A DNA stretch of 64,000 nt from NCBI GenBank assembly GCA_021108395.1, contig JAIOQZ010000029.1, positions 1-64,000 of the forward strand, read 5' to 3'. Each line of letters starts with the position of its first letter. The first letter of the stretch is position 1. This document shows positions 1 through 64,000 of this stretch, piece by piece. A program made the position numbers and the translations under genes. Source of the stretch: Candidatus Cloacimonadota bacterium. Its GTDB lineage: Bacteria; Cloacimonadota; Cloacimonadia; Cloacimonadales; JAIOQZ01. Below the pieces are notes generated by a model, which saw only the letters and a list, made by a program, of their open reading frames with translations, had not been told where the DNA came from and made no database searches.

Positions 1-1197
1 GGCGTCGGGCAGTTGTCGCTGCACGACGTCGAACGCGCCATGCGGCTCAAGGGCATCGACGTCTTCGCCACGGGCGACTGCATCCACCCGGCGCGAGCCA
101 TCGAGCTGCGAGCCAGCCTCGAAGACGCCGAGGAAGGCCTCTTCCGTCTGCCCGGCAGCGAGCGCCGTTTCCTGTTGCAAACCGAAATCATCCTCAGTAC
201 GCAGTTGACCGGCCACCGCAACCGCACCGTGGCCCACCATGTGCTGCTGCTGCCCAGCTTCGACACCATAGCGCGTGTGCAGGCGCTGATGGACGCCTGG
301 GGGCAAAAGAACACCATCGGGCGACCGTTCGTGGTATGCCGCGACCAGACCGAGCTGGAAGACCGGCTGTTCGCTCTGGCCGCTGTGCATCCGCTGCTCG
401 AGGTTATCCCCGCCCATGTGATGACGCCCGACGGCGTGTATGGCAGCCGCAACAACCTGTCGCGGCTCGAAGAGTTCTATGGCGCGTTCCTGCCACACAT
501 CCACGCTATCGAGACAGGCCTTTCAGCCGACCCTGGGATGCTGGGGCGCATCCCCGACCTGCACCAGCTCACCTTCATCAGCAGCAGCGACTGCCACAGC
601 GCCGGACTCCACCGCGTGGGGCGCGAATTCACCATCCTCGACGCCAGCGCTCTGAGCTATCCGGCCATTATCGAGGCCATCCGGGACAACCGCGTGGCGC
701 TCACCGCCGAGTTCCATCCGTCCGAAGGCCGCTACTATCTCACCGGTCACCGCGCCGACCGCACCGGCCACACTGAGGCCATTGTCTTTGACCGCGAGCC
801 GCCGCCTGCCGACGGACGCTGCCCGTTGTGCGGCAAGACGATGTTGGAAGGCGTACGCGACCGCTGCCGCCAACTTAGCGATAACCGGCTGAAACCGCTG
901 CCGCGCCGGTTTGTGCATCTGGCGCCGTTGATCGAGGTGGTGGCCGTGTCGTTGGGAATTCGCAGTGTCGGCTCGAAGCGCGTATTGAACGCCTACGAGC
1001 GTGTGCTGCGTCCGTTCGACTCAGAAATCGCCCTGTGGCAATCCGATAACGTTGAAGAACTGCTTGACAAACTGGCGCTCTCCCAAACCTTGAATCATAT
1101 CCTCGCCGTGCAGCGTGGCCAATTCCGTTTCGAGCCTCAGGGCTATGACGGACGCTATGGCGAACTCATCATCAGGCACAAAAGGACGGAGCCGTGA
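1..1197 (+). CDS. Endonuclease Q family protein (5' end outside window)
   Basis: The frame is open from base 1 with no stop, so the N-terminus lies upstream; 398 codons are visible. The protein resembles endonuclease Q, a PHP-type metal-dependent nuclease that nicks DNA 5' of deaminated bases (uracil, hypoxanthine, xanthine). Supporting features are the PHP-like HVMTPDGVYG and SSSDCHSAGLHRVGREFT segments, the HPSEGRYYLTGHR stretch, and a Cys motif (CPLCGKTMLEGVRDRC) in the C-terminal part. The typical N-terminal first metal motif would sit before the window edge. The TGA stop overlaps the GTG start of the aminopeptidase by four bases, so the two are probably cotranscribed. The family call is fairly firm; the exact substrate is inferred from the family. 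Confidence 0.8.
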   Translation, partial: GVGQLSLHDVERAMRLKGIDVFATGDCIHPARAIELRASLEDAEEGLFRLPGSERRFLLQTEIILSTQLTGHRNRTVAHHVLLLPSFDTIARVQALMDAWGQKNTIGRPFVVCRDQTELEDRLFALAAVHPLLEVIPAHVMTPDGVYGSRNNLSRLEEFYGAFLPHIHAIETGLSADPGMLGRIPDLHQLTFISSSDCHSAGLHRVGREFTILDASALSYPAIIEAIRDNRVALTAEFHPSEGRYYLTGHRADRTGHTEAIVFDREPPPADGRCPLCGKTMLEGVRDRCRQLSDNRLKPLPRRFVHLAPLIEVVAVSLGIRSVGSKRVLNAYERVLRPFDSEIALWQSDNVEELLDKLALSQTLNHILAVQRGQFRFEPQGYDGRYGELIIRHKRTEP

Positions 1198-2975
1198 GTA
1201 TTCCCGAACGCATTTCGCAACTGCGCAAGCAGATGGAACAGGAAGGCATCGATGTGTGGATCGAGCCTACCGCCGACACGCACCAGAGCGAATACCTGGC
1301 GCCACGCTTTCAAACGCGCCACTGGCTCGCCGGCTTTTCCGGCTCGGCGGGGGTGGTAGTTGTCACCGCCGAGGCCGCCTGCCTCTGGGCCGACAGCCGC
1401 TACTGGCTGCAAGCGGCGGCGCAACTCGAGGGCAGCGGCATCGAGCCGATGAGACTGGGAGCGCCCGACGTGCCCGCCTGGGCCGAGTGGATTGCCTCAA
1501 ATCATCCTGGCGAGATCGTCGTTGGGTTCAACGGCGCGGTCATGGCCTGCAAGCAATTCTGGAACCTCCAGAATAAGCTCGCCAACGCCTCCTTTTGCAC
1601 CGACCTTGACCTGATCGAGCGCATCTGGAGCGACCGGCCGCCAATGCCGCTCGAACCACTGAAGCTCTACGACGAAAAACTGGCCGGCGAAAGCCGCGTG
1701 AGCAAGATCAAGCGGCTACAGGCGACGATGCACGAAAAGGACTATGACGTCTGCCTCGTCACAGCACTGGACGACGTCGCCTGGCTGTTCAATGTGCGTG
1801 GTTCGGATGTGCAGTATAACCCGCTGGTGTATGCCTGGGGCGCGGTTACGTCCGAAGAAGCATGGCTGTTTGTCGATGCGGCCAAACTGGATGACGAAGC
1901 TGCCGACGCGCTGTGCAACGATGGCGTTCGCTGTGCCGACTACGGCCAGGTGTACGGCTACATAAACAGCATCTCTGACAACGCCCGCGTGCAGCTTGAC
2001 CCCACCAAGACAGGCGTGCTCATGCGAGACAGCCTGCCCGACAACTGCGAAGCGGTCTATGACAGCTCGCCGGTGGCCGCGCTCAAGACCATCAAGAACA
2101 GCGCCGAGGCCGACGGCATCCGTCGGGCGCATGTGCGTGATGGGGTGGCTCTGGTGCGCTTCCTGCACTGGATGACGCAGAACGCCGGCAGGATTCCGCT
2201 CGACGAGCATACCGCCGCCGAGAAGCTCACCGCCTTTCGCGCTCTGGGCGCTCACTACATGGGCCGCAGTTTTCATCCCATCATGGCCTACAAGGCCAAC
2301 GGAGCGCAATGCCACTACGCCGCCGGCAAGCAGTCGGCCAGTTCCATCGTGGACGAAGGCATCCTGCTCATCGATACCGGCGCGCAATATCTCGACGGCA
2401 CCACCGACGTGACCCGCACCATCACCCTGGGCCAGCCGACCGCCGAGCAGCGCCGCCACTTCACGCTGGTGTTGCAGGCGCACATCGACCTGGCGATGAC
2501 ACCGTTTCCTGCGGGCACATGCGGCCGCCAGCTCGACGTTATCGCACGGGCGCCGCTGTGGCGCGAGTCGCTTAACTTCGGCCACGGCACCGGTCACGGC
2601 GTGGGCTTCTATCTCAACGTTCATGAAGGCCCGCAGGCCATCGCTTCCGGCCACTACCCAACGACGGGCATCCCGTTCGAGCCGGGGATGCTCACCTCGA
2701 ACGAACCGGGACTCTACTTCGAGGGCGACTACGGCATCCGCATCGAGAGCCTGGTGCTTTGCATCGAGCACGAGGTGAACGAGCGCGGCGTGTTCTATGC
2801 CTTCGAGACGGTCACTCTCTGTCTCATCGACCGCAGGCTCATCGACGCCGACATGCTCAGTCCCGCTCAGCGAGCCTGGCTCAACGCCTACCATCAGCGC
2901 GTATGCGACACCCTTTCACCCCACCTCGACGAGCCGGACAGCGACTGGTTGGCCGTCCAGACAGAACCACTGTAG
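1194..2975 (+). CDS. Xaa-Pro aminopeptidase (peptidase M24B)
   Basis: 593 aa cytosolic metallopeptidase that removes N-terminal residues preceding proline. Two creatinase-type N-terminal domains come first (residues 1 to about 300), then the pita-bread catalytic domain. All five expected metal ligands are visible: Asp394 and Asp405 in DTGAQYLDGTTD (spacing 11, as in E. coli PepP), His about 467 in GTGHGVGFYLNVHEGP, Glu about 504 in NEPGLY and Glu about 537 in FETVT. The length fits the long eukaryote-like/Bacteroidota-type P aminopeptidases of about 590-600 aa rather than the 440 aa E. coli form. The GTG start overlaps the upstream stop (GTGA), which supports translational coupling. coaD follows 7 bp downstream. 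Confidence 0.93.
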   Translation: MSIPERISQLRKQMEQEGIDVWIEPTADTHQSEYLAPRFQTRHWLAGFSGSAGVVVVTAEAACLWADSRYWLQAAAQLEGSGIEPMRLGAPDVPAWAEWIASNHPGEIVVGFNGAVMACKQFWNLQNKLANASFCTDLDLIERIWSDRPPMPLEPLKLYDEKLAGESRVSKIKRLQATMHEKDYDVCLVTALDDVAWLFNVRGSDVQYNPLVYAWGAVTSEEAWLFVDAAKLDDEAADALCNDGVRCADYGQVYGYINSISDNARVQLDPTKTGVLMRDSLPDNCEAVYDSSPVAALKTIKNSAEADGIRRAHVRDGVALVRFLHWMTQNAGRIPLDEHTAAEKLTAFRALGAHYMGRSFHPIMAYKANGAQCHYAAGKQSASSIVDEGILLIDTGAQYLDGTTDVTRTITLGQPTAEQRRHFTLVLQAHIDLAMTPFPAGTCGRQLDVIARAPLWRESLNFGHGTGHGVGFYLNVHEGPQAIASGHYPTTGIPFEPGMLTSNEPGLYFEGDYGIRIESLVLCIEHEVNERGVFYAFETVTLCLIDRRLIDADMLSPAQRAWLNAYHQRVCDTLSPHLDEPDSDWLAVQTEPL

Positions 2976-2982
2976 GTGACAC

Positions 2983-3483
2983 ATGAGACGAGCAATCTAT
3001 CCCGGAACATTCGATCCGATTACCAACGGACACCTGGACATCCTGCGCAAAGCCACCGGAATTTTCGAGGAGGTCGTGCTGGCCGTGGCAAACGTGACCG
3101 GCAAAAGCACCTTTTTCAGCTTTGACGAACGCGTGGACATCTGCCGTCGCTGCTGCGAAGGCATACCCAATGTGCGCGTCGAGGGCTTTGACAGTTTGGT
3201 GGTCGATTTTGCCCGCAAGATTGGGGCTGTCACAATGATTCGCGGCCTGCGGGCAGTGTCCGACTTCGAGTACGAGCTGCAGCTCGCCCTGATGAATCGC
3301 ATGCTCGACCGCGGCCTCGAAACCATCTTCCTCGTTCCCGACCACAACTACCTCTACCTCAGCTCGAGCATGGTGCGACAGATTGTGCGACTGGGCGGCA
3401 GCCTGGACGATTTCGTGCCAAAGCTGGTTGAGGAACGACTACATAAACAGTTCCAGGTTGTTGACAAACCTGTTTCAGTATGA
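2983..3483 (+). CDS. coaD: Phosphopantetheine adenylyltransferase
   Basis: 166 aa, the usual CoaD length. It transfers AMP from ATP to 4'-phosphopantetheine to make dephospho-CoA, the penultimate step of coenzyme A synthesis. The N-terminal nucleotidyltransferase signature YPGTFDPITNGHLDI (T/HxGH motif) is present, followed by the RGLRAVSDFEYELQLALMNR substrate-binding helix and the C-terminal SSSMVRQIVRLGG segment that stands for the ISSTxVR motif. The ATG start lies 7 bp after the aminopeptidase stop, so it is probably in the same operon. Confidence 0.96.
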   Translation: MRRAIYPGTFDPITNGHLDILRKATGIFEEVVLAVANVTGKSTFFSFDERVDICRRCCEGIPNVRVEGFDSLVVDFARKIGAVTMIRGLRAVSDFEYELQLALMNRMLDRGLETIFLVPDHNYLYLSSSMVRQIVRLGGSLDDFVPKLVEERLHKQFQVVDKPVSV

Positions 3484-3708
3484 TATTTCTCATGGCAATC
3501 GCTATTTGCCAACATGTGAATTGGAAGAAACCGGTCAGAGCATCTCTTGCCAAACTTCGGGATTCAGCGTATTGTAATACGCATTCACTCTCAGTTATGA
3601 CAAGAGCTATCTCTGATTTGCTTTTCATAAAGCAAACACAAAACCAGATTGCTGACTTTGTCAACAATCTGCGACTGCATCGACAATTTGCCTTACAAGG
3701 AGAAAATA
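3484..3708 (+). other. Gene-free A+T-richer leader before DUF3467 gene
   Basis: 225 bp with lower G+C than the flanking genes. It probably holds the promoter of the small downstream gene; TTGCCA near 3548 followed 17 bp later by TATTGT is one possible but weak sigma-70 match. An 82-codon frame starts at the coaD stop and crosses this region, but it runs into the next gene in another frame and has no ribosome site, so I do not call it. No hairpin followed by a T-run was seen after coaD. Confidence 0.3.
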
Positions 3709-4011
3709 ATGGAAAAGAAGAAGCTTAACGTTAAGATCGACGAGAAGGTGGGCGAGGGAACCTACTCGAATATGTGCATGGTAACCTTCTCTCTCAGTGA
3801 GTTCATCCTCGACTTTGGCCGCTTTCTGCCTGGCCTGCCCGACGCTCGCATTCTCAGTCGCGTCGTCACCTCGCCCCAGCATGCCAAGAATATCATGCGC
3901 ACATTACAGGCGAACATCGAGAAGTTCGAGAAGCAGCATGGCGAGATTAAGCTGCCCGGCAGCCCCGATGACCGCGAAATAGGCTTCAAGAGCACCGGAC
4001 AAAATCCTTGA
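3709..4011 (+). CDS. DUF3467 family small protein
   Basis: 100 aa protein of the DUF3467 family, a small conserved bacterial and archaeal family without an assigned function. The start at 3709 was chosen because AAGGAG lies about 5 bases upstream and the family normally begins with a short lysine-rich stretch (MEKKKLNVKID), then the Y-S-N strand (GTYSNMCMVTFSLSEFILDFGRFLPG), the RVVTSPQHAKNIMRTLQANI helix, and a helix ending near the C-terminus. No membrane segment or signal peptide. It sits alone between coaD and secDF; nothing in the context gives a function. Confidence 0.8.
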   Translation: MEKKKLNVKIDEKVGEGTYSNMCMVTFSLSEFILDFGRFLPGLPDARILSRVVTSPQHAKNIMRTLQANIEKFEKQHGEIKLPGSPDDREIGFKSTGQNP

Positions 4012-4159
4012 CGCGCCGGGCAACCTGAGCTTTTTGGTAATCTTGCACTTGAGACGTCGCTTTGCTTATGCAAAGGCAGTGGCGTTCGAGTGTTGCCATA
4101 ACAGACATCAACGTTGCAAAAACACAATGAAACGTGAAGAATCATAATAAGAGGTAGTG

Positions 4160-5974
<1,815 letters not shown>

Positions 5975-5982
5975 GAGGCTTC

Positions 5983-6927
5983 ATGCGGTTCTTTGGAGAG
6001 ACAAGTATAGATTTCGTAAGCAAGCGCCGGATTGCCTTCATCCTGTCAACAATCGTCATTCTGGTGGGCATCGTCTCGATGTTCTTCCACGAAGACGGCT
6101 TTGGCCCGGCTCTCAGCATCGACTTCACCGGCGGCGTCCTGCTCGAGCTCGACCTCTCGCCGATGCAGCAAGACATCGCGCCACTCACCGTCGAGCAGGT
6201 GCGCGACGCGCTCACTCTGGCCGGCTTCGCCGATGCAGAGATTCTGAGCATGGAAGACACCGGAAGCGGCAAGACCTACTTCCAGATAAAGAGCAAGGAT
6301 TCGGAAAACGGCAACGACATCATGGAAGCGCTGCAACTGGCGCTCCCGAATCATTACCACCCCGAGCCGCGCTCACAGGAGAAGGTTGGCCCCAAGGTCG
6401 GCAGCGAGCTGAAAGGGAAAGCGATTCTCGCCATATTCTGGGCGATGTTCTTCATCATTCTATACATCTGGTGGCGGTTCCAGTTCACCTTTGGCGTAGC
6501 CGCCGTGGCCGCGCTGCTGCACGACGTGCTCATCACCGTGGGCATCTTCTCGCTCACCGGTAAAGAGGTGAGCCTGGCCGTCGTGGCCGCGCTGCTCACC
6601 ATCGTGGGCTACTCGCTCAACGACACCATCGTGGTGTTCGACCGTATCCGCGAAGACCTCAAGGTGTATCGCCGCGAGAGCTACGAAAGCGTCATCAACC
6701 ACTCGATCAACGAAACGCTCAGTCGCACGGTCATCACCTCGCTCACCACGTTCCTGGTGGTGCTGTCGCTATACATCTTCGGCGGCCCCGTCATCCACGA
6801 CTTCAGCTTCGCGCTGCTCATCGGCATAGCGGTAGGTACATACTCATCCATCTTCATCGCCAGCCCGATATTAGTCGAATACTTCACTCGCCGCGAACGC
6901 CGCAAAGGCATCAAGCGCGGACATTAG
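5983..6927 (+). CDS. secF: Protein translocase subunit SecF
   Basis: 314 aa, normal SecF length. It partners SecD in the inner membrane and contributes six membrane segments. N-terminal cytoplasmic stretch and first membrane helix (FILSTIVILVGIVSMFF), then SIDFTGGVLLELDLS, the SecF counterpart of the SecD hallmark. The membrane block contains LLHDVLITVGIFSL and LNDTIVVFDRIREDL, both typical SecF signatures. ATG follows AGGAGG by about five bases. The gene ends 16 bp before an intrinsic terminator, so secD-secF is a discrete operon end. Confidence 0.95.
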   Translation: MRFFGETSIDFVSKRRIAFILSTIVILVGIVSMFFHEDGFGPALSIDFTGGVLLELDLSPMQQDIAPLTVEQVRDALTLAGFADAEILSMEDTGSGKTYFQIKSKDSENGNDIMEALQLALPNHYHPEPRSQEKVGPKVGSELKGKAILAIFWAMFFIILYIWWRFQFTFGVAAVAALLHDVLITVGIFSLTGKEVSLAVVAALLTIVGYSLNDTIVVFDRIREDLKVYRRESYESVINHSINETLSRTVITSLTTFLVVLSLYIFGGPVIHDFSFALLIGIAVGTYSSIFIASPILVEYFTRRERRKGIKRGH

Positions 6928-6943
6928 ACAAACCAGCTTACTA

Positions 6944-6976
6944 AAAGAGCCGCAGGAGAACCCGCGGCTCTTTTTT
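6944..6976 (+). terminator. Intrinsic terminator after secF
   Basis: AAAGAGCCGC, a short GC-containing loop, then GCGGCTCTTTTTT: a perfect hairpin of about 10 bp followed by a T-run, 16 bp after the secF stop. It is independent of the adjoining repeat element that starts at 6981. Confidence 0.9.
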
Positions 6977-6980
6977 ATCC

Positions 6981-7197
6981 AAGATGGGGCTTCACCCCCA
7001 CCCCCACTCGCTTTTTGAAAAAAGTGAGACCAAAAACTTCTGCGGATACTTCGTATCCTACGTATAATAAATTTCCCTGTACACCAGGATGCGCAGCATC
7101 AAGTCACATAGTGAAACGAAGTGACCTTTTAGAGAAGTTTTTGATTCCACTTTTTACAAAAAGTGGATGGGGTGTCAGGGGCAACGCCCCTGTCTTA
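6981..7197. repeat. Intergenic inverted-end repeat element, copy A
   Basis: About 217 bp between the convergent secF and J/ParA genes. From the outside inward, each end has a G-run/C-run hairpin (GGGGC..CCCC on the left, CAGGGGCAACGCCCCTG on the right), an A/T hairpin (CGCTTTTTGAAAAAAGTG; CCACTTTTTACAAAAAGTGG), then a CAAAAACTT box. The middle carries short palindromes such as GGATACTTCGTATCC. The right end supplies the TAA stop of the minus-strand gene. Similar elements lie near 12.6, 55.6, 60.4 and 62.1 kb. No coding potential was recognised. Confidence 0.85.
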
Positions 7198-8430
7198 TAG
7201 TCGGCGCCCCTGCACGTTACCCAGCAGCAACCGGGCCAGATTGCGCAGGCTGACTGCCAGTTCGCCCTGGGGGTCACGGGCAACGGCGGGCACAAGCTCG
7301 CGAGCGCTTATCTCAATCTTCTCGGACGGGACGATATTGCCCAGATACTCGACATCGATGTCTAATGTCTTGCGGCTCACATCCTGGATGCGCCTGGCAA
7401 TCTGCATTGCGGCGGCGCTGCTGCCGGCGCGGTTGACCACCAACCCCAACCTGAACTCCTCGATGACGCTGTTGATAAGCGGCAGGTGATGAATCATGCG
7501 CTGTTTCACGCGTTGGCGAAGCTGGTCGATGTTCTTCACTCGGCCGCCGCTTTCGTCCATAGTGGCCTCCTGCAGCAGGTTGTGCAAAGCGCTGTCCTTT
7601 TGCGCCGCCAGGCCGAATTCCTGGCCATAGACGCGCTGTAGCCGACGGAACAGCGAGACCTTGATGAAGTTGTAGGCGTCGAGGTAGGAGGCGGGGTCGG
7701 GCGTGGTGACGACGATTTTACGGTCGGCGGAGAGAAAAAAGTCTATCATGTTGTAGGAGGTGTCGCCGCCCAGGTCGATGATCATCACGTCGGCGTCGAA
7801 CTCACGCAGAGCGCGCATGAGTTTCATCTTGCGCTGAAAGGGGATGTTGGCGCTGCCAAGCTCACTGCTGCCTCCACCGATGAGCGCAGGGCCGTACCTG
7901 GTCTCGATAGCGATGTCGGCGAGGTCGTTCACATGGCGTTGCAAGTACTCATTCACGTTGGTTCGCGGGAAGGTTTCGCCGAGATAGAGGTGGAGATTGG
8001 AGCCGCCCAGGTCGAGGTCAACAGCGGCGACGCGCAAGCCCTGCATGGACAGCACAACGGCGAGGTTGGCCGTCAGGATGCTCTTGCCGATGCCGCCTTT
8101 GGCTCCGCCGATGGCAATGAGCGTTCGCGGTAGCCTGACCGTTGCAGCGTTCGACAGCGCCTCACTTTCCATCACGCGGGTGAGCAGGTCAAAGGCTCTG
8201 TGCACGGCGTGAAACTGCTCTTCGCGGCGTTTCTGCTCGTGTGGGGCTGCGCCACCGTTATGGTCGGGATGATACCGCTTCGCCTGGCTACGATAGGCCT
8301 GCTTCACAGACTCCATCGACAATCCGCGCAGAAAGCTGTCCTCGCCCGCCGATTCACGTCCGAAAAGCCACGCACACGCCTGACGCACCCGGCGTTCCTG
8401 TTCGTGACTGAGCATATCTATATCGAGCAT
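7195..8430 (-). CDS. J-domain / ParA-MinD ATPase fusion protein
   Basis: 411 aa. Residues about 1-90 form a J domain with the diagnostic HPD tripeptide at 54-56 (KRYHPDHNGG), which in other proteins stimulates Hsp70 ATPase activity. Residues about 100-400 form a ParA/MinD/FleN-type ATPase: deviant Walker A AKGGIGKS with signature Lys111 and Lys117, switch VDLDLGGSNLHLYLG, and a Walker B-like MIIDLGGDTSYN. Such ATPases position cell structures (flagella, chromosomes, carboxysomes). The fusion could recruit DnaK to that process, which is inference. The gene stands alone, convergent with secF and divergent from ligA. Its TAA stop lies in the edge of repeat copy A. No flagellar or partition partner gene is in the window. 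Confidence 0.88.
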   Translation of the reverse strand: MLDIDMLSHEQERRVRQACAWLFGRESAGEDSFLRGLSMESVKQAYRSQAKRYHPDHNGGAAPHEQKRREEQFHAVHRAFDLLTRVMESEALSNAATVRLPRTLIAIGGAKGGIGKSILTANLAVVLSMQGLRVAAVDLDLGGSNLHLYLGETFPRTNVNEYLQRHVNDLADIAIETRYGPALIGGGSSELGSANIPFQRKMKLMRALREFDADVMIIDLGGDTSYNMIDFFLSADRKIVVTTPDPASYLDAYNFIKVSLFRRLQRVYGQEFGLAAQKDSALHNLLQEATMDESGGRVKNIDQLRQRVKQRMIHHLPLINSVIEEFRLGLVVNRAGSSAAAMQIARRIQDVSRKTLDIDVEYLGNIVPSEKIEISARELVPAVARDPQGELAVSLRNLARLLLGNVQGRRL

Positions 8431-11969
<3,539 letters not shown>

Positions 11970-11982
11970 AAAGGACTCCCCC

Positions 11983-12567
11983 ATGCTTCACAAGCTGCTT
12001 GGCGACCACAAGCTCGTCCTCGCTTCAGCCTCGCCCCGACGCAAGGTCATCTTTGACATGCTCGGGCTGAAATACCTAGTGCGTCCCGCTCACATCGACG
12101 AAATCGTCCACACTCACATGCCCAGCCGGTTGGTGCTGTCTCACGCCGCAGACAAGGCCGCCGCCGTTGCCGCAGACATGGACCCCGACTGCATAGTCGT
12201 GGCCGCCGACACAATTGTGTATGAGCAGCGCGAAGTGATAGGCAAGCCCACCAGCGAGTCCGAGGCCGCGGCGCTGCTGCGGCGGCTGTCGGACAACACG
12301 CATGTGGTCTATACCGGTGTGTGCGTACGCCGCGGGCCAGTGGAATCCGTCGGCTTCGAGCGCACGAGGGTGACGTTCAAGCAGTTGAGCGAGCAGGAAA
12401 TCGCCGACTACATCGCCACCGGCGAACCGATGGACAAAGCAGGGGCATACGGCATTCAGGGCTATGGCAGCCAGTTCGTCACCAAGCTCAACGGCTGCTA
12501 CTTCAACGTCATGGGCTTCCCGGTGAATCTCTTCTATCGGCTAGTAATACAGGGGTTTTACCCCTGA
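11983..12567 (+). CDS. maf: Maf-family nucleoside triphosphate pyrophosphatase
   Basis: 194 aa. Maf proteins hydrolyse non-canonical or modified nucleoside triphosphates (dTTP/UTP or m7GTP classes) to monophosphates. Signatures: KLVLASASPRRKVIFDMLG at the N-terminus, VVAADTIVYEQREVIGKP with the catalytic Asp in the centre, and GEPMDKAGAYGIQGYGSQFV. The last five residues (QGFYP) and the TGA stop are read from the CAGGGGTTTTACCCCTGA hairpin at the left end of repeat copy B, so the natural C-terminus appears to have been replaced or extended by the element. ATG lies 13 bp after the permease stop. Confidence 0.93.
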   Translation: MLHKLLGDHKLVLASASPRRKVIFDMLGLKYLVRPAHIDEIVHTHMPSRLVLSHAADKAAAVAADMDPDCIVVAADTIVYEQREVIGKPTSESEAAALLRRLSDNTHVVYTGVCVRRGPVESVGFERTRVTFKQLSEQEIADYIATGEPMDKAGAYGIQGYGSQFVTKLNGCYFNVMGFPVNLFYRLVIQGFYP

Positions 12568-12720
12568 ACCCCACCAGACTTTTTGAAAAAAGTTTGGATC
12601 AAAAACTTCTCTAAAAGGGTCACTCCGCTACGCTTCGTGACATAGCTACATGACTGGAATCTTCGTTTCCTGCGTACAGTAAAAAAATATCTTGTAGATA
12701 GGATGCGTTAGCATCCGCCA
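12550..12720. repeat. Intergenic inverted-end repeat element, copy B (incomplete right end)
   Basis: Begins with the CAGGGGTTTTACCCCTG hairpin inside the last codons of maf, then ACCCCACC, the A/T hairpin GACTTTTTGAAAAAAGTTTGGATC, an AAAAACTTCT box, a GTCAC..GTGAC stem, and GGATGCGTTAGCATCC. The expected right-hand copy of the A/T and G/C hairpins is missing; after CCAAGAGTTTTGGG the sequence passes into a different folded region. It is therefore a truncated or diverged member of the family seen at 7.1, 55.6, 60.4 and 62.1 kb. Confidence 0.75.
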
Positions 12721-12733
12721 AGAGTTTTGGGCC

Positions 12734-12816
12734 TCACCTACGAGAATCGGCTTCACAGCCGATTGCTCTCTTGGTGCAAACGATGTTCAGACATCGTTTC
12801 ACCCCAAAAAGGTGAG
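12734..12816 (+). other. Compact multi-hairpin structure upstream of prenyl synthase promoter
   Basis: An outer stem, CTCACCT at 12734-12740 with AGGTGAG at 12810-12816, encloses two perfect hairpins: AATCGGCT/AGCCGATT with loop TCAC (12746-12765), and AACGATGT/ACATCGTT with loop TCAG (12779-12798), the latter extended by GGTG/CACC. It would fold as a three-way junction in RNA or a cruciform in DNA. It lies 57 bp before a good promoter. No known RNA family was recognised. Confidence 0.5.
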
Positions 12817-12872
12817 CGAAGCATTACGCCTTTCCCTCTCAATTGGCATCATTTACCGAGCGAAAGAAATGC

Positions 12873-12900
12873 TTGACAATTCTCAGGTTATCAGTATATT
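12873..12900 (+). promoter_or_regulatory. Sigma-70-type promoter for prenyl synthase gene
   Basis: TTGACA at 12873-12878, a 16 bp spacer, then TATATT at 12895-12900. Transcription would start near 12907, leaving a short leader of about 23 bases before the TTG start at 12930. Confidence 0.7.
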
Positions 12901-12929
12901 GAAAAAAATTTACGCACAGGGGCTCACTT

Positions 12930-13817
12930 TTGCTCGTACAACGCTATTTCGACTCGCGCCAAAAACTCGTCGAAGAGGCGCTCGACAGCTATCTCGTTCC
13001 ACCCGCAGAAGGCACCAGTAGCATCCATGACGCTATGCGCTACGCCGTGTTCAGCGGGGGCAAACGCCTGCGCCCCATCCTGCTCATCTCCACCTACGAG
13101 ATGCTGCGCAACCGCAAGAACATCGGCACGCTCAAGTCGCTGCTGCCCAGCGCGGTGGCGCTCGAGTTCATCCACACCGCCTCGCTCATTCACGACGACC
13201 TCCCCAGCATCGACGACTCGAACGAAAGGCGCGGCAAACCCTCGGTGCACAAGAAATTTGGCGAGGCCACAGCCATCCTCGCCGGTGACGCCCTGCTCAC
13301 CAAAGGCTTCGAGGCGCTTACCGACATCAAAGAAAAGAAAAAAGCGCTCACCAGCATCAATATCCTCGCTCGAGCCGTGAACACTCGCGGCATGATTGGC
13401 GGGCAGGCGGTGGACATTCTGGCCGCACGCAAACGAATTCGCATCAACGTGCTAAGGTTCATCCACCTCAAGAAAACCGGCGCCCTGCTGCAAGCCTCGA
13501 TGGATATGGCCTGCGCAATGTACAACGCCGAGGAAAACACTGCCATCACGCTGGGCAACTACGCCCTCAATCTCGGCCTGGCCTACCAGATCATCGACGA
13601 CATTCTCGACGAAGTGGGCGCGTTCGAGTTCCTGGGCAAAGAACCCTATGAGGACTCCCGCAACCGCCGCTCGACATATCCTTCGCTTATCGGACTGGAA
13701 AAGAGCAAGAAAACAGCCGAAAAGCTGCTGGACGATTCTTACAAGCTCATCAAAAGCATGCCCAACAACGACATTCTGGTTGAATTTATCAACATGATCA
13801 AAGAGCGTCTGCCCTAA
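12930..13817 (+). CDS. Polyprenyl diphosphate synthase (farnesyl/geranylgeranyl type)
   Basis: 295 aa trans-prenyltransferase that condenses isopentenyl diphosphate onto allylic diphosphates. The first Asp-rich motif is DDLPSIDD (in LIHDDLPSIDDSNERRGKPSVH) and the second is IIDDILDEVG; GKRLRPILL precedes them as usual. The residues before the first motif (EFIHTASLIHDD) do not let me fix the product chain length as C15 or C20. The TTG start follows AGGGG by 8 bases and no ATG is available between the promoter and the first conserved block. The stop codon directly abuts the GTG start of the UbiA gene, so the two should act in one pathway. Confidence 0.9.
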   Translation: MLVQRYFDSRQKLVEEALDSYLVPPAEGTSSIHDAMRYAVFSGGKRLRPILLISTYEMLRNRKNIGTLKSLLPSAVALEFIHTASLIHDDLPSIDDSNERRGKPSVHKKFGEATAILAGDALLTKGFEALTDIKEKKKALTSINILARAVNTRGMIGGQAVDILAARKRIRINVLRFIHLKKTGALLQASMDMACAMYNAEENTAITLGNYALNLGLAYQIIDDILDEVGAFEFLGKEPYEDSRNRRSTYPSLIGLEKSKKTAEKLLDDSYKLIKSMPNNDILVEFINMIKERLP

Positions 13818-14663
13818 GTGAAGCCGGTCGCCTACCTGCGCATACTGCGCCCCTCGAATCTCGTTTTCATCGCCCTGACAGTGCTTTTCGGGGCGTTTTT
13901 TCGTGCGAGCGTACAATGGAGCCTGCCCGTGCTGGCGGCTGTCTTGTCCGCTGTCTGCATCGGTGGCGCAGGCTATGCCATGAACGATTTCTTCGACATC
14001 CCCATCGACATGGTGAACCGTCCCAAGCGCGTGCTGCCGTCTGGCCAGATAAGCCCCCGAAGCGCCTATCTGTGGGCAGTCTTTCTTTTCATTCTCGGCA
14101 TGTTCATCTCGCTGCTCACCGGACTGTGGGTTTGTGTTCTGCTCGCCACTCTCAACAGCTTTCTGCTCTTCTTCTATGCCCGCAATCTCAAGAAAACGTT
14201 TCTCGCCGGCAACATCGTGGTGGCATATTCTGCCGCCTCCACCTTTCTGTATGGCGGACTCGCCGCCGGCAACGCAGCCAATAGTCTCATCATCGCCAGC
14301 TATGCCTTTCTCTATACGATAATGCGCGAGCTGGTGAAGGATATGGAGGACATCGAAGGCGACAGCGCAGATGGCGCGTTCACACTGGCGGTAAAGCTTG
14401 GCCTGCGGCGCACGGTGAGCATCAGTATGCTGTTCTGCCTGCTGCTGGTGATGCTGTCGCTGGTATCGCTGGGCAGCGGCTGGCTGCCACCGATATTCTA
14501 CGTCCTGCTGGCGCTGTTCGTGGTGCTGCCGCTGCTCGCGTTTCACACCTGGATGTGGCGTCAGCCGGAGCAGTGGGTTTTTGCGCGGGTGTCGTGGTGG
14601 ATGAAGCTCGATATGCTGGCGCTGCTGGCCATCATGTGGTTCGCCGGAGCGCCGGGGTCTTGA
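13818..14663 (+). CDS. UbiA-family prenyltransferase
   Basis: 281 aa integral membrane protein with about eight or nine helices. UbiA enzymes transfer a prenyl chain from its diphosphate to an acceptor. Both Asp-rich motifs are present: NDFFDIPIDMVNRPKRVLPS and KDMEDIEGDSADGAFTLAVK. The INRP/VNRPxRxxPSGxIS pattern resembles the digeranylgeranylglyceryl phosphate synthase branch that makes archaeal-type ether lipids, also reported from FCB bacteria; a menaquinone or other quinone role is the alternative. It starts directly after the prenyl synthase stop. The sequence alone does not decide the acceptor. Confidence 0.82.
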   Translation: MKPVAYLRILRPSNLVFIALTVLFGAFFRASVQWSLPVLAAVLSAVCIGGAGYAMNDFFDIPIDMVNRPKRVLPSGQISPRSAYLWAVFLFILGMFISLLTGLWVCVLLATLNSFLLFFYARNLKKTFLAGNIVVAYSAASTFLYGGLAAGNAANSLIIASYAFLYTIMRELVKDMEDIEGDSADGAFTLAVKLGLRRTVSISMLFCLLLVMLSLVSLGSGWLPPIFYVLLALFVVLPLLAFHTWMWRQPEQWVFARVSWWMKLDMLALLAIMWFAGAPGS

Positions 14664-14792
14664 GCCTGATTCGCCGTTTTCACCGTCTCGAACTACCCTC
14701 AAAACGAAGCGTCTTCCACACAACTCGATTTTTTCCTTGTGAAATTCGTCACATAGAAAATTGTGGCGCTGATACTGACACACGGGGGTTGC

Positions 14793-15818
14793 ATGACCAA
14801 TAAGCAATCAACTGCCGCCATCATTCTGGCCGCGGGCAAGGGCACCCGCATGAAGTCCAGGCGCGCCAAAGTTCTTTTCAACCTGGCCGAGAAAACCCTC
14901 GTCGAGCATGTGGCCGACACCGCAGCCGCTGTGGACGCCAACCCTACCGTCGTTGTGGTGGGCTACCGCAAAGACGAGGTTGTCTCGCGTCTGCACGGGC
15001 GCAAAGGCTTACGCTTTACTGAGCAAACCGAGCAGCTTGGCACCGGCCATGCGGTGATGGTCACACGCGAGGCGCTGGCCGGTTTCGCCGGAGACGTTTT
15101 CATCCTCTGCGGCGATGTGCCTCTGTTGCAGGCGGACACCCTGCGCAATATGCTGTCGGTGCACCGCGCCGGCAACGCCGCCTGCACCGTGCTCACGGCC
15201 ATCCTCGACGACCCGGCCCGCTATGGCCGCATCGTGCGCGATACCGACGGCAACGTGCGCCGTATCGTCGAGTACAAGGACGCCACCGAAGAGCAGCGCG
15301 CTATCTGCGAAATCAACACCGGCATCTACTGCTTCGACGCTGTGCGCCTCTTTGCCGCGCTCGACCGCGTGAGCAACGATAACCAGCAGAACGAATACTA
15401 TCTCACCGACACGCTCGAAATACTCGGCAACGACGGCGAGGCAGTCATCAGCGTGCTGCTGGACGACATGGCCCAGGCCGCCGGCATCAACTCGCAGGCG
15501 CAGCTTGCCGCCCTCGAGAGCGAATACTACAGCCGCATCAAGGCGCACTGGCTGGACAACGGCGTTGTCATCGAGATGCCGGACACGGTGCTGGTGGGCG
15601 CTGGGGTGTCGCTGGCGCGTGATGTCGCCATCGCCTCGCACTGCGTGCTCAAGGGAGACACGACCGTTGGCGAAGACAGCGTGATTGGCCACGGCTGCCT
15701 GCTGCAAGACGCCACCCTGGAGCAAGGCTGCTTCCTTGCCGGGCACAACATTGTGAAGGGCTGCACGCTGGCGGCGGGCACACGCCTCGACTATGGGGAG
15801 AATCGCCAAGATGGCTGA
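14793..15818 (+). CDS. GlmU-like sugar-1-phosphate nucleotidyltransferase, short form
   Basis: 341 aa. Residues 1 to about 225 are a complete pyrophosphorylase domain: LAAGKGTRMKS, KVLFNLAEKTLVEH, EQLGTGHAVM, LCGDVPLL, YGRIVRD, NTGIYCFD, NEYYLTD. This is the pattern of GlmU, which makes UDP-N-acetylglucosamine. The left-handed beta-helix that follows is short (about four or five turns: VLVGAGVSLARDVAIASHCVLKGDT...), and the acetyltransferase part of the usual 450-460 aa protein is absent. It can thus be read as an N-acetylglucosamine-1-phosphate uridyltransferase only. ATG follows a GGGGG ribosome site; it overlaps the HIT gene by 8 bp. Confidence 0.85.
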   Translation: MTNKQSTAAIILAAGKGTRMKSRRAKVLFNLAEKTLVEHVADTAAAVDANPTVVVVGYRKDEVVSRLHGRKGLRFTEQTEQLGTGHAVMVTREALAGFAGDVFILCGDVPLLQADTLRNMLSVHRAGNAACTVLTAILDDPARYGRIVRDTDGNVRRIVEYKDATEEQRAICEINTGIYCFDAVRLFAALDRVSNDNQQNEYYLTDTLEILGNDGEAVISVLLDDMAQAAGINSQAQLAALESEYYSRIKAHWLDNGVVIEMPDTVLVGAGVSLARDVAIASHCVLKGDTTVGEDSVIGHGCLLQDATLEQGCFLAGHNIVKGCTLAAGTRLDYGENRQDG

Positions 15819-16323
15819 CAAACACGATGTGCTCTACTCGCCCTGGCGGCTCGATTATGTCCGTTCGGCCAAATCGGACGACTGCATCTTCTGCATCCAG
15901 CGCAATCCCGCCGCCGACTATGACGAGAAGCGCCTGATTGTGCATCGTGGCGAGCACAGCTTCGTTATCCTGAACATGTATCCATACAACAACGGCCACC
16001 TGATGGTGGCGCCCTATCGCCATGTGGCCAGCCTCATGCAGCTCGACGAAAACGAAACCAGCGACCTGTTTCTCACCGTGCGCCTGGCCGAGCGGGTCGT
16101 GCGCGAGGCGTATTGCCCCGACGGACTGAATATCGGCGTGAACCTGGGCAAGGCCGCCGGCGCGGGCATCGACCAGCACCTGCATGTGCACCTGGTGCCA
16201 CGCTGGGTGGGCGACCATAACTTCATGACCACCACAGGCGGCACACGCGTCATTCCCGAATCATTCGAAAGCGCCTGGAACAGGCTCAAGGAACAGTTTG
16301 ACAATGCGCAGGCCGAAAAATAA
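15811..16323 (+). CDS. HIT-family nucleotide hydrolase/transferase
   Basis: 170 aa. The histidine triad HLHVHLVPRW (HxHxH) is present near residue 125-130, with the N-terminal FCIQRNPAADYDEKRLIVHRG and the MYPYNNGHLMVAPYRHV strand. This resembles the bacterial Ap4A phosphorylase-like HIT branch (WxxxR-YV start, C-rich CIFC). HIT enzymes cleave phosphoramidates or dinucleoside polyphosphates such as Ap4A. The ATG at 15811 overlaps the preceding gene by 8 bases; an in-frame ATG at 15793 exists but is less likely. The natural substrate is not known from sequence. Confidence 0.88.
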   Translation: MADKHDVLYSPWRLDYVRSAKSDDCIFCIQRNPAADYDEKRLIVHRGEHSFVILNMYPYNNGHLMVAPYRHVASLMQLDENETSDLFLTVRLAERVVREAYCPDGLNIGVNLGKAAGAGIDQHLHVHLVPRWVGDHNFMTTTGGTRVIPESFESAWNRLKEQFDNAQAEK

Positions 16324-16708
16324 ATTGGCACACTTGCGCAGCACAGGCCGCTTGTGGCCGCTTGCGGCAGCGCTGATTGCGCTGTGGGCATGCGATGGCG
16401 GCTCTGCCAAGCCCGCGCCGCTTCAGGCTATCCTGCATGGCAGCGAGGCGCAGTCGGAGCGACTGAACGCCGTGCGCGCCTGGCTGGGCGGCAGGGGTGT
16501 GGACGTGCTGTATGTGCAAACCGACGCCAAAGACATCTACAACCGCACAGTGTTGGTGGTGCGCACAGCCGATGTGGACAGCCGCGAACGCCTGCTTGCG
16601 CTCACCGGCATCGACACATGGATATGGGCCAGGCAGGAAAAGCCCGCCGCGCCGTTCGAGATTTACGTCGGTGATGACATCGAAGAACTGATGAACACGA
16701 ACAGATAG
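16304..16708 (+). CDS. Predicted lipoprotein of unknown function
   Basis: 134 aa. A positively charged N-terminus (MRRPKNKLAHLRSTGR), a hydrophobic segment (LWPLAAALIALWAC) and a Cys with Ala at -1 make a lipoprotein signal likely. The mature part is about 100 aa, mixed alpha/beta, with no motif I recognise. The start overlaps the HIT gene by 20 bases; rsfS follows 11 bp downstream after AGGAG. Position in a cell-envelope/translation operon says little about its role. Confidence 0.6.
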   Translation: MRRPKNKLAHLRSTGRLWPLAAALIALWACDGGSAKPAPLQAILHGSEAQSERLNAVRAWLGGRGVDVLYVQTDAKDIYNRTVLVVRTADVDSRERLLALTGIDTWIWARQEKPAAPFEIYVGDDIEELMNTNR

Positions 16709-16719
16709 ACAGGAGCCAC

Positions 16720-17085
16720 ATGCAGCTTACACGCGAAGAACTCAACGCCCGCCTTGTGCAATGGATCATGGACAAAAAGGCCGAAGACATCGAACAGATC
16801 GATGTGAGCGGCAAGACCTCGTATGTGGACGAACTCATCATCTGCACCGGCGGCAGCGACATGCACGTTCGCGCCATCGCCGAGCATGTGCTGGCAATGG
16901 CCAAAGAGCAGCGGATTCACCTGCTGGGCAAGGAAGGCCTCGAAGGCGCCAACTGGGTGCTCATCGACTTTGGCGACACCATCCTGCACATCTTCCGCGA
17001 GGAAACCCGGCTGCATTACAGCCTCGATGAACTCTGGGAAAAGCTGGCCAATCGCATCAACCGAATCGAGACCGACTATGATTAG
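16720..17085 (+). CDS. rsfS: Ribosomal silencing factor RsfS
   Basis: 121 aa, usual RsfS (YbeB/Iojap) size. It binds ribosomal protein uL14 and blocks joining of subunits in poor growth conditions. Signatures: VSGKTSYVDELIICTGGSDMHVRAIAEHVL and the C-terminal GLEGANWVLIDFGDTILHIF with LHYSLDELW. The stop overlaps the argS start by 8 bases, placing both in one translation-related unit. Confidence 0.94.
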   Translation: MQLTREELNARLVQWIMDKKAEDIEQIDVSGKTSYVDELIICTGGSDMHVRAIAEHVLAMAKEQRIHLLGKEGLEGANWVLIDFGDTILHIFREETRLHYSLDELWEKLANRINRIETDYD

Positions 17086-18730
17086 AGAAACGATTCGCCG
17101 CGACATCGCCGACGTGCTCAAAAAGCTCGAACTCGACTGGAGCGACAACTTCTCGCTCGAGCTGCCTTCGAGCGCCGAGCACGGCGACTATTCGAGCAAC
17201 GTGGCTCTGGTGCACGGCAAGCTGAACAAGCGCAATCCCCGTGACCTCGCCGGGGAAATCGCGGCGCTACTGAAAAAGAAGCGCACCTACCGCAAGATCG
17301 AAGTGGCCGGCCCAGGATTTCTTAATATGACGCTGTCCAGTCGCGTATATCATCGTGCTCTCGAGGCGATGGTGACGGCGAAACACGCTTTTGGCAACTC
17401 CAACAGCGGCCAGCGGCAGAAGATACTCATCGAGTTCATCAGCGCCAACCCCACCGGCCCGTTAAACATCGTCAGCGCCCGCGCCGCCGCCTATGGCGAC
17501 ACGCTATATCGCATCATGCGTCGCGCCGGCTACGCCCCCGTCCGCGAGTTCTACATCAACGACGCGGGCAACCAGGTGGACATCCTCGCCGAGTCAATCG
17601 AGCTACGCTATCGCGAGCTGCACGGCGAGGACATCGGCGAGTTCCCCGTCGAGGCCTACCACGGCGCCTACGTCGCCGAGCTGGCGCAGCAGCTCAACAC
17701 TGTCGAGGGCAACAAGCTGCTGCACATCCCCGAGCGTGACCGCCTTGAAAAGATGAAGGAATTTGCGCTGCAACAGATTCACGACATGCAGATTGCCAGC
17801 CTCGAACGTTTTGGCGTCGAGTTTGACAACTGGGTGAGCGAAAAGGCTCTGCGCGCTCAGGGAATGGTCGAGGAAGTGCTGAGTTTTCTGGCCGAAGCCG
17901 GCTGCACCTACGAGATGGACGACGCCGTGTGGTTCAGCAGCACCAAGTTCGGCGACGAAAAAGACCGCGTGCTGATGAAAACCGACGGCAGTTTCACCTA
18001 CCTCGTTCCCGACATCGCCTACCATCTTTCCAAGCTCCAGCGCGGCTTCGAGATTCTCATCGACGTGCTGGGCCCAGACCATCACGGCCACGTTGTCAAA
18101 CTGATGGCCGCTATGCGAGCGCTCAAGATCGAAGAAAAACAGCTTGAGGTCGTCTTTTTGCAACAGGTGAACCTCTTCCTCGATGGCGAACGCGTGAAGA
18201 TGAGCAAACGCGAAGGCCGCATCGTGACGATGAACGAACTCATCGACGATGTGGGCAAGGACGCCGCCCGCTTCTTTTTCATCGACCGCCGCCCCAGCAC
18301 CCACCTGAACTTCGACCTCGAACTGGCGCGCAAAAAATCGAGTGAAAACCCTGTGTATTATTGCCAATACGCCCATGCGCGCATCTACAGCATTCAAAAG
18401 AAGGCGAGGCGGGAAAAAATCTCGCTGAAGGATTTCGACACGAGCGAGCTGTATCGGCTCAAGCGCAGTGACGAAGCGGCCCTGATAAAGAAAATGCTCG
18501 AGTATCCGCATATTCTGGCCGGCGCGGCCAAGTACCGCGAACCGCATCGCCTGACAGATTACACCAAAGAACTGGCCGGAATGTTCCACAAGTATTACCA
18601 GGCTGTTCCGATTGTGAACCCCAAGGCGCCTGCCATGAGCAAGGCTCGCCTGTATATGCTGAACGCGCTCAAAAACCTGCTGGCCAATATATTCGAAGTC
18701 CTGGGAATCGACGCGCCGCAGAAAATGTAG
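17078..18730 (+). CDS. argS: Arginyl-tRNA synthetase
   Basis: 550 aa, normal length. It charges tRNA-Arg. The N-terminal additional domain (residues 1-100) has the SAEHGDYSSNVALV pattern and the C-terminal anticodon-binding domain ends as usual. The class I KMSKS motif is KMSKREG. The class I HIGH region reads NPTGPLNIVSARAAAYGD where most ArgRS have PLHVGHGR, so the HxGH is replaced by NIVS; related variants are known to me from a few phyla. The ATG at 17078 fits the family start and overlaps rsfS; the frame is open further upstream, but that is a shadow of rsfS. Confidence 0.94.
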   Translation: MIRETIRRDIADVLKKLELDWSDNFSLELPSSAEHGDYSSNVALVHGKLNKRNPRDLAGEIAALLKKKRTYRKIEVAGPGFLNMTLSSRVYHRALEAMVTAKHAFGNSNSGQRQKILIEFISANPTGPLNIVSARAAAYGDTLYRIMRRAGYAPVREFYINDAGNQVDILAESIELRYRELHGEDIGEFPVEAYHGAYVAELAQQLNTVEGNKLLHIPERDRLEKMKEFALQQIHDMQIASLERFGVEFDNWVSEKALRAQGMVEEVLSFLAEAGCTYEMDDAVWFSSTKFGDEKDRVLMKTDGSFTYLVPDIAYHLSKLQRGFEILIDVLGPDHHGHVVKLMAAMRALKIEEKQLEVVFLQQVNLFLDGERVKMSKREGRIVTMNELIDDVGKDAARFFFIDRRPSTHLNFDLELARKKSSENPVYYCQYAHARIYSIQKKARREKISLKDFDTSELYRLKRSDEAALIKKMLEYPHILAGAAKYREPHRLTDYTKELAGMFHKYYQAVPIVNPKAPAMSKARLYMLNALKNLLANIFEVLGIDAPQKM

Positions 18731-18755
18731 CCTGACTCCCACGATGGAGGAAGAG

Positions 18756-19256
18756 ATGAAACGCATTCTGGTGATGTCCGACACGCACGGCAACCAGCAG
18801 CTTCTTCGTATCCCTTTCGAGCACGGCGATCACTTCACCCACATCTTTCACCTCGGCGATGACTACGAAGACCTCGACAGCAACCCCGACCTGACAGAAA
18901 ATCGCTTGCTGACACGCGTTCCCGGCATCTTTCACCCCGGCTACCTCGATAGCAGCCTGCCTCGCCTCGTAAAGGTTGAAATCGACGGCTGGCGATTCCT
19001 GTTGATGCACAGTCCCGACGACGCCAGGGGCCAGAAGCTCGATAACATAGACTTTGTGCTGTTCGGCCACACACACCGCCCGGGTATCGAAATGCGGGAG
19101 GGGCGATTCTGGTGCAATCCCGGTCATCTCAAGCGGCGGTTCGACCGAGGCCAATCGGCGTCCTGGCTGGTGATCGAGCTCGAGGGCGATGAAGCCCGGC
19201 TTTCCCTTTACGACATTTACGGCACCCTGATGATATGCAACACCATCACACGATAA
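18756..19256 (+). CDS. YfcE-like calcineurin-type phosphodiesterase
   Basis: 166 aa metallophosphoesterase of the YfcE/MJ0936 group, which hydrolyses phosphodiesters with two metal ions. Ligand motifs: MSDTHGN (DxH), HLGDDYED (GDxxE-like), FLLMHSPDD (H), and FGHTHRPG (GHTH), then NPGHLKRRF. The canonical GNCD is replaced by the unusual VPGIFHPGYLD, so the GNH motif is not evident. The ATG at 18756 has GGAGG five bases upstream; the earlier ATG at 18744 contains the ribosome site and was rejected. It overlaps the next gene by 22 bp. Confidence 0.86.
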   Translation: MKRILVMSDTHGNQQLLRIPFEHGDHFTHIFHLGDDYEDLDSNPDLTENRLLTRVPGIFHPGYLDSSLPRLVKVEIDGWRFLLMHSPDDARGQKLDNIDFVLFGHTHRPGIEMREGRFWCNPGHLKRRFDRGQSASWLVIELEGDEARLSLYDIYGTLMICNTITR

Positions 19257-19732
19257 CCTCACTGCTTGCAGCCGACGCCGCCTCATACGACTCGCTCATC
19301 TGGTTGTTCATCATCGTGTTCGCCCTCGCACTGATAATCTATCTGCTGATGGGGCGCAGACGGTTGTGGCGTCCCGCCAAGCTCCCGCACAGTCGGCTCT
19401 CACCCGAAATCTGGTTCTATTCTGTGCTGGTGGACATCGAGATTGGCGCGGCGCCGGCAACAGCGCGGCATTTGCAGCGCCAGTTTTTTGTCTATCTCCA
19501 GCGGCGATACAACCTCCCCGACAGCAAGCCCGACACCGCGTTCGAGCTGGTGAAGCAGAGCGAGAAAGACCCTCAGCGCATCGAGCTGTACGGCAACGTG
19601 TATAACGAGATAATTTCTCTGAAACAAAAACCCGCCGAGGCTGTTATTGCCTATGCAAGGCAACTGAAAAAGGCCTTCAACCAGGGCGTCGCTCAGCAAG
19701 CTGCCACAAGCAGCGATTGCAACAACTGCTGA
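19235..19732 (+). CDS. Small membrane protein upstream of the Bat locus
   Basis: 165 aa. One strong membrane helix near residues 20-42 (LIWLFIIVFALALIIYLLMG) is followed by a basic stretch (GRRRLWRPAK) and a soluble, helical cytoplasmic domain. No signature I recognise. The last residues contain two Cys (DCNNC). It begins inside the phosphodiesterase gene and ends 41 bp before moxR, so it may belong to either unit. Function unknown. Confidence 0.55.
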   Translation: MQHHHTITSLLAADAASYDSLIWLFIIVFALALIIYLLMGRRRLWRPAKLPHSRLSPEIWFYSVLVDIEIGAAPATARHLQRQFFVYLQRRYNLPDSKPDTAFELVKQSEKDPQRIELYGNVYNEIISLKQKPAEAVIAYARQLKKAFNQGVAQQAATSSDCNNC

Positions 19733-19773
19733 GGCGTCCTTCTTGATAAAACAGACCACTGTAAGGAGATGAT

Positions 19774-20781
19774 ATGTCCAACGCTCCGGGCACAATCCCA
19801 ATCGAACAGATTAACGCGCGCGTGCACGAGCAAAGCGCCGTCATCGATGACATTACCCGCGAGATACACCGCGTCATTGTAGGACAGGACTACATGGTCA
19901 GCCGCATGCTGGTGGGGCTGCTCGCCGGCGGGCATATCCTGCTCGAAGGCGTGCCTGGACTGGCCAAGACCCTCGCGGTGACCACCCTCTCCGCCACATT
20001 GCAGGCCAGCTTCAAGCGCATCCAGTTCACTCCCGACCTGCTGCCCGCCGACCTCATCGGCACCCTCATTTTCAATCAGAAGCTGGGCGAGTTCGTGCCC
20101 AAGAAAGGCCCGGTGTTCGCAAACTTCATCCTCGCCGACGAGATCAACCGCGCCCCGGCCAAAGTGCAGTCGGCGCTGCTCGAGGCAATGCAGGAGCATC
20201 AGGTCACCATCTCCGAGACCACCTACCCCCTGCCCAACCCGTTCCTGGTGATGGCCACGCAGAACCCGCTCGAACAAGAAGGCACCTATCCGCTCCCCGA
20301 AGCCCAGGTTGACCGCTTCATGCTCAAGCTCATCATCCCCTACCCCACCCGCGACGAAGAACGCCTCATCATGGAGCGCATGGTGTGCGGCGACGAGATT
20401 GCGGTGCGCCAGGTGGCCACACCAGAGCAGGTTCTCGCCCTGCGCGAGCTCTCGCGGGACATCTATATGGAAGAACGCCTGCGCGAATACATCCTCGACC
20501 TGGTCTTCGCCACCCGCGAGCCAGCCCGCTTTCCGCGGCTCAAGGAACTCGAGGGGCTCATCGAGTGCGGCGCCTCGCCCCGCGCCAGCATCTATCTGGC
20601 TCAGGCCGCCAAGGCGCACGCGCTGCTCGAACATCGCGGCTACGTCACCCCCGACGACATCAAGGCCATTGGCCGCGACATCATGCGCCACCGCATCATC
20701 CTCACCTACGAAGCCGAGGCCGAGCAGGTGAGCCAGGAAGACATCGTCAGCCGCCTGTTCGACGAGATCGAGGTTCCGTAG
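19774..20781 (+). CDS. MoxR-family AAA+ ATPase
   Basis: 335 aa. MoxR ATPases act as chaperones in assembling or activating complexes with vWA proteins. Walker A is GVPGLAKT, Walker B LADEINRAPAKVQSALLEAMQE, sensor 1 MATQNPLEQEGTYPLPEAQVDRF. An AAGGAG ribosome site precedes the ATG. It is the first gene of a row of eight plus-strand genes (moxR, DUF58, DUF4381-like, batA, batB, batC, batD, batE), the classical Bat arrangement first described in Bacteroides fragilis for aerotolerance. Confidence 0.95.
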   Translation: MSNAPGTIPIEQINARVHEQSAVIDDITREIHRVIVGQDYMVSRMLVGLLAGGHILLEGVPGLAKTLAVTTLSATLQASFKRIQFTPDLLPADLIGTLIFNQKLGEFVPKKGPVFANFILADEINRAPAKVQSALLEAMQEHQVTISETTYPLPNPFLVMATQNPLEQEGTYPLPEAQVDRFMLKLIIPYPTRDEERLIMERMVCGDEIAVRQVATPEQVLALRELSRDIYMEERLREYILDLVFATREPARFPRLKELEGLIECGASPRASIYLAQAAKAHALLEHRGYVTPDDIKAIGRDIMRHRIILTYEAEAEQVSQEDIVSRLFDEIEVP

Positions 20782-20785
20782 GCGC

Positions 20786-21673
20786 ATGGAAACCGCCGAC
20801 ATCCTCGCCAAGATTCGCAAGATCGAGATTACCACGTGCAACCTCGTGAGCGAACTGTTCAGCGGCGAGTACCACAGCCTGTTCAAGGGGCAGGGGCTCG
20901 AGTTCAGCGAGGTGCGCGAATACCAGAGCGGCGACAGCTATCGCCAGATCGACTGGAACGTCTCGGCGCGCATGGGCGCCCCCTACATCAAGAAGTTCGA
21001 GGAGACCCGCGAACTGAACGTGCTGTTTCTGGTTGACGCCAGCGCCAGCACACTGTTTGGCACTCGCAGTATGCTCAAAAGCGAATACATCACCGAGGTG
21101 ACGGCAGTGCTGTCGTTCTCGGCGCTGTCCAACAACGACAAGGTGGGCCTGCTGCTGTTTACCGACGAGATAGAGTGCTACATTCCGCCACGTAAGGGAC
21201 GCAAGAACGCCCTGCGCATGTTGCGCGACATCCTCTACTTCGAGCCGCAGCATCACGGCACAGACCTTCGCAAGGCAATCGAATACACCTATCGCCTCAC
21301 TCGCAAGCGCAGCATCGTGTTCGTCATCAGCGACTTTGCCGACGACGGCTGGCAGCACAGCCTGCGGTTGCTGGCGCGCAAGCACGACGTGGTGGCGCTG
21401 CGGGTCATCGACGCGGCCGAGACCGAGCTGCCAAACGCCGGCCTGCTGCACGTGCGCGACCCCGAAACCGGTGCCACGCTCACGGTCAACAGCGGCTCGC
21501 GGGCAGTGCGAGAGCGCTATGCAACGCTGGCCGCCGAGCGCGAGCAGAGCCTGCAACGCAGCTTCAAGCAGGCCAGAATCGACCTGGTTACACTGCGCAC
21601 CGACCAGAGCTACACCAAAGAACTGATGCGCTTCTTCAAGCTACGCCTGCGCCGCAAAAACCGAACCTCATGA
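20786..21673 (+). CDS. DUF58 domain protein (Bat locus)
   Basis: 295 aa. DUF58 proteins accompany MoxR ATPases; they contain a vWA-like fold. The hallmark EFSEVREYQSGDSYRQIDWN is at residues about 45-65, followed by LNVLFLVDASASTLFGT, where DASAS serves as a MIDAS-like sequence. No membrane segments, so probably cytosolic and a partner of MoxR. It starts 4 bp after moxR and its stop overlaps the next ATG by four bases. Confidence 0.92.
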   Translation: METADILAKIRKIEITTCNLVSELFSGEYHSLFKGQGLEFSEVREYQSGDSYRQIDWNVSARMGAPYIKKFEETRELNVLFLVDASASTLFGTRSMLKSEYITEVTAVLSFSALSNNDKVGLLLFTDEIECYIPPRKGRKNALRMLRDILYFEPQHHGTDLRKAIEYTYRLTRKRSIVFVISDFADDGWQHSLRLLARKHDVVALRVIDAAETELPNAGLLHVRDPETGATLTVNSGSRAVRERYATLAAEREQSLQRSFKQARIDLVTLRTDQSYTKELMRFFKLRLRRKNRTS

Positions 21674-22560
21674 GACCCACGACACCCGTTCTGCTGATAT
21701 TTCTAATCATAACGCTGGCGACGACTCTGCCAGCCACGCTGCTCACGACGCTGAACGCGCCGGACAGCCTGCGCGTGGGCGAGCGGTTCACTCTCGAAGT
21801 GGCGCTGGAAGCCCCGTCCGACGCCGACATCACCCCGCCCACTCTGGGGCCGCTGGGCCAGTTCGAACTGCTGGGCATCGAGCACGAGCCGCCGCGCGAC
21901 AACAACGCCACGCACCGCTACACACTGCGCTTCGCGGCCTTCGAGAGCGGCGACCTCACCATCCCCGAGCTGCCCTTCGCCATCGGCGACAGCACACTGT
22001 TTTCCTCCCCGCAACCTCTGAGCATAACCAGCGTTCTCACACCCCTGAGCACCCTGAACGACATCGCCGCGCCGATGCCGGTGCGTCCCGGCGTGTGGGA
22101 CATCGTTCTGCCGCTGCTGGCGCTGCTGCTGGCGGCGTACATTCTGTGGCGGGTGCGTTGGCGCAGGCGACAGCCCGTTGACCAGGACATCGCCACGCAG
22201 GACACCCGCCCGGCGTGGATTGTGGCCCTGGAGATGCTGGCCGACCTGCGTCAGCAGGAGTACCTCGAACACGACGAGATGGTGCCCTGGTATTTCGGAC
22301 TCAGCATGGTAATGCGCACGTTCATCGAGCGGCACACGGGCGTGAACGCTGTCGAGATGACAACCAGCGAGATATTGCGCGGCCTGCCGGAGCTGTCCCA
22401 TCGCCAGCGCGTGATCGAGTTCCTGCGCACCGCCGACGGCATCAAGTTCGCCCGTCGCCAGCCCCCCGCCGGTGATGCGTCCGCCGCCGCCGATTGGCTC
22501 GAGAGCTATCTGCATTCGTTCGAGCGCGCCGAGCAGACGAAGGAGCAGCCGCATGATTAG
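21670..22560 (+). CDS. BatD/DUF4381-like membrane protein (Bat locus)
   Basis: 296 aa. A signal-anchor at the N-terminus (LIFLIITLATTLPATLLTTL) precedes a beta-rich extracytoplasmic domain of the BatD type (SLRVGERFTLEVAL...FAAFESGDLTIPELPF). A single membrane helix follows (VLPLLALLLAAYILWRVRW, about residue 143-162), then a cytoplasmic helical domain (MVPWYFGLSMVMRTFIERHTGVNAVEMTTSEILRGL) seen in many such proteins. It lies between DUF58 and BatA in a position where DUF4381 genes are commonly found. It overlaps batA by 8 bp. Exact role unknown. Confidence 0.78.
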   Translation: MRPTTPVLLIFLIITLATTLPATLLTTLNAPDSLRVGERFTLEVALEAPSDADITPPTLGPLGQFELLGIEHEPPRDNNATHRYTLRFAAFESGDLTIPELPFAIGDSTLFSSPQPLSITSVLTPLSTLNDIAAPMPVRPGVWDIVLPLLALLLAAYILWRVRWRRRQPVDQDIATQDTRPAWIVALEMLADLRQQEYLEHDEMVPWYFGLSMVMRTFIERHTGVNAVEMTTSEILRGLPELSHRQRVIEFLRTADGIKFARRQPPAGDASAAADWLESYLHSFERAEQTKEQPHD

Positions 22561-23650
22561 CTGGCTCGACTTCGCTCACCCCGCCTGGCTGTGGGCGCTG
22601 CTGCTCGTGCCTGCCTGGCTGTGGTTCGAGCTGGCCTGGAAGCGCAAGCGCCGCCCTCATCTCCCCCATCCCCGCCTTGACCTGCTGCGAGCCGCAAGCG
22701 GCGGCAACAGCGCCTGGCGCTGGATTCCGCTGGCATTGCGCGGGGCGCTACTGGTTTTGATAATTGTTACGCTGGCGCAACCGCGCCTGGCGCACCAGCG
22801 TGAGCGTGTCGTCGAGGAAAACCTGCCGGACGCCGAGCCGGAGGAAGACCTGCTGGAGAAGATGGAGGAGCTGCACGGCATCGACATCATCCTGGCCATC
22901 GACGTGTCGGCCAGCATGCGCGCGGTTGATCTCCAGCCCACCAACCGCCTCGAAGCCGCCAAGCAGGTGGGACTGGGCTTCATCGCCCAGCGCACCAGCG
23001 ACCGCATCGGCCTCGTCTCGTTCTCCAGCTTCGCCGTCACCCGCTGTCCGCTCACCAGTAGCTATGCCATCCTCGAACGCCTGATGAACCGCATCGAGAT
23101 TGACCCGGAACGCAACGGCACCAGCATCGGCACGGGACTGGCCATGTCGGTGGCGCGGCTGCGCAATTCACAGGCGCAGAGCAAGGTTGTCATCCTCATC
23201 ACCGACGGCCGCAACAACACCGGCGAGATTCAGCCCGAAGACGCCGCCCGCATGGCCGCGCTGTTCGACATCAAGGTGTATCCGGTGGGCGTAGGACGTG
23301 AGGGACTGGTCGATTATCCGCTGCACGACAGCCGCGGACGCTTTATTCGCTACACCAAGATAAACTCCGACATCGACATGCAAACGCTCGACGCCATCGC
23401 CGGCATCACGGGCACGGGCCGTGCCGCAAGGGCGCAAAGCACCGCCGAGCTGGCGCAAATCATCGAACAGATCAACCGGCTCGAAACCTCGGCCATTGAG
23501 GAAAAGAAAACCGAGCTCGTCATCAAGTCGGCACACACCGAAGTCTATTACATCTATACCGAGTTGTTTAGCTGGCTGCTGCTGGCGGCAGTCGCTCTGG
23601 GACTGGCCGAAACCGCTCTGCGCATCCTGCTGCGCCGCGAAACGCCATAG
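22553..23650 (+). CDS. batA: BatA, von Willebrand factor A membrane protein
   Basis: 365 aa. Two N-terminal membrane helices (FAHPAWLWALLLVPAWLWF; LALRGALLVLIIVTLAQPRL) are followed by a vWA domain with an intact MIDAS, DVSASM near residue 115, plus TSIGTGLAMSVARLR and ITDGRNNTGE. A C-terminal helix (WLLLAAVALGLAETALRILL) ends the protein. Bat proteins are needed for aerotolerance or stress resistance in Bacteroides and spirochaetes; their molecular job remains unsettled. ATG at 22553 is preceded by AAGGAG and overlaps the upstream stop. Confidence 0.92.
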   Translation: MISWLDFAHPAWLWALLLVPAWLWFELAWKRKRRPHLPHPRLDLLRAASGGNSAWRWIPLALRGALLVLIIVTLAQPRLAHQRERVVEENLPDAEPEEDLLEKMEELHGIDIILAIDVSASMRAVDLQPTNRLEAAKQVGLGFIAQRTSDRIGLVSFSSFAVTRCPLTSSYAILERLMNRIEIDPERNGTSIGTGLAMSVARLRNSQAQSKVVILITDGRNNTGEIQPEDAARMAALFDIKVYPVGVGREGLVDYPLHDSRGRFIRYTKINSDIDMQTLDAIAGITGTGRAARAQSTAELAQIIEQINRLETSAIEEKKTELVIKSAHTEVYYIYTELFSWLLLAAVALGLAETALRILLRRETP

Positions 23651-23658
23651 GAGAACAC

Positions 23659-24789
23659 ATGCACTGGGGTCAACCTCTCGCTTTGCTGTTGCTGCTGCTT
23701 GTGCCGGTGTTTCTCGTCACCGTGGGGTTTGTGGGGCGAAGCCGCCGCCGCGCCTTCCAAAGGTTAGCCGAGCCGCGCTTTTTCGATTTCTTTCACACCG
23801 AATACAACGGCTTTCTGTGGAACCTGCGCGCCGTGCTGCTCACGCTGGCATACGCCTTTCTCGTGCTGGCGCTGGCGCGTCCGCAATGGAACCGCGTCGA
23901 GATCGAGGATCTGGCCACCGACACGCTTATCGAGAACCCGCAGAAGCAGACGCTGGACGTGGCGCACCGCGAGGGCATCGACATCGTGATTGCGCTGGAC
24001 GTGTCGCTGAGTATGGAGGCGCAGTCCGGCGGGCTTGCCCGCATCAAGCAGGCCAAGTGGCAGATCGGCTCGTTTCTCGACTCGCTGTACGCCGGCAGCC
24101 TCAGCGACGACCAGGTGGCGCTGGTCACCTTCGCCGGACGCAGCACCATCCAGTTCCCGCTCACCGGCGACCCCGAAGTGGCCAAGCTTTTCATCGACGA
24201 CGTTGACACCGAAATTGTCTCGTCCAGCGCCAGCGGCACCGACATCGGCATGGCGCTGGCCATGTCCGACTCGCTGCTGCAAAGCTCGACCCGCAAGAAA
24301 ATGATCCTGCTCATCAGCGACGGCGAAGACCTCGAAGACAACGCCCTGCCGGTGGTAGAGCGCATTGCCCGCCACACCGACGTAAAGATATTTGCGCTGG
24401 GTGTAGGCAGCGAGCAAGCCAGCCGCATCCCCATCCGCGACGCTCGCGGCAACCTGCGCTATGCCACCGACGACGAGGGCAACTTCGTGTTCACCCGCCT
24501 GCACCCCGAAACATTAGCCCGCATCGCCGCGCTTGGCGGTGGGCGCTATTTTCAGTCAACCCTGCGCCGCAGCGAGATTGGCGAGCTGATGGAGGAAATC
24601 CGTGAGATGAAAAAGGGCGGCGAGGGCCGCGAGGAAACCATCGAATTCGAGGAGAAGATTAAATCCGAGAAACATTATCGCTACGAAGACAAATATCACT
24701 ATCCGCTGGCCGTTGCGCTGGCCTTGCTGCTGCTGGAAGCGACAGTAGCCTGGCGTCGCAGGCAACGCTTTCCGCGTGTGCTTTCCTGA
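23659..24789 (+). CDS. batB: BatB, von Willebrand factor A membrane protein
   Basis: 376 aa with the same plan as BatA: two N-terminal helices (LALLLLLLVPVFLVTVGFVG and AVLLTLAYAFLVLALARPQW), a vWA domain with MIDAS DVSLSM (about residue 114) and SGTDIGMALAMSDSLL, LLISDGEDLED, then a C-terminal helix near PLAVALALLLLEATVAW. The segment between the second helix and the vWA domain (LATDTLIENPQKQTLDVAHREG) is longer than in BatA. Located 8 bp after batA, 10 bp before batC. Confidence 0.92.
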   Translation: MHWGQPLALLLLLLVPVFLVTVGFVGRSRRRAFQRLAEPRFFDFFHTEYNGFLWNLRAVLLTLAYAFLVLALARPQWNRVEIEDLATDTLIENPQKQTLDVAHREGIDIVIALDVSLSMEAQSGGLARIKQAKWQIGSFLDSLYAGSLSDDQVALVTFAGRSTIQFPLTGDPEVAKLFIDDVDTEIVSSSASGTDIGMALAMSDSLLQSSTRKKMILLISDGEDLEDNALPVVERIARHTDVKIFALGVGSEQASRIPIRDARGNLRYATDDEGNFVFTRLHPETLARIAALGGGRYFQSTLRRSEIGELMEEIREMKKGGEGREETIEFEEKIKSEKHYRYEDKYHYPLAVALALLLLEATVAWRRRQRFPRVLS

Positions 24790-24799
24790 GGTGAACGCG

Positions 24800-27034
24800 A
24801 TGCGACTCAAACTCGTTCTGCTGCTGGTTTTGCTGCCCATGCTGGCCCAGGCGTCTCTGCTGAACTGGGGCCGCGTGGCGCAGTCGGCCAGCGGCAGAAG
24901 GCAGTATGCGCGTGAGAACTACCTGCAAGCCGAGCAGACCTGGGGCCGCCTGACCGAGCGCCATCCCGACGACGGACGCCTGCAATACAACCACGCCTGC
25001 GCGCTCTACCGTCTGGGGAGGCATGATGAAGCCCTGGCGGGCTTCCGGCGCGCCCTCACCGATGAGCGCTTCAAGGGACGTTCCGTCGCCTGGCAGAACA
25101 TCGGGCGCATCCACGCCGAACGCCTGCAATACCGCGAAGCCTGGAGCGCCTATCGGCAGTCGCTGCTGGCCGACCCCGCCAACGAGACCGCCCGCAGCGA
25201 CTTTGAACTGATAGCGCGAGAGCTGATTACCCTGCGCGGCAACATGTTCGACGCCGACAGCGGCCAACCCCTCACCGGCGTGACGTTGCGACTGGTCGAA
25301 CAGGACGAGCCGCCGGTTGCCTCTGGCCGCAATGGAAGCTGGCTGCTGCACCGGCGCTGTGAGCCGGGCACAGTCACCATCGAGGCCGTGCTGGACGGCT
25401 ATGTGAGCGTGCGCAAGCGCGTCGAGACGAGCCATGTGAACTCTCGCTTCAACATCCCCATGCAGCCAGTGCTCACGGTGCATGGAACAGTGCGAGACGC
25501 CCAGACAGGCGAGCCAATCGCCGGAGCGCAGGTGCTGGCGCGGGGCATCGAGGCCCCGCCGGACACCACCTCCGCTGATGGCGCGTTCACGCTGCCCGGC
25601 TTCGCCGCCCGCACCTATGCTTTCGAGGTGAACGCAAGTGGCTATCTGCCGCTGGCGCAGCCGGTCGAGATAAGCCGCGCTGACACGCTGGTCGAACTTG
25701 CGGTGCAACCGGCGGCGACCCTGCGCGGCATCGTGGTCGATTCATTCACCGGCCAGCCAGTGGCCAACGCCGAAGTGCGCGCCCTCGAATCCGCCGTCTC
25801 GCCAGTGCGCAGTGCAGAAGACGGCACGTTCAATCTGGACGGACTGGAGCAGCGCAAAGCTTACACTATCAGCGTGTTCGCCGAGGACTACGCCGAGATG
25901 CACCGCACCGTGACCGTGCGAGGTGAGGAGCAAACCGTGCAGCTTGCGTTGAAGCCGGGGCTGCCCCTGAGCGGCCGTGTGCTCGACGCCACGTCCGGTG
26001 AACCGGTGGCGTACGCCGTAGTATTCGTTGACAGCAGCAGCATCGCGCCGGACACCACCGCCGCAGACGGCGTCTATCGCCTGTTTGGGTTCGACGAGGC
26101 CACCTATCGCCTGATGGCTCTGGCGCCCGGTTATGCCGGTGTGATGATCGACGTCACCATCACCCGCACCGACACCACACTCGACATCCCGCTGCCCCGC
26201 GCCATCAACGTGAGCGGCATCGTGTTCGACGCCGACACCGGCGCCGAGATAGAGGGTGCGCTGGTACGCGTTCCCGGCTGGCCTGTTCGCCCCGACACCA
26301 CCAGCGTTCGCGGTTTCTACCGCCTTGACGGGCTGTGGGAAGGCGAATATCCGTTCCAAGTGACAGCGCCGCACTACTTCCCGCTGAACGAAACCCACGA
26401 GGTGAGCCACGAATCCAACACCTTCGATTTCCGGCTGCACATCAACATCACCGTACGCGGCGCCGTGTTCGACGCCGACACCGGCCAGCCCATCGAGGAT
26501 GCGAAGATCGAAGTGCATGGCGTCGAGAACTCGCCCGTGACCACCGATTTCGAGGGGCGTTACTCGCTAAGCGGATTCCGCGAGCAGGCCTACACGTTCC
26601 AGGCAAGCGCCGAGGAATATCAGCCGGTGCAGGAGCAGCACGAGGTTGACCGCGCCAACTATGTGTTCGACTTCTACCTGCGCAAGGCCGACCAGCAAGA
26701 GCAGGAACAACAGGAACAGGAACAGAATCAAGATCAGGATCAGGATAGCCAGAACCAGGACGAACAGCAGGAGCAGGAACAGGAACAAGAACAGCAGCAA
26801 AACGAGCAACAGAACGAGCAGCAGCAGAGCCAGCAAGAGCAACAGCAGCAGAGTGAGGCTCGCGAGTCCCAGCAGCAGCAGGCCGAGCAGGAAATGAGCC
26901 GCCAGCAGGAGGCCCAGCAGAAAGAAGCCGCCGAGAAGCTGCTGCAACGTCTGTTGCAGAAAGAAAAGGAAGCCAAGGAAGAAGAGAAGCGCCAGCGGCG
27001 GACCACAGGGCCGTTGCGAGGCCGCTTCTGGTAG
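24800..27034 (+). CDS. batC: BatC-like TPR protein with six inserted Ig-like repeats
   Basis: 744 aa, about three times a usual BatC. A signal peptide (VLLLVLLPMLAQA) is followed by TPR units (residues 25-150), the BatC hallmark (GRVAQSASGRRQYARENYLQAEQ...YNHACALYRLGRHDEALAGF). Residues about 150-635 hold six consecutive repeats of about 80 aa of the carboxypeptidase regulatory-like type, each with a G-x-V-x-DA-x-TGxP core and a Y-x-L-x-GF/GL turn. The C-terminal 110 aa are a Glu/Gln-rich low-complexity tail ending in basic coiled coil, matching the polar tail of standard BatC. ATG at 24800 follows GAGGTGA. The repeat block is unusual for this family and would extend the protein across the periplasm. 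Confidence 0.85.
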   Translation: MRLKLVLLLVLLPMLAQASLLNWGRVAQSASGRRQYARENYLQAEQTWGRLTERHPDDGRLQYNHACALYRLGRHDEALAGFRRALTDERFKGRSVAWQNIGRIHAERLQYREAWSAYRQSLLADPANETARSDFELIARELITLRGNMFDADSGQPLTGVTLRLVEQDEPPVASGRNGSWLLHRRCEPGTVTIEAVLDGYVSVRKRVETSHVNSRFNIPMQPVLTVHGTVRDAQTGEPIAGAQVLARGIEAPPDTTSADGAFTLPGFAARTYAFEVNASGYLPLAQPVEISRADTLVELAVQPAATLRGIVVDSFTGQPVANAEVRALESAVSPVRSAEDGTFNLDGLEQRKAYTISVFAEDYAEMHRTVTVRGEEQTVQLALKPGLPLSGRVLDATSGEPVAYAVVFVDSSSIAPDTTAADGVYRLFGFDEATYRLMALAPGYAGVMIDVTITRTDTTLDIPLPRAINVSGIVFDADTGAEIEGALVRVPGWPVRPDTTSVRGFYRLDGLWEGEYPFQVTAPHYFPLNETHEVSHESNTFDFRLHINITVRGAVFDADTGQPIEDAKIEVHGVENSPVTTDFEGRYSLSGFREQAYTFQASAEEYQPVQEQHEVDRANYVFDFYLRKADQQEQEQQEQEQNQDQDQDSQNQDEQQEQEQEQEQQQNEQQNEQQQSQQEQQQQSEARESQQQQAEQEMSRQQEAQQKEAAEKLLQRLLQKEKEAKEEEKRQRRTTGPLRGRFW

Positions 27035-27043
27035 GGAGGCCTT

Positions 27044-28867
27044 GTGCCGCACAGATACATCATTTTCGCATTCACCCTGGCCGCCACCTGGCTATGCGCA
27101 GCCGAGTTCACTGTGGAAGCCTATGTCGATAACAACCGTATCGGCCTGTCCGACGCCGTGCAGCTCACGGTCGAGGTGACTGGCGAGGGCAGCGCCGACA
27201 AGCCAATCCTGCCCGAGATGGATGGCTTTCGCGTGGGGGGCACGTCCAGCGGCAGCTCCACCTCCGTCAGCATCGTCAACGGCCGCATGGAAAAACAGAC
27301 CCGGCGCACCTTCACCTTTCGCCTGCTTCCCCAGCGCACCGGCCGGCTGCTCATCCCGCCCATCACCGTGCGCGGCGGTAACCAGAGCCGCACCACCAAG
27401 CCAATCGAGGTGACGGTTGTCGAGGGCAGCACACAGCGGGTTCCTGTGCCGCAGTCGCAAGGTTCGCGTGGGCAGCAGGCACAGCCGGACGACCTGGTGG
27501 AGGACAATCTGTTCATCCGCACCGAGCTCTCGAAGCGCAACCCGTATGTGGGCGAACCCGTATCGGTGACATACACGCTCTACACCCGTTACGACCTGAG
27601 TAACATCTCCTTTGGCGCCGAGCCGTCGTTCACCGGCTTCTGGAAAGAGGATTCCTTTCTGGCCGACCGCATCGAGTTCGACGCGGTCAACCTCGAAGGC
27701 AGGCGATATAACGCCATGAAGCTGCGTACGGTCAACCTCATCCCGAACAAGCCAGGCAGGCAAACCATCCCCCCGCAGGAGATGGCCGTTGACATCGTGG
27801 TGCAGGGCCGTAGCTTTTTCGACTTCGGCACGACGCGGCGGATGCAGGTAAAGTCTGACCCGCTGGTAATCGAGGTGAGCACACTGCCCGGCGAGGGACG
27901 ACCGGCAAACTTCAGCGGCGCCATCGGGCGCTTCGGCATCGACAGCGGCATCAGCGACAGCGATCTGAGCGCAGGCGAACCGTTCACCTACACGCTCACC
28001 ATAAAGGGCGAGGGCAACTTCGACAACTTCACGCTGCCCACAACGCCAGGGGTAAATCACATCCACTTCATGGAACCGGAGATAGAGCGCACTGTGCGGG
28101 GCAACAGCGGCAAAGTTACCTTGCGCTTTCCTGCCTATGTCGAGGAAGAAGGCAGCTTCCGCATCCCGGCTGTAGTTTTCAGTTTTTTCGACACCAACTC
28201 CCGTCAGTACAAGACGCTCCGCGCCGACGAGCAAACACTGCGTGTGCAGCCCGCCGACCCGGCGTTGACGCAGGACAACCCCTATGTGTTCGACCAGAAC
28301 GTGGCCGGCGCACGCCGCCTCTCGAGCGACATCGACCATATCGTCTATCAGGCAGAGTTGAGCACGGACGCGCCGCAACTTATCCTCGATCCGCGCAGCT
28401 CTGGCGACAGGCTGCTTTTTCAGCGTTGGTGGCTATGGTTTCTGTGGATACTGCTGCCGTGCACACTTGCAGTGTCCTCCTGGTGGGCTGCGCACCGCAG
28501 GCGTCTCGCCAACGATAAAGCATACACCCGCCAGCGGCAGGCCGGGCGCATTTTGCGCAAATACCTGCGCGAGGCCGAAAAGCTCACCGGCGACATCGGG
28601 TTCTATGCCGCAGCGCAAGCCGGGCTGGCCAACTATCTGGCCGACAAGCTGCGCCTGCCGCGTGGCAGCACTGCCGAAAGCCTGTTGCAGGCTCTGGCAG
28701 AGCGCGGAGCGCCGGACAGCCTCACCGCCGGTCTCGTCACCTTCCTGAACCGCTGCAACGAAGCCCGCTTCATGCCGGGCGGGTTCTCAGCCGCGCACAT
28801 CGCAGGCGACCAGGAAGAGCTGCGCCGACTGGTGCAGGAACTTTCGCGCTGGAAGGAGGCGAAATGA
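27044..28867 (+). CDS. batD: BatD, beta-rich membrane-anchored protein
   Basis: 607 aa. A signal peptide (YIIFAFTLAATWLCA) precedes a long Ig-like periplasmic region starting with AEFTVEAYVDNNRIGLSDAVQLTVEV, the standard BatD N-terminus, including GGTSSGSSTSVSIVNGRMEK and the later LSAGEPFTYTLTIKGEGN domain. A membrane helix near residue 470 (WWLWFLWILLPCTLAVSSWW) is followed by a cytoplasmic helical domain. GTG start with GGGAGG upstream. The stop overlaps batE (ATGA). Confidence 0.92.
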   Translation: MPHRYIIFAFTLAATWLCAAEFTVEAYVDNNRIGLSDAVQLTVEVTGEGSADKPILPEMDGFRVGGTSSGSSTSVSIVNGRMEKQTRRTFTFRLLPQRTGRLLIPPITVRGGNQSRTTKPIEVTVVEGSTQRVPVPQSQGSRGQQAQPDDLVEDNLFIRTELSKRNPYVGEPVSVTYTLYTRYDLSNISFGAEPSFTGFWKEDSFLADRIEFDAVNLEGRRYNAMKLRTVNLIPNKPGRQTIPPQEMAVDIVVQGRSFFDFGTTRRMQVKSDPLVIEVSTLPGEGRPANFSGAIGRFGIDSGISDSDLSAGEPFTYTLTIKGEGNFDNFTLPTTPGVNHIHFMEPEIERTVRGNSGKVTLRFPAYVEEEGSFRIPAVVFSFFDTNSRQYKTLRADEQTLRVQPADPALTQDNPYVFDQNVAGARRLSSDIDHIVYQAELSTDAPQLILDPRSSGDRLLFQRWWLWFLWILLPCTLAVSSWWAAHRRRLANDKAYTRQRQAGRILRKYLREAEKLTGDIGFYAAAQAGLANYLADKLRLPRGSTAESLLQALAERGAPDSLTAGLVTFLNRCNEARFMPGGFSAAHIAGDQEELRRLVQELSRWKEAK

Positions 28868-29838
28868 AATCCATGCTCGCCCTGCTGCTGCTCGCTGTCG
28901 CGTCCCTGCTGTGCGCCGATGCCGCCGACACCTTTTTGCAGGCAAACCAAGCCTACGACAGCGGCCACTACCGCGAGGCGCTTGGCCGCTACCTCGAAAT
29001 AGAAGATCGCGGCGTCATCGACGCCGACCTGTTCTACAACATCGCCAACACCTACTACCGGCGGCATCAGCTTGGCCGCGCCGTGCTTTACTATAAACGG
29101 GCGCTGGCCGCCAATCCGGCGCACGAACACGCACTGCGCAACCTCTCGCTCATCGCCGGCGAACTCGGCAGCCAATCGGCGCCACCCGCCCCTGCCGACG
29201 CCGACTACCTCGCCACACGCCTGCGAGACTTCTATGAGTGGCTGCCGCTGCACACGCTGGCCCTGCTGATGACCGGCCTGCTGCTGCTCATCGTGGCGCT
29301 GGCGCATCTGCTCATCCACGCCCCTCGCGGGCGCGACCGCACCGTGCCGGTGTTCGCGCTGTGGCTGCTGGTGGTCATTCTGCTGGGGATGGGGCTGTTG
29401 TCGTGGCGGCGCGCCAGTGACTGGTCGCACCAGGCCTTTGATGAGCAGGTGCGCACCTGGACAGCCCTCGCCCGCACCGCCCCTAATCCCAGCGCCGAGG
29501 TGCGCTTCCGTCTGCACCAGGGTCAGCCGGTAGCGCTCATCGCCACAAGCGGTTCGTGGGGACGGGTGATGCTGCCCGACGGTCGTAAGGGCTGGCTGCC
29601 GCGCCATGCCTGGGCGGGCAACCCCGAGGCTGTGGTGATGGCGCACCGCACCGATGTGTACAGCGGCCCCGGCAAGCAGAACGAGATTCTATTCAACCTG
29701 CCAGAGGGGTATGTGGTCGAAGTGGTGCGGGAGATGGACGACTGGAGCCGCGTGCAGATGCCCGATGGGCAGGAAGGCTGGATGGAGATGGCCGACTACG
29801 AGCGCGTGCAGCCAGGGATGTCGGAGGGCGAGGAGTAA
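28864..29838 (+). CDS. batE: BatE, TPR and SH3 domain protein
   Basis: 324 aa. A signal peptide (MLALLLLAVASLLCADA) is followed by TPR repeats (TFLQANQAYDSGHYREALGRYLEIEDRGVIDADLFYNIANTYYR broken over two units), two membrane helices (TLALLMTGLLLLIVALAHLL; VFALWLLVVILLGMGLLSW), and a C-terminal pair of bacterial SH3-type segments (GSWGRVMLPDGRKGWLPRHAW and DWSRVQMPDGQEGWMEMADY). This is the standard BatE plan. The last 43 bp overlap the convergent radical SAM gene. Confidence 0.9.
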   Translation: MKSMLALLLLAVASLLCADAADTFLQANQAYDSGHYREALGRYLEIEDRGVIDADLFYNIANTYYRRHQLGRAVLYYKRALAANPAHEHALRNLSLIAGELGSQSAPPAPADADYLATRLRDFYEWLPLHTLALLMTGLLLLIVALAHLLIHAPRGRDRTVPVFALWLLVVILLGMGLLSWRRASDWSHQAFDEQVRTWTALARTAPNPSAEVRFRLHQGQPVALIATSGSWGRVMLPDGRKGWLPRHAWAGNPEAVVMAHRTDVYSGPGKQNEILFNLPEGYVVEVVREMDDWSRVQMPDGQEGWMEMADYERVQPGMSEGEE

Positions 29839-32267
29839 AGCCCGCGCCGCACGATGCGCCAGCCGCCGGTGTCCTCGCGCTGCTGGCCGAATACCTGCTC
29901 GATAACGTCATACACGCTTGCGCCCGCCAGCGCCTTGACGATGTGAAACGCAGCGCCGTCCCAGTCGAGCCTGTGCACCAGTTGCTTCAGGTCGCTGGTT
30001 CGCGTCTTGCCCTTGCGGGTTCGCTCGAACGGCCACTGCACGGCGGCGGCAAAGGCGGCGGCGTCACTGGCAAACTGATCGTAGAACTCCGGTGACGGCC
30101 ACACCGATACCCACTCGAACGAGCTTGACGACATTTCCCGTTCCTTCGAGCCGCGTGACAGCCTCACCTCGAGCAGGCGCACCTCTGGCGGCAGACTGCG
30201 CCGCAAAGCCGCATCCACCTCAGAAGCGCTCACAAAGCGCACCAGCGCAAAGTCGATATACTCGCGCTCACCCTCGACGCCCACCGGCAGCGGCGGCGAC
30301 AGAGCAACCTTGGGGTGCGGGCTGAAACCCTTGCTGTAAGCCAACGGCAGCCCTGTGGCTCGCAAAGCGCGCTGCAAACGGCGCATGAAGTCGAGATGAG
30401 CGACGAAACGCAGCAGGCCATCCTTGCTCACCCAGGCGCGATAGAACACCCGCTCCTGCGGGTTGTCGTCCTCGACGGCCTGCATCTCGCCGTGCGGCAG
30501 TTCTGCCGAGGCGGTTTGCGGGGCGATGTTGTCGTCGCAGAGACCGCAACCGGTGCAGCCGGCGGTCTTGCAGTCTGGCGAAGTGACGGCGGCCTGCGCC
30601 AATTCCCACTCGCGCACCAGATAATTCTTGTCGATGCCGAGGGTGACGACATCCCAGGGCAGCGGCGCGTCGGTGGCGAACCCGGCCACAGCCGCTTGCA
30701 GGTCGAGGCCAACCTCGGCGGCGGCCTCATGCCAGCGCTGCCAGTCGAAATGCTCGTCCCAGCCATCAAAACGCGCCCCACGCCGCCAGGCAGCTTCGAT
30801 CCACGCGCCGCAACGCTCGTCGCCCCGACCGAGCGCCGCCTCGAGCAGCGCCGACTCGATGCCGTGATACTTGAGCTTCACCGTCCGATAGCGCCGCATG
30901 GCGTTGCGCAGCAGGTTCACCTTGTCGATGAGCGCCTGCGGTGGCTCCATAACGACCCACTGGAATGGCGTGAACGGCTTGGGCACGAACGGCGACACGG
31001 TGATGTGCACCCGCAGTCGCGGCCCGCCGGTGCGCAGAATCTTCCACACCAGTTCGGGGATGGCGGCCACGTCCTCATCCGTCTCGAATGGCAGTCCGAT
31101 CATGAAGTAGAGCTTTATCTGCTGCCAGCCGCGCTCGACGGCCAGGCGCACCCCGCGCAGTATTTCTTCTTCTGTGATGTTCTTGTTGATGATGTCACGC
31201 AGACGCTGGCTGCCTGCCTCCGGTGCGATGGTGACGCCCACCTTGCCCACGCGACCCAGCAGCTCGAGTATCTCGTCATCCAGCGTATCGACGCGCAGCG
31301 AGGGCAGCGAAAGGTTCACCCGCATTCCCGCCAGTCGCCGGTGCGACTCGCGCATGAGAGCGCGGATGGGTGTGTAGTCGCTGGAGGACAGCGAGGTGAA
31401 CGCCGCCTCTTCCCAGCCGTCCCGCGCCACCTCGACCCAGAGGTGGTCGAGCACGGCGCCGGCGTCGCGCTCGCGGCTGGGTCGATAGAAAAAACCGGCG
31501 TGGCAAAAGCGGCAGCCGCGGGTGCAGCCGCGCATCACCTCGATGATGTAGCGGTCGTGAGTGGCCGAGAGCCACGGAACGAGTTGGCTGGAAAGCCCGT
31601 GGCCGGAGGAAGCGAAGCCGGTGAACTTGCGACAGCGCACCGGCGTGTCGGATGGCAATGTCGGCACGAACATGCCGTCGATGCCCGCCAGCGCCTGCAA
31701 GCGTTCGGTACGCGGCTTTCCCTTTGTCTGGCGCACAGCTTCCATAATCTCGATAATCGCTTCCTCGCCCTCACCAATGAGAATGGCGTCGAAAAACGGC
31801 GACAGCGGCAGCGGATTGCTTATCGCGGGGCCGCCGCCCAGCACCAGCGGGTGGCTGTCTGTGCGGTCGGCGGAGCGGAGCGGGATATGCGCCAGGTGAA
31901 GCATGTCCAGCACGTTGGTGAAGGTGAGCTCGCTTTGCAGCGTGAAGCCCACGACATCGAACTCGGCCAGCGGCAGACTGCTCTCGATTCCAAACAGCGG
32001 CAGCTTCTGCTCACGCAGGATGGCGGCCATGTCCGGCCAGGGAGCATACACGCGGTCGGCGACGGCGCTGGCGCTCCGGTTGACGATGTCGTAGAGCAGT
32101 TTGAGGCCAAGATGCGAAAAACCTACCTCATAGACGTCGGGGAAGGCGAAACAGATGGAGACGGTGTCGCTGGAGATGGGCTTGTGCCAGGCGTGGGTTT
32201 CATGGCCGATATAGCGTGCGGGTTTCTCGACCCTCGCCAGCCAGGGTTCGATGGCCAGGCGCTCCAT
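29796..32267 (-). CDS. B12-binding-type radical SAM protein fused to DUF2344 domain
   Basis: 823 aa. The N-terminal 600 aa match the TIGR03960-type radical SAM proteins: a cobalamin-binding-like domain (CFAFPDVYEVGFSHLGLKLLYDIVN, LGGGPAISNPLPLSPFFDAILIGEGEE) then a radical SAM core with CTRGCRFCHAG supplying the CxxxCxxC cluster. The C-terminal 210 aa (VFYRAWVSKDGLLRFVAHLD, GFSPHPKVALSPPLPVGVEGE) are a DUF2344/TIGR03936 domain, usually a separate neighbour; fused forms are known. A CxxCxxC-like CKTAGCTGCGLC lies between. Substrate unknown. The ATG at 32267 gives the family N-terminus; the longer frame upstream is antisense to the RodZ repeats. Last gene of a five-gene minus-strand operon. Confidence 0.88.
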   Translation of the reverse strand: MERLAIEPWLARVEKPARYIGHETHAWHKPISSDTVSICFAFPDVYEVGFSHLGLKLLYDIVNRSASAVADRVYAPWPDMAAILREQKLPLFGIESSLPLAEFDVVGFTLQSELTFTNVLDMLHLAHIPLRSADRTDSHPLVLGGGPAISNPLPLSPFFDAILIGEGEEAIIEIMEAVRQTKGKPRTERLQALAGIDGMFVPTLPSDTPVRCRKFTGFASSGHGLSSQLVPWLSATHDRYIIEVMRGCTRGCRFCHAGFFYRPSRERDAGAVLDHLWVEVARDGWEEAAFTSLSSSDYTPIRALMRESHRRLAGMRVNLSLPSLRVDTLDDEILELLGRVGKVGVTIAPEAGSQRLRDIINKNITEEEILRGVRLAVERGWQQIKLYFMIGLPFETDEDVAAIPELVWKILRTGGPRLRVHITVSPFVPKPFTPFQWVVMEPPQALIDKVNLLRNAMRRYRTVKLKYHGIESALLEAALGRGDERCGAWIEAAWRRGARFDGWDEHFDWQRWHEAAAEVGLDLQAAVAGFATDAPLPWDVVTLGIDKNYLVREWELAQAAVTSPDCKTAGCTGCGLCDDNIAPQTASAELPHGEMQAVEDDNPQERVFYRAWVSKDGLLRFVAHLDFMRRLQRALRATGLPLAYSKGFSPHPKVALSPPLPVGVEGEREYIDFALVRFVSASEVDAALRRSLPPEVRLLEVRLSRGSKEREMSSSSFEWVSVWPSPEFYDQFASDAAAFAAAVQWPFERTRKGKTRTSDLKQLVHRLDWDGAAFHIVKALAGASVYDVIEQVFGQQREDTGGWRIVRRGLYSSPSDIPGCTRS

Positions 32268-32271
32268 GCGG

Positions 32272-32958
32272 CTATTGCGCCTGTGGGCAGGGGATTGGCG
32301 CCACCTGTACGTTGAGCGGATTGTCCTCGCTGAGAAAGACATGCCGGTCAACGTAGTCGGTGGTATCGCGTGAAACTGGGGCCACGGCCACAGGCTGTTC
32401 GTCAGCGGCCACAGGCTGTTCGTCAGCGGCCACAGGCTGTTCGTCAGCGGCCTCAGGCTGTTCATCAGCAGCCTCAGGCTGTTCATCAGCAGCCTCAACT
32501 GGGTCGGCTGGAGGTTCGTCATTTGTTTCGCCGGGTTCGCTGTCTCCGTTGGAGATCATCTCGGCAAAGCCGAACTGGAGCAAGCCTCGGCTATGCAACT
32601 GCCAGACAACGATGGACAGAACGACCACCAGTAGCGCCAGCGCCAGGATTAACAGGATATTGCCTGGCAACAGCAGCTTACGATGTGCCTTGTGTTTGGT
32701 GTAGCTGGTGCGCTGCTCACGGTTGGCGCGGTAGTTCTTCTCGAACAGCGCCAGTGTTTTATCCAGGTCGGCGCCGATAGCGCGAGAGTAGCTGATGATG
32801 GTGACGCGGGCAAATCCATATCCGCCCATGCGTGAGAAGTCGTTCTTCTCGATGTCTTCGAGCAGGTACTTTTTGATGCGAGACTTCTCGGCCACCTTCT
32901 CGATGGTGAGATCCATCTCTTCGCGGCATTGCTGTAGGTAATTGCCGATTTCTTGCAT
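32272..32958 (-). CDS. RodZ-like helix-turn-helix membrane protein
   Basis: 228 aa. An N-terminal HTH_25 domain (MQEIGNYLQQCREEMDLTIEKVAEK...IKKYLLEDIEKNDF) is followed by a basic linker and one membrane helix (NILLILALALLVVVLSIVVW, about residues 98-117). This is the RodZ plan, where the HTH part binds MreB and the outer part supports rod shape. The region outside is short and acidic, with five near-perfect seven-residue units (AADEQPE/V) encoded by a 21 bp tandem repeat, and lacks the usual RodZ C-terminal domain, although it has four extra residues spanning a CPQAQ end. ATG 4 bp before dapF stop; upstream of the radical SAM gene. Confidence 0.8.
   Translation of the reverse strand: MQEIGNYLQQCREEMDLTIEKVAEKSRIKKYLLEDIEKNDFSRMGGYGFARVTIISYSRAIGADLDKTLALFEKNYRANREQRTSYTKHKAHRKLLLPGNILLILALALLVVVLSIVVWQLHSRGLLQFGFAEMISNGDSEPGETNDEPPADPVEAADEQPEAADEQPEAADEQPVAADEQPVAADEQPVAVAPVSRDTTDYVDRHVFLSEDNPLNVQVAPIPCPQAQ
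32386..32490. repeat. Five 21-bp tandem repeats inside rodZ-like gene
   Basis: Five consecutive units of 21 bp: three identical GGCCACAGGCTGTTCGTCAGC units at 32386-32448 and two variants (CT for CA, CATCAGC for CGTCAGC) at 32449-32490. They are in frame and encode repeated AADEQP(E/V) on the minus strand, so copy-number changes would lengthen the linker without breaking the frame. Confidence 0.95.
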
Positions 32959-32961
32959 GTG

Positions 32962-33756
32962 CTACCCCCGTTGGGCTTCAATAAGGAATGATTCATCGAG
33001 CCTGCCCGTACAAACCGGACTAACTGTCCCCTCCAGCCACAGATGGCCGGATTCCTCGTCCAGCCGTACGCTCACTGTGCCGCCCGGCTGCCTGACCTCG
33101 ACTTCGTGCGATTCGATGCCCTGGCTTCGCGCTGCCTGCACAGCGGCACAGGCCCCGCTGCCACAGGCGAGGGTCATGCCGGCGCCGCGCTCCCAGCTCA
33201 TCATTTCCAGCGTTCGCTCATCGATTATATGGACGAGGTGAACGTTGACGCCCTGCGCCCCGCCGCCCTCGAGCCGCGGACCCAGAATCATTAGTTCCTC
33301 GCGGTACAGGCTGTCGGTGAAGATGACCAAATGCGGGTTGCCCATATCGACGAACCAGCCGTCCACACCCTGCGCACTCATGGCGCAAGCATCACCCGGC
33401 AGGCCCATATCGACCCGCACACTCGATTCGCCAATGATTCCCTGGCGCAGGCCAACAGCCGTTCGCAGGAACACGCTGTCCACATTCAGCTTGTCGCAGA
33501 GATATGCCGTCACGCAACGTAGCGCATTGCCGCAGGTCTCCGCCTCAGAGCCGTCAGCGTTCCATATGCGGAAAGCGGCGTGCACGCTCTCTTCGCCGGC
33601 AGGCAGCAACATGACTATGCCGTCGCCGCCAACGCCCGTGTGGCGGTCGGCCACAGCTTGCGCAAAAAGCGACAAATCGCCGGCGGGCAATCCTCGCTCG
33701 CGCAGGTCGAAGTAGATGTAGTCATTGCCCTGCGCGTGCATCTTGAAAAACTTCAT
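32962..33756 (-). CDS. dapF: Diaminopimelate epimerase
   Basis: 264 aa. Converts LL- to meso-diaminopimelate for lysine and peptidoglycan synthesis. The two catalytic cysteines lie in ETCGNALRC and LACGSGACAA, and the N-terminus MKFFKMHAQGNDYIYFD is diagnostic. The ATG at 33756 gives this conserved start; the frame extends upstream but without family match. It follows dapB by 2 bp and precedes the RodZ-like gene by 3 bp. Confidence 0.96.
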   Translation of the reverse strand: MKFFKMHAQGNDYIYFDLRERGLPAGDLSLFAQAVADRHTGVGGDGIVMLLPAGEESVHAAFRIWNADGSEAETCGNALRCVTAYLCDKLNVDSVFLRTAVGLRQGIIGESSVRVDMGLPGDACAMSAQGVDGWFVDMGNPHLVIFTDSLYREELMILGPRLEGGGAQGVNVHLVHIIDERTLEMMSWERGAGMTLACGSGACAAVQAARSQGIESHEVEVRQPGGTVSVRLDEESGHLWLEGTVSPVCTGRLDESFLIEAQRG

Positions 33757-33758
33757 GG

Positions 33759-34514
33759 TCAGCGAATAACCTCGAAAAAGATGTCGCGGAAATCGAACAG
33801 GCCCTTGCGCTCGGCCACCCAACGTGCCGCCAACAGCGCTCCCACTGCAAAGCCGGTGCGGTTGCGCGCCGTGTGCTTCAGCTCGATGGTGTCGGCGGGG
33901 CTGTCGAAGCCGACTATATGCGTACCAGGGACAGCGCCGGCCCGAACGCTGGCGAAGTGCAGCTCGTTCGGCTCGATGCCGTCTTGAACGCGGTCAAACC
34001 GCGCCGCTGTCTTGCGTTCGAGGCGAGCAAGCAGAATCTGCGACAGCGTGTGCGCCGTGCCGGAAGGGCTGTCCGCTTTGCCGTTGTGGTGCAGTTCGAG
34101 ACCGAAGGGGTCGTATCCCGGCAGGCCGTTCATCAGTTCGGCTGCGGCATCGACAATAGCATAGAAAGCGTTCATGCCCACCGAAAAGTTTGCACCATGC
34201 ACCAGGCCAACGCCGTGTGTGCTCACCATCTCGCCCACCTCGGCAAGATGCCGCTGCCAACCGGTCGTGCCTACAACCATTGGCAAACCCAACTCGCATA
34301 CTGCGCGGATGTTGCCCGGCGCGGCGTCCGGCTGCGAGAAATCGATGCACACCCGTGCATCGCCCACTGCCTGCCTGTTGATGGCCTTGTGTCCGTCCTC
34401 GTGGTACGGATCAATGATGGTGACCACCTCGCAACCGTTGTCGGCGGCCAGATCGTGCAGAATATGCCCCATGCGGCCATAGCCGATCAGGGCGATGGGC
34501 AGCCTGTTAGCCAT
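33759..34514 (-). CDS. dapB: 4-Hydroxy-tetrahydrodipicolinate reductase
   Basis: 251 aa. Reduces the dihydrodipicolinate precursor with NAD(P)H in the lysine/meso-DAP pathway. N-terminal nucleotide-binding IALIGYGRMGHIL, central VVGTTGW and ANFSVGMNAF, and the catalytic His-Lys region LELHHNGKADSPSGTA (usually E-x-HHxxKxDxPSGTA). The start overlaps the end of the peptidase gene by eight bases, and dapF follows at once, so the three genes are one unit. Confidence 0.96.
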   Translation of the reverse strand: MANRLPIALIGYGRMGHILHDLAADNGCEVVTIIDPYHEDGHKAINRQAVGDARVCIDFSQPDAAPGNIRAVCELGLPMVVGTTGWQRHLAEVGEMVSTHGVGLVHGANFSVGMNAFYAIVDAAAELMNGLPGYDPFGLELHHNGKADSPSGTAHTLSQILLARLERKTAARFDRVQDGIEPNELHFASVRAGAVPGTHIVGFDSPADTIELKHTARNRTGFAVGALLAARWVAERKGLFDFRDIFFEVIR

Positions 34515-35619
34515 TGGTGTGCATCCGTATGACTTCTTTCACCCAGCGGCAGCCCTTTTCAAGCTGCGCGACAGAGATGCGTTCTTCGACCGTGTGCACG
34601 TTGTCCATGCCGGTACCGGCAACAATGGTGCGAATGCCTTTTTGATTGAAGATATTGGCGTCGCTACCGCCGCCGCCACGAAAGGTCTTCGGCTCGCAGC
34701 CTGCCGCTTTGGAGGCGCGCATTGCAAGCAGAACCACCGGCTCGTCATCGGCGACGGTGAAGCTCGCGTACTTGCTGTAAACACGCTTTTCGAGCACAGC
34801 GCCGGGCATGGCAGCCACAGCCTGCTCCATAGCGGTGTTCATGGCGTTGATGGCAGACTGGATGCGCTCAATGTCGTGGCCGCGCACCTCGCCCTTCACG
34901 CTTATAACAGGTGGCACGACGTTGGTGGCGATGCCGCCCTCGACATTGCCGATATTGCAGGTGGTGCTTTCGTCAATGCGTCCCAGCTTCATGGCGGCGA
35001 TGCCGACAGCAGCAATCTGGATTGCGTTGATGCCTTTCTCCGGTTCCACCCCGGCATGCGAAGCACGGCCTTTTACGGTATAGTCGATGTTGTACTGGGT
35101 AGGCGCCTGGGTCATGAACTGGCCGACGACATGCGAGTCGAGAGCGTAGGCCAGCTTCGAGCGAATGAGGCTGTAGTCGGCGTGCACTGCGCCCAGCAGC
35201 CCTGTTTCTTCGCTGACGGTAAACATCAGCTCAATCGGCGCGTGTGGCTCGCCGGCTTCTTTCAATTCCTTAACCGCCCAGACAGCCTGGGCTATGCCCG
35301 ATTTATCGTCGGCGCCGAGGATGGTGGCGCCGTCGGTGACAACAAAGCCGTCTTTCACCTGCGGCTTCACGCCGCGCCCCGGCCTGACGGTATCAAGGTG
35401 AGCGGCGAACAAGATGGGTTCACACCCCGCGATTCCGTCAAAGCTGGCGTAGAGGTTGCCCACCTCTCCACCAAATTGCTCGTGAGCCGAGTCGAAGCGC
35501 ACCTGGGCGCCCAGGGCTTTCAGGTCTTCTGTGAGACGACGGGCAATAGCGCCTTCCTGCTTGCTCTCGCTGTCGATTTGCACGAGTGCGAGAAAATAGT
35601 CGAGTAGTGTTTGTTCCAT
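34507..35619 (-). CDS. PepT-like M20 metallopeptidase
   Basis: 370 aa. Zinc exopeptidase of the M20 family, close to the PepT-like (TIGR01883-type) group. Ligand motifs: LFAAHLDTVRPG, GADDKSGIAQ, SEETGLLGA and the C-terminal GGGGSDANIF; the dimerisation domain contains GRASHAGVEPEKGINAI. It probably cleaves di- or tripeptides in the cytosol. The ATG at 35619 fits the family start (MEQTLLDYFLALVQIDSESK); an upstream extension has no family match. First gene of the minus-strand dapB-dapF-rodZ-radical SAM operon. Confidence 0.9.
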   Translation of the reverse strand: MEQTLLDYFLALVQIDSESKQEGAIARRLTEDLKALGAQVRFDSAHEQFGGEVGNLYASFDGIAGCEPILFAAHLDTVRPGRGVKPQVKDGFVVTDGATILGADDKSGIAQAVWAVKELKEAGEPHAPIELMFTVSEETGLLGAVHADYSLIRSKLAYALDSHVVGQFMTQAPTQYNIDYTVKGRASHAGVEPEKGINAIQIAAVGIAAMKLGRIDESTTCNIGNVEGGIATNVVPPVISVKGEVRGHDIERIQSAINAMNTAMEQAVAAMPGAVLEKRVYSKYASFTVADDEPVVLLAMRASKAAGCEPKTFRGGGGSDANIFNQKGIRTIVAGTGMDNVHTVEERISVAQLEKGCRWVKEVIRMHTNG

Positions 35620-35682
35620 TATCCAGCCTTTTTGTACATTGCACTGTTCTGTCATGTGCGTAAGACACAATTGTACAATGAG

Positions 35683-35712
35683 TCTATAGCTCCAGTCGAG
35701 CGGCTTCGTCAA
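35683..35712 (-). promoter_or_regulatory. Promoter of the pepT-like/dapB operon
   Basis: On the minus strand TTGACG (35712-35707), an 18 bp spacer and TATAGA (35688-35683). It lies about 65 bp upstream of the PepT-like start and points away from the ABC leader promoter, which begins 20 bp further on. Confidence 0.55.
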
Positions 35713-35731
35713 GTAAAAATTATAAAAGTTC

Positions 35732-35760
35732 TTGACAGATGAATCGTCCTGGCGGATTGT
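35732..35760 (+). promoter_or_regulatory. Promoter of the ABC exporter leader
   Basis: TTGACA at 35732-35737 with a 17 bp spacer and GATTGT at 35755-35760. The -35 box is perfect and the -10 box is weak. It precedes the strong ribosome site of the 34-codon ORF. Confidence 0.5.
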
Positions 35761-35786
35761 TGGCGAAATTCACGAAGGAGGAGTGC

Positions 35787-35891
35787 ATGATCAACATTCA
35801 CGTTTCGATCCTGTGGGTCGTAACAACCAGCCCGTTCGCATTCAACAATAAGTATGCAAGCACCCGTCCGTCGTCGAATTTGATGCAGTAA
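35787..35891 (+). CDS. 34-residue leader peptide ahead of ABC exporter genes
   Basis: An ATG preceded by a near-perfect ribosome site (AAGGAGGAG, 4-bp spacing) opens a 34-codon frame ending in TAA at 35889-35891. The peptide is mainly apolar to neutral (MINIHVSILWVV at the start) and has no recognised family or lipobox. It sits between a promoter and a strong intrinsic terminator, 130 bp ahead of the first ABC gene, the position of leader peptides that control drug exporters by attenuation (for example bmrB ahead of bmrCD in Bacillus). Its last codons contain GTCCGT, which can pair with part of the terminator 5' arm. Confidence 0.55.
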   Translation: MINIHVSILWVVTTSPFAFNNKYASTRPSSNLMQ

Positions 35892-35913
35892 ACATGTAAT
35901 ACTATCAAATACC

Positions 35914-35950
35914 GGCCACGGACCCAATAAGTTCGTGGCCTTTTTTTATT
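35914..35950 (+). terminator. Intrinsic terminator between leader ORF and ABC genes
   Basis: Stem of 10 bp (GGCCACGGAC 35914-35923 with GTTCGTGGCC 35931-35940, one G-U pair), seven-base loop and a run of seven T. Begins 22 bp after the leader stop. It would stop most transcripts before the ABC genes, so it is either the end of a small gene or a regulated attenuator. Confidence 0.85.
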
Positions 35951-35988
35951 GGCCGCGGAATCAAACGAAACCGCGGTTCCTTTTTGTT
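35951..35988 (+). terminator. Second hairpin and T-rich tract upstream of ABC genes
   Basis: CCGCGG at 35953-35958 pairs with CCGCGG at 35971-35976, extended by two G-U pairs, loop of 12, then TTCCTTTTTGTTT. A weaker terminator-like element, directly following the first. The first ABC ribosome site (AAGGAG) comes 21 bp later. Confidence 0.5.
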
Positions 35989-36020
35989 TCCTCGGGGTCA
36001 GAAGTTCAAGGAGAAGACCC

Positions 36021-37886
36021 ATGCTACAGAAGTTACACAGTTTGAATCGTCACATGCGAGGCTTTCGCACTCTCTATGTGCTCGCCATAGTCGCCGTTGC
36101 CGCCGGCAGCGGCCTCATGTTCCTGTCACCGCTCATCATGCGTGTCACCATAGATTCAGTCATCGGAACGGAGCCGATCGAGGCAGCTTCGTTCGGTGGG
36201 CGCATCGTCAACTGGCTGGGCGGTGCACAGAGCCTGCGCCACCAGATCTGGCTGCTGGCGCTTGTGATGCTTGGCCTCACCGCCGTCCAGGGCGTGTTCA
36301 CCTATCTCAAGGGGCGTTGGTCTGCCGAGGCCTCGGAAGGCATTGCGCGGGGACTGCGTGAACGGCTCTACGACCACATCCAGAAGCTGCCGTTCTCTTA
36401 CCACGCAAAGGTGGAAACCGGCGACCTCATTCAGCGGTGCACCTCGGACGTCGAGACCATCCGGCGTTTCCTGGCGACGCAGCTTGTCGAGGTGGGGCGT
36501 GCGCTGTTCATGCTGGCGCTGGTCATTCCCATCATGCTGTCGCTCAGCAAGCCAATGACCCTGATATCGATGCTGTGTGTGCCGTTCCTGTTTGCATTCA
36601 GCGTTGTCTTTTTCATCAAGGTGAGGAAGGCGTTCAAGGCCGCGGACGAGGCCGAGGGCGCGATGTCGGCTACGTTGCAGGAAAACCTGTCCGGCATTCG
36701 CGTGGTCAAGGCCTTCTGCCGCCAGCCGTTCGAGCGCCGGAAATTCGACGCCAAGAACGCCGACAACCGCAACAAGTGCTATCGCCTGCTCATTCTGCTG
36801 GCCTGGTACTGGGGCAGCAGCGATTTGCTGGCTCTGTTGCAAATCGCCGCCGTGCTCATCGTTGGGGCGCTATGGGCAGCCCAGGGCAAGATTACCATCG
36901 GTACGCTGGTGGTGTTTATGACCTACGAAGGCTATCTGCTGTGGCCGGTGCGCCAGATGGGGCGCATCCTCACCGACATGGGCAAGACAATGGTGTCGCT
37001 CGAACGCACCGACGAGATTCTGGATGTGCCGCAGGAAGCGCTCACAGAGGGCAACGACAACCCGCCTGCGCTGCAAGGCGCCATCGAGTTCGACCACGTC
37101 AGCTTTGCCTATGACGGAGGCGAGCCGGTGCTGCACGATGTCAGCTTCTCGGCTGCGCCGGGCGAAACCATCGCCATTCTGGGTCCCACAGGGACAGGCA
37201 AGACCACGCTGGTAAACCTGCTGCCACGGCTGCATGACGTGTCCGGCGGCGCTATCCGCCTCGACGGCCACGACATCCGCAGTATGGATCGCACATTCCT
37301 GCGGAGTCAGGTGGGCATCGTGCTGCAGGAGCCGTTTCTGTTCTCGAAGACACTCGAAGGCAACATTGGCCTGGGCATCGCAGACGCTTCGCCTGAGGCA
37401 GTGCATGAGGCTGCCGGCGTTGCCTGCGTGCACGACGTCATCGAGGAGTTCGACGAGGGCTATGAGACAATCGTCGGCGAGCGCGGCGTGACGCTTTCGG
37501 GCGGACAGAAACAGCGCGTAGCCATCGCCCGCGCCATCATTCAGAACACACCCGTACTGGTGTTCGACGACTCGCTCAGCGCCGTTGACACCGAGACCGA
37601 CGCCCGCATACGGCGGGCGCTGAAACAGCGCAAGGGCAGAGCGACGACTATCATCATCAGTCATCGCCTCACCACCCTTGCCCAGGCCAATCGCATCCTG
37701 GTGATCGAGCACGGACGCATCGTCGAGGAGGGCACCCACGAGGAGCTCCTCACCCACGCAGGCCTGTACCACCGCATCTGGGATATTCAGAGCGCGCTCG
37801 AAAAGGACGTGCAGGATGAAATGGACAAAGAAGATATACCGATACCTGAAGAACTACAGGCCGTGGCGACGTCACAGCCCGCTTGA
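36021..37886 (+). CDS. ABC exporter half-transporter with degenerate Walker B
   Basis: 621 aa, a six-helix membrane domain (residues 1-330) and a C-terminal ATPase domain (about 345-600). Walker A is GPTGTGKTT (about 390), signature LSGGQKQR (about 492), Walker B VLVFDDSLSAVD (about 514), where the catalytic Glu is Asp. In heterodimeric exporters such as TM287/288 and BmrCD one subunit has exactly this defect together with an intact LSGGQ. The ATG at 36021 follows AAGGAG; the upstream open frame crosses the terminators and was rejected. Substrate unknown; drugs, lipids or peptides are typical for the family. Confidence 0.92.
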   Translation: MLQKLHSLNRHMRGFRTLYVLAIVAVAAGSGLMFLSPLIMRVTIDSVIGTEPIEAASFGGRIVNWLGGAQSLRHQIWLLALVMLGLTAVQGVFTYLKGRWSAEASEGIARGLRERLYDHIQKLPFSYHAKVETGDLIQRCTSDVETIRRFLATQLVEVGRALFMLALVIPIMLSLSKPMTLISMLCVPFLFAFSVVFFIKVRKAFKAADEAEGAMSATLQENLSGIRVVKAFCRQPFERRKFDAKNADNRNKCYRLLILLAWYWGSSDLLALLQIAAVLIVGALWAAQGKITIGTLVVFMTYEGYLLWPVRQMGRILTDMGKTMVSLERTDEILDVPQEALTEGNDNPPALQGAIEFDHVSFAYDGGEPVLHDVSFSAAPGETIAILGPTGTGKTTLVNLLPRLHDVSGGAIRLDGHDIRSMDRTFLRSQVGIVLQEPFLFSKTLEGNIGLGIADASPEAVHEAAGVACVHDVIEEFDEGYETIVGERGVTLSGGQKQRVAIARAIIQNTPVLVFDDSLSAVDTETDARIRRALKQRKGRATTIIISHRLTTLAQANRILVIEHGRIVEEGTHEELLTHAGLYHRIWDIQSALEKDVQDEMDKEDIPIPEELQAVATSQPA

Positions 37887-37986
37887 GAGCCTGCGCCGGC
37901 AACCGCGGTTGCCCATCGAACAGTGCGAATATCTGTTCGAGCAACAACGGAAGCTTCAGCAGACGGAACAACACAATAAATGGTGA
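37816..37986 (+). CDS. Possible 56-residue basic protein between the ABC genes
   Basis: A 57-codon frame (56 aa) starts inside the end of the first ABC gene in the +1 frame (ATG at 37816, after GCAGG) and ends with TGA at 37984-37986, inside a GGTGAT-AA-ATCACC palindrome. It is rich in Arg, Lys and Gln (MKWTKKIYRYLKNYRPWRRH at the start). It fills the otherwise empty 138 bp between the two ABC genes. It could be a real small protein or chance; no family recognised. Confidence 0.3.
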   Translation: MKWTKKIYRYLKNYRPWRRHSPLESLRRQPRLPIEQCEYLFEQQRKLQQTEQHNKW

Positions 37987-38024
37987 TAAATCACCGTGAG
38001 TGATGAAATATAGAGAGGCGCCTT

Positions 38025-39854
38025 ATGGCACATACAGCATTTGAAGAACAAGAATACAGCAAGCGGTTTGACCTCTCGCTGTGGCGCAAAATGATGCGCT
38101 ATGCGTGGGTTTACAAGCCAGTCGTCATTCTACTGGGCAGCACAATGGTTTTCGCTGCGCTCCTGGACGCCGTCTTTCCGCTGCTCACGCGGCATGTCAT
38201 CGACAACTATGTGCGCCCGGGCGTCACCGAGGGGCTGGGCGGCTTCGCGGCGCTATACATCGGGCTGGTGGTGGTGCAGGCAATCAACGTCTGGGGGTTC
38301 ATCGCCCTGGCCGGCAAACTGCAGATGAGCATCATCTACGACATCCGCCGCGATGGCTTCGACCACCTGCAACGGCTGCCGTTCAGCTACTTCGACCGCA
38401 CGCCGCTGGGCTGGCTCATGGCCCGCATAACCTCCGACTGCGAACGTCTGGGAGGCATCATGGCCTGGGGACTGGTCGATATCGCCTGGGGAACGACCAT
38501 GATGCTGACAGTGACTATCATCATGCTGGCGCTCAACTGGAAGCTGGCGCTCATCGCGCTGGTCGTGGTACCGCCACTGGCAGCCGCCAGTCTGTGGTTC
38601 CAGAAGCGAATCCTGAAGAACTACCGCGTGGTGCGCAAGACAAACTCGCGCATCACCGGCGCCATCAGCGAAGGTATCTTCGGGGCGCGAACCACCAAGA
38701 CCCTGGTGCGCGAGGAAGCCAATCTGGCCGAATACCAGCAGCTCACCGGCAAGATGTATGGGGCTTCGGTGCGAGCGGCTGTCATGTCGGCGCTCTACCT
38801 GCCCATCGTGCTCTGCGTGGCCACTGTGGGGTCGGGACTGGTCTTGTGGAAGGGCGGCTCGTCGGTTATCGCCGGCGCGCTCACCTACGGCACGCTCGTA
38901 GCGTTCATCAGCTACATGATGCGCTTCTTCGAGCCCATCCACGAGGTGGCGCGTATATTCGCCGAGATGCAGAACGCCCAGGCTTCTGCCGAGCGAGTCT
39001 TCTCTCTGCTCGAAACGCCGGTTGACATCGACGACAGCGACGAAGTGAAGGCGGCCTGGCCGCAGTGGTTCGAGGGCGAGCCGCCCCAGGAGCGTCTGCG
39101 GGGCGAGGTGCGCTTCGACAACGTCAGCTTCGCCTACAAAAAAGGCGAGCAAGTGCTGAGCGATTTCAACCTGCATGTGAAGCCAGGCGAAAAGATTGCG
39201 CTGGTGGGCAAAACCGGCGCGGGCAAGACAACCATCGTCAACCTCATCGCCCGTTTCTACCAGCCCACCGGTGGCCGCGTCCTCATCGACGGGGACGACT
39301 ATACCACCATGCCGCTGCAACGGTTGCAGAGCAACATCGGCATCGTGTTGCAAAGTCCGCACCTGTTCAGCGGCAGCGTGATGGAAAACATCCGCTATGG
39401 CCGTCTGGAGTCGAGCGACAAAGAAGTGAAGCAGGCGGCGCGGCTGGTGAACGCCGATGAGTTCATCGAACGACTCGAAAAGGGCTACGATACCGAGGTG
39501 GGCGAAGGCGGCAGCCTGCTGTCCACCGGCCAGAAACAGATGGTCTCGTTTGCACGGGCTATTCTGGCCGACCCCTCGATCTTCGTGCTCGACGAAGCGA
39601 CATCGTCGGTGGACACAGAAACCGAGCACCTAATCCAGTCGGCGGTGGACAAGCTGCTGCGGGGACGCACAAGCTTCATCATCGCGCACCGGCTGTCCAC
39701 CATCCGCTCAGCCGACCGCATTCTCGTTCTCGAACACGGGTGCATCATCGAGCAGGGGTCGCACCACGAGCTGATTAAGCTCAAAGGGCGCTACTACCAG
39801 CTCTACACCAACCAGTTCATGGAAGAGAAGGAGCGGGAGATACTCACCGCATGA
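38025..39854 (+). CDS. ABC exporter half-transporter with degenerate signature motif
   Basis: 609 aa: six-helix membrane domain (IYDIRRDGFDHLQRLPFSYFDRTPLGWLMARITSD is split over the typical intracellular loop) and ATPase domain. Walker A GKTGAGKTT (about 394), Walker B FVLDEATSSVD (about 521) with the catalytic Glu, but the signature reads LLSTGQKQ (about 497) instead of LSGGQ. This is complementary to the partner encoded upstream, so the pair should form one consensus and one degenerate ATP site. ATG follows GAGAGG. A strong hairpin lies 16 bp after the stop. Confidence 0.92.
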   Translation: MAHTAFEEQEYSKRFDLSLWRKMMRYAWVYKPVVILLGSTMVFAALLDAVFPLLTRHVIDNYVRPGVTEGLGGFAALYIGLVVVQAINVWGFIALAGKLQMSIIYDIRRDGFDHLQRLPFSYFDRTPLGWLMARITSDCERLGGIMAWGLVDIAWGTTMMLTVTIIMLALNWKLALIALVVVPPLAAASLWFQKRILKNYRVVRKTNSRITGAISEGIFGARTTKTLVREEANLAEYQQLTGKMYGASVRAAVMSALYLPIVLCVATVGSGLVLWKGGSSVIAGALTYGTLVAFISYMMRFFEPIHEVARIFAEMQNAQASAERVFSLLETPVDIDDSDEVKAAWPQWFEGEPPQERLRGEVRFDNVSFAYKKGEQVLSDFNLHVKPGEKIALVGKTGAGKTTIVNLIARFYQPTGGRVLIDGDDYTTMPLQRLQSNIGIVLQSPHLFSGSVMENIRYGRLESSDKEVKQAARLVNADEFIERLEKGYDTEVGEGGSLLSTGQKQMVSFARAILADPSIFVLDEATSSVDTETEHLIQSAVDKLLRGRTSFIIAHRLSTIRSADRILVLEHGCIIEQGSHHELIKLKGRYYQLYTNQFMEEKEREILTA

Positions 39855-39870
39855 TCTTCACAGTTGATAT

Positions 39871-39903
39871 GCAGCCCCGGCTCGCACCGGGGCTGCAATT
39901 TGA
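39871..39903 (+). terminator. Hairpin after the second ABC gene
   Basis: Perfect 10-bp stem GCAGCCCCGG (39871-39880) / CCGGGGCTGC (39887-39896) with a six-base loop, followed by AATTTGATG. It has only a short T-run, so termination may be partial. It argues against starting the next gene at 39851, which would translate the hairpin. Confidence 0.55.
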
Positions 39904-39922
39904 TGACAAAATGGGGCGCAAA

Positions 39923-40732
39923 ATGAGCAGACAACCATCAAGTGACGTTCTGAAGGCATTTAATGCAACTGAAAGCCCAATACTCTTAGTGAGTGGTCAG
40001 GGGCAGTGCTATCGCTCTGGTAACGTTGTTCTCAAACCAGCAAAAAATGATGTCGAGACAAACTGGATTGCTGATTTATATTTGACCGCCAACTGTGATG
40101 GTTTTCGCTTACCCAAACCTATATTCTCGAATTCTGGTGATTCGGTTCACGACGGCTGGCAGGCTTGGGAATACTTGCACGGACAAATCGAGAAAGCGAG
40201 GTGGTTAGAGAAAATTGAAATCTGTGCTCAATTCCATCGGGCAATCTCTGCTATTCCCTATCCATCCTGCTTTGAACAAAGAGAGCAAAACCCCTGGGTG
40301 ATTGCAGACAAAGTTACCTGGGGAGAATTAGAAGTTGAGCATCACCCCCGAATTGCACCGGTGATCGATCAGCTTCGTGCCTGTCTGCAACCGGTAAATG
40401 AAAAATCGCAGTTAATCCACGGTGATTTTGGTGGAAACATCATGTTCTCGGACCAGCTTCCTCCGGCCATTATTGACTTCTCACCATATTGGCGGCCTGT
40501 TGAGTTTGCTATTGGTGTTATGATAGCCGATGCAGTCGTCTGGGAAGGAGCCGACGTGTCCTTGATTGAAGCCGGAAACAGATTCAATAACTTCCATCAG
40601 CATCTCGCACGGGCAGAACTCAGAAGAATAATCGAGCTGGATATGTTATACAAAATGCATCAAGTGAACAAACTGAGTGAGATAGAAGCCCATCTCCCTT
40701 TGATTAGAGCTATTCTTGTACGCTACGGTTGA
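39923..40732 (+). CDS. Aminoglycoside phosphotransferase-like protein (TIGR02569-like)
   Basis: 269 aa from the ATG at 39923; ATG at 39911 is another option. It has the kinase-like catalytic motif LIHGDFGGNIMFSD (HGDxxxxN) and the metal-binding IDFSPYWRPVEFAIGV, which in this branch is typical of TIGR02569 proteins. Substrate unknown; resistance or small-molecule phosphorylation are both possible. The G+C content is visibly lower than in the flanking genes, which suggests acquisition. The gene lies between the ABC hairpin and a strong terminator. Confidence 0.68.
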   Translation: MSRQPSSDVLKAFNATESPILLVSGQGQCYRSGNVVLKPAKNDVETNWIADLYLTANCDGFRLPKPIFSNSGDSVHDGWQAWEYLHGQIEKARWLEKIEICAQFHRAISAIPYPSCFEQREQNPWVIADKVTWGELEVEHHPRIAPVIDQLRACLQPVNEKSQLIHGDFGGNIMFSDQLPPAIIDFSPYWRPVEFAIGVMIADAVVWEGADVSLIEAGNRFNNFHQHLARAELRRIIELDMLYKMHQVNKLSEIEAHLPLIRAILVRYG

Positions 40733-40754
40733 AACAAGACCGCAGCCTTATGCA

Positions 40755-40788
40755 AAACCCCATCGCCAATCAGCGATGGGGTTTGTTT
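40755..40788 (+). terminator. Bidirectional terminator between phosphotransferase and rpmA
   Basis: Perfect 12-bp stem AAACCCCATCGC (40755-40766) / GCGATGGGGTTT (40773-40784), loop CAATCA, T-rich side downstream and A-rich side upstream. It can serve both convergent genes. Confidence 0.88.
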
Positions 40789-40813
40789 AAACCTGTACCC
40801 TCCAGTGGAGGGA

Positions 40814-41074
40814 TTATACGCGCTCGGCAAAAACGTTGATGAACTTCTTGCCCTGTGACTTCGTAATGAACTTTACATAGCCATCGATGAGGCTGAATAT
40901 GGTGAAGTCTCTGCCAATACCGGTGTTGCGGCCAATGTGAAAGTGGGTGCCACGCTGGCGGGCGATGATGGTGCCTGCGCGCACAAACTGGCCATCGTAG
41001 CGCTTCACGCCGAGATATTTCGGGTTGCTGTCGCGTCCGTTCTTGCTGCTGCCTACGCCTTTTTTATGTGCCAT
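40814..41074 (-). CDS. rpmA: Ribosomal protein bL27
   Basis: 86 aa. Part of the large subunit near the peptidyl transferase centre. The N-terminus [31 protein letters not shown] and [18 protein letters not shown] are unmistakable (the conserved MAHKK and QRGT..HxGxNVGxGKD). No N-terminal cleavable extension as found in Firmicutes. It follows rplU by 9 bp. Confidence 0.97.
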
Positions 41075-41083
41075 GCGTTGCTC

Positions 41084-41401
41084 CTATACCTGAATGTCGG
41101 TGATCTTGATGCGCGTGAAACGCTGGCGATGCCCCTGCTTGCGGGCAAAACCCTTGCGGCGCTTCTTGCGAAAGACGATGATCTTGCGATCTTTGCCATG
41201 CTCGAGCACCTCAGCCTTGACCAATACGCCTTCGACGACCGGCTGGCCGATGGTGATATTGTTTTGGTCGTCCTGAAGCAGCAGCACGCTGCTCATCTCG
41301 AGCTGGCTGCCTTCTTCGAACTCGGCCAGATAGGGCACCTTGAGCACCGCGTCTTTGGCGACGCGAATCTGCTGCCCCTTATATTCAACGATTGCATACA
41401 T
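41084..41401 (-). CDS. rplU: Ribosomal protein bL21
   Basis: 105 aa. The ATG at 41401 gives the family N-terminus MYAIVEYKGQQIRVAKD, with GGAG 9 bases upstream; seven extra codons upstream are unlikely. The C-terminal GHRQRFTRIKITDI block fits L21. Forms the usual rplU-rpmA pair, here downstream (minus strand) of rng, which is a common arrangement. Confidence 0.96.
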   Translation of the reverse strand: MYAIVEYKGQQIRVAKDAVLKVPYLAEFEEGSQLEMSSVLLLQDDQNNITIGQPVVEGVLVKAEVLEHGKDRKIIVFRKKRRKGFARKQGHRQRFTRIKITDIQV

Positions 41402-41441
41402 TTCTCTATTCTCCTTGTTCATTATCAGCTTCTGGAATAGT

Positions 41442-41471
41442 CAAATAATTGCCAGAGCGCAAGACTGTCAA
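41442..41471 (-). promoter_or_regulatory. Promoter for rplU-rpmA
   Basis: On the minus strand TTGACA (41471-41466), an 18 bp spacer, and TATTTG (41447-41442). Located 41 bp upstream of the rplU start and just after the rng stop, so ribosomal protein genes can be transcribed apart from rng. Confidence 0.5.
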
Positions 41472-41498
41472 GCATTTCCCGTTTATTTCAGAATCGCC

Positions 41499-43004
41499 CT
41501 ACACATTGAAGCGCGAGGTGATGTCGCGCTCCGAGTCGAACTCGAACACATTGAATACGTCCGGGGCGATATGCTTGTCTGCCTCGACCAGAATTTTCAG
41601 ATCAATGTCCCGCAGATAATTGGGATGCTCATCAAAGTATTGCTTCACGTTCGGATGCACTACCAGTCGCAGCATCTGACCTTTGACGAAATATTCGGCG
41701 CGGCTCATCCAGCGATATACCCGCATGGCCATACTGTCACGCGACATAACGCGCCCGGTGCCGTTGCAGCACTCGCAGTGCTCCGAGTATGCCATGAGCA
41801 GGCTGGGCCTGGTGCGCTTGCGGGTGATTTCGACCAACCCGAGCGCGGTGAATGGATATACTTTATTGCGGGCGCGGTCGCGGCGCATGTTGGTACGCAG
41901 GGCGTCCAGCACATCGCGGCGGGCGCCTTCGCCACTCATATCGATGAAGTCGATGACCATCATACCGGTGAGGTCGCGCAGGCGGATTTGGCGGGCGATT
42001 TCATGCGCCGCCTCGAGGTTGGTCTTCAGCACGGTGGCGTCGTAGTTGCGCCGCCCGATGAAACTGCCGGTGTTGATGTCAACAGACACAAGCGCTTCGG
42101 TCTGCTCGATGACCATGTTGCCGCCGCTGGGCAATGGTACGCGCGAGGTGAATATGCTCTGAATCTCTTTCTCGATTCCGTAGGCGTCAAAGATGGGCGA
42201 GTCTTCGGTGTACAGCTCGATGCGATTCGCCAGATCGGGCAGGAACTCGCGCACCGACTGCACGAGGCGGTTGCGGAACTGCTTGTCGTCAACGACCAGC
42301 CGGTCAATCTTGCTGGAGAAGAGGTCGCGGATGAGCGTGTTTGACAGGTTGTTTTCGTCAAAGATGCACGTGGGCGGCTTGGCGTGTTGTATCTGCTTGT
42401 CGATGACGCGCCAGGTGTTGTGCAGCCCGTTGTATTCGCGTTCGATGTCTTCTCGGGTAAGGCCATCCGCTTCGGTGCGCACGATGAGCCCCACATCCTT
42501 GTGCTTGACGCTGTCGATGATCTTTTTTATCCGGCTTTTTTCGCTGCCGGTGTTGATTTTGCGCGAAATAGCGACCTTGTTCTTGTTAGGGAAATAGACA
42601 ATGAACTTGCCGGGCAACGAGATTTGCTGGGTGAGACGGGCGCCTTTCTTGCCGATTGGCCCTTTTTGCACCTGCACGACGATTTCCTGTCCGGCTTTGA
42701 GGTATTTGCCGATCTTCGAGGAGTCGCGGTGGAGGCGATTGGGCACTTCGACGTCGGAGTCGGCGAGCTCGAGGAAGTCGGTGACGATGTCGGTGTAATG
42801 CAGGAACGCGGTGCGCTCCACGCCGATGTCGATGAAAGCGGCGCCCATGCCTGGCAACACATCTTTGACATAGCCCTTGTAGATGTTACCGACAATGTTC
42901 TGCTGTTCTTTCTTTTCGACAAAGAGTTCGACGAGTTTCCCGTCTTCGAGAATGGCGACTCGTTTCTCGAACGGGTGGATGTTTACAATTATTTCATTGA
43001 ACAT
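41499..43004 (-). CDS. rng: Ribonuclease G
   Basis: 501 aa, RNase E/G family endonuclease for rRNA and mRNA processing. An S1 domain (residues 30-130: GNIYKGYVKDVLPGMGAAFIDIG...) is followed by the catalytic DNase I-like core with SVDINTGSF and GMMVIDFIDMSG (metal-binding Asp residues), and the CECCNGTGR zinc-link Cys pair, then the small domain. There is no long C-terminal degradosome scaffold, so RNase G rather than E. The ATG at 43004 fits the family N-terminus. Confidence 0.95.
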   Translation of the reverse strand: MFNEIIVNIHPFEKRVAILEDGKLVELFVEKKEQQNIVGNIYKGYVKDVLPGMGAAFIDIGVERTAFLHYTDIVTDFLELADSDVEVPNRLHRDSSKIGKYLKAGQEIVVQVQKGPIGKKGARLTQQISLPGKFIVYFPNKNKVAISRKINTGSEKSRIKKIIDSVKHKDVGLIVRTEADGLTREDIEREYNGLHNTWRVIDKQIQHAKPPTCIFDENNLSNTLIRDLFSSKIDRLVVDDKQFRNRLVQSVREFLPDLANRIELYTEDSPIFDAYGIEKEIQSIFTSRVPLPSGGNMVIEQTEALVSVDINTGSFIGRRNYDATVLKTNLEAAHEIARQIRLRDLTGMMVIDFIDMSGEGARRDVLDALRTNMRRDRARNKVYPFTALGLVEITRKRTRPSLLMAYSEHCECCNGTGRVMSRDSMAMRVYRWMSRAEYFVKGQMLRLVVHPNVKQYFDEHPNYLRDIDLKILVEADKHIAPDVFNVFEFDSERDITSRFNV

Positions 43005-43077
43005 AAATTTTATTTCCTATAGCTGAAAAGTCTTATCTCGGGTTGCGAGTCAAGCTATTTCTTTTTGGTGAATTTTC

Positions 43078-43107
43078 TTGACAGCGCGGGCGGCATTCAG
43101 AGTATGT
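43078..43107 (+). promoter_or_regulatory. Promoter of the tRNA cluster
   Basis: TTGACA at 43078-43083, then GTATGT at 43102-43107 (18 bp spacer). Transcription would begin around 43113, a few bases before the first tRNA, as usual for tRNA operons. Confidence 0.55.
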
Positions 43108-43118
43108 CTCAATAGTGA

Positions 43119-43195
<77 letters not shown>

Positions 43196-43205
43196 TTTTT
43201 TTTGT

Positions 43206-43282
43206 GGCGGCATAGCTCAGTTGGTTAGAGCATCGGAATCATAATCCGAGTGTCCGGGGTTCGAGTCCCTGTGCCGCTACCA
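43206..43282 (+). tRNA. tRNA-Met (CAU), elongator or Ile2-type
   Basis: 77 nt with encoded CCA. Acceptor GGCGGCA/TGCCGCT (G-U closing pair), D arm GCTC/GAGC, anticodon stem TCGGA/TCCGA with loop ATCATAA. The CAU anticodon could belong to elongator Met or lysidine-modified tRNA-Ile2; sequence alone does not separate them with certainty. Confidence 0.92.
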
Positions 43283-43377
43283 TGTTCGTTCACAGGGCAT
43301 GCATACCAAAGGCGTTCGCATACGTCATGCATGCGGACATGCTTATCACGCTTGGATAAGCTTTTTTTGTGCGGCTT

Positions 43378-43454
43378 GCGCCAGTAGCTCAGCCGGATAG
43401 AGCAGCGGCCTTCTAAGCCGCAGGTCCGGGGTTCGAGTCCCTGCTGGCGTGCCA
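43378..43454 (+). tRNA. tRNA-Arg (UCU)
   Basis: 77 nt with encoded CCA. Acceptor GCGCCAG/CTGGCGT (G-U closing), D arm GCTC/GAGC, anticodon stem GCGGC/GCCGC with loop CTTCTAA (TCT). T arm CGGGG/CCCTG. The 95 bp before it contain a GCATGC-rich spacer without a gene. Confidence 0.93.
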
Positions 43455-43475
43455 TTTTGCCCAATGTTGTTTTGT

Positions 43476-43552
43476 GGTGGCTGTAGCTCAGGTGGTAGAG
43501 CACAGGATTGTGGCTCCTGTGGCCGTGGGTTCAAGTCCCATCAGCCACCCCA
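43476..43552 (+). tRNA. tRNA-His (GUG)
   Basis: 77 nt with encoded CCA. It carries the extra G at -1 (43476) opposite C73, the identity element for HisRS. Anticodon stem CAGGA/TCCTG, loop TTGTGGC with GTG. Acceptor GTGGCTG/CAGCCAC. Last of the four-tRNA cluster. Confidence 0.94.
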
Positions 43553-43586
43553 TTGTTTTCTCCGACTTAGCCGATGCAAGCCGTAT

Positions 43587-45101
43587 CTACTTCAGCATCA
43601 TCATCTTTCGCGCCTGCTGGGCGCTGCCAGATTGCAACCGATAGAGATACACCCCCGAAGCCACGCTACGTCCACTGTTGTCGGCGCCATTCCAGACCAC
43701 TTCGTGGTTGCCGGCTGAGAACGCCGGGTAGCTCTTCACCAGTTGCCCCCGCATGTTGAATATCTCTAGAATGGCTGTTTCGTTTACTTGTACGCTGAAC
43801 TTGATGGTGGTCGTGGGGTTGAAAGGGTTGGGATAATTAGCTCCCAGGTGTGTCACAAGCGGCGCTTCGGTTTCGTCCATGACAGAGACAGGATTATGGG
43901 TGTATCCCTGCCATTCGAGGAAGGGGTAGCCGCCGTTCTCCTCGTAGTTCAGCCCCCAGAAATCCTCTGTGCCATTGGCCGTCTCTTCCATGAAGTCCCA
44001 GCCAGCATCGGTGTAGGTGGCCAGTGTCTGCATCTCGGCGGTGGTTTTTCCAGTAGCCCCAATAATCGTGCCATGACCAATTCCAGTTGATGTTCCTGAA
44101 GTTTCAGTATCCCAAAAAGAAATGCTGATGGTGCCGTAATTGCGCCCCGCGAAACCGCCGACATATGCGTCACCACTCACAATGCCGGTGCTGTAGCAGT
44201 TGCTGATGCTTGCATCAACGATCGATCCCACCAAACCGCCAATATTATCAGCGATACCGCCAACTCCAGCTACATTGCCGGTGCTGTAGCAGTTGCTGAC
44301 TGAGGAATCTTCTTTATTCTGTCCAACTAAGCCACCGACAGCAAAACCTCCGGTTGTACTGCCAGTGCTGAAGCAGTTACTAATGAGGGAAAAATCAGAA
44401 TTCAATCCCACCAACCCTCCGGTATATCCATCTCCGCTCACACTGCCGGAGCTGTAGCAGTTGCTGATAGTGGAATACTCATCATTCTCTCCCACCAGTC
44501 CTCCGGAGCGATCAGCGGTTCCGCCCAAACTGACAGTACTATAGCAGTTGGCGATTGTGCAAGAATATAAGCTTTCCCCAATTAAACCACCTACTTCTTC
44601 ATTTCCCGTAACAATGCCGGTGCTGTAGCAGGAATTGACTGTAGTGTTTTGACAATTTAACCCTACTAAACCGCCAACTTTTTCATTTCCGGTAACATCA
44701 ACATTGGTTACCCCAAGATTCTCAATGAGTGCAGCTTGTGTATAGCCAAACAATCCCTGATGATCCAATGCTGGCCGGTTTATATACAAACCTTCAATTG
44801 TATATCCTTGCCCATCGTAGTCGCCATGGAACTGCGTCTGTCTCTGGGAAGGATAGGATCCAATCGGACTGAAGCCCTCCCCCTCGTTCCAGTTCTGGGT
44901 GTCGCCGGCGTCTATGTCGGCTGTCTGTATGAAGTGACTGCCCCAGGAGTCGCTGTTGGTGCTCACCCAGAGCAGGTTGTCGAGGGTGGCCACCTGGTAG
45001 GGGGCGTCCTCGGTGCCGGAGCCGTCGGGTTGTACGCCGTCGGCAAGCAAGGCAATACTACCCATAACAAGAATGATTGACAGCAGCAGTTTCAGCGCCA
45101 T
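43587..45101 (-). CDS. Secreted GLUG-repeat protein with Por/type IX sorting domain
   Basis: 504 aa. A signal peptide (LLLSIILVMGSIALLADG) precedes the exported chain, whose start (GTEDAPYQVATLDNLLWVST) is common in Cloacimonadota-type proteins. The middle (about 100-320) has about eight GLUG-like repeats of 25-35 aa with the core NCYSTG-x-V-x-G-x-GGLVG, a beta-solenoid plan used by adhesins. The C-terminal 85 aa are a secretion and sorting domain (YPNPFNPTTTIKFSV...GVYLYRLQSG) recognised by the type IX system. The ATG at 45101 has GGAGG upstream. The repeat core is lower in G+C. Ligand unknown. Confidence 0.9.
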   Translation of the reverse strand: MALKLLLSIILVMGSIALLADGVQPDGSGTEDAPYQVATLDNLLWVSTNSDSWGSHFIQTADIDAGDTQNWNEGEGFSPIGSYPSQRQTQFHGDYDGQGYTIEGLYINRPALDHQGLFGYTQAALIENLGVTNVDVTGNEKVGGLVGLNCQNTTVNSCYSTGIVTGNEEVGGLIGESLYSCTIANCYSTVSLGGTADRSGGLVGENDEYSTISNCYSSGSVSGDGYTGGLVGLNSDFSLISNCFSTGSTTGGFAVGGLVGQNKEDSSVSNCYSTGNVAGVGGIADNIGGLVGSIVDASISNCYSTGIVSGDAYVGGFAGRNYGTISISFWDTETSGTSTGIGHGTIIGATGKTTAEMQTLATYTDAGWDFMEETANGTEDFWGLNYEENGGYPFLEWQGYTHNPVSVMDETEAPLVTHLGANYPNPFNPTTTIKFSVQVNETAILEIFNMRGQLVKSYPAFSAGNHEVVWNGADNSGRSVASGVYLYRLQSGSAQQARKMMMLK

Positions 45102-45135
45102 GATTTCCTCCAAGAGTTTTTTTCATGTAATATAT

Positions 45136-45164
45136 ATGATGAATATAGAAACTTGTTATGTCAA
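45136..45164 (-). promoter_or_regulatory. Possible promoter of the GLUG protein gene
   Basis: On the minus strand TTGACA (45164-45159), a 17 bp spacer, and CATCAT (45141-45136), in a strongly A+T-rich stretch 35-63 bp upstream of the start. Confidence 0.4.
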
Positions 45165-45215
45165 GCTGAAAATACATCTTAAGATAAATTCGCCGGAGCA
45201 ACGGCGTCCATTCAA

Positions 45216-45226
45216 GAACAGTGTTC
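45216..45226 (+). promoter_or_regulatory. Putative TetR operator, site 1
   Basis: GAACAGTGTTC, a perfect 5-bp inverted repeat around one base, placed 10 bp before a TTGACA box (45236-45241) and 65 bp before the regulator start. The same palindrome with A at the centre lies upstream of the methyltransferase gene. Confidence 0.5.
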
Positions 45227-45290
45227 ATATTTATCTTGACAGATTTGCCGCGCCACACAAAAGTGAATGATGTTACTTAATGGAGGCGCG

Positions 45291-45896
45291 ATGCAGGTAC
45301 AGAAAGACGAGATTCGTGAAGCGGTGCTGAAGGCCGCCAGAGCGGAATTCATCGCCAGGGGGTTTGCCGGTGCTTCTATGCGGGAAATCGCCGCCAGGGC
45401 GGGGGTAACCACCAGTAATATCTACAACTACTTCCAGAATAAGGACATGCTCTTCACGGAGATGTTCAAGCCGCTGCTGGCGCAAATGCGCCTTGCCATC
45501 AAACTGCTGATGAAACACGAACAAGGAGATGAGCACAAGGACCTCGACGCTCATCGCAAACTGATTGAAGTTCCGTCAGTGTTCGTGACAGAAAACCGCG
45601 CAATGCTGAAGCTGCTGGTCACAGCCGCTTCCGGCTCCTCTCTCGAAGGATTCGTCGATGAAATTACCGACAGGCTTACGGATGTCTTCAAGGTTACAAT
45701 TGCAACCATGCGGAAGCAGCACAAGGGAGCGCCGGTTGAAATCAGCGAGTTCTGTATCCACAACATCGCCTCCATGTGGACCAATTTCGTAGTCGAAAGC
45801 CTGTCGCACGATGTACCCACGGCGGAGATGAAGCAAACTGGGTTTCAGCTAATGGCTTTTGCCTATCACGGCCTGAGCGGCTTAATGGAAATTTGA
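45291..45896 (+). CDS. TetR/AcrR-family transcriptional regulator
   Basis: 201 aa. An N-terminal TetR HTH (AVLKAARAEFIARGFAGASMREIAARAGVTTSNIYNYFQNK broken over helices 1-4) and a helical ligand domain. ATG at 45291 has GGAGG upstream; an earlier in-frame ATG lacks one. TetR proteins repress target genes until a small ligand binds. The two GAACAnTGTTC palindromes before this gene and before the next suggest autoregulation and control of the methyltransferase. Inducer unknown. Confidence 0.9.
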   Translation: MQVQKDEIREAVLKAARAEFIARGFAGASMREIAARAGVTTSNIYNYFQNKDMLFTEMFKPLLAQMRLAIKLLMKHEQGDEHKDLDAHRKLIEVPSVFVTENRAMLKLLVTAASGSSLEGFVDEITDRLTDVFKVTIATMRKQHKGAPVEISEFCIHNIASMWTNFVVESLSHDVPTAEMKQTGFQLMAFAYHGLSGLMEI

Positions 45897-45914
45897 TTTT
45901 TTTGCACCAATAAA

Positions 45915-45925
45915 GAACAATGTTC
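45915..45925 (+). promoter_or_regulatory. Putative TetR operator, site 2
   Basis: GAACAATGTTC, same half-sites as site 1, located 17 bp before the methyltransferase start and 19 bp after the regulator stop. A repressor bound here would cover the ribosome site region and could block transcription from the tetR promoter or from a local one. Confidence 0.5.
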
Positions 45926-45941
45926 AGCAAAGGAGTAACAA

Positions 45942-46505
45942 ATGAAAAACAAGAATCGTGTCTGCCCCGTCTGGATAGCCTACACATTCGATATGCCGAT
46001 TCGCAGGCTCATCCATAATCCCAGAAAGATGTTCCAGAGATACGTCAAACCCGGCATGACCGTTCTCGATCTGGGTTGCGGCTTGGGGTTCTTCAGCCTG
46101 AGACTGGCCGGGATGGTTGGCCGGAAGGGCAGGGTCTTGTCCGCCGACCTACAGGAAGGCATGTTGGATGGACTGATGAAACGCGCCCGCAGAAAAGGCG
46201 TTGACGAGGTCATTCAAACCATCCAATGCGATAGTGACAGGATAAACGTCGATGACAGCGTTGACTTCGCTCTCGCTTTCTGGATGCTGCATGAAACCCC
46301 GGATTTCGGGGAGTGTTTCCGGCAGCTACATCGCACGCTCAAGCCTGGCGGCCATCTCTTCATTGCCGAGCCGAAAGCCCATGTCGATAATAAGGAATTC
46401 AAGAAAACCCTCGATGAAGCTCTGGCGATCGGCTTCGAGCTTCAAGCCGAGCCGGTTGTAAAACTCAGTAGAGCGTTTGTTCTACAAAAGAAGCGTACAG
46501 CCTGA
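45942..46505 (+). CDS. Class I SAM-dependent methyltransferase
   Basis: 187 aa. Rossmann-type methyltransferase with motif I VLDLGCGLGFFSLRLAG, motif II ADLQEGML, and a later DFALAFWMLHETPDF and LKPGGHLFIAEPKAHV. Resembles the UbiE/arsenite-methyltransferase-like group of small enzymes. ATG after AGGAG. A good terminator follows 15 bp after the stop. Control by the adjacent TetR is inferred from the shared palindrome. Substrate unknown. Confidence 0.85.
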   Translation: MKNKNRVCPVWIAYTFDMPIRRLIHNPRKMFQRYVKPGMTVLDLGCGLGFFSLRLAGMVGRKGRVLSADLQEGMLDGLMKRARRKGVDEVIQTIQCDSDRINVDDSVDFALAFWMLHETPDFGECFRQLHRTLKPGGHLFIAEPKAHVDNKEFKKTLDEALAIGFELQAEPVVKLSRAFVLQKKRTA

Positions 46506-46520
46506 GAGAACCACAATGAA

Positions 46521-46551
46521 AAGAGCCGGTGCGATTCCGGCTCTTTCTTCA
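46521..46551 (+). terminator. Intrinsic terminator after methyltransferase gene
   Basis: Nine-bp stem AAGAGCCGG (46521-46529) / CCGGCTCTT (46537-46545), loop of seven, followed by TCTTCATT. Ends the tetR-methyltransferase unit. Confidence 0.8.
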
Positions 46552-46731
46552 TTACCGCTTTTTCATAACAGAGATGATGAAGTTGGGCACGCGAGTCTCA
46601 TCTGCAAGCATCCGACAGCGCCAGCCTCCTCCCCGAGCCATGCCCACCTGTCCTCTGACCGCTCATAAATAACTTTACAGGTCATGTAGCGCCAGTTGAT
46701 TGGCATTACTTAACCAAAAGAGGAAGTTGAA
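46552..46731 (+). other. Spacer before the acyltransferase cluster
   Basis: 180 bp without a gene. It should contain the promoter of the MBOAT cluster but only weak boxes are seen. It shares TTACTTAA (46706-46713) with the tetR upstream region (45273-45280) and the region before cheW (61369-61376). The AGAGGAAG ribosome site precedes the MBOAT ATG. Confidence 0.3.
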
Positions 46732-48207
46732 ATGAGTGTTAGCTCTATGGGGTTTGTGCTCGCAAGCCTCATTATTCTGGTTCTATACTATGGGCCGTTG
46801 CGCAGGTTGAGATGGCAGTTTTTGCTGACCGTCAGCCTGGCGATGTACACTCTCAGCGGAGTGGTGTTTCTGCTGCTTGCAGTGGGACTGGCACTCGGCA
46901 ATTACCTCGTGGCCAACCATGTATATCACCTCCCCGACAAACCAGCCCGCCGTCCCTGGTTCATCCTGGCGATAATTGTCAACCTGACGGCGCTGGCCGC
47001 TTTCAAGTATTTTGTCGGGGTCAATGCCTGGGTTGCAGGCCTGCTGCCTGAAGCAATCGGCGGCTACCAATTACCGTTTACCCAGTTGATGATACCGCTT
47101 GGTATATCGTATTACACTTTCAAGCATATCGGGCACCAGATAGAGATGTATCGCCACAAGGGAGAGCCGGTTGCTGGATTTGGCCGCTACCTGCTGTTCA
47201 CGCTGTTCTTTCCATCTGTCTCTGCCGGCCCGATTGACCGGGCAAACCGGTTCCTGCCGCAACTCGACTCGCCAGACTGCTCCGCCGAAAACGTCAATCT
47301 GGGACTAACCCTGGTGGTTTGGGGTTTGTTCAAGAAGATTGTCATTGCCGACTCGCTCGCTGTCATTGTCGGCGCCATATATGGCAACGCAGAGTCATTT
47401 ACCGGCATCCCGCTGATTATCGGAACCTGGGCTTTCGCCTACCAGATTTACTGCGACTTCTCCGGCTATACAGACATCGCTCGCGGCACCGCGCTCATGC
47501 TTGGCATTCGCCTCGAAGAAAACTTCAACAGACCCTATGTGTCTAGAACTGTCACCGAGTTCTGGCAGCGATGGCACATGAGCCTTTCTTTCTGGCTGCG
47601 CGATTATATCTTTCTACCCCTTGCATATGCCGTTTCACGCAGAGTGAACGCCAACCGTCTGCTGGGCGTCAGTAACGAGATGTGGAGCTACAGCGTAGCA
47701 ATAATCATCACCTGGCTGATTGGTGGATTGTGGCACGACAACGCCTGGCCGATGATTGTCTGGGGTGGCTTGCAGGGCGTGTATCTGATGTTAGACCGCG
47801 CCACACTGAAAACCAGGAAGCGAATCAACAAGAAACTCCGGCAGCGGCCTGTGCGTCGAACCGCCTACCACTGGTTGCAGGCAGTCATCACTTTCAACCT
47901 GATCTCACTCTCATGGATATTTTTTCGCTCCGAAACGATGCACAAAGCGCTGTATATCCTCACCCATCTCTTTCAGGTAGTTCCCAAGCTCAGTGGGTTC
48001 GGCACTGGAGTCGCCAATAGTCGCTATCTGCATCTTCTCGTTTACATCGCGTTCATGGAAATAGTTCAGAAACTGGCAACTGTCGAGTCAGTCAGAGCTG
48101 CCTTTGCAAAACCGGCTGTGCGTTTTGCAAGCCTGCTGATACTGTCATTAATGATTGTTTTCCTGGGCGAGTTTGGCGATTCAGTCTTCGTTTATGCAAA
48201 GTTTTAG
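46732..48207 (+). CDS. MBOAT O-acyltransferase (AlgI-like)
   Basis: 491 aa, about eleven membrane helices. MBOAT proteins of the AlgI/DltB type move acyl (often acetyl) groups across the membrane onto cell-surface polymers. Typical elements: the LGISYYTFKHIGHQIEMYR segment, DFSGYTDIARGTALMLGI, EFWQRWHMSLSFWLRDYIFLPL and the catalytic His in GLWHDNAWPMIVWGGLQG. It is followed by two SGNH-type proteins, an arrangement known for acetylation of exopolysaccharides. The acceptor polymer is not encoded in the window. Confidence 0.92.
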   Translation: MSVSSMGFVLASLIILVLYYGPLRRLRWQFLLTVSLAMYTLSGVVFLLLAVGLALGNYLVANHVYHLPDKPARRPWFILAIIVNLTALAAFKYFVGVNAWVAGLLPEAIGGYQLPFTQLMIPLGISYYTFKHIGHQIEMYRHKGEPVAGFGRYLLFTLFFPSVSAGPIDRANRFLPQLDSPDCSAENVNLGLTLVVWGLFKKIVIADSLAVIVGAIYGNAESFTGIPLIIGTWAFAYQIYCDFSGYTDIARGTALMLGIRLEENFNRPYVSRTVTEFWQRWHMSLSFWLRDYIFLPLAYAVSRRVNANRLLGVSNEMWSYSVAIIITWLIGGLWHDNAWPMIVWGGLQGVYLMLDRATLKTRKRINKKLRQRPVRRTAYHWLQAVITFNLISLSWIFFRSETMHKALYILTHLFQVVPKLSGFGTGVANSRYLHLLVYIAFMEIVQKLATVESVRAAFAKPAVRFASLLILSLMIVFLGEFGDSVFVYAKF

Positions 48208-48214
48208 GTGAATT

Positions 48215-49144
48215 ATGCGAACAATAAAACTCCCGCTCTTCCTCGCTCTGCTGCTTGTGGTCATTTTCGCCTCTATATCTATTGCAGCATGGAATCTCTT
48301 CGATAAAAACCTGCCGGCGCCACCAATCACAAACAGCCCGATGCTCAACGAAAAGGTCGAGCTTCTCAGGGCTAACGGGTTGAGCGGCTACCAGATCATC
48401 GCGGTAGGGTCATCGATGACGGCCAACAATCTCGATTCCGCCGTTATCCGCGAGGCATTCACCGACGGGCGCTACATCAACATGGCGGCCGGTAATCTCA
48501 AGATGCAGGAAGTTCGTGAGCTTTGTCTCTGTCTGGCGGAAACTGTCTCACCCGATTATTTCATCGTCAACAGCAATTTAATGGATTTTTACAAGGAAAA
48601 GGCTTCTATCGGAATAGCGGACTACAAAGTGTATCTTGAATCAAAATGGCCAAATACTTTCTACATGAAATACTGGAATCCAAAGTACTTCTGGCGATTC
48701 TACACCCAATATGCGCCGCTGAGAGAGACGAGAAAGGATTACGGCTCACTCGCTTTTGACGAGAACGGTGGCGCTCCTCTGGAGATTTACGGCGCTGACA
48801 TCAATCGGGCGCGATACAACCATCTGCCCGAATATGACCTGCTCTATGACAGTCAGTACAAGCATCTCGAATTGCTGGCGGCGGAACTGGCGGAGGCTGG
48901 AATCACCTTGATATTCGTGCAGTCCTCCTATCGTAGCGGCGTTGTCGGCCACATTGAAACAGAGCAATTGCATCGGCATATCGACAGAGTACAAAGCATT
49001 GTTCAAACGCCTCACATCTTCATCGACACAACCGTTGAGACCTGGGATGACAGCTTGTTTTGCGACTACTCGCACTTCAATGCCAGGGGCGCAGAGCAAT
49101 ATACCAGATACATTGTCAACTCGTTGCCGGATTCACTGAATTAA
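48215..49144 (+). CDS. SGNH-like membrane-anchored protein next to MBOAT
   Basis: 309 aa. An N-terminal membrane anchor (LPLFLALLLVVIFASISIAAW) precedes an extracytoplasmic domain with the SGNH/DltD-like pattern: IIAVGSSMTANNL (nucleophile Ser in GSS) and, near the end, DYSHFNARGAEQYTRYI (DxxH). This matches the AlgJ/AlgX or DltD-like partners that receive the acyl group from MBOAT proteins. Starts 7 bp after the MBOAT gene. Confidence 0.78.
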   Translation: MRTIKLPLFLALLLVVIFASISIAAWNLFDKNLPAPPITNSPMLNEKVELLRANGLSGYQIIAVGSSMTANNLDSAVIREAFTDGRYINMAAGNLKMQEVRELCLCLAETVSPDYFIVNSNLMDFYKEKASIGIADYKVYLESKWPNTFYMKYWNPKYFWRFYTQYAPLRETRKDYGSLAFDENGGAPLEIYGADINRARYNHLPEYDLLYDSQYKHLELLAAELAEAGITLIFVQSSYRSGVVGHIETEQLHRHIDRVQSIVQTPHIFIDTTVETWDDSLFCDYSHFNARGAEQYTRYIVNSLPDSLN

Positions 49145-49156
49145 TGGAGCGTTAAC

Positions 49157-49855
49157 ATGAAAACAGCCTGGATACTGGTCATCGTTTTGAGCCTGCTGGT
49201 CGTGGTGTTGTCTGTCCTGCTGCTCACAAACAGCAAGTTTGAACGAGCGTTGCGGCGCGCCCTCCATGGTGATTCTGCAATCCAACAGCGCAAGCTGCGC
49301 CGTCAACGGAAACTGGAGATGTATCGCCTGTATGCGGACAAGGACGTCACGATTGCCATTATTGGCGATTCGCATGTCAATTTCGCCGATTGGGACAGAC
49401 TGTTACCCGGCAGCGGCATCGTCGGGTTCGGAGTCAGCGGCGAAACCACGGCTGGTCTGCGGCGCAGCCTGCCTGATATCATTCAGTTGAACCCGCAGCG
49501 TTGCTATATCATGATCGGTTGCAACGACGACGTTGATGACATATCTCCTGACCAGACCGAGGAAAACTATATCTCGATCGTCGATTCTCTCCTGGCCAGC
49601 GATATCAGGGTTGTTTTGTTTTCCACTCTGTTCGTCACGCAGGAGTATCCAGACGCGACTGCCAAGAACAGCCGAATCGAGCGGCTCAATTCTGTGTTGC
49701 GCAAGCTGGCAGCACAGCCCGATGTTGATTTCATCGATCTCAATGGCGAGTTGACGGCGGGTAGATTCCTGCTGCCGGAATACGCCGCCGATGCAATCCA
49801 TCTCAACGCCGTCGGCTACAGAATCTGGGCGAAACTGATCCGCGACTTCGAGTAG
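49157..49855 (+). CDS. SGNH/GDSL hydrolase
   Basis: 232 aa. Signal anchor (ILVIVLSLLVVVLSVLLL) and a GDSL-type domain: IAIIGDSHVNF (block I), GFGVSGETTAGL (block II), IMIGCNDDVDD (block III, GxND) and DAIHLNAVGYRIW (block V, DxxHxN). Expected to be an esterase or acyltransferase on the outside of the membrane. Together with the preceding two genes it makes a three-gene surface acylation cassette. Confidence 0.85.
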   Translation: MKTAWILVIVLSLLVVVLSVLLLTNSKFERALRRALHGDSAIQQRKLRRQRKLEMYRLYADKDVTIAIIGDSHVNFADWDRLLPGSGIVGFGVSGETTAGLRRSLPDIIQLNPQRCYIMIGCNDDVDDISPDQTEENYISIVDSLLASDIRVVLFSTLFVTQEYPDATAKNSRIERLNSVLRKLAAQPDVDFIDLNGELTAGRFLLPEYAADAIHLNAVGYRIWAKLIRDFE

Positions 49856-49897
49856 CTGCCTGGCAGCATTTCCAGTCAATTCATTGAGTTCAAGAAG

Positions 49898-51082
49898 TCA
49901 CAATTTTATCTTGCTCGAAACTTTTTTAATCGCCTTGTTTGTCGTTGCAATTGCTTTATGACTTGTTCCTTTAATCCCTTTTATTGCACTCCCTGAAGTA
50001 GATTCAATAAGATCGACTGTTCCTTCCGTTAATCTGTTAATACTTTTCCATGCAGCATTAAGCTGATTCAATAGCTTCCTGGTTACACCAGTCGGATCGT
50101 AAACCTTCAGGAGAGCATATAAAATGACGGGATTGAAGCGTGCCGGAAAAAACGCCAGATAACGACCTTCCCAGGAAGTTGGACAGAATTGCTTCTTGAA
50201 ACTATAAAGTGGCTTGAATCGATAAAAATATCCCAGATGATTAAACGCTAATTTCAAAGAACGTTTGATTATCCAGCTTTGATTATAGTCGTCAACATGC
50301 TCGTATGATAAAGGAGCTGTGCCAAGTGTAGCCATTGTGAATCCCTGTTCCTTTAACATACGAAAAGACTCTGTAAACAATAATTGCGGCATTCCACTCG
50401 GTGTCTTTTCCCGACGACGCATTACATCAAAATAGATGCCGGTTCGCGCATAAACAGGAGTGCAAACTACAAATGCTTCAACCCTGCTATCCAACAGCGC
50501 CAGGAAATATTTCCTCTCTTGTGGATTATCGAGAGCAGGCTCACCTATCAGAAACGCAAATTCTCCAGAACCCTTGAATTTCTTCCAGATGGCGGAAAGC
50601 TCTTCCATATCCCTTTCCCAATCTGGTTGTCTCTCCAGAAGCGGATGGTATTCCACAACTGACAAACCTTGTTTTTTCGCTTGATTGATGTTCTTTCGCA
50701 TACCTCTGAACGCGCTTCCCGCCAACGAAAACTTATCTAAATCGATGATGGGTTCTTCGCCTATTTTGATTAAGCCAAACTCCATTCTTTCAAGAACATC
50801 TTTGCTGCGGTCTGTAATTGACTGAAAACAGCAACGCCACTTTTGATCATTGCAGAATAGTTCAAATTCAGCTACGAAATCGCTGATGTCAGATGACCTG
50901 CATACAGGGTCACCCGCCGCCATAGCAACATTTACCCTTACAACATAAGCGATTACGCCGTCAATTCCCGATGGCGAATAGAAATATGATTTGTCACTGC
51001 GCAAGATATTGTATGACTGAGAATGATAACCATACTTTTTCAACAATGTCAGTACACGAGTTGCATCGTTTTCTTTGTTCAT
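49898..51082 (-). CDS. DUF2156 (LPG synthase C-terminal-like) acyltransferase domain protein
   Basis: 394 aa. Matches the DUF2156 domain, the GNAT-type catalytic part of MprF-like lysyl-phosphatidylglycerol synthases: NILRSDKSYFYSPSG...VAYVVRVNVAMAAGDPV, FRGMRKNINQAKKQGL, MPQLLFTESFRMLKEQGF, ATLGTAPLSY, FNHLGYFYRFKPLYSFKKQF. There is no N-terminal flippase, so it may be soluble or act with a separate one. A Lys/Ser/Thr-rich tail (residues 355-394) is odd. The gene is markedly lower in G+C than its neighbours, as is the following one, which suggests acquisition. Possible roles: aminoacylation of lipids or other amines; not decided. Confidence 0.78.
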   Translation of the reverse strand: MNKENDATRVLTLLKKYGYHSQSYNILRSDKSYFYSPSGIDGVIAYVVRVNVAMAAGDPVCRSSDISDFVAEFELFCNDQKWRCCFQSITDRSKDVLERMEFGLIKIGEEPIIDLDKFSLAGSAFRGMRKNINQAKKQGLSVVEYHPLLERQPDWERDMEELSAIWKKFKGSGEFAFLIGEPALDNPQERKYFLALLDSRVEAFVVCTPVYARTGIYFDVMRRREKTPSGMPQLLFTESFRMLKEQGFTMATLGTAPLSYEHVDDYNQSWIIKRSLKLAFNHLGYFYRFKPLYSFKKQFCPTSWEGRYLAFFPARFNPVILYALLKVYDPTGVTRKLLNQLNAAWKSINRLTEGTVDLIESTSGSAIKGIKGTSHKAIATTNKAIKKVSSKIKL

Positions 51083-51216
51083 TGGTTATGTCTCGCTTCG
51101 TGTTTTCAGTAAGGAACTTGACATTTGTCGCGGCAACATTTTCGGTCACTGGCACTGAATCAAGAGATAATTGCCGTTGCCGCTTGCTCTTGAGTACTGT
51201 TTCCCGTTCTGAACAT

Positions 51217-51270
51217 TTTGTCCGATAAACAATCTTATCGGACAAATGTGGCACTATTTGTCCGATAAAC
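51217..51270. repeat. Triple TTTGTCCGATAA repeat at the end of the DUF429-like gene
   Basis: TTTGTCCGATAA occurs at 51217-51228, inverted (TTATCGGACAAA) at 51235-51246 after a 6-bp loop, and again directly at 51257-51268. The third copy encodes the last four residues (LSDK) of the minus-strand gene. The first two form a perfect 12-bp hairpin that could end that transcript, though no T-run follows. The pattern looks like a duplicated 3' end. Confidence 0.75.
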
Positions 51271-51997
51271 CCGCTTCGGGATGTTTTTTTGCAACTATTT
51301 TGTCAGCAGGTACCGGCCAAAAATATGAAGTATCCCCACATGGTTTCACAATTCGTTCAGTGTTTTCAACTTCTAATTTATGTAAATCACGTTTCCATGA
51401 ACCTGTCATGCCCATCCACACAGCGTATGCAGAAATCGCGGCATCCCATTCATGGTCACTCTTTGTTGTTATAACCAAGCCCAATAGCTTGGACAACATT
51501 TTATCCATTTCTTTTTTGTTCTTTTGATAGTTGTATTTCTCAACCTTATCCTTTTCCTTGGTCATTAAAGCATAGTACAAGACTTTGGGATGTGTTTCTG
51601 AGATAATGCAATTCGGGAAACTTCTTGAAACTTCAAGTAGTACAGACATGCCATTCAAGCTCATGGCTCCCATCAAAAAGTTTGGTGACGATACACTTTT
51701 TTCAACAACTTTATATTTTTCTCTCAGCCATTTGTCGGCAGGTCGCCATCCACTTTTGCCAGTGCTCCAACAGGTTAACGTATCAACACCCAGACCAATA
51801 ACGTTCGATATACTTTTTATCTCGTTAATAACTTTTTCGGCGCTAAACAAGGTCTTTGGTGTTACACTAACAATTCGACCAGATTCGACTTCCATAATGG
51901 CAATACCGTGTTTATTGTTTCCACCAGGATCATAACCAACAATGAATCCTGTATCGTATCCAACTAATTGGCCATTCTTTTCTCTTTCAGCGCTCAT
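51254..51997 (-). CDS. DUF429-like RNase H-fold protein
   Basis: 247 aa. The N-terminal FIVGYDPGGNNKHGIAIMEV and C-terminal DHEWDAAISAYAVWMG are characteristic of the DUF429/RNase H-fold group of predicted nucleases, with acidic residues spaced as in such folds. GVDTLTCWSTGKSGWRPADKWLR lies between. Function unknown; adjacent DUF2156 and same low G+C suggest the two came together. ATG after GGGAGG. No clear partner defence gene (restriction, toxin-antitoxin) is adjacent. Confidence 0.6.
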   Translation of the reverse strand: MSAEREKNGQLVGYDTGFIVGYDPGGNNKHGIAIMEVESGRIVSVTPKTLFSAEKVINEIKSISNVIGLGVDTLTCWSTGKSGWRPADKWLREKYKVVEKSVSSPNFLMGAMSLNGMSVLLEVSRSFPNCIISETHPKVLYYALMTKEKDKVEKYNYQKNKKEMDKMLSKLLGLVITTKSDHEWDAAISAYAVWMGMTGSWKRDLHKLEVENTERIVKPCGDTSYFWPVPADKIVAKKHPEAGLSDK

Positions 51998-52185
51998 CCT
52001 GCCTCCCTATTGTCAATGGACACCTACGTTAACCATTCGCTGTACAGTAACCAACGTCAAGGCTAATCTTTGCCAGCCATCCGTGAAGCGTTCTTCGCTG
52101 CACTTCAAAACCCACATCCCAACTTTTCCGTTGACACCAACGGCATTGCCCACGATGTTATCAGAAAAACATCTCGGAGGCTCAC
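51998..52185 (+). other. Divergent spacer upstream of nucleoside kinase
   Basis: 188 bp between the DUF429-like gene and the kinase on the plus strand. No promoter boxes stand out. CGGAGG at 52175-52180 is the ribosome site of the kinase, whose start codon is TTG. Confidence 0.3.
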
Positions 52186-53847
52186 TTGTTCAAGGTTGTA
52201 CTTAAACTGGACGGTACGCATCACAACACCATCGTCTATCCTGGCCCCATCAGCATCCGCGAGGTAATCGACGACGAAGAGATACGCCGGCGCAGCCCGC
52301 TCGCCTTCCGCATCGGCAACGAATACGTCAATCAGGACTTCGAGGTGGCCGCCAACTGCCAGCTCGATTGCGTCACGCATGAGACATTAGACGGTATGCG
52401 CATCTACCAGGACACGGCTATCTTCATGCTCATGAAGGCGTTTCACAACCTCTACCCCGACCATCTGCACATGGTTGTCGAGCACTCTATTGGCGACGGC
52501 CTCTTCTGTGAGATATTCGGCGGGCACAAAACCGAGCCGGGCGACGCCGTGCGGCTCAAGGACGAGATGCAGCGCATCGCCGATGCCGCTATTCGCATCG
52601 AGCGCACAAAGATACCCACCCGCGAAGCAGACGACCGCTTTGCCGCCACAGGGCGCGAGGACGTACGCCACAATCTGCGCAATCTCGCCAGAGAGCGCAC
52701 CTGGGTCTATCGCTGCGGCGATTATTGGGACTACTACATCCGCCAGCTCGCCGAGAATACCTCGTTCGTCAGCGAGTTCGACCTGGCATATCATTCGCCC
52801 GGCCTGATATTGCGTCTGCCGCGCTGGGGCGAGCAGGCTGTGAGCGCAACGGTCAAGATACCCCAGAAGCTCTACGCCCTGCACCAGGAGCACGACAAAT
52901 GGCTCGGCATTCTCAAGCTGCACTTCGTGTATGAGCTGAACGACTACGTCAGTCGGTACGAGATTGGCGAAGCGATATTGGTGGAGGAGGCGCTGCACGA
53001 GAAGAAGCTGGCGCAAATGGCCGATGAAATCAAGCAGCGCGAACAGGCGCGCATCGTGCTCATCGCCGGCCCCAGTTGTTCGGGCAAAACGACCTTCGCC
53101 AAGCGGCTGTATATCCAGTTGCGCGTGAACGGCCTCATGCCGCGCATCATCGGCATGGACGACTACTTCCACCCGCGCCGGCTCACTCCGCACAAGCCTA
53201 ACGGCGAGTATGACTTCGAGTGCATCGAGGCCATTGATGTCGAGCTGCTCAACGACCACCTCACCCGCCTGCTGGCAGGGGAAGAAGTGGGACTGCCGCA
53301 CTACAATTTTCAGTCGGGCGAACGCGACGACAGCCACCACCCGATGCGCCTCAGCGAGGGCGACGTGATTGTGCTCGAGGGTATTCACGGCATCAACGAC
53401 CGGCTCACCCAGTCCATCGCGCCGGAGCACAAGGTGCGCATCTACATCAGCCCGCTAAACCAGCTCAACATCGACCGGCACAACCGCATCCCCACCACAG
53501 ACGTGCGCAAGGTGCGGCGCATTGTGCGGGACGCCAAATACAGGGGCTACACCGCCGAGGACACGCTCATTCGCTGGCCGGCCATTCGTGAGGGTGAAGA
53601 GAAAAACATCTTCCCCTTTCAGGAGAACGCCGACCTGATGTTCAACTCGAGCCTCACCTATGAACTGGGCGTGATGAAAAAACACGCGATGCCCCTGTTG
53701 ACGCAGGTTTCATCGAGATCGCCGGTGTATCACGAAGCCACGCGCCTGGGCCGTATCCTCGACCACTTTCATGACATCCCCGACAACCACGTGCCGTCCA
53801 ATTCGCTGCTGCGCGAGTTCACCTTCGGCAGCGTCTTCAAGTATTAG
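52186..53847 (+). CDS. Nucleoside (uridine) kinase with N-terminal ThrRS-like domains
   Basis: 553 aa. The N-terminal half has a TGS-like and threonyl-tRNA-synthetase-like second domain (THETLDGMRIYQDTAIFMLMKAF, MVVEHSIGDGLFCEI), a known fusion in bacterial uridine kinases. The C-terminal half is a P-loop kinase: Walker A IAGPSCSGKTTFAKRL, DDYFHPR (catalytic/substrate), VIVLEGIHGIND and DRHNRIPTTDVRKVRRIVRD. Start TTG at 52186 with CGGAGG five bases upstream; no ATG alternative fits. Salvage of uridine/cytidine is the probable role. The HAD gene follows 8 bp later. Confidence 0.88.
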   Translation: MFKVVLKLDGTHHNTIVYPGPISIREVIDDEEIRRRSPLAFRIGNEYVNQDFEVAANCQLDCVTHETLDGMRIYQDTAIFMLMKAFHNLYPDHLHMVVEHSIGDGLFCEIFGGHKTEPGDAVRLKDEMQRIADAAIRIERTKIPTREADDRFAATGREDVRHNLRNLARERTWVYRCGDYWDYYIRQLAENTSFVSEFDLAYHSPGLILRLPRWGEQAVSATVKIPQKLYALHQEHDKWLGILKLHFVYELNDYVSRYEIGEAILVEEALHEKKLAQMADEIKQREQARIVLIAGPSCSGKTTFAKRLYIQLRVNGLMPRIIGMDDYFHPRRLTPHKPNGEYDFECIEAIDVELLNDHLTRLLAGEEVGLPHYNFQSGERDDSHHPMRLSEGDVIVLEGIHGINDRLTQSIAPEHKVRIYISPLNQLNIDRHNRIPTTDVRKVRRIVRDAKYRGYTAEDTLIRWPAIREGEEKNIFPFQENADLMFNSSLTYELGVMKKHAMPLLTQVSSRSPVYHEATRLGRILDHFHDIPDNHVPSNSLLREFTFGSVFKY

Positions 53848-53855
53848 GCGGGCAC

Positions 53856-54884
53856 GTGGCGCAAGTGCTCACCTGGGACATCGACTACACGCCCGCCGAC
53901 AGGCCCTGGAGCGTGGTGGCGGTGCGCAATCGCCGCCAGCTATACGAATACCTCTATCCCCGCAGCATCGTGCTGCTGAGCGAGGCGCGCTTCCGCTCGG
54001 AGTATCGCTGGCTGTGCCTACTGCGGCTGGCACTGCCGCAGGCGCGACTGGCCGTCGTCGATGGCGACGCGGGCGTGCCCGCCTTCTTCGACAGGCCTGC
54101 CGCAGGCGAGCTCGACACCTATGTGGCCGACAGCGTCGCCTGCGTTCACCGGCTCACCGACACCCGCACGCTGTTCCCACGAGTCCACAATGCGCTGTTT
54201 CCGCCGCAGCGCTTCGAGCTGATCATCTTCGACATGGACGGCACACTGCTCAAGAGTGACGACTACAGCCTCGAAGCCTACCAGGACGCCCTGCGCCATC
54301 TATACGACACACATGGCATCAACGCCCCCATCCCAGGGCGCGAGGCCATCATCCCGCGACTGGGCATACCCGGCGGCAACCTCTACCGAGACCTGCTGTG
54401 CGAGGACGCCAGAGCTTTGGAGAATGAATACCGCCAGCTTGTGCGGGCACAGTTCAACGAAGCGCTCGAAGGCGGCAGGGGGCGGTTGTTCGATGGGGTA
54501 TCCGAAACGTTGGACGTACTGCGCAGCGATGGCCGCAAACTGGCGTTGGTGAGCCACTGCCCGACAAGCTACTTTGGCGCCGCCGTGAAAGCGATGAAGC
54601 TGGTGCCCTGGTTCGACGCGCTGCTGTGCATTGGCGAGCGCCCCGGCAAGGGCAAGGCAGATCTCGTGGCCGAGGTGATGAACACGCTGGGGGCGCGCCA
54701 CGCCGTCATGGTGGGCGACCGCAAACTCGACATAGACGCCGGACGCGCCAACGGCTGCTGCACCGTCGGCGCCGACTGGGGATTTGCGCTCGCGGGCGAG
54801 CTGGACGACGCCGACTTCATCCTCGACCGCATCTCAGAGCTGCCGGAAGTCATTCAAACAATGGAGCAGACGGAGAAGATATAA
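53856..54884 (+). CDS. HAD-family phosphatase with extra N-terminal domain
   Basis: 342 aa. Residues about 125-340 are a HAD-IA phosphatase of the phosphoglycolate phosphatase type: nucleophile loop IIFDMDGTLL, VSHCPTSYFG (motif II), and MVGDRKLDIDAGRANG (motif IV). The first 125 residues (VVAVRNRRQLYEYLYPRS...) have no recognised family and are unusual for these enzymes. GTG start 8 bp after the kinase stop; the two may act together on nucleotides. The substrate is unknown. Confidence 0.82.
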   Translation: MAQVLTWDIDYTPADRPWSVVAVRNRRQLYEYLYPRSIVLLSEARFRSEYRWLCLLRLALPQARLAVVDGDAGVPAFFDRPAAGELDTYVADSVACVHRLTDTRTLFPRVHNALFPPQRFELIIFDMDGTLLKSDDYSLEAYQDALRHLYDTHGINAPIPGREAIIPRLGIPGGNLYRDLLCEDARALENEYRQLVRAQFNEALEGGRGRLFDGVSETLDVLRSDGRKLALVSHCPTSYFGAAVKAMKLVPWFDALLCIGERPGKGKADLVAEVMNTLGARHAVMVGDRKLDIDAGRANGCCTVGADWGFALAGELDDADFILDRISELPEVIQTMEQTEKI

Positions 54885-54891
54885 TTTGACC

Positions 54892-55521
54892 TTACTTGGC
54901 GTCGTCCACCAGCGGGGCGGCGCCCATCCCCGCGATGCAGCTCGCCACAGACTTCGAGCCGTCATAGTCGCTGGCAACCAGCTTGTAATCGGGTGATTGC
55001 CCGTCTTTGTCGGGTTGGCAGGGTGCCGCTTCGAGCTTCTCGCGCAATTTGGCGGCCACCACAGTAGCGCCGGCGCGGTTGGTCTCCGGCAGCAGCAGCA
55101 GGAACTCACCATCAGCCCAGCGACTGACGATGTCCTGTTTGCGTAACTGGGCGCGGATCACCTTCGCCACGGCGACAATCAGCACATCGGCGCTGGCATC
55201 GCCGTTCTGCCGGCGAATCGCCTCGAGGTTGGCCAGTCGCAGCAGCACAAAACCGAACGGCTCACCGCTACGCTCATAGCGCACCTCGGCATAGGCCAGT
55301 TCCTCGCGCACCGCATGGCCATTCACCAGACCGGTGAGGGGATCGATGCGGCGACTGCGCTGTAGCTCGTCGCGGGTGCGGTCAAGCTCGCGATAGGCAC
55401 CGGCCAGCCGCTTGTCCGACGAACGGCGCTGGCGCATATTGTGCAGCAGCCAAACCGCCAGCAGTAGACACAGCGTGCCCACAACGCCCAACACAATAAG
55501 CAATATCAACTGGTCATGCAT
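54892..55521 (-). CDS. GGDEF-like protein with degenerate active site
   Basis: 209 aa. N-terminal membrane helix (LILLIVLGVVGTLCLLLAVWLL), a short coiled coil (LAGAYRELDRTRDELQRSRR), then a GGDEF domain starting at RIDPLTGLVNGHAVREEL. The active loop reads ADGEF instead of GGDEF, and the later region is shortened, so diguanylate cyclase activity is doubtful; a receptor or structural role is more likely. ATG at 55521 follows GGAG; the longer frame upstream is translated repeat copy C. Downstream of argF, but separated from it by the repeat. Confidence 0.72.
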   Translation of the reverse strand: MHDQLILLIVLGVVGTLCLLLAVWLLHNMRQRRSSDKRLAGAYRELDRTRDELQRSRRIDPLTGLVNGHAVREELAYAEVRYERSGEPFGFVLLRLANLEAIRRQNGDASADVLIVAVAKVIRAQLRKQDIVSRWADGEFLLLLPETNRAGATVVAAKLREKLEAAPCQPDKDGQSPDYKLVASDYDGSKSVASCIAGMGAAPLVDDAK

Positions 55522-55534
55522 AGGAATCTCCATT

Positions 55535-55740
55535 AAGATGGGGCGTTGCCCCCACCCCCATCCACTTTTTGTAAAAAGTGGAATCAAAAACTTTTGCGGA
55601 AACTACGTTTCCTGTGTACAATATATTACAAGCAATAGTTATTCTTATGGCACAAGGATGCGTTAGCATCCGCCAGAAGTTTTTGATCCAAACTTTTTAC
55701 AAAAAGTTTGGTGGGGTTCAGGGGTAAAACCCCTGTCTTA
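55535..55740. repeat. Intergenic inverted-end repeat element, copy C
   Basis: About 206 bp and the most symmetrical copy. Left end TTAAGATGGGG, CCACTTTTTGTAAAAAGTGG, then ATCAAAAACTTTTGCGGAAAC; right end, read on the other strand, TTAAGACAGGGG, CCAAACTTTTTGTAAAAAGTTTGG, ATCAAAAACTTCTGGCGGATGC. The core has GGATGCGTTAGCATCC and A/T-rich filler. The right end provides the TAA stop of argF. It lies between argF and the GGDEF-like gene. Confidence 0.9.
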
Positions 55741-56736
55741 AGCGAGGGTGGCCATCATTATGGCTTTGATGGTATGCATGCGGTTCTCGGCTTCGTCGAA
55801 CACCACCGAGTTCTCGCTTTCGAACACCTCATCGGTCACTTCCATCTCGGTGATGCCGTACTTGTCGAACATCTCCTGTCCCACCTTTGTATCGGTGTTG
55901 TGAAAGCTGGGCAGGCAGTGCATGAACAGAGTACCCTGCTTGCCGCTGACAGACATGAGCGCGGCGTTCACCTGGTAGGGCTTGAGCATCTCGATGCGCT
56001 GCTCCCACACCGCCGCCGGCTCGCCCATGCTCACCCACACGTCGGTGTAGATTACGTCCACGCCCTTAACGCCGGCGACAATGTCGCTGGTGAGGGTGAT
56101 GGTTGCGCCGGTGTCGGCGGCGATGGCGTTGCACTGGTCGAGCAACCGGCCGGTAGGATGCAGCTCTGCGGGTGCGATGAGCCGGTAATCCATGCCCATC
56201 TTGGCAGCGCCGACCATGAGCGAATTGGCCACGTTGTTGTGGCCGTCGCCCACATAGGCAAAGCTGATCTCGTCGAGCGGGCGCTTCAGGCGCTCGATCA
56301 TGGTCATGAAGTCTGCCAGCACCTGGGTGGGGTGAAACTCGGTGGTGAGGCCGTTCCAGACGGGCACGCCAGCCTCGCTGGCCAGCGTTTCGACGACGTC
56401 CTGCCCATAGCCGCGATATTCGATGCCGTCATACATGCGTCCCAGTACGCGAGCGGTGTCTTTCATGGTTTCCTTGTTGCCAATCTGGCTGCCGCTGGGT
56501 CCGAGATAGGTGACGTGTGCGCCCTGTTCGTAGGCGGCCACCTCGAAGGCGCAGCGAGTGCGCGTCGAAGCCTTCTCGAAGATGAGAGCGACGGTCTTGC
56601 CCTTCAGAAGCTGCTGCTCGCAGCCGGCGTACTTGGCGCGTTTCAGGTCGATGGCGAGGTCGAGCAGGAACTGGATCTCGCGCGGGGTGAAATCGAGCAG
56701 GGTGATAAAGTTGCGGTTCTTCAGATTGAAAGCCAT
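55738..56736 (-). CDS. argF: Ornithine carbamoyltransferase
   Basis: 332 aa. Makes citrulline from ornithine and carbamoyl phosphate. The carbamoyl phosphate motif is in [16 protein letters not shown] (STRTR), followed by [14 protein letters not shown] and [15 protein letters not shown] (HCLP), all required for catalysis. The ATG at 56736 follows GGAGG and gives the standard start [16 protein letters not shown]; the long upstream extension was rejected. The TAA stop is the first triplet of repeat copy C. No other arginine gene is near. Confidence 0.95.
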
Positions 56737-56910
56737 GTACACCTCCAAGTTAGTAGTCGCCCTCTTTTTCGCCTTTACACCTGCCTCGTCAAGCGAATTC
56801 TTCCCCGCGAATCCGCCCAAAGGTTGACAAGCCGTGCAGCCGCGATTTTCTGGCGTTAATAATAGTATGAAAGCGTTCCGGTAATGCGACGGAGCCATGG
56901 GAAAAGCATC
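56737..56910. other. Divergent spacer between argF and ABC-F gene
   Basis: 174 bp that must hold both promoters. TTGACA at 56824-56829 on the plus strand and TTGACG on the minus strand (about 56772-56767) are candidate -35 boxes, but neither has a convincing -10. No ARG-box-like palindrome was identified. Confidence 0.3.
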
Positions 56911-58803
56911 GTGAGCCTGGCGGCAATTTCCAACATCAGCCATCACTTTGGCGGACAGCCCCTGTTCGAGGGCGTCAGCCTGTCCATCGAGCAGAACAGC
57001 CGGTTCGGGTTGGTCGGCCCCAACGGGTCGGGCAAGTCAACGCTGTTCGACATCCTCTGCGACCGCGTCACCCCTGCCGAGGGCGAAGTGCATCGGGCGC
57101 GGGGACGGCGCATCGCTCGGCTGACACAGGAGGTCGATCTGGACGAATCGCTCACCCTGTGGCAAACGGCCATCGGCGCTCGCAGCAGCTACGTCGAACG
57201 GCGCACTGCGCTGGACGAGGCCGAGCAGGCCGTCTCAGCCGCTCACACCGACGCCAATATGGCGCAACTGGAGCAGGCGCAGGAGGCGTTCCTGGCCATC
57301 GATGGCTACAACTATGAGCACGAAGTGAAACTGGTGCTGCATCACCTCGGCCTGCCTCGGCAACTGTGGGAACAGCGTATGAACAGCTTCTCGGGGGGCG
57401 AGAAGACCCGCGTGCAGCTTGCCCGCATCCTGCTCGAACCGTTTGATGTGCTGTTGCTGGACGAGCCAACCAACCATCTCGATTTTCGCATGATTTTCTG
57501 GCTCGAACGCTATCTGCGCGGCCTCGACAGGCCCTATGTCATCATCAGTCACGACCGCCACTTTCTCGACAAAACGGTCGATACGATTTACGAGATACGC
57601 AGTCGGGGGCTGGTGCGTTATGGCGGTAACTACAGCTACTATGCCAGAGCCCGCCATGAGCAGGACGAACAGCAGCTCCGTGAGTGGAAACGCCAGCAGC
57701 GCTTCATCAGCAAGACCGAGGCCTTCATTCGCAAGAACATGGCCGGACAGAAGGTGAGCCAAGCCAAGTCCCGCCTGAAGATGTTAGACCGCATCGAGCA
57801 CATCGAGAAGCCCACACGTGAGCGCGCCATCCGCATTCGCATCGACAGCGACGGACGTAGCGGCAACGACGTGTTCCGCTTTCGCAACGCCGACATCGCC
57901 ATTGGCGGGCACACACTGGCAACCGGCGTGGACGAGGACATCTTCTACCGCGACCGCATCGCCGTCATCGGGCGCAACGGCTGCGGCAAGACCACCCTGC
58001 TGCGCACCCTCGCCGGTGAACACAACATCGCCGGCGGCAGCTTGTATCACGGCGCAAATCTACAGGTGGGCTACTACGACCAGATGCACGTTTGCCTTGA
58101 TGACAGCCTCAGCGTGATGGAAACCGCCTGGTCGCTGATGCCCGGCGCGCCGCAGGGCGAAGTCTTCGGCTATCTGGCGCGTTTCGGCTTTCGCGGCGAC
58201 GATACCGCCAAGCAGGTGGGCGTTCTCAGCGGCGGTGAGCGCAGTCGCCTCTACCTGGCCAAGCTCGTCTGGGAAAAGCCCAACCTGTTGCTGCTGGACG
58301 AGCCGACCAATCACCTCGACCTGCCCACCATCGAGGCCCTCGAGACCGCGTTGCAGGACTACGCAGGCACCATCGTGTTCGTCAGCCACGACCTCTACTT
58401 CGTGCAGGCTGTGGCCACCCGAACCTGGCACTTCCACGATGGCATAATCGAGAACACTACGCTCGACCCCGAGCAGATATTCAACCGCGAACTCGAGAAG
58501 GGGAAACCGGCAAAGACCCAGCCGAAGCAAGCGCCCCAGCAACGCAGCAAGCGTGTCAATCCCATCGTCCTGAAGAAGCTGATGGCCGACATCGAGTCGC
58601 TTGAGCAGCGGCGCGACGCCTGCCGCGCCGAGCTGGACAGCCTGCAACACCGGTTCGCCGACCCCGCCACCTACACCCACACCGCCCGTGTGCAATCACT
58701 GCGTGAGAAGATAGCCGCAAAGCAGGCGGAAATCGAGGTGCTGGATGCTGAAATCGAGGCTGGCGAAGAACGCTATCTCGGCCTTAGCGAGGACGAAGCA
58801 TGA
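56911..58803 (+). CDS. ABC-F family ATPase
   Basis: 630 aa with two ATPase domains and no membrane helices: Walker [10 protein letters not shown] and GRNGCGKTT, signatures FSGGEKTR and LSGGERSR, Walker [12 protein letters not shown] twice. The linker between the domains carries the P-site tRNA interaction motif region typical of ABC-F, and the C-terminus has a charged coiled coil (about residue 555-630). ABC-F proteins act on ribosomes (relief of stalling or antibiotic protection). GTG at 56911 matches the usual N-terminus ([14 protein letters not shown]); ATG at 56884 is possible. The stop overlaps the next gene (ATGA). Confidence 0.92.
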
Positions 58804-59765
58804 GAATCGGCTTCACCACCTCGTTCCCGGTCGAGGTAATCTTTGCCGCCGGGCACACGCCGGTTGACCTCAACAACTTGTTCATCGGCGGCGACCCCGC
58901 CGCGCGCGTCGATAACGCCGAGCGCAAGGGCTGGCCGCGCAACGTCTGCGCCTGGATAAAGGGACTGCACGAGGTGGCGTTCGAGGGCTTCGATGCCATT
59001 GTCGGCATCACCGGCGGCGACTGCTCGAACACGCACTCGCTCATGAGCGCCCTCGCCGATCAGAGTGTCGAGGTGATTCCCTTCGGATTCCCCTATAACC
59101 GCAACGCCGCCACCCTCGACCGCGAGATCGCGAAGCTCGAAGAGCGTTTCGGCGTCACCCGCGCCCAGACCGAGGACGCCAAACGCCGGCTCGACGCCAT
59201 CCGCGCACGACTCGTCGAGCTGGACAGGCTGACCTGGCAGGAAAACCGCGTCACCGGCGGCGAAAACCACCTGTGGCTGGTGAGCGCCAGCGACTTTGGC
59301 GGCGACCCCGACCGCTTCGAGCGCGAGCTGGGCGAGTTCCTCACATTGGCAAAGCAGCGGCAACCGCAGCCGGCAGGCCCACGACTCGCCGTGCTGGGCG
59401 TGCCACCCATCCTCACCGACCTCTACGACGTGCTGCACGAGCTGGGGGTGCAGGTGGTGTTCAACGAGGTGCAGCGACAGTTCGCCATGCCTGGCCTCAT
59501 GCCCGACATCGTGACGCAATATCTCGCCTTCACCTACCCCTATACCGTGTTTGCGCGGCTGGACGACATCGTCCCGCAGTTGGCGACACGCGGAGTGGAC
59601 GGCGTGCTCAGTTACACCCAGGCGTTCTGTCACCGGCAGATCGACAACCTTCTGCTGCGCAAGTATATCGACCGGCCGTTTCTGTCCATCGAGGGCGACC
59701 GCCCCGGCCTGGTGGATGCCCGCACCCGTCTGCGACTCGAAAGCTTTCTCGACATCATCACCTGA
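58800..59765 (+). CDS. 2-hydroxyacyl-CoA dehydratase D-component family protein (HgdB/FldB-like)
   Basis: 321 aa. Resembles the small D-type subunit of 2-hydroxyacyl-CoA dehydratases and benzoyl-CoA reductases, which bind a [4Fe-4S] cluster. Supporting segments: GFTTSFPVEVIFAAGHTPVDLNNLF, ITGGDCSNTHSL, GVPPILTDLYDVLHELGVQVVFNE and the C-terminal YTQAFCHRQIDNLLLRK with IEGDRPG. Only two Cys sit in the typical places, so cluster binding is uncertain. It follows an ABC-F gene with a four-base overlap and lacks the usual activator (HgdC-like) and C-subunit neighbours. Function unknown. Confidence 0.75.
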   Translation: MRIGFTTSFPVEVIFAAGHTPVDLNNLFIGGDPAARVDNAERKGWPRNVCAWIKGLHEVAFEGFDAIVGITGGDCSNTHSLMSALADQSVEVIPFGFPYNRNAATLDREIAKLEERFGVTRAQTEDAKRRLDAIRARLVELDRLTWQENRVTGGENHLWLVSASDFGGDPDRFERELGEFLTLAKQRQPQPAGPRLAVLGVPPILTDLYDVLHELGVQVVFNEVQRQFAMPGLMPDIVTQYLAFTYPYTVFARLDDIVPQLATRGVDGVLSYTQAFCHRQIDNLLLRKYIDRPFLSIEGDRPGLVDARTRLRLESFLDIIT

Positions 59766-59851
59766 GCACGCGACGAAAACTTTCTGGACAGCACAGTTTC
59801 ACGCAGCACAATGGTTTCCGTATGCAGATGTACCATTGAAGAAATATTTAG

Positions 59852-59880
59852 TTGACACCGTGTAATGATTTGACTAAGAT
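59852..59880 (+). promoter_or_regulatory. Promoter of thioredoxin gene
   Basis: TTGACA at 59852-59857, a 17 bp spacer, TAAGAT at 59875-59880. Start of transcription would be near 59887, followed by AGGAGG and ATG at 59910. Confidence 0.72.
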
Positions 59881-59909
59881 TACGCAAAACAATAAACAGG
59901 AGGACAACA

Positions 59910-60215
59910 ATGATCGAACTCAAGTCAGCCGATTTTCATGACAAGGTGAAGGAAGGTGTGTGGCTGGTGGATTTCTGGGCGCCCTGGTGCGGTCCCTGCC
60001 GCATGATTACCCCGTCAGTCGAAGAGCTTTCGAGTGAGATGGAAGACGTGAACTTCGCCAAGGTCAACGTGGACGACGCCCCCGACATCGCCTCGCAATA
60101 CAAGGTGATGAGCATCCCCACGCTCATCGTCTATAAGAACGGCGAGCCGCAGGACAGCATCATCGGCGTAGTGCCCAAGAAAAAGATTAGGAAATCAATC
60201 GAAAAGCATATGTAA
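59910..60215 (+). CDS. trxA: Thioredoxin
   Basis: 101 aa single-domain thioredoxin, a protein disulfide reductase in the cytosol. Active site WAPWCGPCRMITP at residues about 24-36; cis-proline in SIPTLIVYKNGE. No signal peptide. AGGAGG precedes the ATG. The TAA stop is the first triplet of the left end of repeat copy D (TAAGAACAGGGGCG). Confidence 0.95.
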   Translation: MIELKSADFHDKVKEGVWLVDFWAPWCGPCRMITPSVEELSSEMEDVNFAKVNVDDAPDIASQYKVMSIPTLIVYKNGEPQDSIIGVVPKKKIRKSIEKHM

Positions 60216-60556
60216 GAACAGGGGCGCTGCCCCTGAACCCCGCAAACTTTTTGCAAAAAGTTTGGATCAAAAACTTTTGTGGATGTCGTCATGTAGCGAA
60301 GCGGAGTGACTCCCCCTTACGCATCCTTGTGTTCATACCCCCCTGTCAAGGGGGGAAGACCCGTACTCGGGTCAGGGGGGGGTATGAAAATCAGAAATAG
60401 TATGAGGAAAGTAATACCCCCCTGTTTCGCTTCGCTCAACTGCCCCCCCTTGACAGGGGGGTGAAATCAGGATACGAAGTATCCGTCAAAACTTTTTGAT
60501 TTTACCTTTTTCTCGAAAAAGGTAAGCGGGGTGTCAGGGGCCGCGCCCCTGTCTTA
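60213..60556. repeat. Intergenic inverted-end repeat element, copy D, with inserted segment
   Basis: About 344 bp between the convergent trxA and YigZ-family genes. Ends as in the other copies: TAAGAACAGGGGCG, GCAAACTTTTTGCAAAAAGTTTG, GGATCAAAAACTTTTG on the left; AAAACTTTTTGATTTTACC, CTTTTTCTCGAAAAAGG, GGGGCCGCGCCCCTGTCTTA on the right. Between them lies an extra block with two 19-bp inverted copies (ACCCCCCTGTCAAGGGGGG at 60337-60355 and its complement at 60444-60462) absent from the other copies. The right end gives the stop of the YigZ-family gene. Confidence 0.85.
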
Positions 60557-61189
60557 TTGGCGAAGCCCCTCTTCCACTTCCGCCAATCCTCTCGCCACAA
60601 GCTCTGCCAGATACGCCTCGATGCCCGGCGCCAGGCTTTCCTCGCACACTATGTCCATGCTCACGCGGTCGGTGTAGCGCACCGCGCCGAACTCCGCGCC
60701 CATGCCCTTCAGCCGGTGTTGCAGCGTCTCTGACTGGTCGTAGGTGGTGGTGAGCGTCCAGCCGCGCCGCTTGACCAGTCTCTCCAGCTTCGCCAGTGCG
60801 ACTGCCTCGTCCACCGACTGCCCGTAGGCCTCGATGAGTCCACGCACTCCCAACTTCACGCCGCCAAAGTAACGAGTGACGACAGCGGCCACGTTGGTGA
60901 GGCTGTGGCGTTGCAGGGCGTTGAGCATCGGCTTACCGGCTGTGCCCGAAGGTTCACCGGCGTCCGAGCTGTGCACTGTGTCGCCACGGTCGCCGACGAC
61001 GTATGCCCAGCAGTTGTGATTGGCCGTGGGATGCGCGGCAGCAACCTGGGCAATGGCGGCCTTGACGGAGGCGAGGCTGTCGGCGGGCAGCAAACTGGCG
61101 ATGAAGCGGCTGCGGCGAATCTTGATCTCGCGCTCGACCGGCTCGCGCAACACATAGAACACCTCAGGCACAGCGCCGCCAGCGGACAA
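60554..61189 (-). CDS. YigZ/IMPACT family protein
   Basis: 211 aa. UPF0029/IMPACT family with the N-terminal RRSRFIASLLPADS, then HPTANHNCWAYVVGDRGDTVHSSDAGEPSGTAGKPMLNAL and TRYFGGVKLGVRGLIEAYG, the hallmark block, and a C-terminal UPF0029 domain. A role in translation under stress is proposed for the family. TTG start at 61189 is the only early option in frame other than GTG at 61171; the choice is unsure. Convergent with trxA, sharing repeat copy D. Confidence 0.85.
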   Translation of the reverse strand: MSAGGAVPEVFYVLREPVEREIKIRRSRFIASLLPADSLASVKAAIAQVAAAHPTANHNCWAYVVGDRGDTVHSSDAGEPSGTAGKPMLNALQRHSLTNVAAVVTRYFGGVKLGVRGLIEAYGQSVDEAVALAKLERLVKRRGWTLTTTYDQSETLQHRLKGMGAEFGAVRYTDRVSMDIVCEESLAPGIEAYLAELVARGLAEVEEGLRQ

Positions 61190-61490
61190 ACCCGCTCATC
61201 TTCGTCGTCAACATGAAAACAATGCCAAACACGCAACCTCCGCCTTTTAATCGACAATGATTCATTTCACCCCGAGCTGCTTGAAAATAAATGTTGTTTA
61301 ACAGCGCTCCAGACATTATCTTGCTTTTAGTCGAAACATCAAGGCACAATCGAGTAGGCCGCGTCAAGTTACTTAACATGTGGCCAGACTATTTGATTGC
61401 ACTACTGACGTCGCAGATGGTGAAATCGGTATTGCCGTTGATATGATGTGCCCGAAAATCAATATGAAATCTCTCGAATTAGGAGGACGA
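61190..61490 (+). other. Spacer between YigZ-family gene and cheW
   Basis: 301 bp of A+T-richer divergent spacer. It includes TTACTTAA (61369-61376) shared with two other upstream regions. The cheW frame is open further up to 61380 but AGGAGG just before 61491 fixes the start. No sigma-54 or sigma-28 promoter could be identified with confidence. Confidence 0.3.
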
Positions 61491-61982
61491 ATGGCCGACG
61501 AGGTTCGCACCGAGCAAAATGATTATTCAGGAAAGTACCTCACATTCCGGCTGATGGATGAGACGTATGGCATCCATGTAAGCGCTATCTTGCAGATTAT
61601 CGCGATTCCGCAGATTACGCCCATCCCCAAGACTCCCGCCTTTGTCAAGGGCGTCATCAACTTACGCGGCAAGATTATCCCCGTCGTTGACCTGCGACTC
61701 CGGTTTGTGCTCGAACACACCGAATATGATGAACGCACGAGTATCATCATCATTCGCACTTCTGCCGGTGAAGGCGAAATATTCATCGGCATCATAGTTG
61801 ACACAGTGCTCGAAGTTCTCGACATCGTCAGCGAACAGATTGAGGAGAAACCGTCGTTCGGCGTGAAGCTCGACACCGACTTCATTCTCGGCATGGCCAA
61901 AGTGAAAAAGACGGTCGTGACGTTGCTCGACATCGAAAATGTGCTCACGCGCGAGGAACTGGTCAAGCTGACGGAAGTGTAA
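61491..61982 (+). CDS. cheW: CheW-like chemotaxis coupling protein
   Basis: 163 aa. CheW links chemoreceptors to the CheA kinase. The CheW fold is recognised by YLTFRLMDETYGIHVSAIL, PAFVKGVINLRGKIIPVVDLR and IGIIVDTVLEVLDI, ending with FILGMAKVKKTVVTLLDIENVL. The gene is solitary here with no CheA, receptor or flagellar gene in the window, so its receptor array must be elsewhere. Strong AGGAGG site before the ATG. The stop is 2 bp before repeat copy E. Confidence 0.92.
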   Translation: MADEVRTEQNDYSGKYLTFRLMDETYGIHVSAILQIIAIPQITPIPKTPAFVKGVINLRGKIIPVVDLRLRFVLEHTEYDERTSIIIIRTSAGEGEIFIGIIVDTVLEVLDIVSEQIEEKPSFGVKLDTDFILGMAKVKKTVVTLLDIENVLTREELVKLTEV

Positions 61983-61983
61983 C

Positions 61984-62220
61984 AAGAAGGGGCTTTGCCC
62001 CAACCCTATATAAGGCTCACTCCGCTATAGAAAGCTCACTACGCTGCGCTACGCGACAACCCAAACTTTTTGAAGAAAGTTTTGATCAAAAAACCTTTGC
62101 GGAAACTTCGTTTCCTATGTACAAAATATCGTTTGAACAAGGATGCGCAGCATCCGCCAAAAGTTTTTGATTCCACTTTTTACAAAAAGTGGACGGGGGT
62201 CGGGGCAGCGCCCCATCTTA
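61984..62220. repeat. Intergenic inverted-end repeat element, copy E
   Basis: About 237 bp between cheW and ksgA. Left end AAGAAGGGGCTTTGCCCC and AAACTTTTTGAAGAAAGTTTTGATC; right end TTTTTGATTCCACTTTTTACAAAAAGTGG and GGGGCAGCGCCCCATCTTA. The core has CACTCCGCTATAG and ACTACGCTGCGCTACGCG stretches, then GGAAACTTCGTTTCC and GGATGCGCAGCATCC. Same plan as copies A to D. Confidence 0.88.
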
Positions 62221-62263
62221 ACAAAATGTTTGACATCCAATTACAGTCCCTCAACATCTCGCT

Positions 62264-63058
62264 GTGGAATTCCGACACAAAAAGAAATGGGGGCAGCACT
62301 TCCTCCACGACCCGAATATTGCGTGCAAGATTGTCGCGCAGGCCGCATTGCGCCCAGATGACATCGCTTGGGAAGTCGGTGCGGGACAGGGCATTCTCAC
62401 CCGTGAGCTGCTCGAACACGCCGACAGGGCGCTCAGTTTCGAGATAGACGCGGCTCTGCTGCCCGGACTCGAAAGCGCCTTTGCCGCCGAGATTGATGAC
62501 GGCCGTCTCACCATCGTGCAGCAGGATGTTTTGCGCGCCGACTGGGAATCGCTTCTGCCGCCTGTGCCGGTGAAACTCGTGGCCAACCTGCCCTATCAGA
62601 TAACCTCGCCCTTTCTGTTCAAGCTGGCCGGGCTGGCGCCACGCTTCACGCTGGCCGTACTGATGATGCAGCGCGAGGTGGCGTTGCGCCTGCGGGCCGG
62701 GCCTGGCACGAAAGACTATGGCATTCTCGGCCTCAAGCTGCGCTACCACTTCGATATCGAATATCTATTCACGGTCGAGCCGCACCTGTTCGTACCGCCG
62801 CCAAACGTCCGTAGCGCCGTCGTGCGGCTGCGTCCGCGCGATGAAAAACCCGCTGTGCCGGACGTGGCGCTCTACTACCGCCTCATCGAGATTGCCTTTT
62901 CCAATCGCCGTAAGATGTTACGGCGCAACCTGCGCACGATGCTCGATGGCGAACAACTGCGCGAACTCGGCCAATCATTTGACCTCAGCCGCCGGGGAGA
63001 AAGCCTGGATGAAAGCGAGTTTGTGGCTATGTGCCGCGCTATCGCTGCTCTGCGTTAG
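62264..63058 (+). CDS. ksgA: 16S rRNA dimethyladenosine transferase
   Basis: 264 aa. Dimethylates two adjacent adenosines near the 3' end of 16S rRNA. Signatures: KKKWGQHFLHDPNIACKIV, motif I WEVGAGQGILTREL, motif IV NLPYQITSPF, and the C-terminal AFSNRRKMLRRNLR. Length is at the family norm. Start is GTG at 62264 with no good ribosome site; no ATG is available in frame, as a stop lies 30 bases upstream. The last 50 bases overlap the next gene. Confidence 0.94.
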   Translation: MEFRHKKKWGQHFLHDPNIACKIVAQAALRPDDIAWEVGAGQGILTRELLEHADRALSFEIDAALLPGLESAFAAEIDDGRLTIVQQDVLRADWESLLPPVPVKLVANLPYQITSPFLFKLAGLAPRFTLAVLMMQREVALRLRAGPGTKDYGILGLKLRYHFDIEYLFTVEPHLFVPPPNVRSAVVRLRPRDEKPAVPDVALYYRLIEIAFSNRRKMLRRNLRTMLDGEQLRELGQSFDLSRRGESLDESEFVAMCRAIAALR

Positions 63059-64000
63059 CCTGAGCGCACAGAATCTCGCGGAAGCGGGCTGGGAAACCTG
63101 GCGCGACAACTCCGCCTGGTTCGCCCGCCTGGACTGGAGCGCTTCCTTCGCCGACAAATGGCAGGCGCAGTTCGTCACCGAAACCGAGGATGCGCGTGAC
63201 GGCTCGTTTGACCGAGACAACCGCGTTGGCCGCTACCGCTGGCAAATCACCCGTCGCTGGCAGGGATGTTCGGGCGGACTCGTCTTTGCTGTGAACCGCC
63301 TGCGCGACAGCAGCCTGTCCGGCGCGGGAGACTATCGTTACAGCCGCTTCGAGCGTTCCGCCGGCCTGAGCGTGGCTGCCCAGCCACTGGATGGCCTGAA
63401 CCTGCAAAGCGAGTGGCGCTGGGGCTGGCAAGAAGAATCCGCCAGGGACGCCGGAGGCGAAACGGCGGTTGAATGCTCCGGGCTTCGCGGGGATACCGAC
63501 CTTGCCTGGGAGGGCAGACTGGGCATACACCGGCTGTCGGCAAGCTCTGGTCTGGCGCTAACCGGCCTCGAACAGGACAAAAGCAGAAACTGGAATCACT
63601 TCCTTTCCTGGGAGATGCCTCTGCCCCGCCACCAACTGCGCACCCGACTTACACTGACAGACACCTCTGTGGACATTTTCCAGCAATTCCTGCGCACCGA
63701 CAGGCAACAACGCACCGTGTGGCAGGCCGAAACCCACTATGCCAGTCAGGCGCTGCCCCTGGTCGAGGTGGTGGCCGACGCCTCCTTCAATCGCCTCGAC
63801 AATCGCTTTTCAACCAGCGACAATCGCGACTATGAGCTGGACCAGCGCCGTCTCGATCTAAGATTGCTGCTGCCGCTGCAAACCTGGAACTTCCAGATGC
63901 ACTGCGGCCGCAGCTTCAATGACAGGCGTTATTCGCAAAGCGCAAACGACCTCATGCAGAATGAATGGCTGCTGGCGGGCACGGCGCACTGGGCATTCAC
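63009..64000 (+). CDS. Secreted beta-rich protein, partial (runs off right edge)
   Basis: 330 codons visible, no stop before base 64000. The ATG at 63009 lies inside ksgA (50 bp overlap) after GGGGAGAAAG. A signal peptide (MKASLWLCAALSLLCVSLSA) is followed by a chain of alternating polar and hydrophobic residues with many Trp, Tyr and Arg (GWETWRDNSAWFARLDWSAS, WRWGWQEESARDAGG), as in outer-membrane beta-barrels. No family recognised. It is probably an outer-membrane protein; the class is inferred from the strand pattern. Confidence 0.7.
   Translation, partial: MKASLWLCAALSLLCVSLSAQNLAEAGWETWRDNSAWFARLDWSASFADKWQAQFVTETEDARDGSFDRDNRVGRYRWQITRRWQGCSGGLVFAVNRLRDSSLSGAGDYRYSRFERSAGLSVAAQPLDGLNLQSEWRWGWQEESARDAGGETAVECSGLRGDTDLAWEGRLGIHRLSASSGLALTGLEQDKSRNWNHFLSWEMPLPRHQLRTRLTLTDTSVDIFQQFLRTDRQQRTVWQAETHYASQALPLVEVVADASFNRLDNRFSTSDNRDYELDQRRLDLRLLLPLQTWNFQMHCGRSFNDRRYSQSANDLMQNEWLLAGTAHWAF

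Follow-up and report, generated by a model that had tools for sequence, protein, structure and literature searches.

A J domain fused to a MinD/FlhG-type ATPase in a Candidatus Cloacimonadota bacterium and its protein family

Introduction

J domains normally recruit the chaperone DnaK. Class C J-domain proteins, exemplified by the HscB, DjlA and auxilin type, combine an HPD-bearing J domain with an unrelated domain that confers specificity; HscB, itself a J protein, acts in iron-sulfur assembly. FlhG and FleN are MinD-like ATPases of flagellar number control, and in FlhG a helix placed before the P-loop, with the motif DQAxxLR, activates the GTPase FlhF. A J protein working with such a system has been described in Vibrio: by the account of one review, SflA is a J-domain regulator acting with the FlhF/FlhG system, a membrane protein with a TPR-like periplasmic domain, found in Vibrio only (PMC7226244).

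The protein described here, J-MinD, gives FlhG/FleN as its best sequence and fold match and shares their deviant Walker lysines, but it differs from them by a J domain as front end, about 60 extra residues, the lack of an flhF neighbor and the presence of a separate FlhF-FlhG pair in the same genome. With class C proteins it shares the HPD and the linkage of a J domain to an unrelated domain for specificity, which in this case is a MinD-type NTPase. SflA, as presented in that review (PMC7226244), is likewise a J protein tied to a MinD-type positioning ATPase system and was counted as a precedent, whereas it is a separate protein not fused to the ATPase. Among the matches listed in a search of PMC titles and abstracts, neither a J-MinD or J-ParA fusion nor a J/HTH_25 partner of a MinD-like ATPase was found; the catalogue of prokaryotic J-protein domains of Barriot et al. 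2020, as cited in PMC8215388, may list the architecture.

Gene and domain organization

The J-MinD gene lies in the window, the whole stretch of 64,000 nucleotides that was analyzed, as a single uninterrupted open reading frame of 411 codons with an ATG start. The reading frame and its two-domain layout, which a preliminary description had proposed, were borne out by Pfam (DnaJ followed by CbiA/ParA) and by 22 orthologues of the same layout, 35-48% identical to the window protein. The features assigned were:

7195..8430, (-) strand: J-MinD fusion protein gene, 411 aa (open reading frame; Pfam DnaJ, CbiA and ParA above cut-off)
8146..8406, (-) strand: J domain, about residues 9-95, with helix I 9-23, helix II 39-53, HPD and helix III 63-95 (AlphaFold2 models; Pfam DnaJ 37-84)
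8263..8271, (-) strand: HPD motif, residues 54-56 (motif conservation in relatives)
7207..8124, (-) strand: MinD/FlhG-type ATPase domain, about residues 103-408 (FleN Z 30.4, 244 residues, rmsd 1.9)
8077..8109, (-) strand: deviant Walker A, residues 108-118 (GGAKGGIGKSI), signature Lys K111 and Walker Lys K116 (conservation)
7456..7653, (-) strand: probable helical insertion relative to FlhG/FleN, about residues 260-325, limits approximate (model helices)

On the left, the gene is adjoined by secF, followed by secD and a cytidylyltransferase-type (coaD-like) gene; on the right, it is adjoined by ligA, and LptF/LptG and Maf genes lie beyond. Directly at the gene, between its 3' end and secF, lies an intergenic repeat (6990-7194) that is about 205 bases long, has inverted segments at its ends and is dispersed in the genome. 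Other copies in the window are found at 12549-12641, 55535-55737, 60218-60553 and 62066-62214, and the repeat gives 73 match pieces across the whole genome.

The J domain

Pfam DnaJ matched residues 37-84 with 33.0 bits against a cut-off of 27.8, the match spanning only positions 12-54 of the 63 in the profile. Helix I is divergent and the loop to helix II is longer than usual, also in comparison with DnaJ. Since the Pfam match is partial and helix I divergent, the "full" J domain of the preliminary description rests on AlphaFold2 models, while its HPD at 54-56 is directly seen. Models of 23 family members reached a mean pLDDT of 86, and residues 1-98 modelled alone gave helices at 9-23, 39-53 and 63-96 with the HPD in a turn. 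The linker is short, with helix III ending at residue 95 and the first ATPase strand starting at 103 in the model.

A fold search with the J domain alone returned the J-like Tim16 (Z 8.0, 65 aligned, rmsd 2.2) and the Plasmodium J domain PFA0660w (Z 7.0, 68 aligned, rmsd 3.5), both among unrelated helical proteins. Foldseek gave nothing below E 0.001 for this part; the three top rows, with E values of 0.2 to 0.4, were J domains, one of them (the third) part of a chimera. In the aligned family, Pfam DnaJ matched 22 of the 23 members at E<=0.01. H54 and P55 are present in all 23 and D56 in 22, the window protein included, and helix II is basic, with K/R at position 43 in 21/23, at 47 in 22/23 and at 51 in 21/23. 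By its sequence, the N-terminal region is thus a J domain, an assignment that rests mainly on Pfam and the HPD because the structure search of this part was only supportive.

The ATPase domain

Pfam CbiA (from residue 105, 56.9 bits) and ParA (from residue 103, 49.7 bits) were both above cut-off. Among the best 25 of 45 NCBIfam models, none reached its curated cut-off, minD_bact scoring 40 of the 213 bits needed and minD_arch 64 of 202. The nearest solved structures by sequence were FlhG (4rz2, E 7e-19) and then FleN. In the fold comparison of the ATPase part, FleN came first (5j1j, Z 30.4, 244 aligned, rmsd 1.9), followed by FlhG, MinD and Soj, all with Z over 22. Model residues 100-407 align to FleN 8-255; about 60 residues are extra relative to FlhG/FleN, probably near 260-325, where the AlphaFold2 model has helices at 280-291 and 301-325, the basis for the insertion.

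The signature lysine K111, whose conservation the preliminary description had proposed to check, is kept in 23/23 aligned members, as are D138, D140 and D219; K116 is kept in 22/23, with Arg in L059. The ATPase retains the motifs of the MinD-type sandwich dimer. When the C-terminal membrane-targeting helix of MinD was looked for, most members were found to stop soon after the last core helix. The deviant-Walker ATPase of the ParA/MinD positioning class stood as described, with KGGIGK and the signature lysine, and its placement was refined: J-MinD is a MinD-type deviant-Walker ATPase, nearest to FlhG/FleN within the MinD group. The FlhF-activating N-terminal helix of FlhG (DQAxxLR) is missing from J-MinD, and the J domain stands in its place. 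Nor does the gene lie beside flhF, its adjoining genes being secF and ligA. The window genome has its own flhA-flhF-flhG run on contig C5 (L159:2106-6585, named by eye), so that J-MinD is additional to FlhG.

Family distribution and phylogeny

A scan of GTDB species genomes with this ATPase gave at least 80 loci. An N-terminal J-type domain was present in 25 of the first 30 (L033-L062), in which the HPx lies 51-58 residues before the P-loop of J-bearing proteins, and 71 in L059. Altogether, 32 further proteins, all from other assemblies, show the two-domain layout of the window protein. When 395 genomes were drawn evenly from the phylum of L041 (Desulfatibacillum, Desulfobacterota), 16 matched at E<=1e-80, eight of them already in the family set, and 15 of the 16 matches begin in the J domain.

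A tree was built from the ATPase only (70 rows, 328 columns; root not inferred), with row counts inflated by near-copies such as L059 with L146-L149. The 33 J-bearing proteins and five J-less orthologues form one clade with support 100/99, whose members are nearly all Desulfobacterota or records named Deltaproteobacteria. The architecture is therefore that of a real family. The preliminary description knew of only scattered J-ParA fusions, whereas those found here belong to a single family, in searches seeded with this ATPase that independent J-ParA fusions of other families could escape.

The J labels need three changes on the tree, most simply read as one gain and two losses of the J domain in the J-MinD clade. 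J-less orthologues had been named beforehand as evidence against the fusion; they amount to 5 of the 38 clade members (L055-L058, L062) and retain the P-loop and switch motifs. The HPD is intact in 29/33 J rows, so its expected conservation held for the most part, while the D is replaced in four: L054 (HPE), L144 (HPA) and L060 and L061 (HPK). The last two are the rows nearest to the J-less L062, and in this single case HPD decay looks to have preceded J loss. In general, the J-less members and the D-less rows look like secondary losses. The pairing of J domain and ATPase is beyond chance, with layout and HPD kept across orthologues, and since it was kept through the evolution of the family, the fusion is unlikely to be accidental and J-MinD is probably a dedicated adaptor for the chaperone.

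No neighbor is conserved across the J-MinD loci; the genes nearby are housekeeping or unrelated and shared mainly between close relatives, and therefore no client is indicated. An MlaE/MlaF-like transporter pair, recognized by eye, occurs about 1.5-4 kb from J-MinD in L044, L048, L049 and L054; L036 has one MlaE/MlaF-like gene and L058 an ABC gene, and in no case does such a gene adjoin J-MinD. As the widest-shared neighbors, the pair was considered as a clue to the client and set aside, being too common to weigh.

Several variants of the family were also observed. A Desulfobacca genome that has the fusion also encodes a detached J-only protein of 114 aa with HPD (L151:6620-6964, (-) strand), which matches the fused J domain in type and lies between nitrilase-like and moaA-like genes (by eye). 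In L033, the J-MinD gene is preceded by a J-less paralogue in the same orientation (3109-4122, (+) strand), about 450 bases away; the genome concerned (G124) holds three family members with long matches. Among J-less members, one carries an N-terminal GYF_2 domain (L063:1134-2417) and another a long C-terminal part with TPR repeats by eye (L066:3334-5592). Protein-binding modules seem to have accumulated in this subfamily.

Origin of the window copy

The window protein falls inside the J clade, and the smallest supported set that holds it comprises 30 rows (100/99). In its own phylum of 124 genomes, 70 of them >=90% complete, it is the sole match at E<=1e-22; among the 58 genomes of its order, its own included, the next best match (E 1e-20) covers the ATPase core only. 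This phylum differs from that of L041, which has more than 395 genomes. The contig is sound, since secF beside the J-MinD gene matches same-order genomes at up to 66%. The simplest reading is that the window copy was probably acquired laterally, the donor being of the Desulfobacterota type. Base composition does not flag the gene as foreign, with a GC of 60.3% against 58.3% for the window and a GC3 of 76% against 69-83% for five neighbors; being so close to its surroundings, the acquisition was probably not recent. For an empty-site comparison, 21 genomes including that of the window were examined; 20 had secF, in every case adjoined by secD. A clean empty site was not found, because the gene after secF varies, and both ligA and J-MinD are absent from the flanks (about 1.5 kb) of the 19 other secF loci.

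J-like partner genes of J-less relatives

Fifty loci of J-less relatives (L063-L112), chosen without regard to J domains or fusion, were searched with a J-like profile. A partner gene was present in 20 of them, always directly downstream of the ATPase and in its orientation; in the 738 kb of these loci, no other ORF of >=60 codons matched at E<=1e-3. Thirteen further loci, of which 12 surround J-less paralogues from clade genomes and one belongs to a J-less relative, gave two more partners (L157, L170) in the same position and orientation. In the remaining 30/50 and 11/13 loci, no partner was found in the DNA at hand, where some contigs end nearby. As controls, 29 MinD/FlhG-type loci with flanks of only about 1.5 kb gave none, and 42 J-MinD-clade loci, five overlapping others, gave one ordinary unlinked HPD-bearing J protein 8 kb away in L055.

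Several of the 20 partner loci come from close relatives (Bacteriovoracaceae), and the others include Myxococcota, Nitrospinota, Zetaproteobacteria, Aminicenantes and records named Deltaproteobacteria. On the ATPase tree, a single change among the 32 J-less rows accounts for the 13 that have a partner. HTH_25 and DnaJ are both matched at E<=0.01 by all 14 partners that were aligned, the DnaJ score of at least one (L064) staying under the Pfam cut-off, while the two Aminicenantes partners and that of L170 are by appearance J-like alone. The HPD is missing in 22/22 partners, its position reading, for example, SGD, SND, QPD, APD or GPN.

The partners share with the fused J domain the J-type fold and the gene link to the same ATPase subfamily, and differ from it as separate genes without HPD, usually with HTH_25. 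Profile comparison between the two J types was weak (E 0.0023, probability 13%) and revealed no special kinship; since they are not close, no claim is made that one became the other. In the window genome, there was no match to the J/HTH_25 profile at E<=1e-8, and among 39 genomes a full-length match was found only in G124. Taking the J-like genes beside J-less relatives together with the fused J domain, one ATPase subfamily is, as judged from gene content, linked to J-type domains twice: in cis, with a potentially working HPD, and in trans, without HPD.

Other genes were seen by eye near J-less members. Soj-type ParA genes, at 4442-6000 in L157 (there with a ParB gene) and at 8660-9709 in L158, lie at most a few kb from the J-less paralogues of these two related genomes. 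In four Nitrospirae loci (L082, L090, L092, L103), an actin-like and a FeoB-like gene are nearby. Since some of these strains are magnetotactic, a magnetosome link was considered, but the literature checked for MinD, ParA and Mad27 gave nothing on it.

Discussion

J-MinD is proposed to be a specialized class C J-domain protein in which the MinD/FlhG-type ATPase acts as specificity module and the J domain loads DnaK on its partner, a reading to which we give an even chance. We counted for it the HPD kept in 29/33 J rows, the basic helix II, the conserved ATPase positions, the single clade, the J-type genes beside J-less relatives and the single clear DnaK of the window genome, which adjoins DnaJ. 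A second Hsp70 match (41 bits, profile 135-346) looks like an MreB-type actin, and the Pfam J family gives two matches at E<=0.001 in this genome, DnaJ and J-MinD. As most lineages have kept the J domain, with its HPD intact and its helix II basic, it most likely engages this DnaK.

For J-MinD, we infer DnaK binding, dimerization, a client and the order of the steps as follows. Like its relatives, the ATPase would be a monomer or form a sandwich dimer depending on ATP, and would bind a partner or site in one nucleotide state. The J domain, standing before the P-loop in the position of the FlhF-activating helix of FlhG, would activate DnaK, which would be loaded onto whatever the ATP-bound dimer holds or onto the complex of the dimer, and would then remodel or release that client or complex. 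The J domain is absent in 5/38 clade members and reads HPE, HPA or HPK in 4/33 J rows; therefore, DnaK recruitment is not indispensable to the ATPase. Also weighing against the proposal are the loci of J-less relatives in which no partner was found (30/50 and 11/13), the lack of a conserved neighbor that would point to a client and the absence of a Foldseek match below E 0.001 for the J domain.

A broader reading, offered tentatively and with clearly less confidence, extends this partnership to the MinD-type subfamily in general. There would be an unrecognized J partnership of two forms: in trans, the partner would be a J-like protein without HPD that usually carries HTH_25; in cis, it would be a potentially functional J domain, the ATP dimer switch gating DnaK. 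As part of the same tentative reading, the trans form would belong to Myxococcota, Bdellovibrionota, Nitrospinota, Zetaproteobacteria and others, and the cis form mainly to a Desulfobacterota clade, from which it also spread laterally. The system would then be a nucleotide- or spatially controlled Hsp70 recruiter, the FlhG trick of an N-terminal segment activating another NTPase being turned on DnaK.

Since the partners lack the HPD in 22/22 cases, the J fold may also act as a binding module without DnaK, and J-type domains may be plain binding modules in this subfamily. Applied to J-MinD, the J domain would serve in protein binding or dimerization, with the HPD kept by history. The partners fit this explanation by having retained their position beside the ATPase gene without HPD, as do the two J losses in the simplest reading of the tree, but the HPD stayed intact in 29/33 J rows although the J region diverged to 21-35% identity to that of the window protein, and we regard this explanation as unlikely.

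Slightly less probable again is the idea of the preliminary description that the ATPase is itself the target of DnaK, which the J domain would recruit to dismantle a J-MinD dimer, filament, or membrane or partner complex and so reset the switch. The J domain in cis and the short linker (95 to 103) would suit such an action, whereas polymerization is not indicated by any result and the J-less orthologues retain the P-loop and switch motifs without J. The present data are compatible both with this explanation and with loading of DnaK onto a client.

It is very improbable that J-MinD is a ParA for partition of a plasmid, phage or chromosome, with an incidental J domain. The superfamily is the same, and two J-less paralogues lie near Soj-type ParA genes (L157 with a ParB gene, L158). 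However, no match covering 80% of the query was present in 72,556 plasmid records, no relative was found in viral contigs by exact 8-mers, an insensitive search, and secF and ligA, not parB, stand beside the window gene, so that this candidate was rejected.

An Mrp/ApbC-type iron-sulfur carrier with its own HscB-like J domain, for which the 37 bits of the NCBIfam ApbC and MrpORP models and the analogy with HscB could be cited, is hardly credible: those scores are far under the curated cut-offs, and the classical ligand set is refuted, since the single cysteine (C19, in the J domain) leaves no CxxC. Equally hard to credit, and rejected, is an assembly or annotation artefact, for although the draft genome consists of 62 contigs and the gene is absent from the near relatives searched, the reading frame is intact, the layout recurs in the 32 proteins from other assemblies and the flanking secF matches genomes of the order.

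If J-MinD does load DnaK onto the partner of its ATPase, an Hsp70 system would be steered by the nucleotide switch of a cell-positioning class, a form of control that was not met in the literature among the matches listed. The pair of J-less ATPase and J-like partner is also present in a Myxococcus species (L096), making its study possible in a genus with good genetics. The same reading, if true, would also help to place SflA, the J protein acting with FlhF/FlhG in Vibrio, in context.

Follow-up and report, generated by a model that had tools for sequence, protein, structure and literature searches.

A putative ribosome-controlled attenuator with tandem terminators in the leader of an ABC exporter of Cloacimonadota

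Described attenuators and the leader of the window

In the leaders of vmlR (B. subtilis) and rli53-lmo0919 (Listeria), an anti-antiterminator, an antiterminator and a terminator are combined with an upstream open reading frame (uORF) of three codons; a ribosome arrested on this very short uORF, as in lincomycin-type arrest at the start, blocks the anti-antiterminator, so that the antiterminator forms and readthrough follows (PMC9226507, PMC8079631). Two adjacent Rho-independent terminators 3' of a leader peptide have been described for ermK of B. licheniformis (PMC4335068), and Rli59-lmo1652 of Listeria is induced by several translation inhibitors (PMC8079631). Moreover, many ABC operons are predicted to be preceded by transcription attenuators (PMC2965389).

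Here we analyzed a leader in a stretch of 64,000 nucleotides (the window), which is part of a 2.89-Mb draft genome of Cloacimonadota. A short ORF with a ribosome-binding site lies 5' of a gene, with an intrinsic terminator between them, as in ribosome-mediated transcription attenuators (Table 1). The leader resembles vmlR and rli53 in its three-state attenuation by a start-arrested ribosome, which is modelled here; disruption of the anti-antiterminator by a ribosome at the uORF start was seen in silico only. In vmlR and rli53, however, a uORF of three codons lies inside the anti-antiterminator hairpin, its Shine-Dalgarno sequence (SD) is single stranded, and one terminator precedes an ABC-F gene, whereas the window ORF has 34 codons and precedes a transmembrane exporter, and leaders of the window type would form a long-range anti-antiterminator helix, from the SD/start region to the 3' part of an ORF of 24-37 codons, followed by two terminators in relay. 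In bmrB-bmrCD of B. subtilis, too, a leader ORF stands 5' of the genes for a heterodimeric ABC exporter, there a multidrug pump, and attenuation depends on the ribosome (PMC4191407), as predicted for the window. A reading made earlier from the sequence only had proposed bmrB-like control; the logic is partly supported but the anatomy differs, as the bmrB terminator lies within its ORF (PMC4191407) whereas T1 of the window starts 22 nt past the leader stop codon, and no tandem relay has been described for bmrB. The likeness to ermK concerns the two adjacent terminators, and the ermK attenuator controls an rRNA methyltransferase; Rli59-lmo1652, compared by description only, also has a small leader ORF before an ABC transporter gene. 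The element is known in kind from vmlR, rli53, ermK and bmrB, and what is new is the predicted switch from SD to ORF end together with the relay. In the literature searched, no leader peptide of Cloacimonadota was described, and no leader was reported to join a terminator relay to an anti-antiterminator between an SD and the end of its own ORF, both being weak negatives as few subscription papers were covered.

Table 1. Positions of leader elements and following genes in the window
Feature	Position	Strand	Remarks
Putative -35 element TTGACA	35732..35737	+	read directly; -10 unconvincing
Leader SD/start region, 5' strand of the predicted anti-antiterminator helix	35769..35787	+	SD AAGGAGGAG at 35775-35783
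Leader ORF, 34 codons, MINIHVSILWVVTTSPFAFNNKYASTRPSSNLMQ	35787..35891	+	ATG at 35787, TAA to 35891
Putative switch element M	35859..35879	+	codons 25-31, Ala-Ser-Thr-Arg-Pro region
Terminator T1	35914..35947	+	5' arm 35914-35923, 3' arm 35931-35940, T7 35941-35947
Terminator-like hairpin T2	35951..35985	+	stem 35951-35958 / 35971-35978
ABC exporter half-transporter 1	36021..37886	+	ABC_membrane and ABC_tran; ATG at 36021 with an SD of its own
ABC exporter half-transporter 2, heterodimeric partner	38025..39854	+	domain matches and comparison with half-transporters of known structure
APH-like phosphotransferase	39851-40729		PF01636; TIGR02569 below cut-off

The SD, the ORF, T1, the second hairpin, the ABC start and the match between GTCCGT (35866-35871) and ACGGAC (35918-35923), all listed by the sequence-only reading, were recovered at the same positions. 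The T1 stem (35914-35940; 10 bp with 7 GC, loop of 7) has a folding energy of -16.7 kcal/mol, and T2 is weaker, with a delayed U run (T5 at 35981-35985). A promoter had also been proposed at TTGACA. The hexamer is present, and TTGAC is kept approx. 55-75 nt 5' of the leader ATG in all 10 examined type I loci of the Cloacimonadota group as well as 5' of 23/23 type II leaders; however, GATTGT, which stands 17 nt 3' of TTGACA, is a poor -10, and a sigma-70 scan called no promoter at the TTGACA of the window leader. Searches of the leader peptide against Pfam and NCBIfam gave no match, the Arg-X-Arg stall motif of erm/macrolide leaders is absent from it, and an Rfam covariance-model search found no match in the window leader or in 12 related loci.

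The two genes 3' of the leader represent an ABC exporter pair of the heterodimeric type. When compared with bacterial half-transporters whose structures are known, the second subunit matches TmrAB and TM287/288 better than BmrD (YheH), by match ranking only (TmrAB and TM288 rank ahead), and BmrC was absent from the best 60 matches for the first subunit. The APH-like gene, which shares 4 bases with the end of the second ABC gene, was rejected as part of the exporter unit because it is present in only 2 other genomes of 40; a good match (55%) was found only in genome G019 among the 40 relatives compared. Elsewhere in the window (32272-32958, minus strand), the outer part of a helix-turn-helix/RodZ-like protein contains consecutive EQPVAAD/EQPEAAD repeats.

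Pairings conserved among related leaders

For 104 distinct loci, taken from the genome's relatives, its phylum and the GTDB species genomes, we extracted the sequence 5' of the orthologue of the first ABC gene; close relatives are scarce, with one further genome in the family. A rule-based detector (SD, ORF of 20-48 codons, terminator -10 to +60 nt from the stop), which applied no pairing criterion, found an SD-ORF followed by a terminator in 36 of these loci (34 once near-duplicate leaders were removed), and the majority of the 104 loci had no recognised leader of the window type. This set superseded a hand-picked first set, with unchanged outcome. As a background for SD complementarity, 16 ordinary window genes (GC-rich) were uninformative, and composition-matched shuffles were used instead.

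In the window leader alone, pairing between the ORF and the T1 arm did not significantly exceed dinucleotide shuffles (P = 0.09-0.12), and thus the 6-nt match between GTCCGT and ACGGAC is by itself no evidence. Over the 34 leaders, pairing between the 3' segment of the ORF (M) and the T1 5' arm is significant (P = 4e-15; Fisher), with individual significance in only 15/34. Own pairs scored higher than swapped pairs in 20000/20000 permutations. The pairing is kept with exchanged letters in L020 (GTCCGTGG with CCGCGGAC), L013 (GTGTCCGC with GCGGACAC) and L082 (CACGGCCTGTG with CACAGGCCGTG). This predicted antiterminator is mutually exclusive with the terminator and is kept by covariation. The relatives, with a conserved ORF and covarying pairing, bear out the earlier proposal of a leader-ORF attenuator in which a segment of the ORF can break the terminator.

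M can also pair with the SD, the linker and the start codon of the same leader, so that its partner is either the SD/start region or, via 35866-35875, the T1 5' arm. In the window, the SD/start region (35769-35787) and M (35859-35879) form a duplex of -19.4 kcal/mol (shuffle P = 0.01-0.02). Over the 34 loci the pairing was highly significant (P = 4e-29, Fisher; P <= 0.05 in 29 loci). Own pairs exceeded swapped pairs in each of 20000 permutations. The linker covaries with M, e.g. GGTTATAAACAT with ATGTTTATGACC in L103, and similarly in L107, L088, L110 and L099.

The core of M corresponds to Arg-Pro codons (CGA-CCT, CGT-CCG) near the end of many leader ORFs, beyond which the peptide sequence is not conserved. 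Frame 1 is preferred, and L013, L031, L103, L105 and L110 use other frames for the core, all three frames being found among the relatives, which argues that it is, at least in part, the RNA that is kept. A conserved Arg-Pro acting as a stalling peptide was set aside on the same grounds, although frame 1 is preferred.

The T1 3' arm (35932-35940) is in turn complementary to the T2 5' arm (35951-35959; 9 bp, -15.3 kcal/mol, P = 0.002 in the window). Of 27 type I loci examined for the relay, 18 have a T2, and over these the complementarity was significant (P = 2e-23; Fisher), with own pairs of type I leaders exceeding swapped pairs in 20000/20000 permutations; it was also significant over 11 type II loci (P = 1e-7; Fisher). 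More than an additional hairpin, T2 belongs to a relay with T1 that could disable both terminators. A duplicated terminator could yield such complementarity trivially; however, the T1 and T2 stems differ from each other in leaders of the Cloacimonadota family f8, and in two loci (L014 and L016) a 12-bp relay helix extends into the T2 loop, so that duplication would not explain the relay there. Overall, comparison among relatives establishes the pairings of the putative attenuator and their covariation.

A total of 464 kb of the window genome (both strands), for which 400 kb were sampled in stretches, contained 197 terminator-like sites and only 3 pairs of an SD-ORF with a terminator, and only the window leader showed all of the pairings. 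Bacillota orthologues carry the element as well, hosts being e.g. Tissierella pigra and Geosporobacter ferrireducens, so that it is not confined to Cloacimonadota; the earlier expectation of a new leader peptide in this phylum fits the literature searched but has to be widened to this extent. A fixed Bacillota form of the motif gave one match each in 6/18 host genomes (reversed control, 0). One of these six matches, in Alkaliphilus transvaalensis (L153, 1572-700, minus strand), is a complete window-type leader (MKKLILLSNQTATKKISARPMTKNI) with two terminators, which precedes small ORFs of approx. 60 aa of unknown function and not an ABC exporter. The fixed pattern GGAGGTCGTG-ATG-CACGRCCT proved too narrow, with only 3 matches among the 399 genomes searched in Tissierella's phylum, of which 2 were not leaders.

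Ribosome position, proposed mechanism and rival explanations

Folding was run at equilibrium with the ribosome footprint held unpaired, a crude stand-in for co-transcriptional kinetics that leaves out RNA polymerase timing, ribosome loading and pausing, all of which matter in vmlR and tlrB (PMC9226507, PMC6851288). For the full window leader, M:SD, T1 and T2 are predicted to fold when no ribosome is present, and T1 and T2 when a ribosome occupies codon 10, M or the stop codon; with a ribosome at the start, M pairs with the T1 5' arm and the T1 3' arm with the T2 5' arm. In a codon-by-codon scan of the full-length leader, T1 and T2 were absent only with P-site codons 1-3; L020 and L082 switched at codons 1-4, with a similar result for L084. 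The mean T1 probability over 28 leaders was 0.75 without a ribosome, 0.39 with the start masked and 0.88 with M masked, as compared to 0.83 and 0.81 in ORF-shuffled controls (P = 2e-5; Wilcoxon), and several relatives (e.g. L050, L099, L107, L110) showed no switching in this model. At a transcript length just past T1, T1 of the window folds even with the start masked, so that part of the effect must come from the relay or from kinetics.

We consider it probable that the window leader acts in cis as a transcription attenuator under ribosome control, in which two terminators are combined with three pairings that exclude one another, and that it is ON only upon arrest at the start; in the model, the switch would depend on ribosome position, and start-arrested ribosomes are most likely what the leader senses. 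Without ribosomes, M would be bound to the leader SD/start region and T1 and T2 would fold (OFF); with freely moving ribosomes, M would be covered and then vacated, and both terminators would again fold. A ribosome held up on the start codon or within the first 3-4 codons would hide the SD side and leave M free to capture the T1 5' arm, whereupon the released T1 3' arm would capture the T2 5' arm, no terminator would form and the two-gene ABC exporter would be transcribed. By analogy with the established cases, the natural signal may be antibiotics that arrest initiation or early elongation, which the exporter would then remove.

Under a simpler, bmrB-like scheme, any slowing of translation before GTCCGT would free the segment that breaks T1, and the SD pairing and T2 would be incidental. 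Conservation of the pairing between M and the T1 5' arm and the bmrB precedent (PMC4191407) agree with this scheme, and the sequence-only reading had likewise expected a stall anywhere before GTCCGT to induce. That segment, however, also pairs with the SD/start region; SD:M has the stronger statistical support of the two pairings, and once a ribosome has moved on from the start, SD:M would form again behind it. Modelled stalls at codons 4-34 of the window lead to termination, and induction is predicted only at codons 1-3. We thus regard the simpler scheme as unlikely.

The pairing of the SD with M might instead only delay initiation on the leader, the relay being a duplicated terminator and attenuation resting with M and the T1 5' arm alone. 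SD occlusion would lower leader translation, and many Bacillota leaders have similar T1 and T2 arms. This appears quite improbable, however, given that the SD-side and T1-side sites on M overlap by at least 4 nt in 31/34 loci (40% in shuffles), as a switch needs, and that the type II relay takes in T2 loop bases though the T1 and T2 stems differ. We give marginally less credence still to the notion that tandem intrinsic terminators close a gene for a small protein or an sRNA, with the exporter transcribed by readthrough or from its own promoter and no switch involved: the 34-aa peptide is hydrophobic-looking, its SD is perfect and T1 is a good terminator, but the peptide is conserved only at Arg-Pro, the M core occurs in all three frames and the M pairings covary.

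Returning to the attenuator that is ON only upon start arrest, we lean slightly towards regarding it as a distinct class, which would report occupancy of the start codon, hand over from T1 to T2 by strand exchange and stand before one ABC-exporter lineage in Cloacimonadota and Bacillota.

Other leader types and implications

Type II leaders stand 5' of the same ABC gene in the Cloacimonadota family f8 (L002, L004, L006, L014, L016, L136 and others). Their ORFs have 11-15 codons, e.g. MINIFKNRVPQGTSA or MINFTGRLRNN with an Arg-Leu-Arg motif, and an Arg-X-Arg motif is present in L014, L016 and L018. A segment past the stop covaries with the T1 5' arm (0/20000 swaps), followed by the same T1/T2 relay, and in L014 a hairpin with the RLR codons holds the antiterminator segment, as in erm-type leaders. 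In equilibrium folding, no clear dependence on the ribosome was seen for most leaders of type II, and we therefore make no firm claim as to their mechanism. More distant ABC homologues of the Cloacimonadota family f10 (L142-L145, L019, L023) are preceded by an ORF of 26-29 codons with a strong SD and no U-tract terminator, with a conserved CAGACCCGTT shortly 5' of the ABC start in several; these leaders possibly represent another type of control.

If the proposed mechanism is true, this would be the first antibiotic-type leader switch described in Cloacimonadota, within the literature searched, and the same switch would serve one exporter lineage in two phyla, under the rule that only inhibitors arresting ribosomes at the first codons induce. 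An SD-linker that can pair with Arg-Pro codons at the end of the ORF, followed by paired terminators, would provide a signature for finding such leaders. The strand-exchange relay between two terminators would represent a simple and reusable route to attenuation that is tight yet reversible, and the window-type design would extend the known antibiotic-sensing RNA switches.
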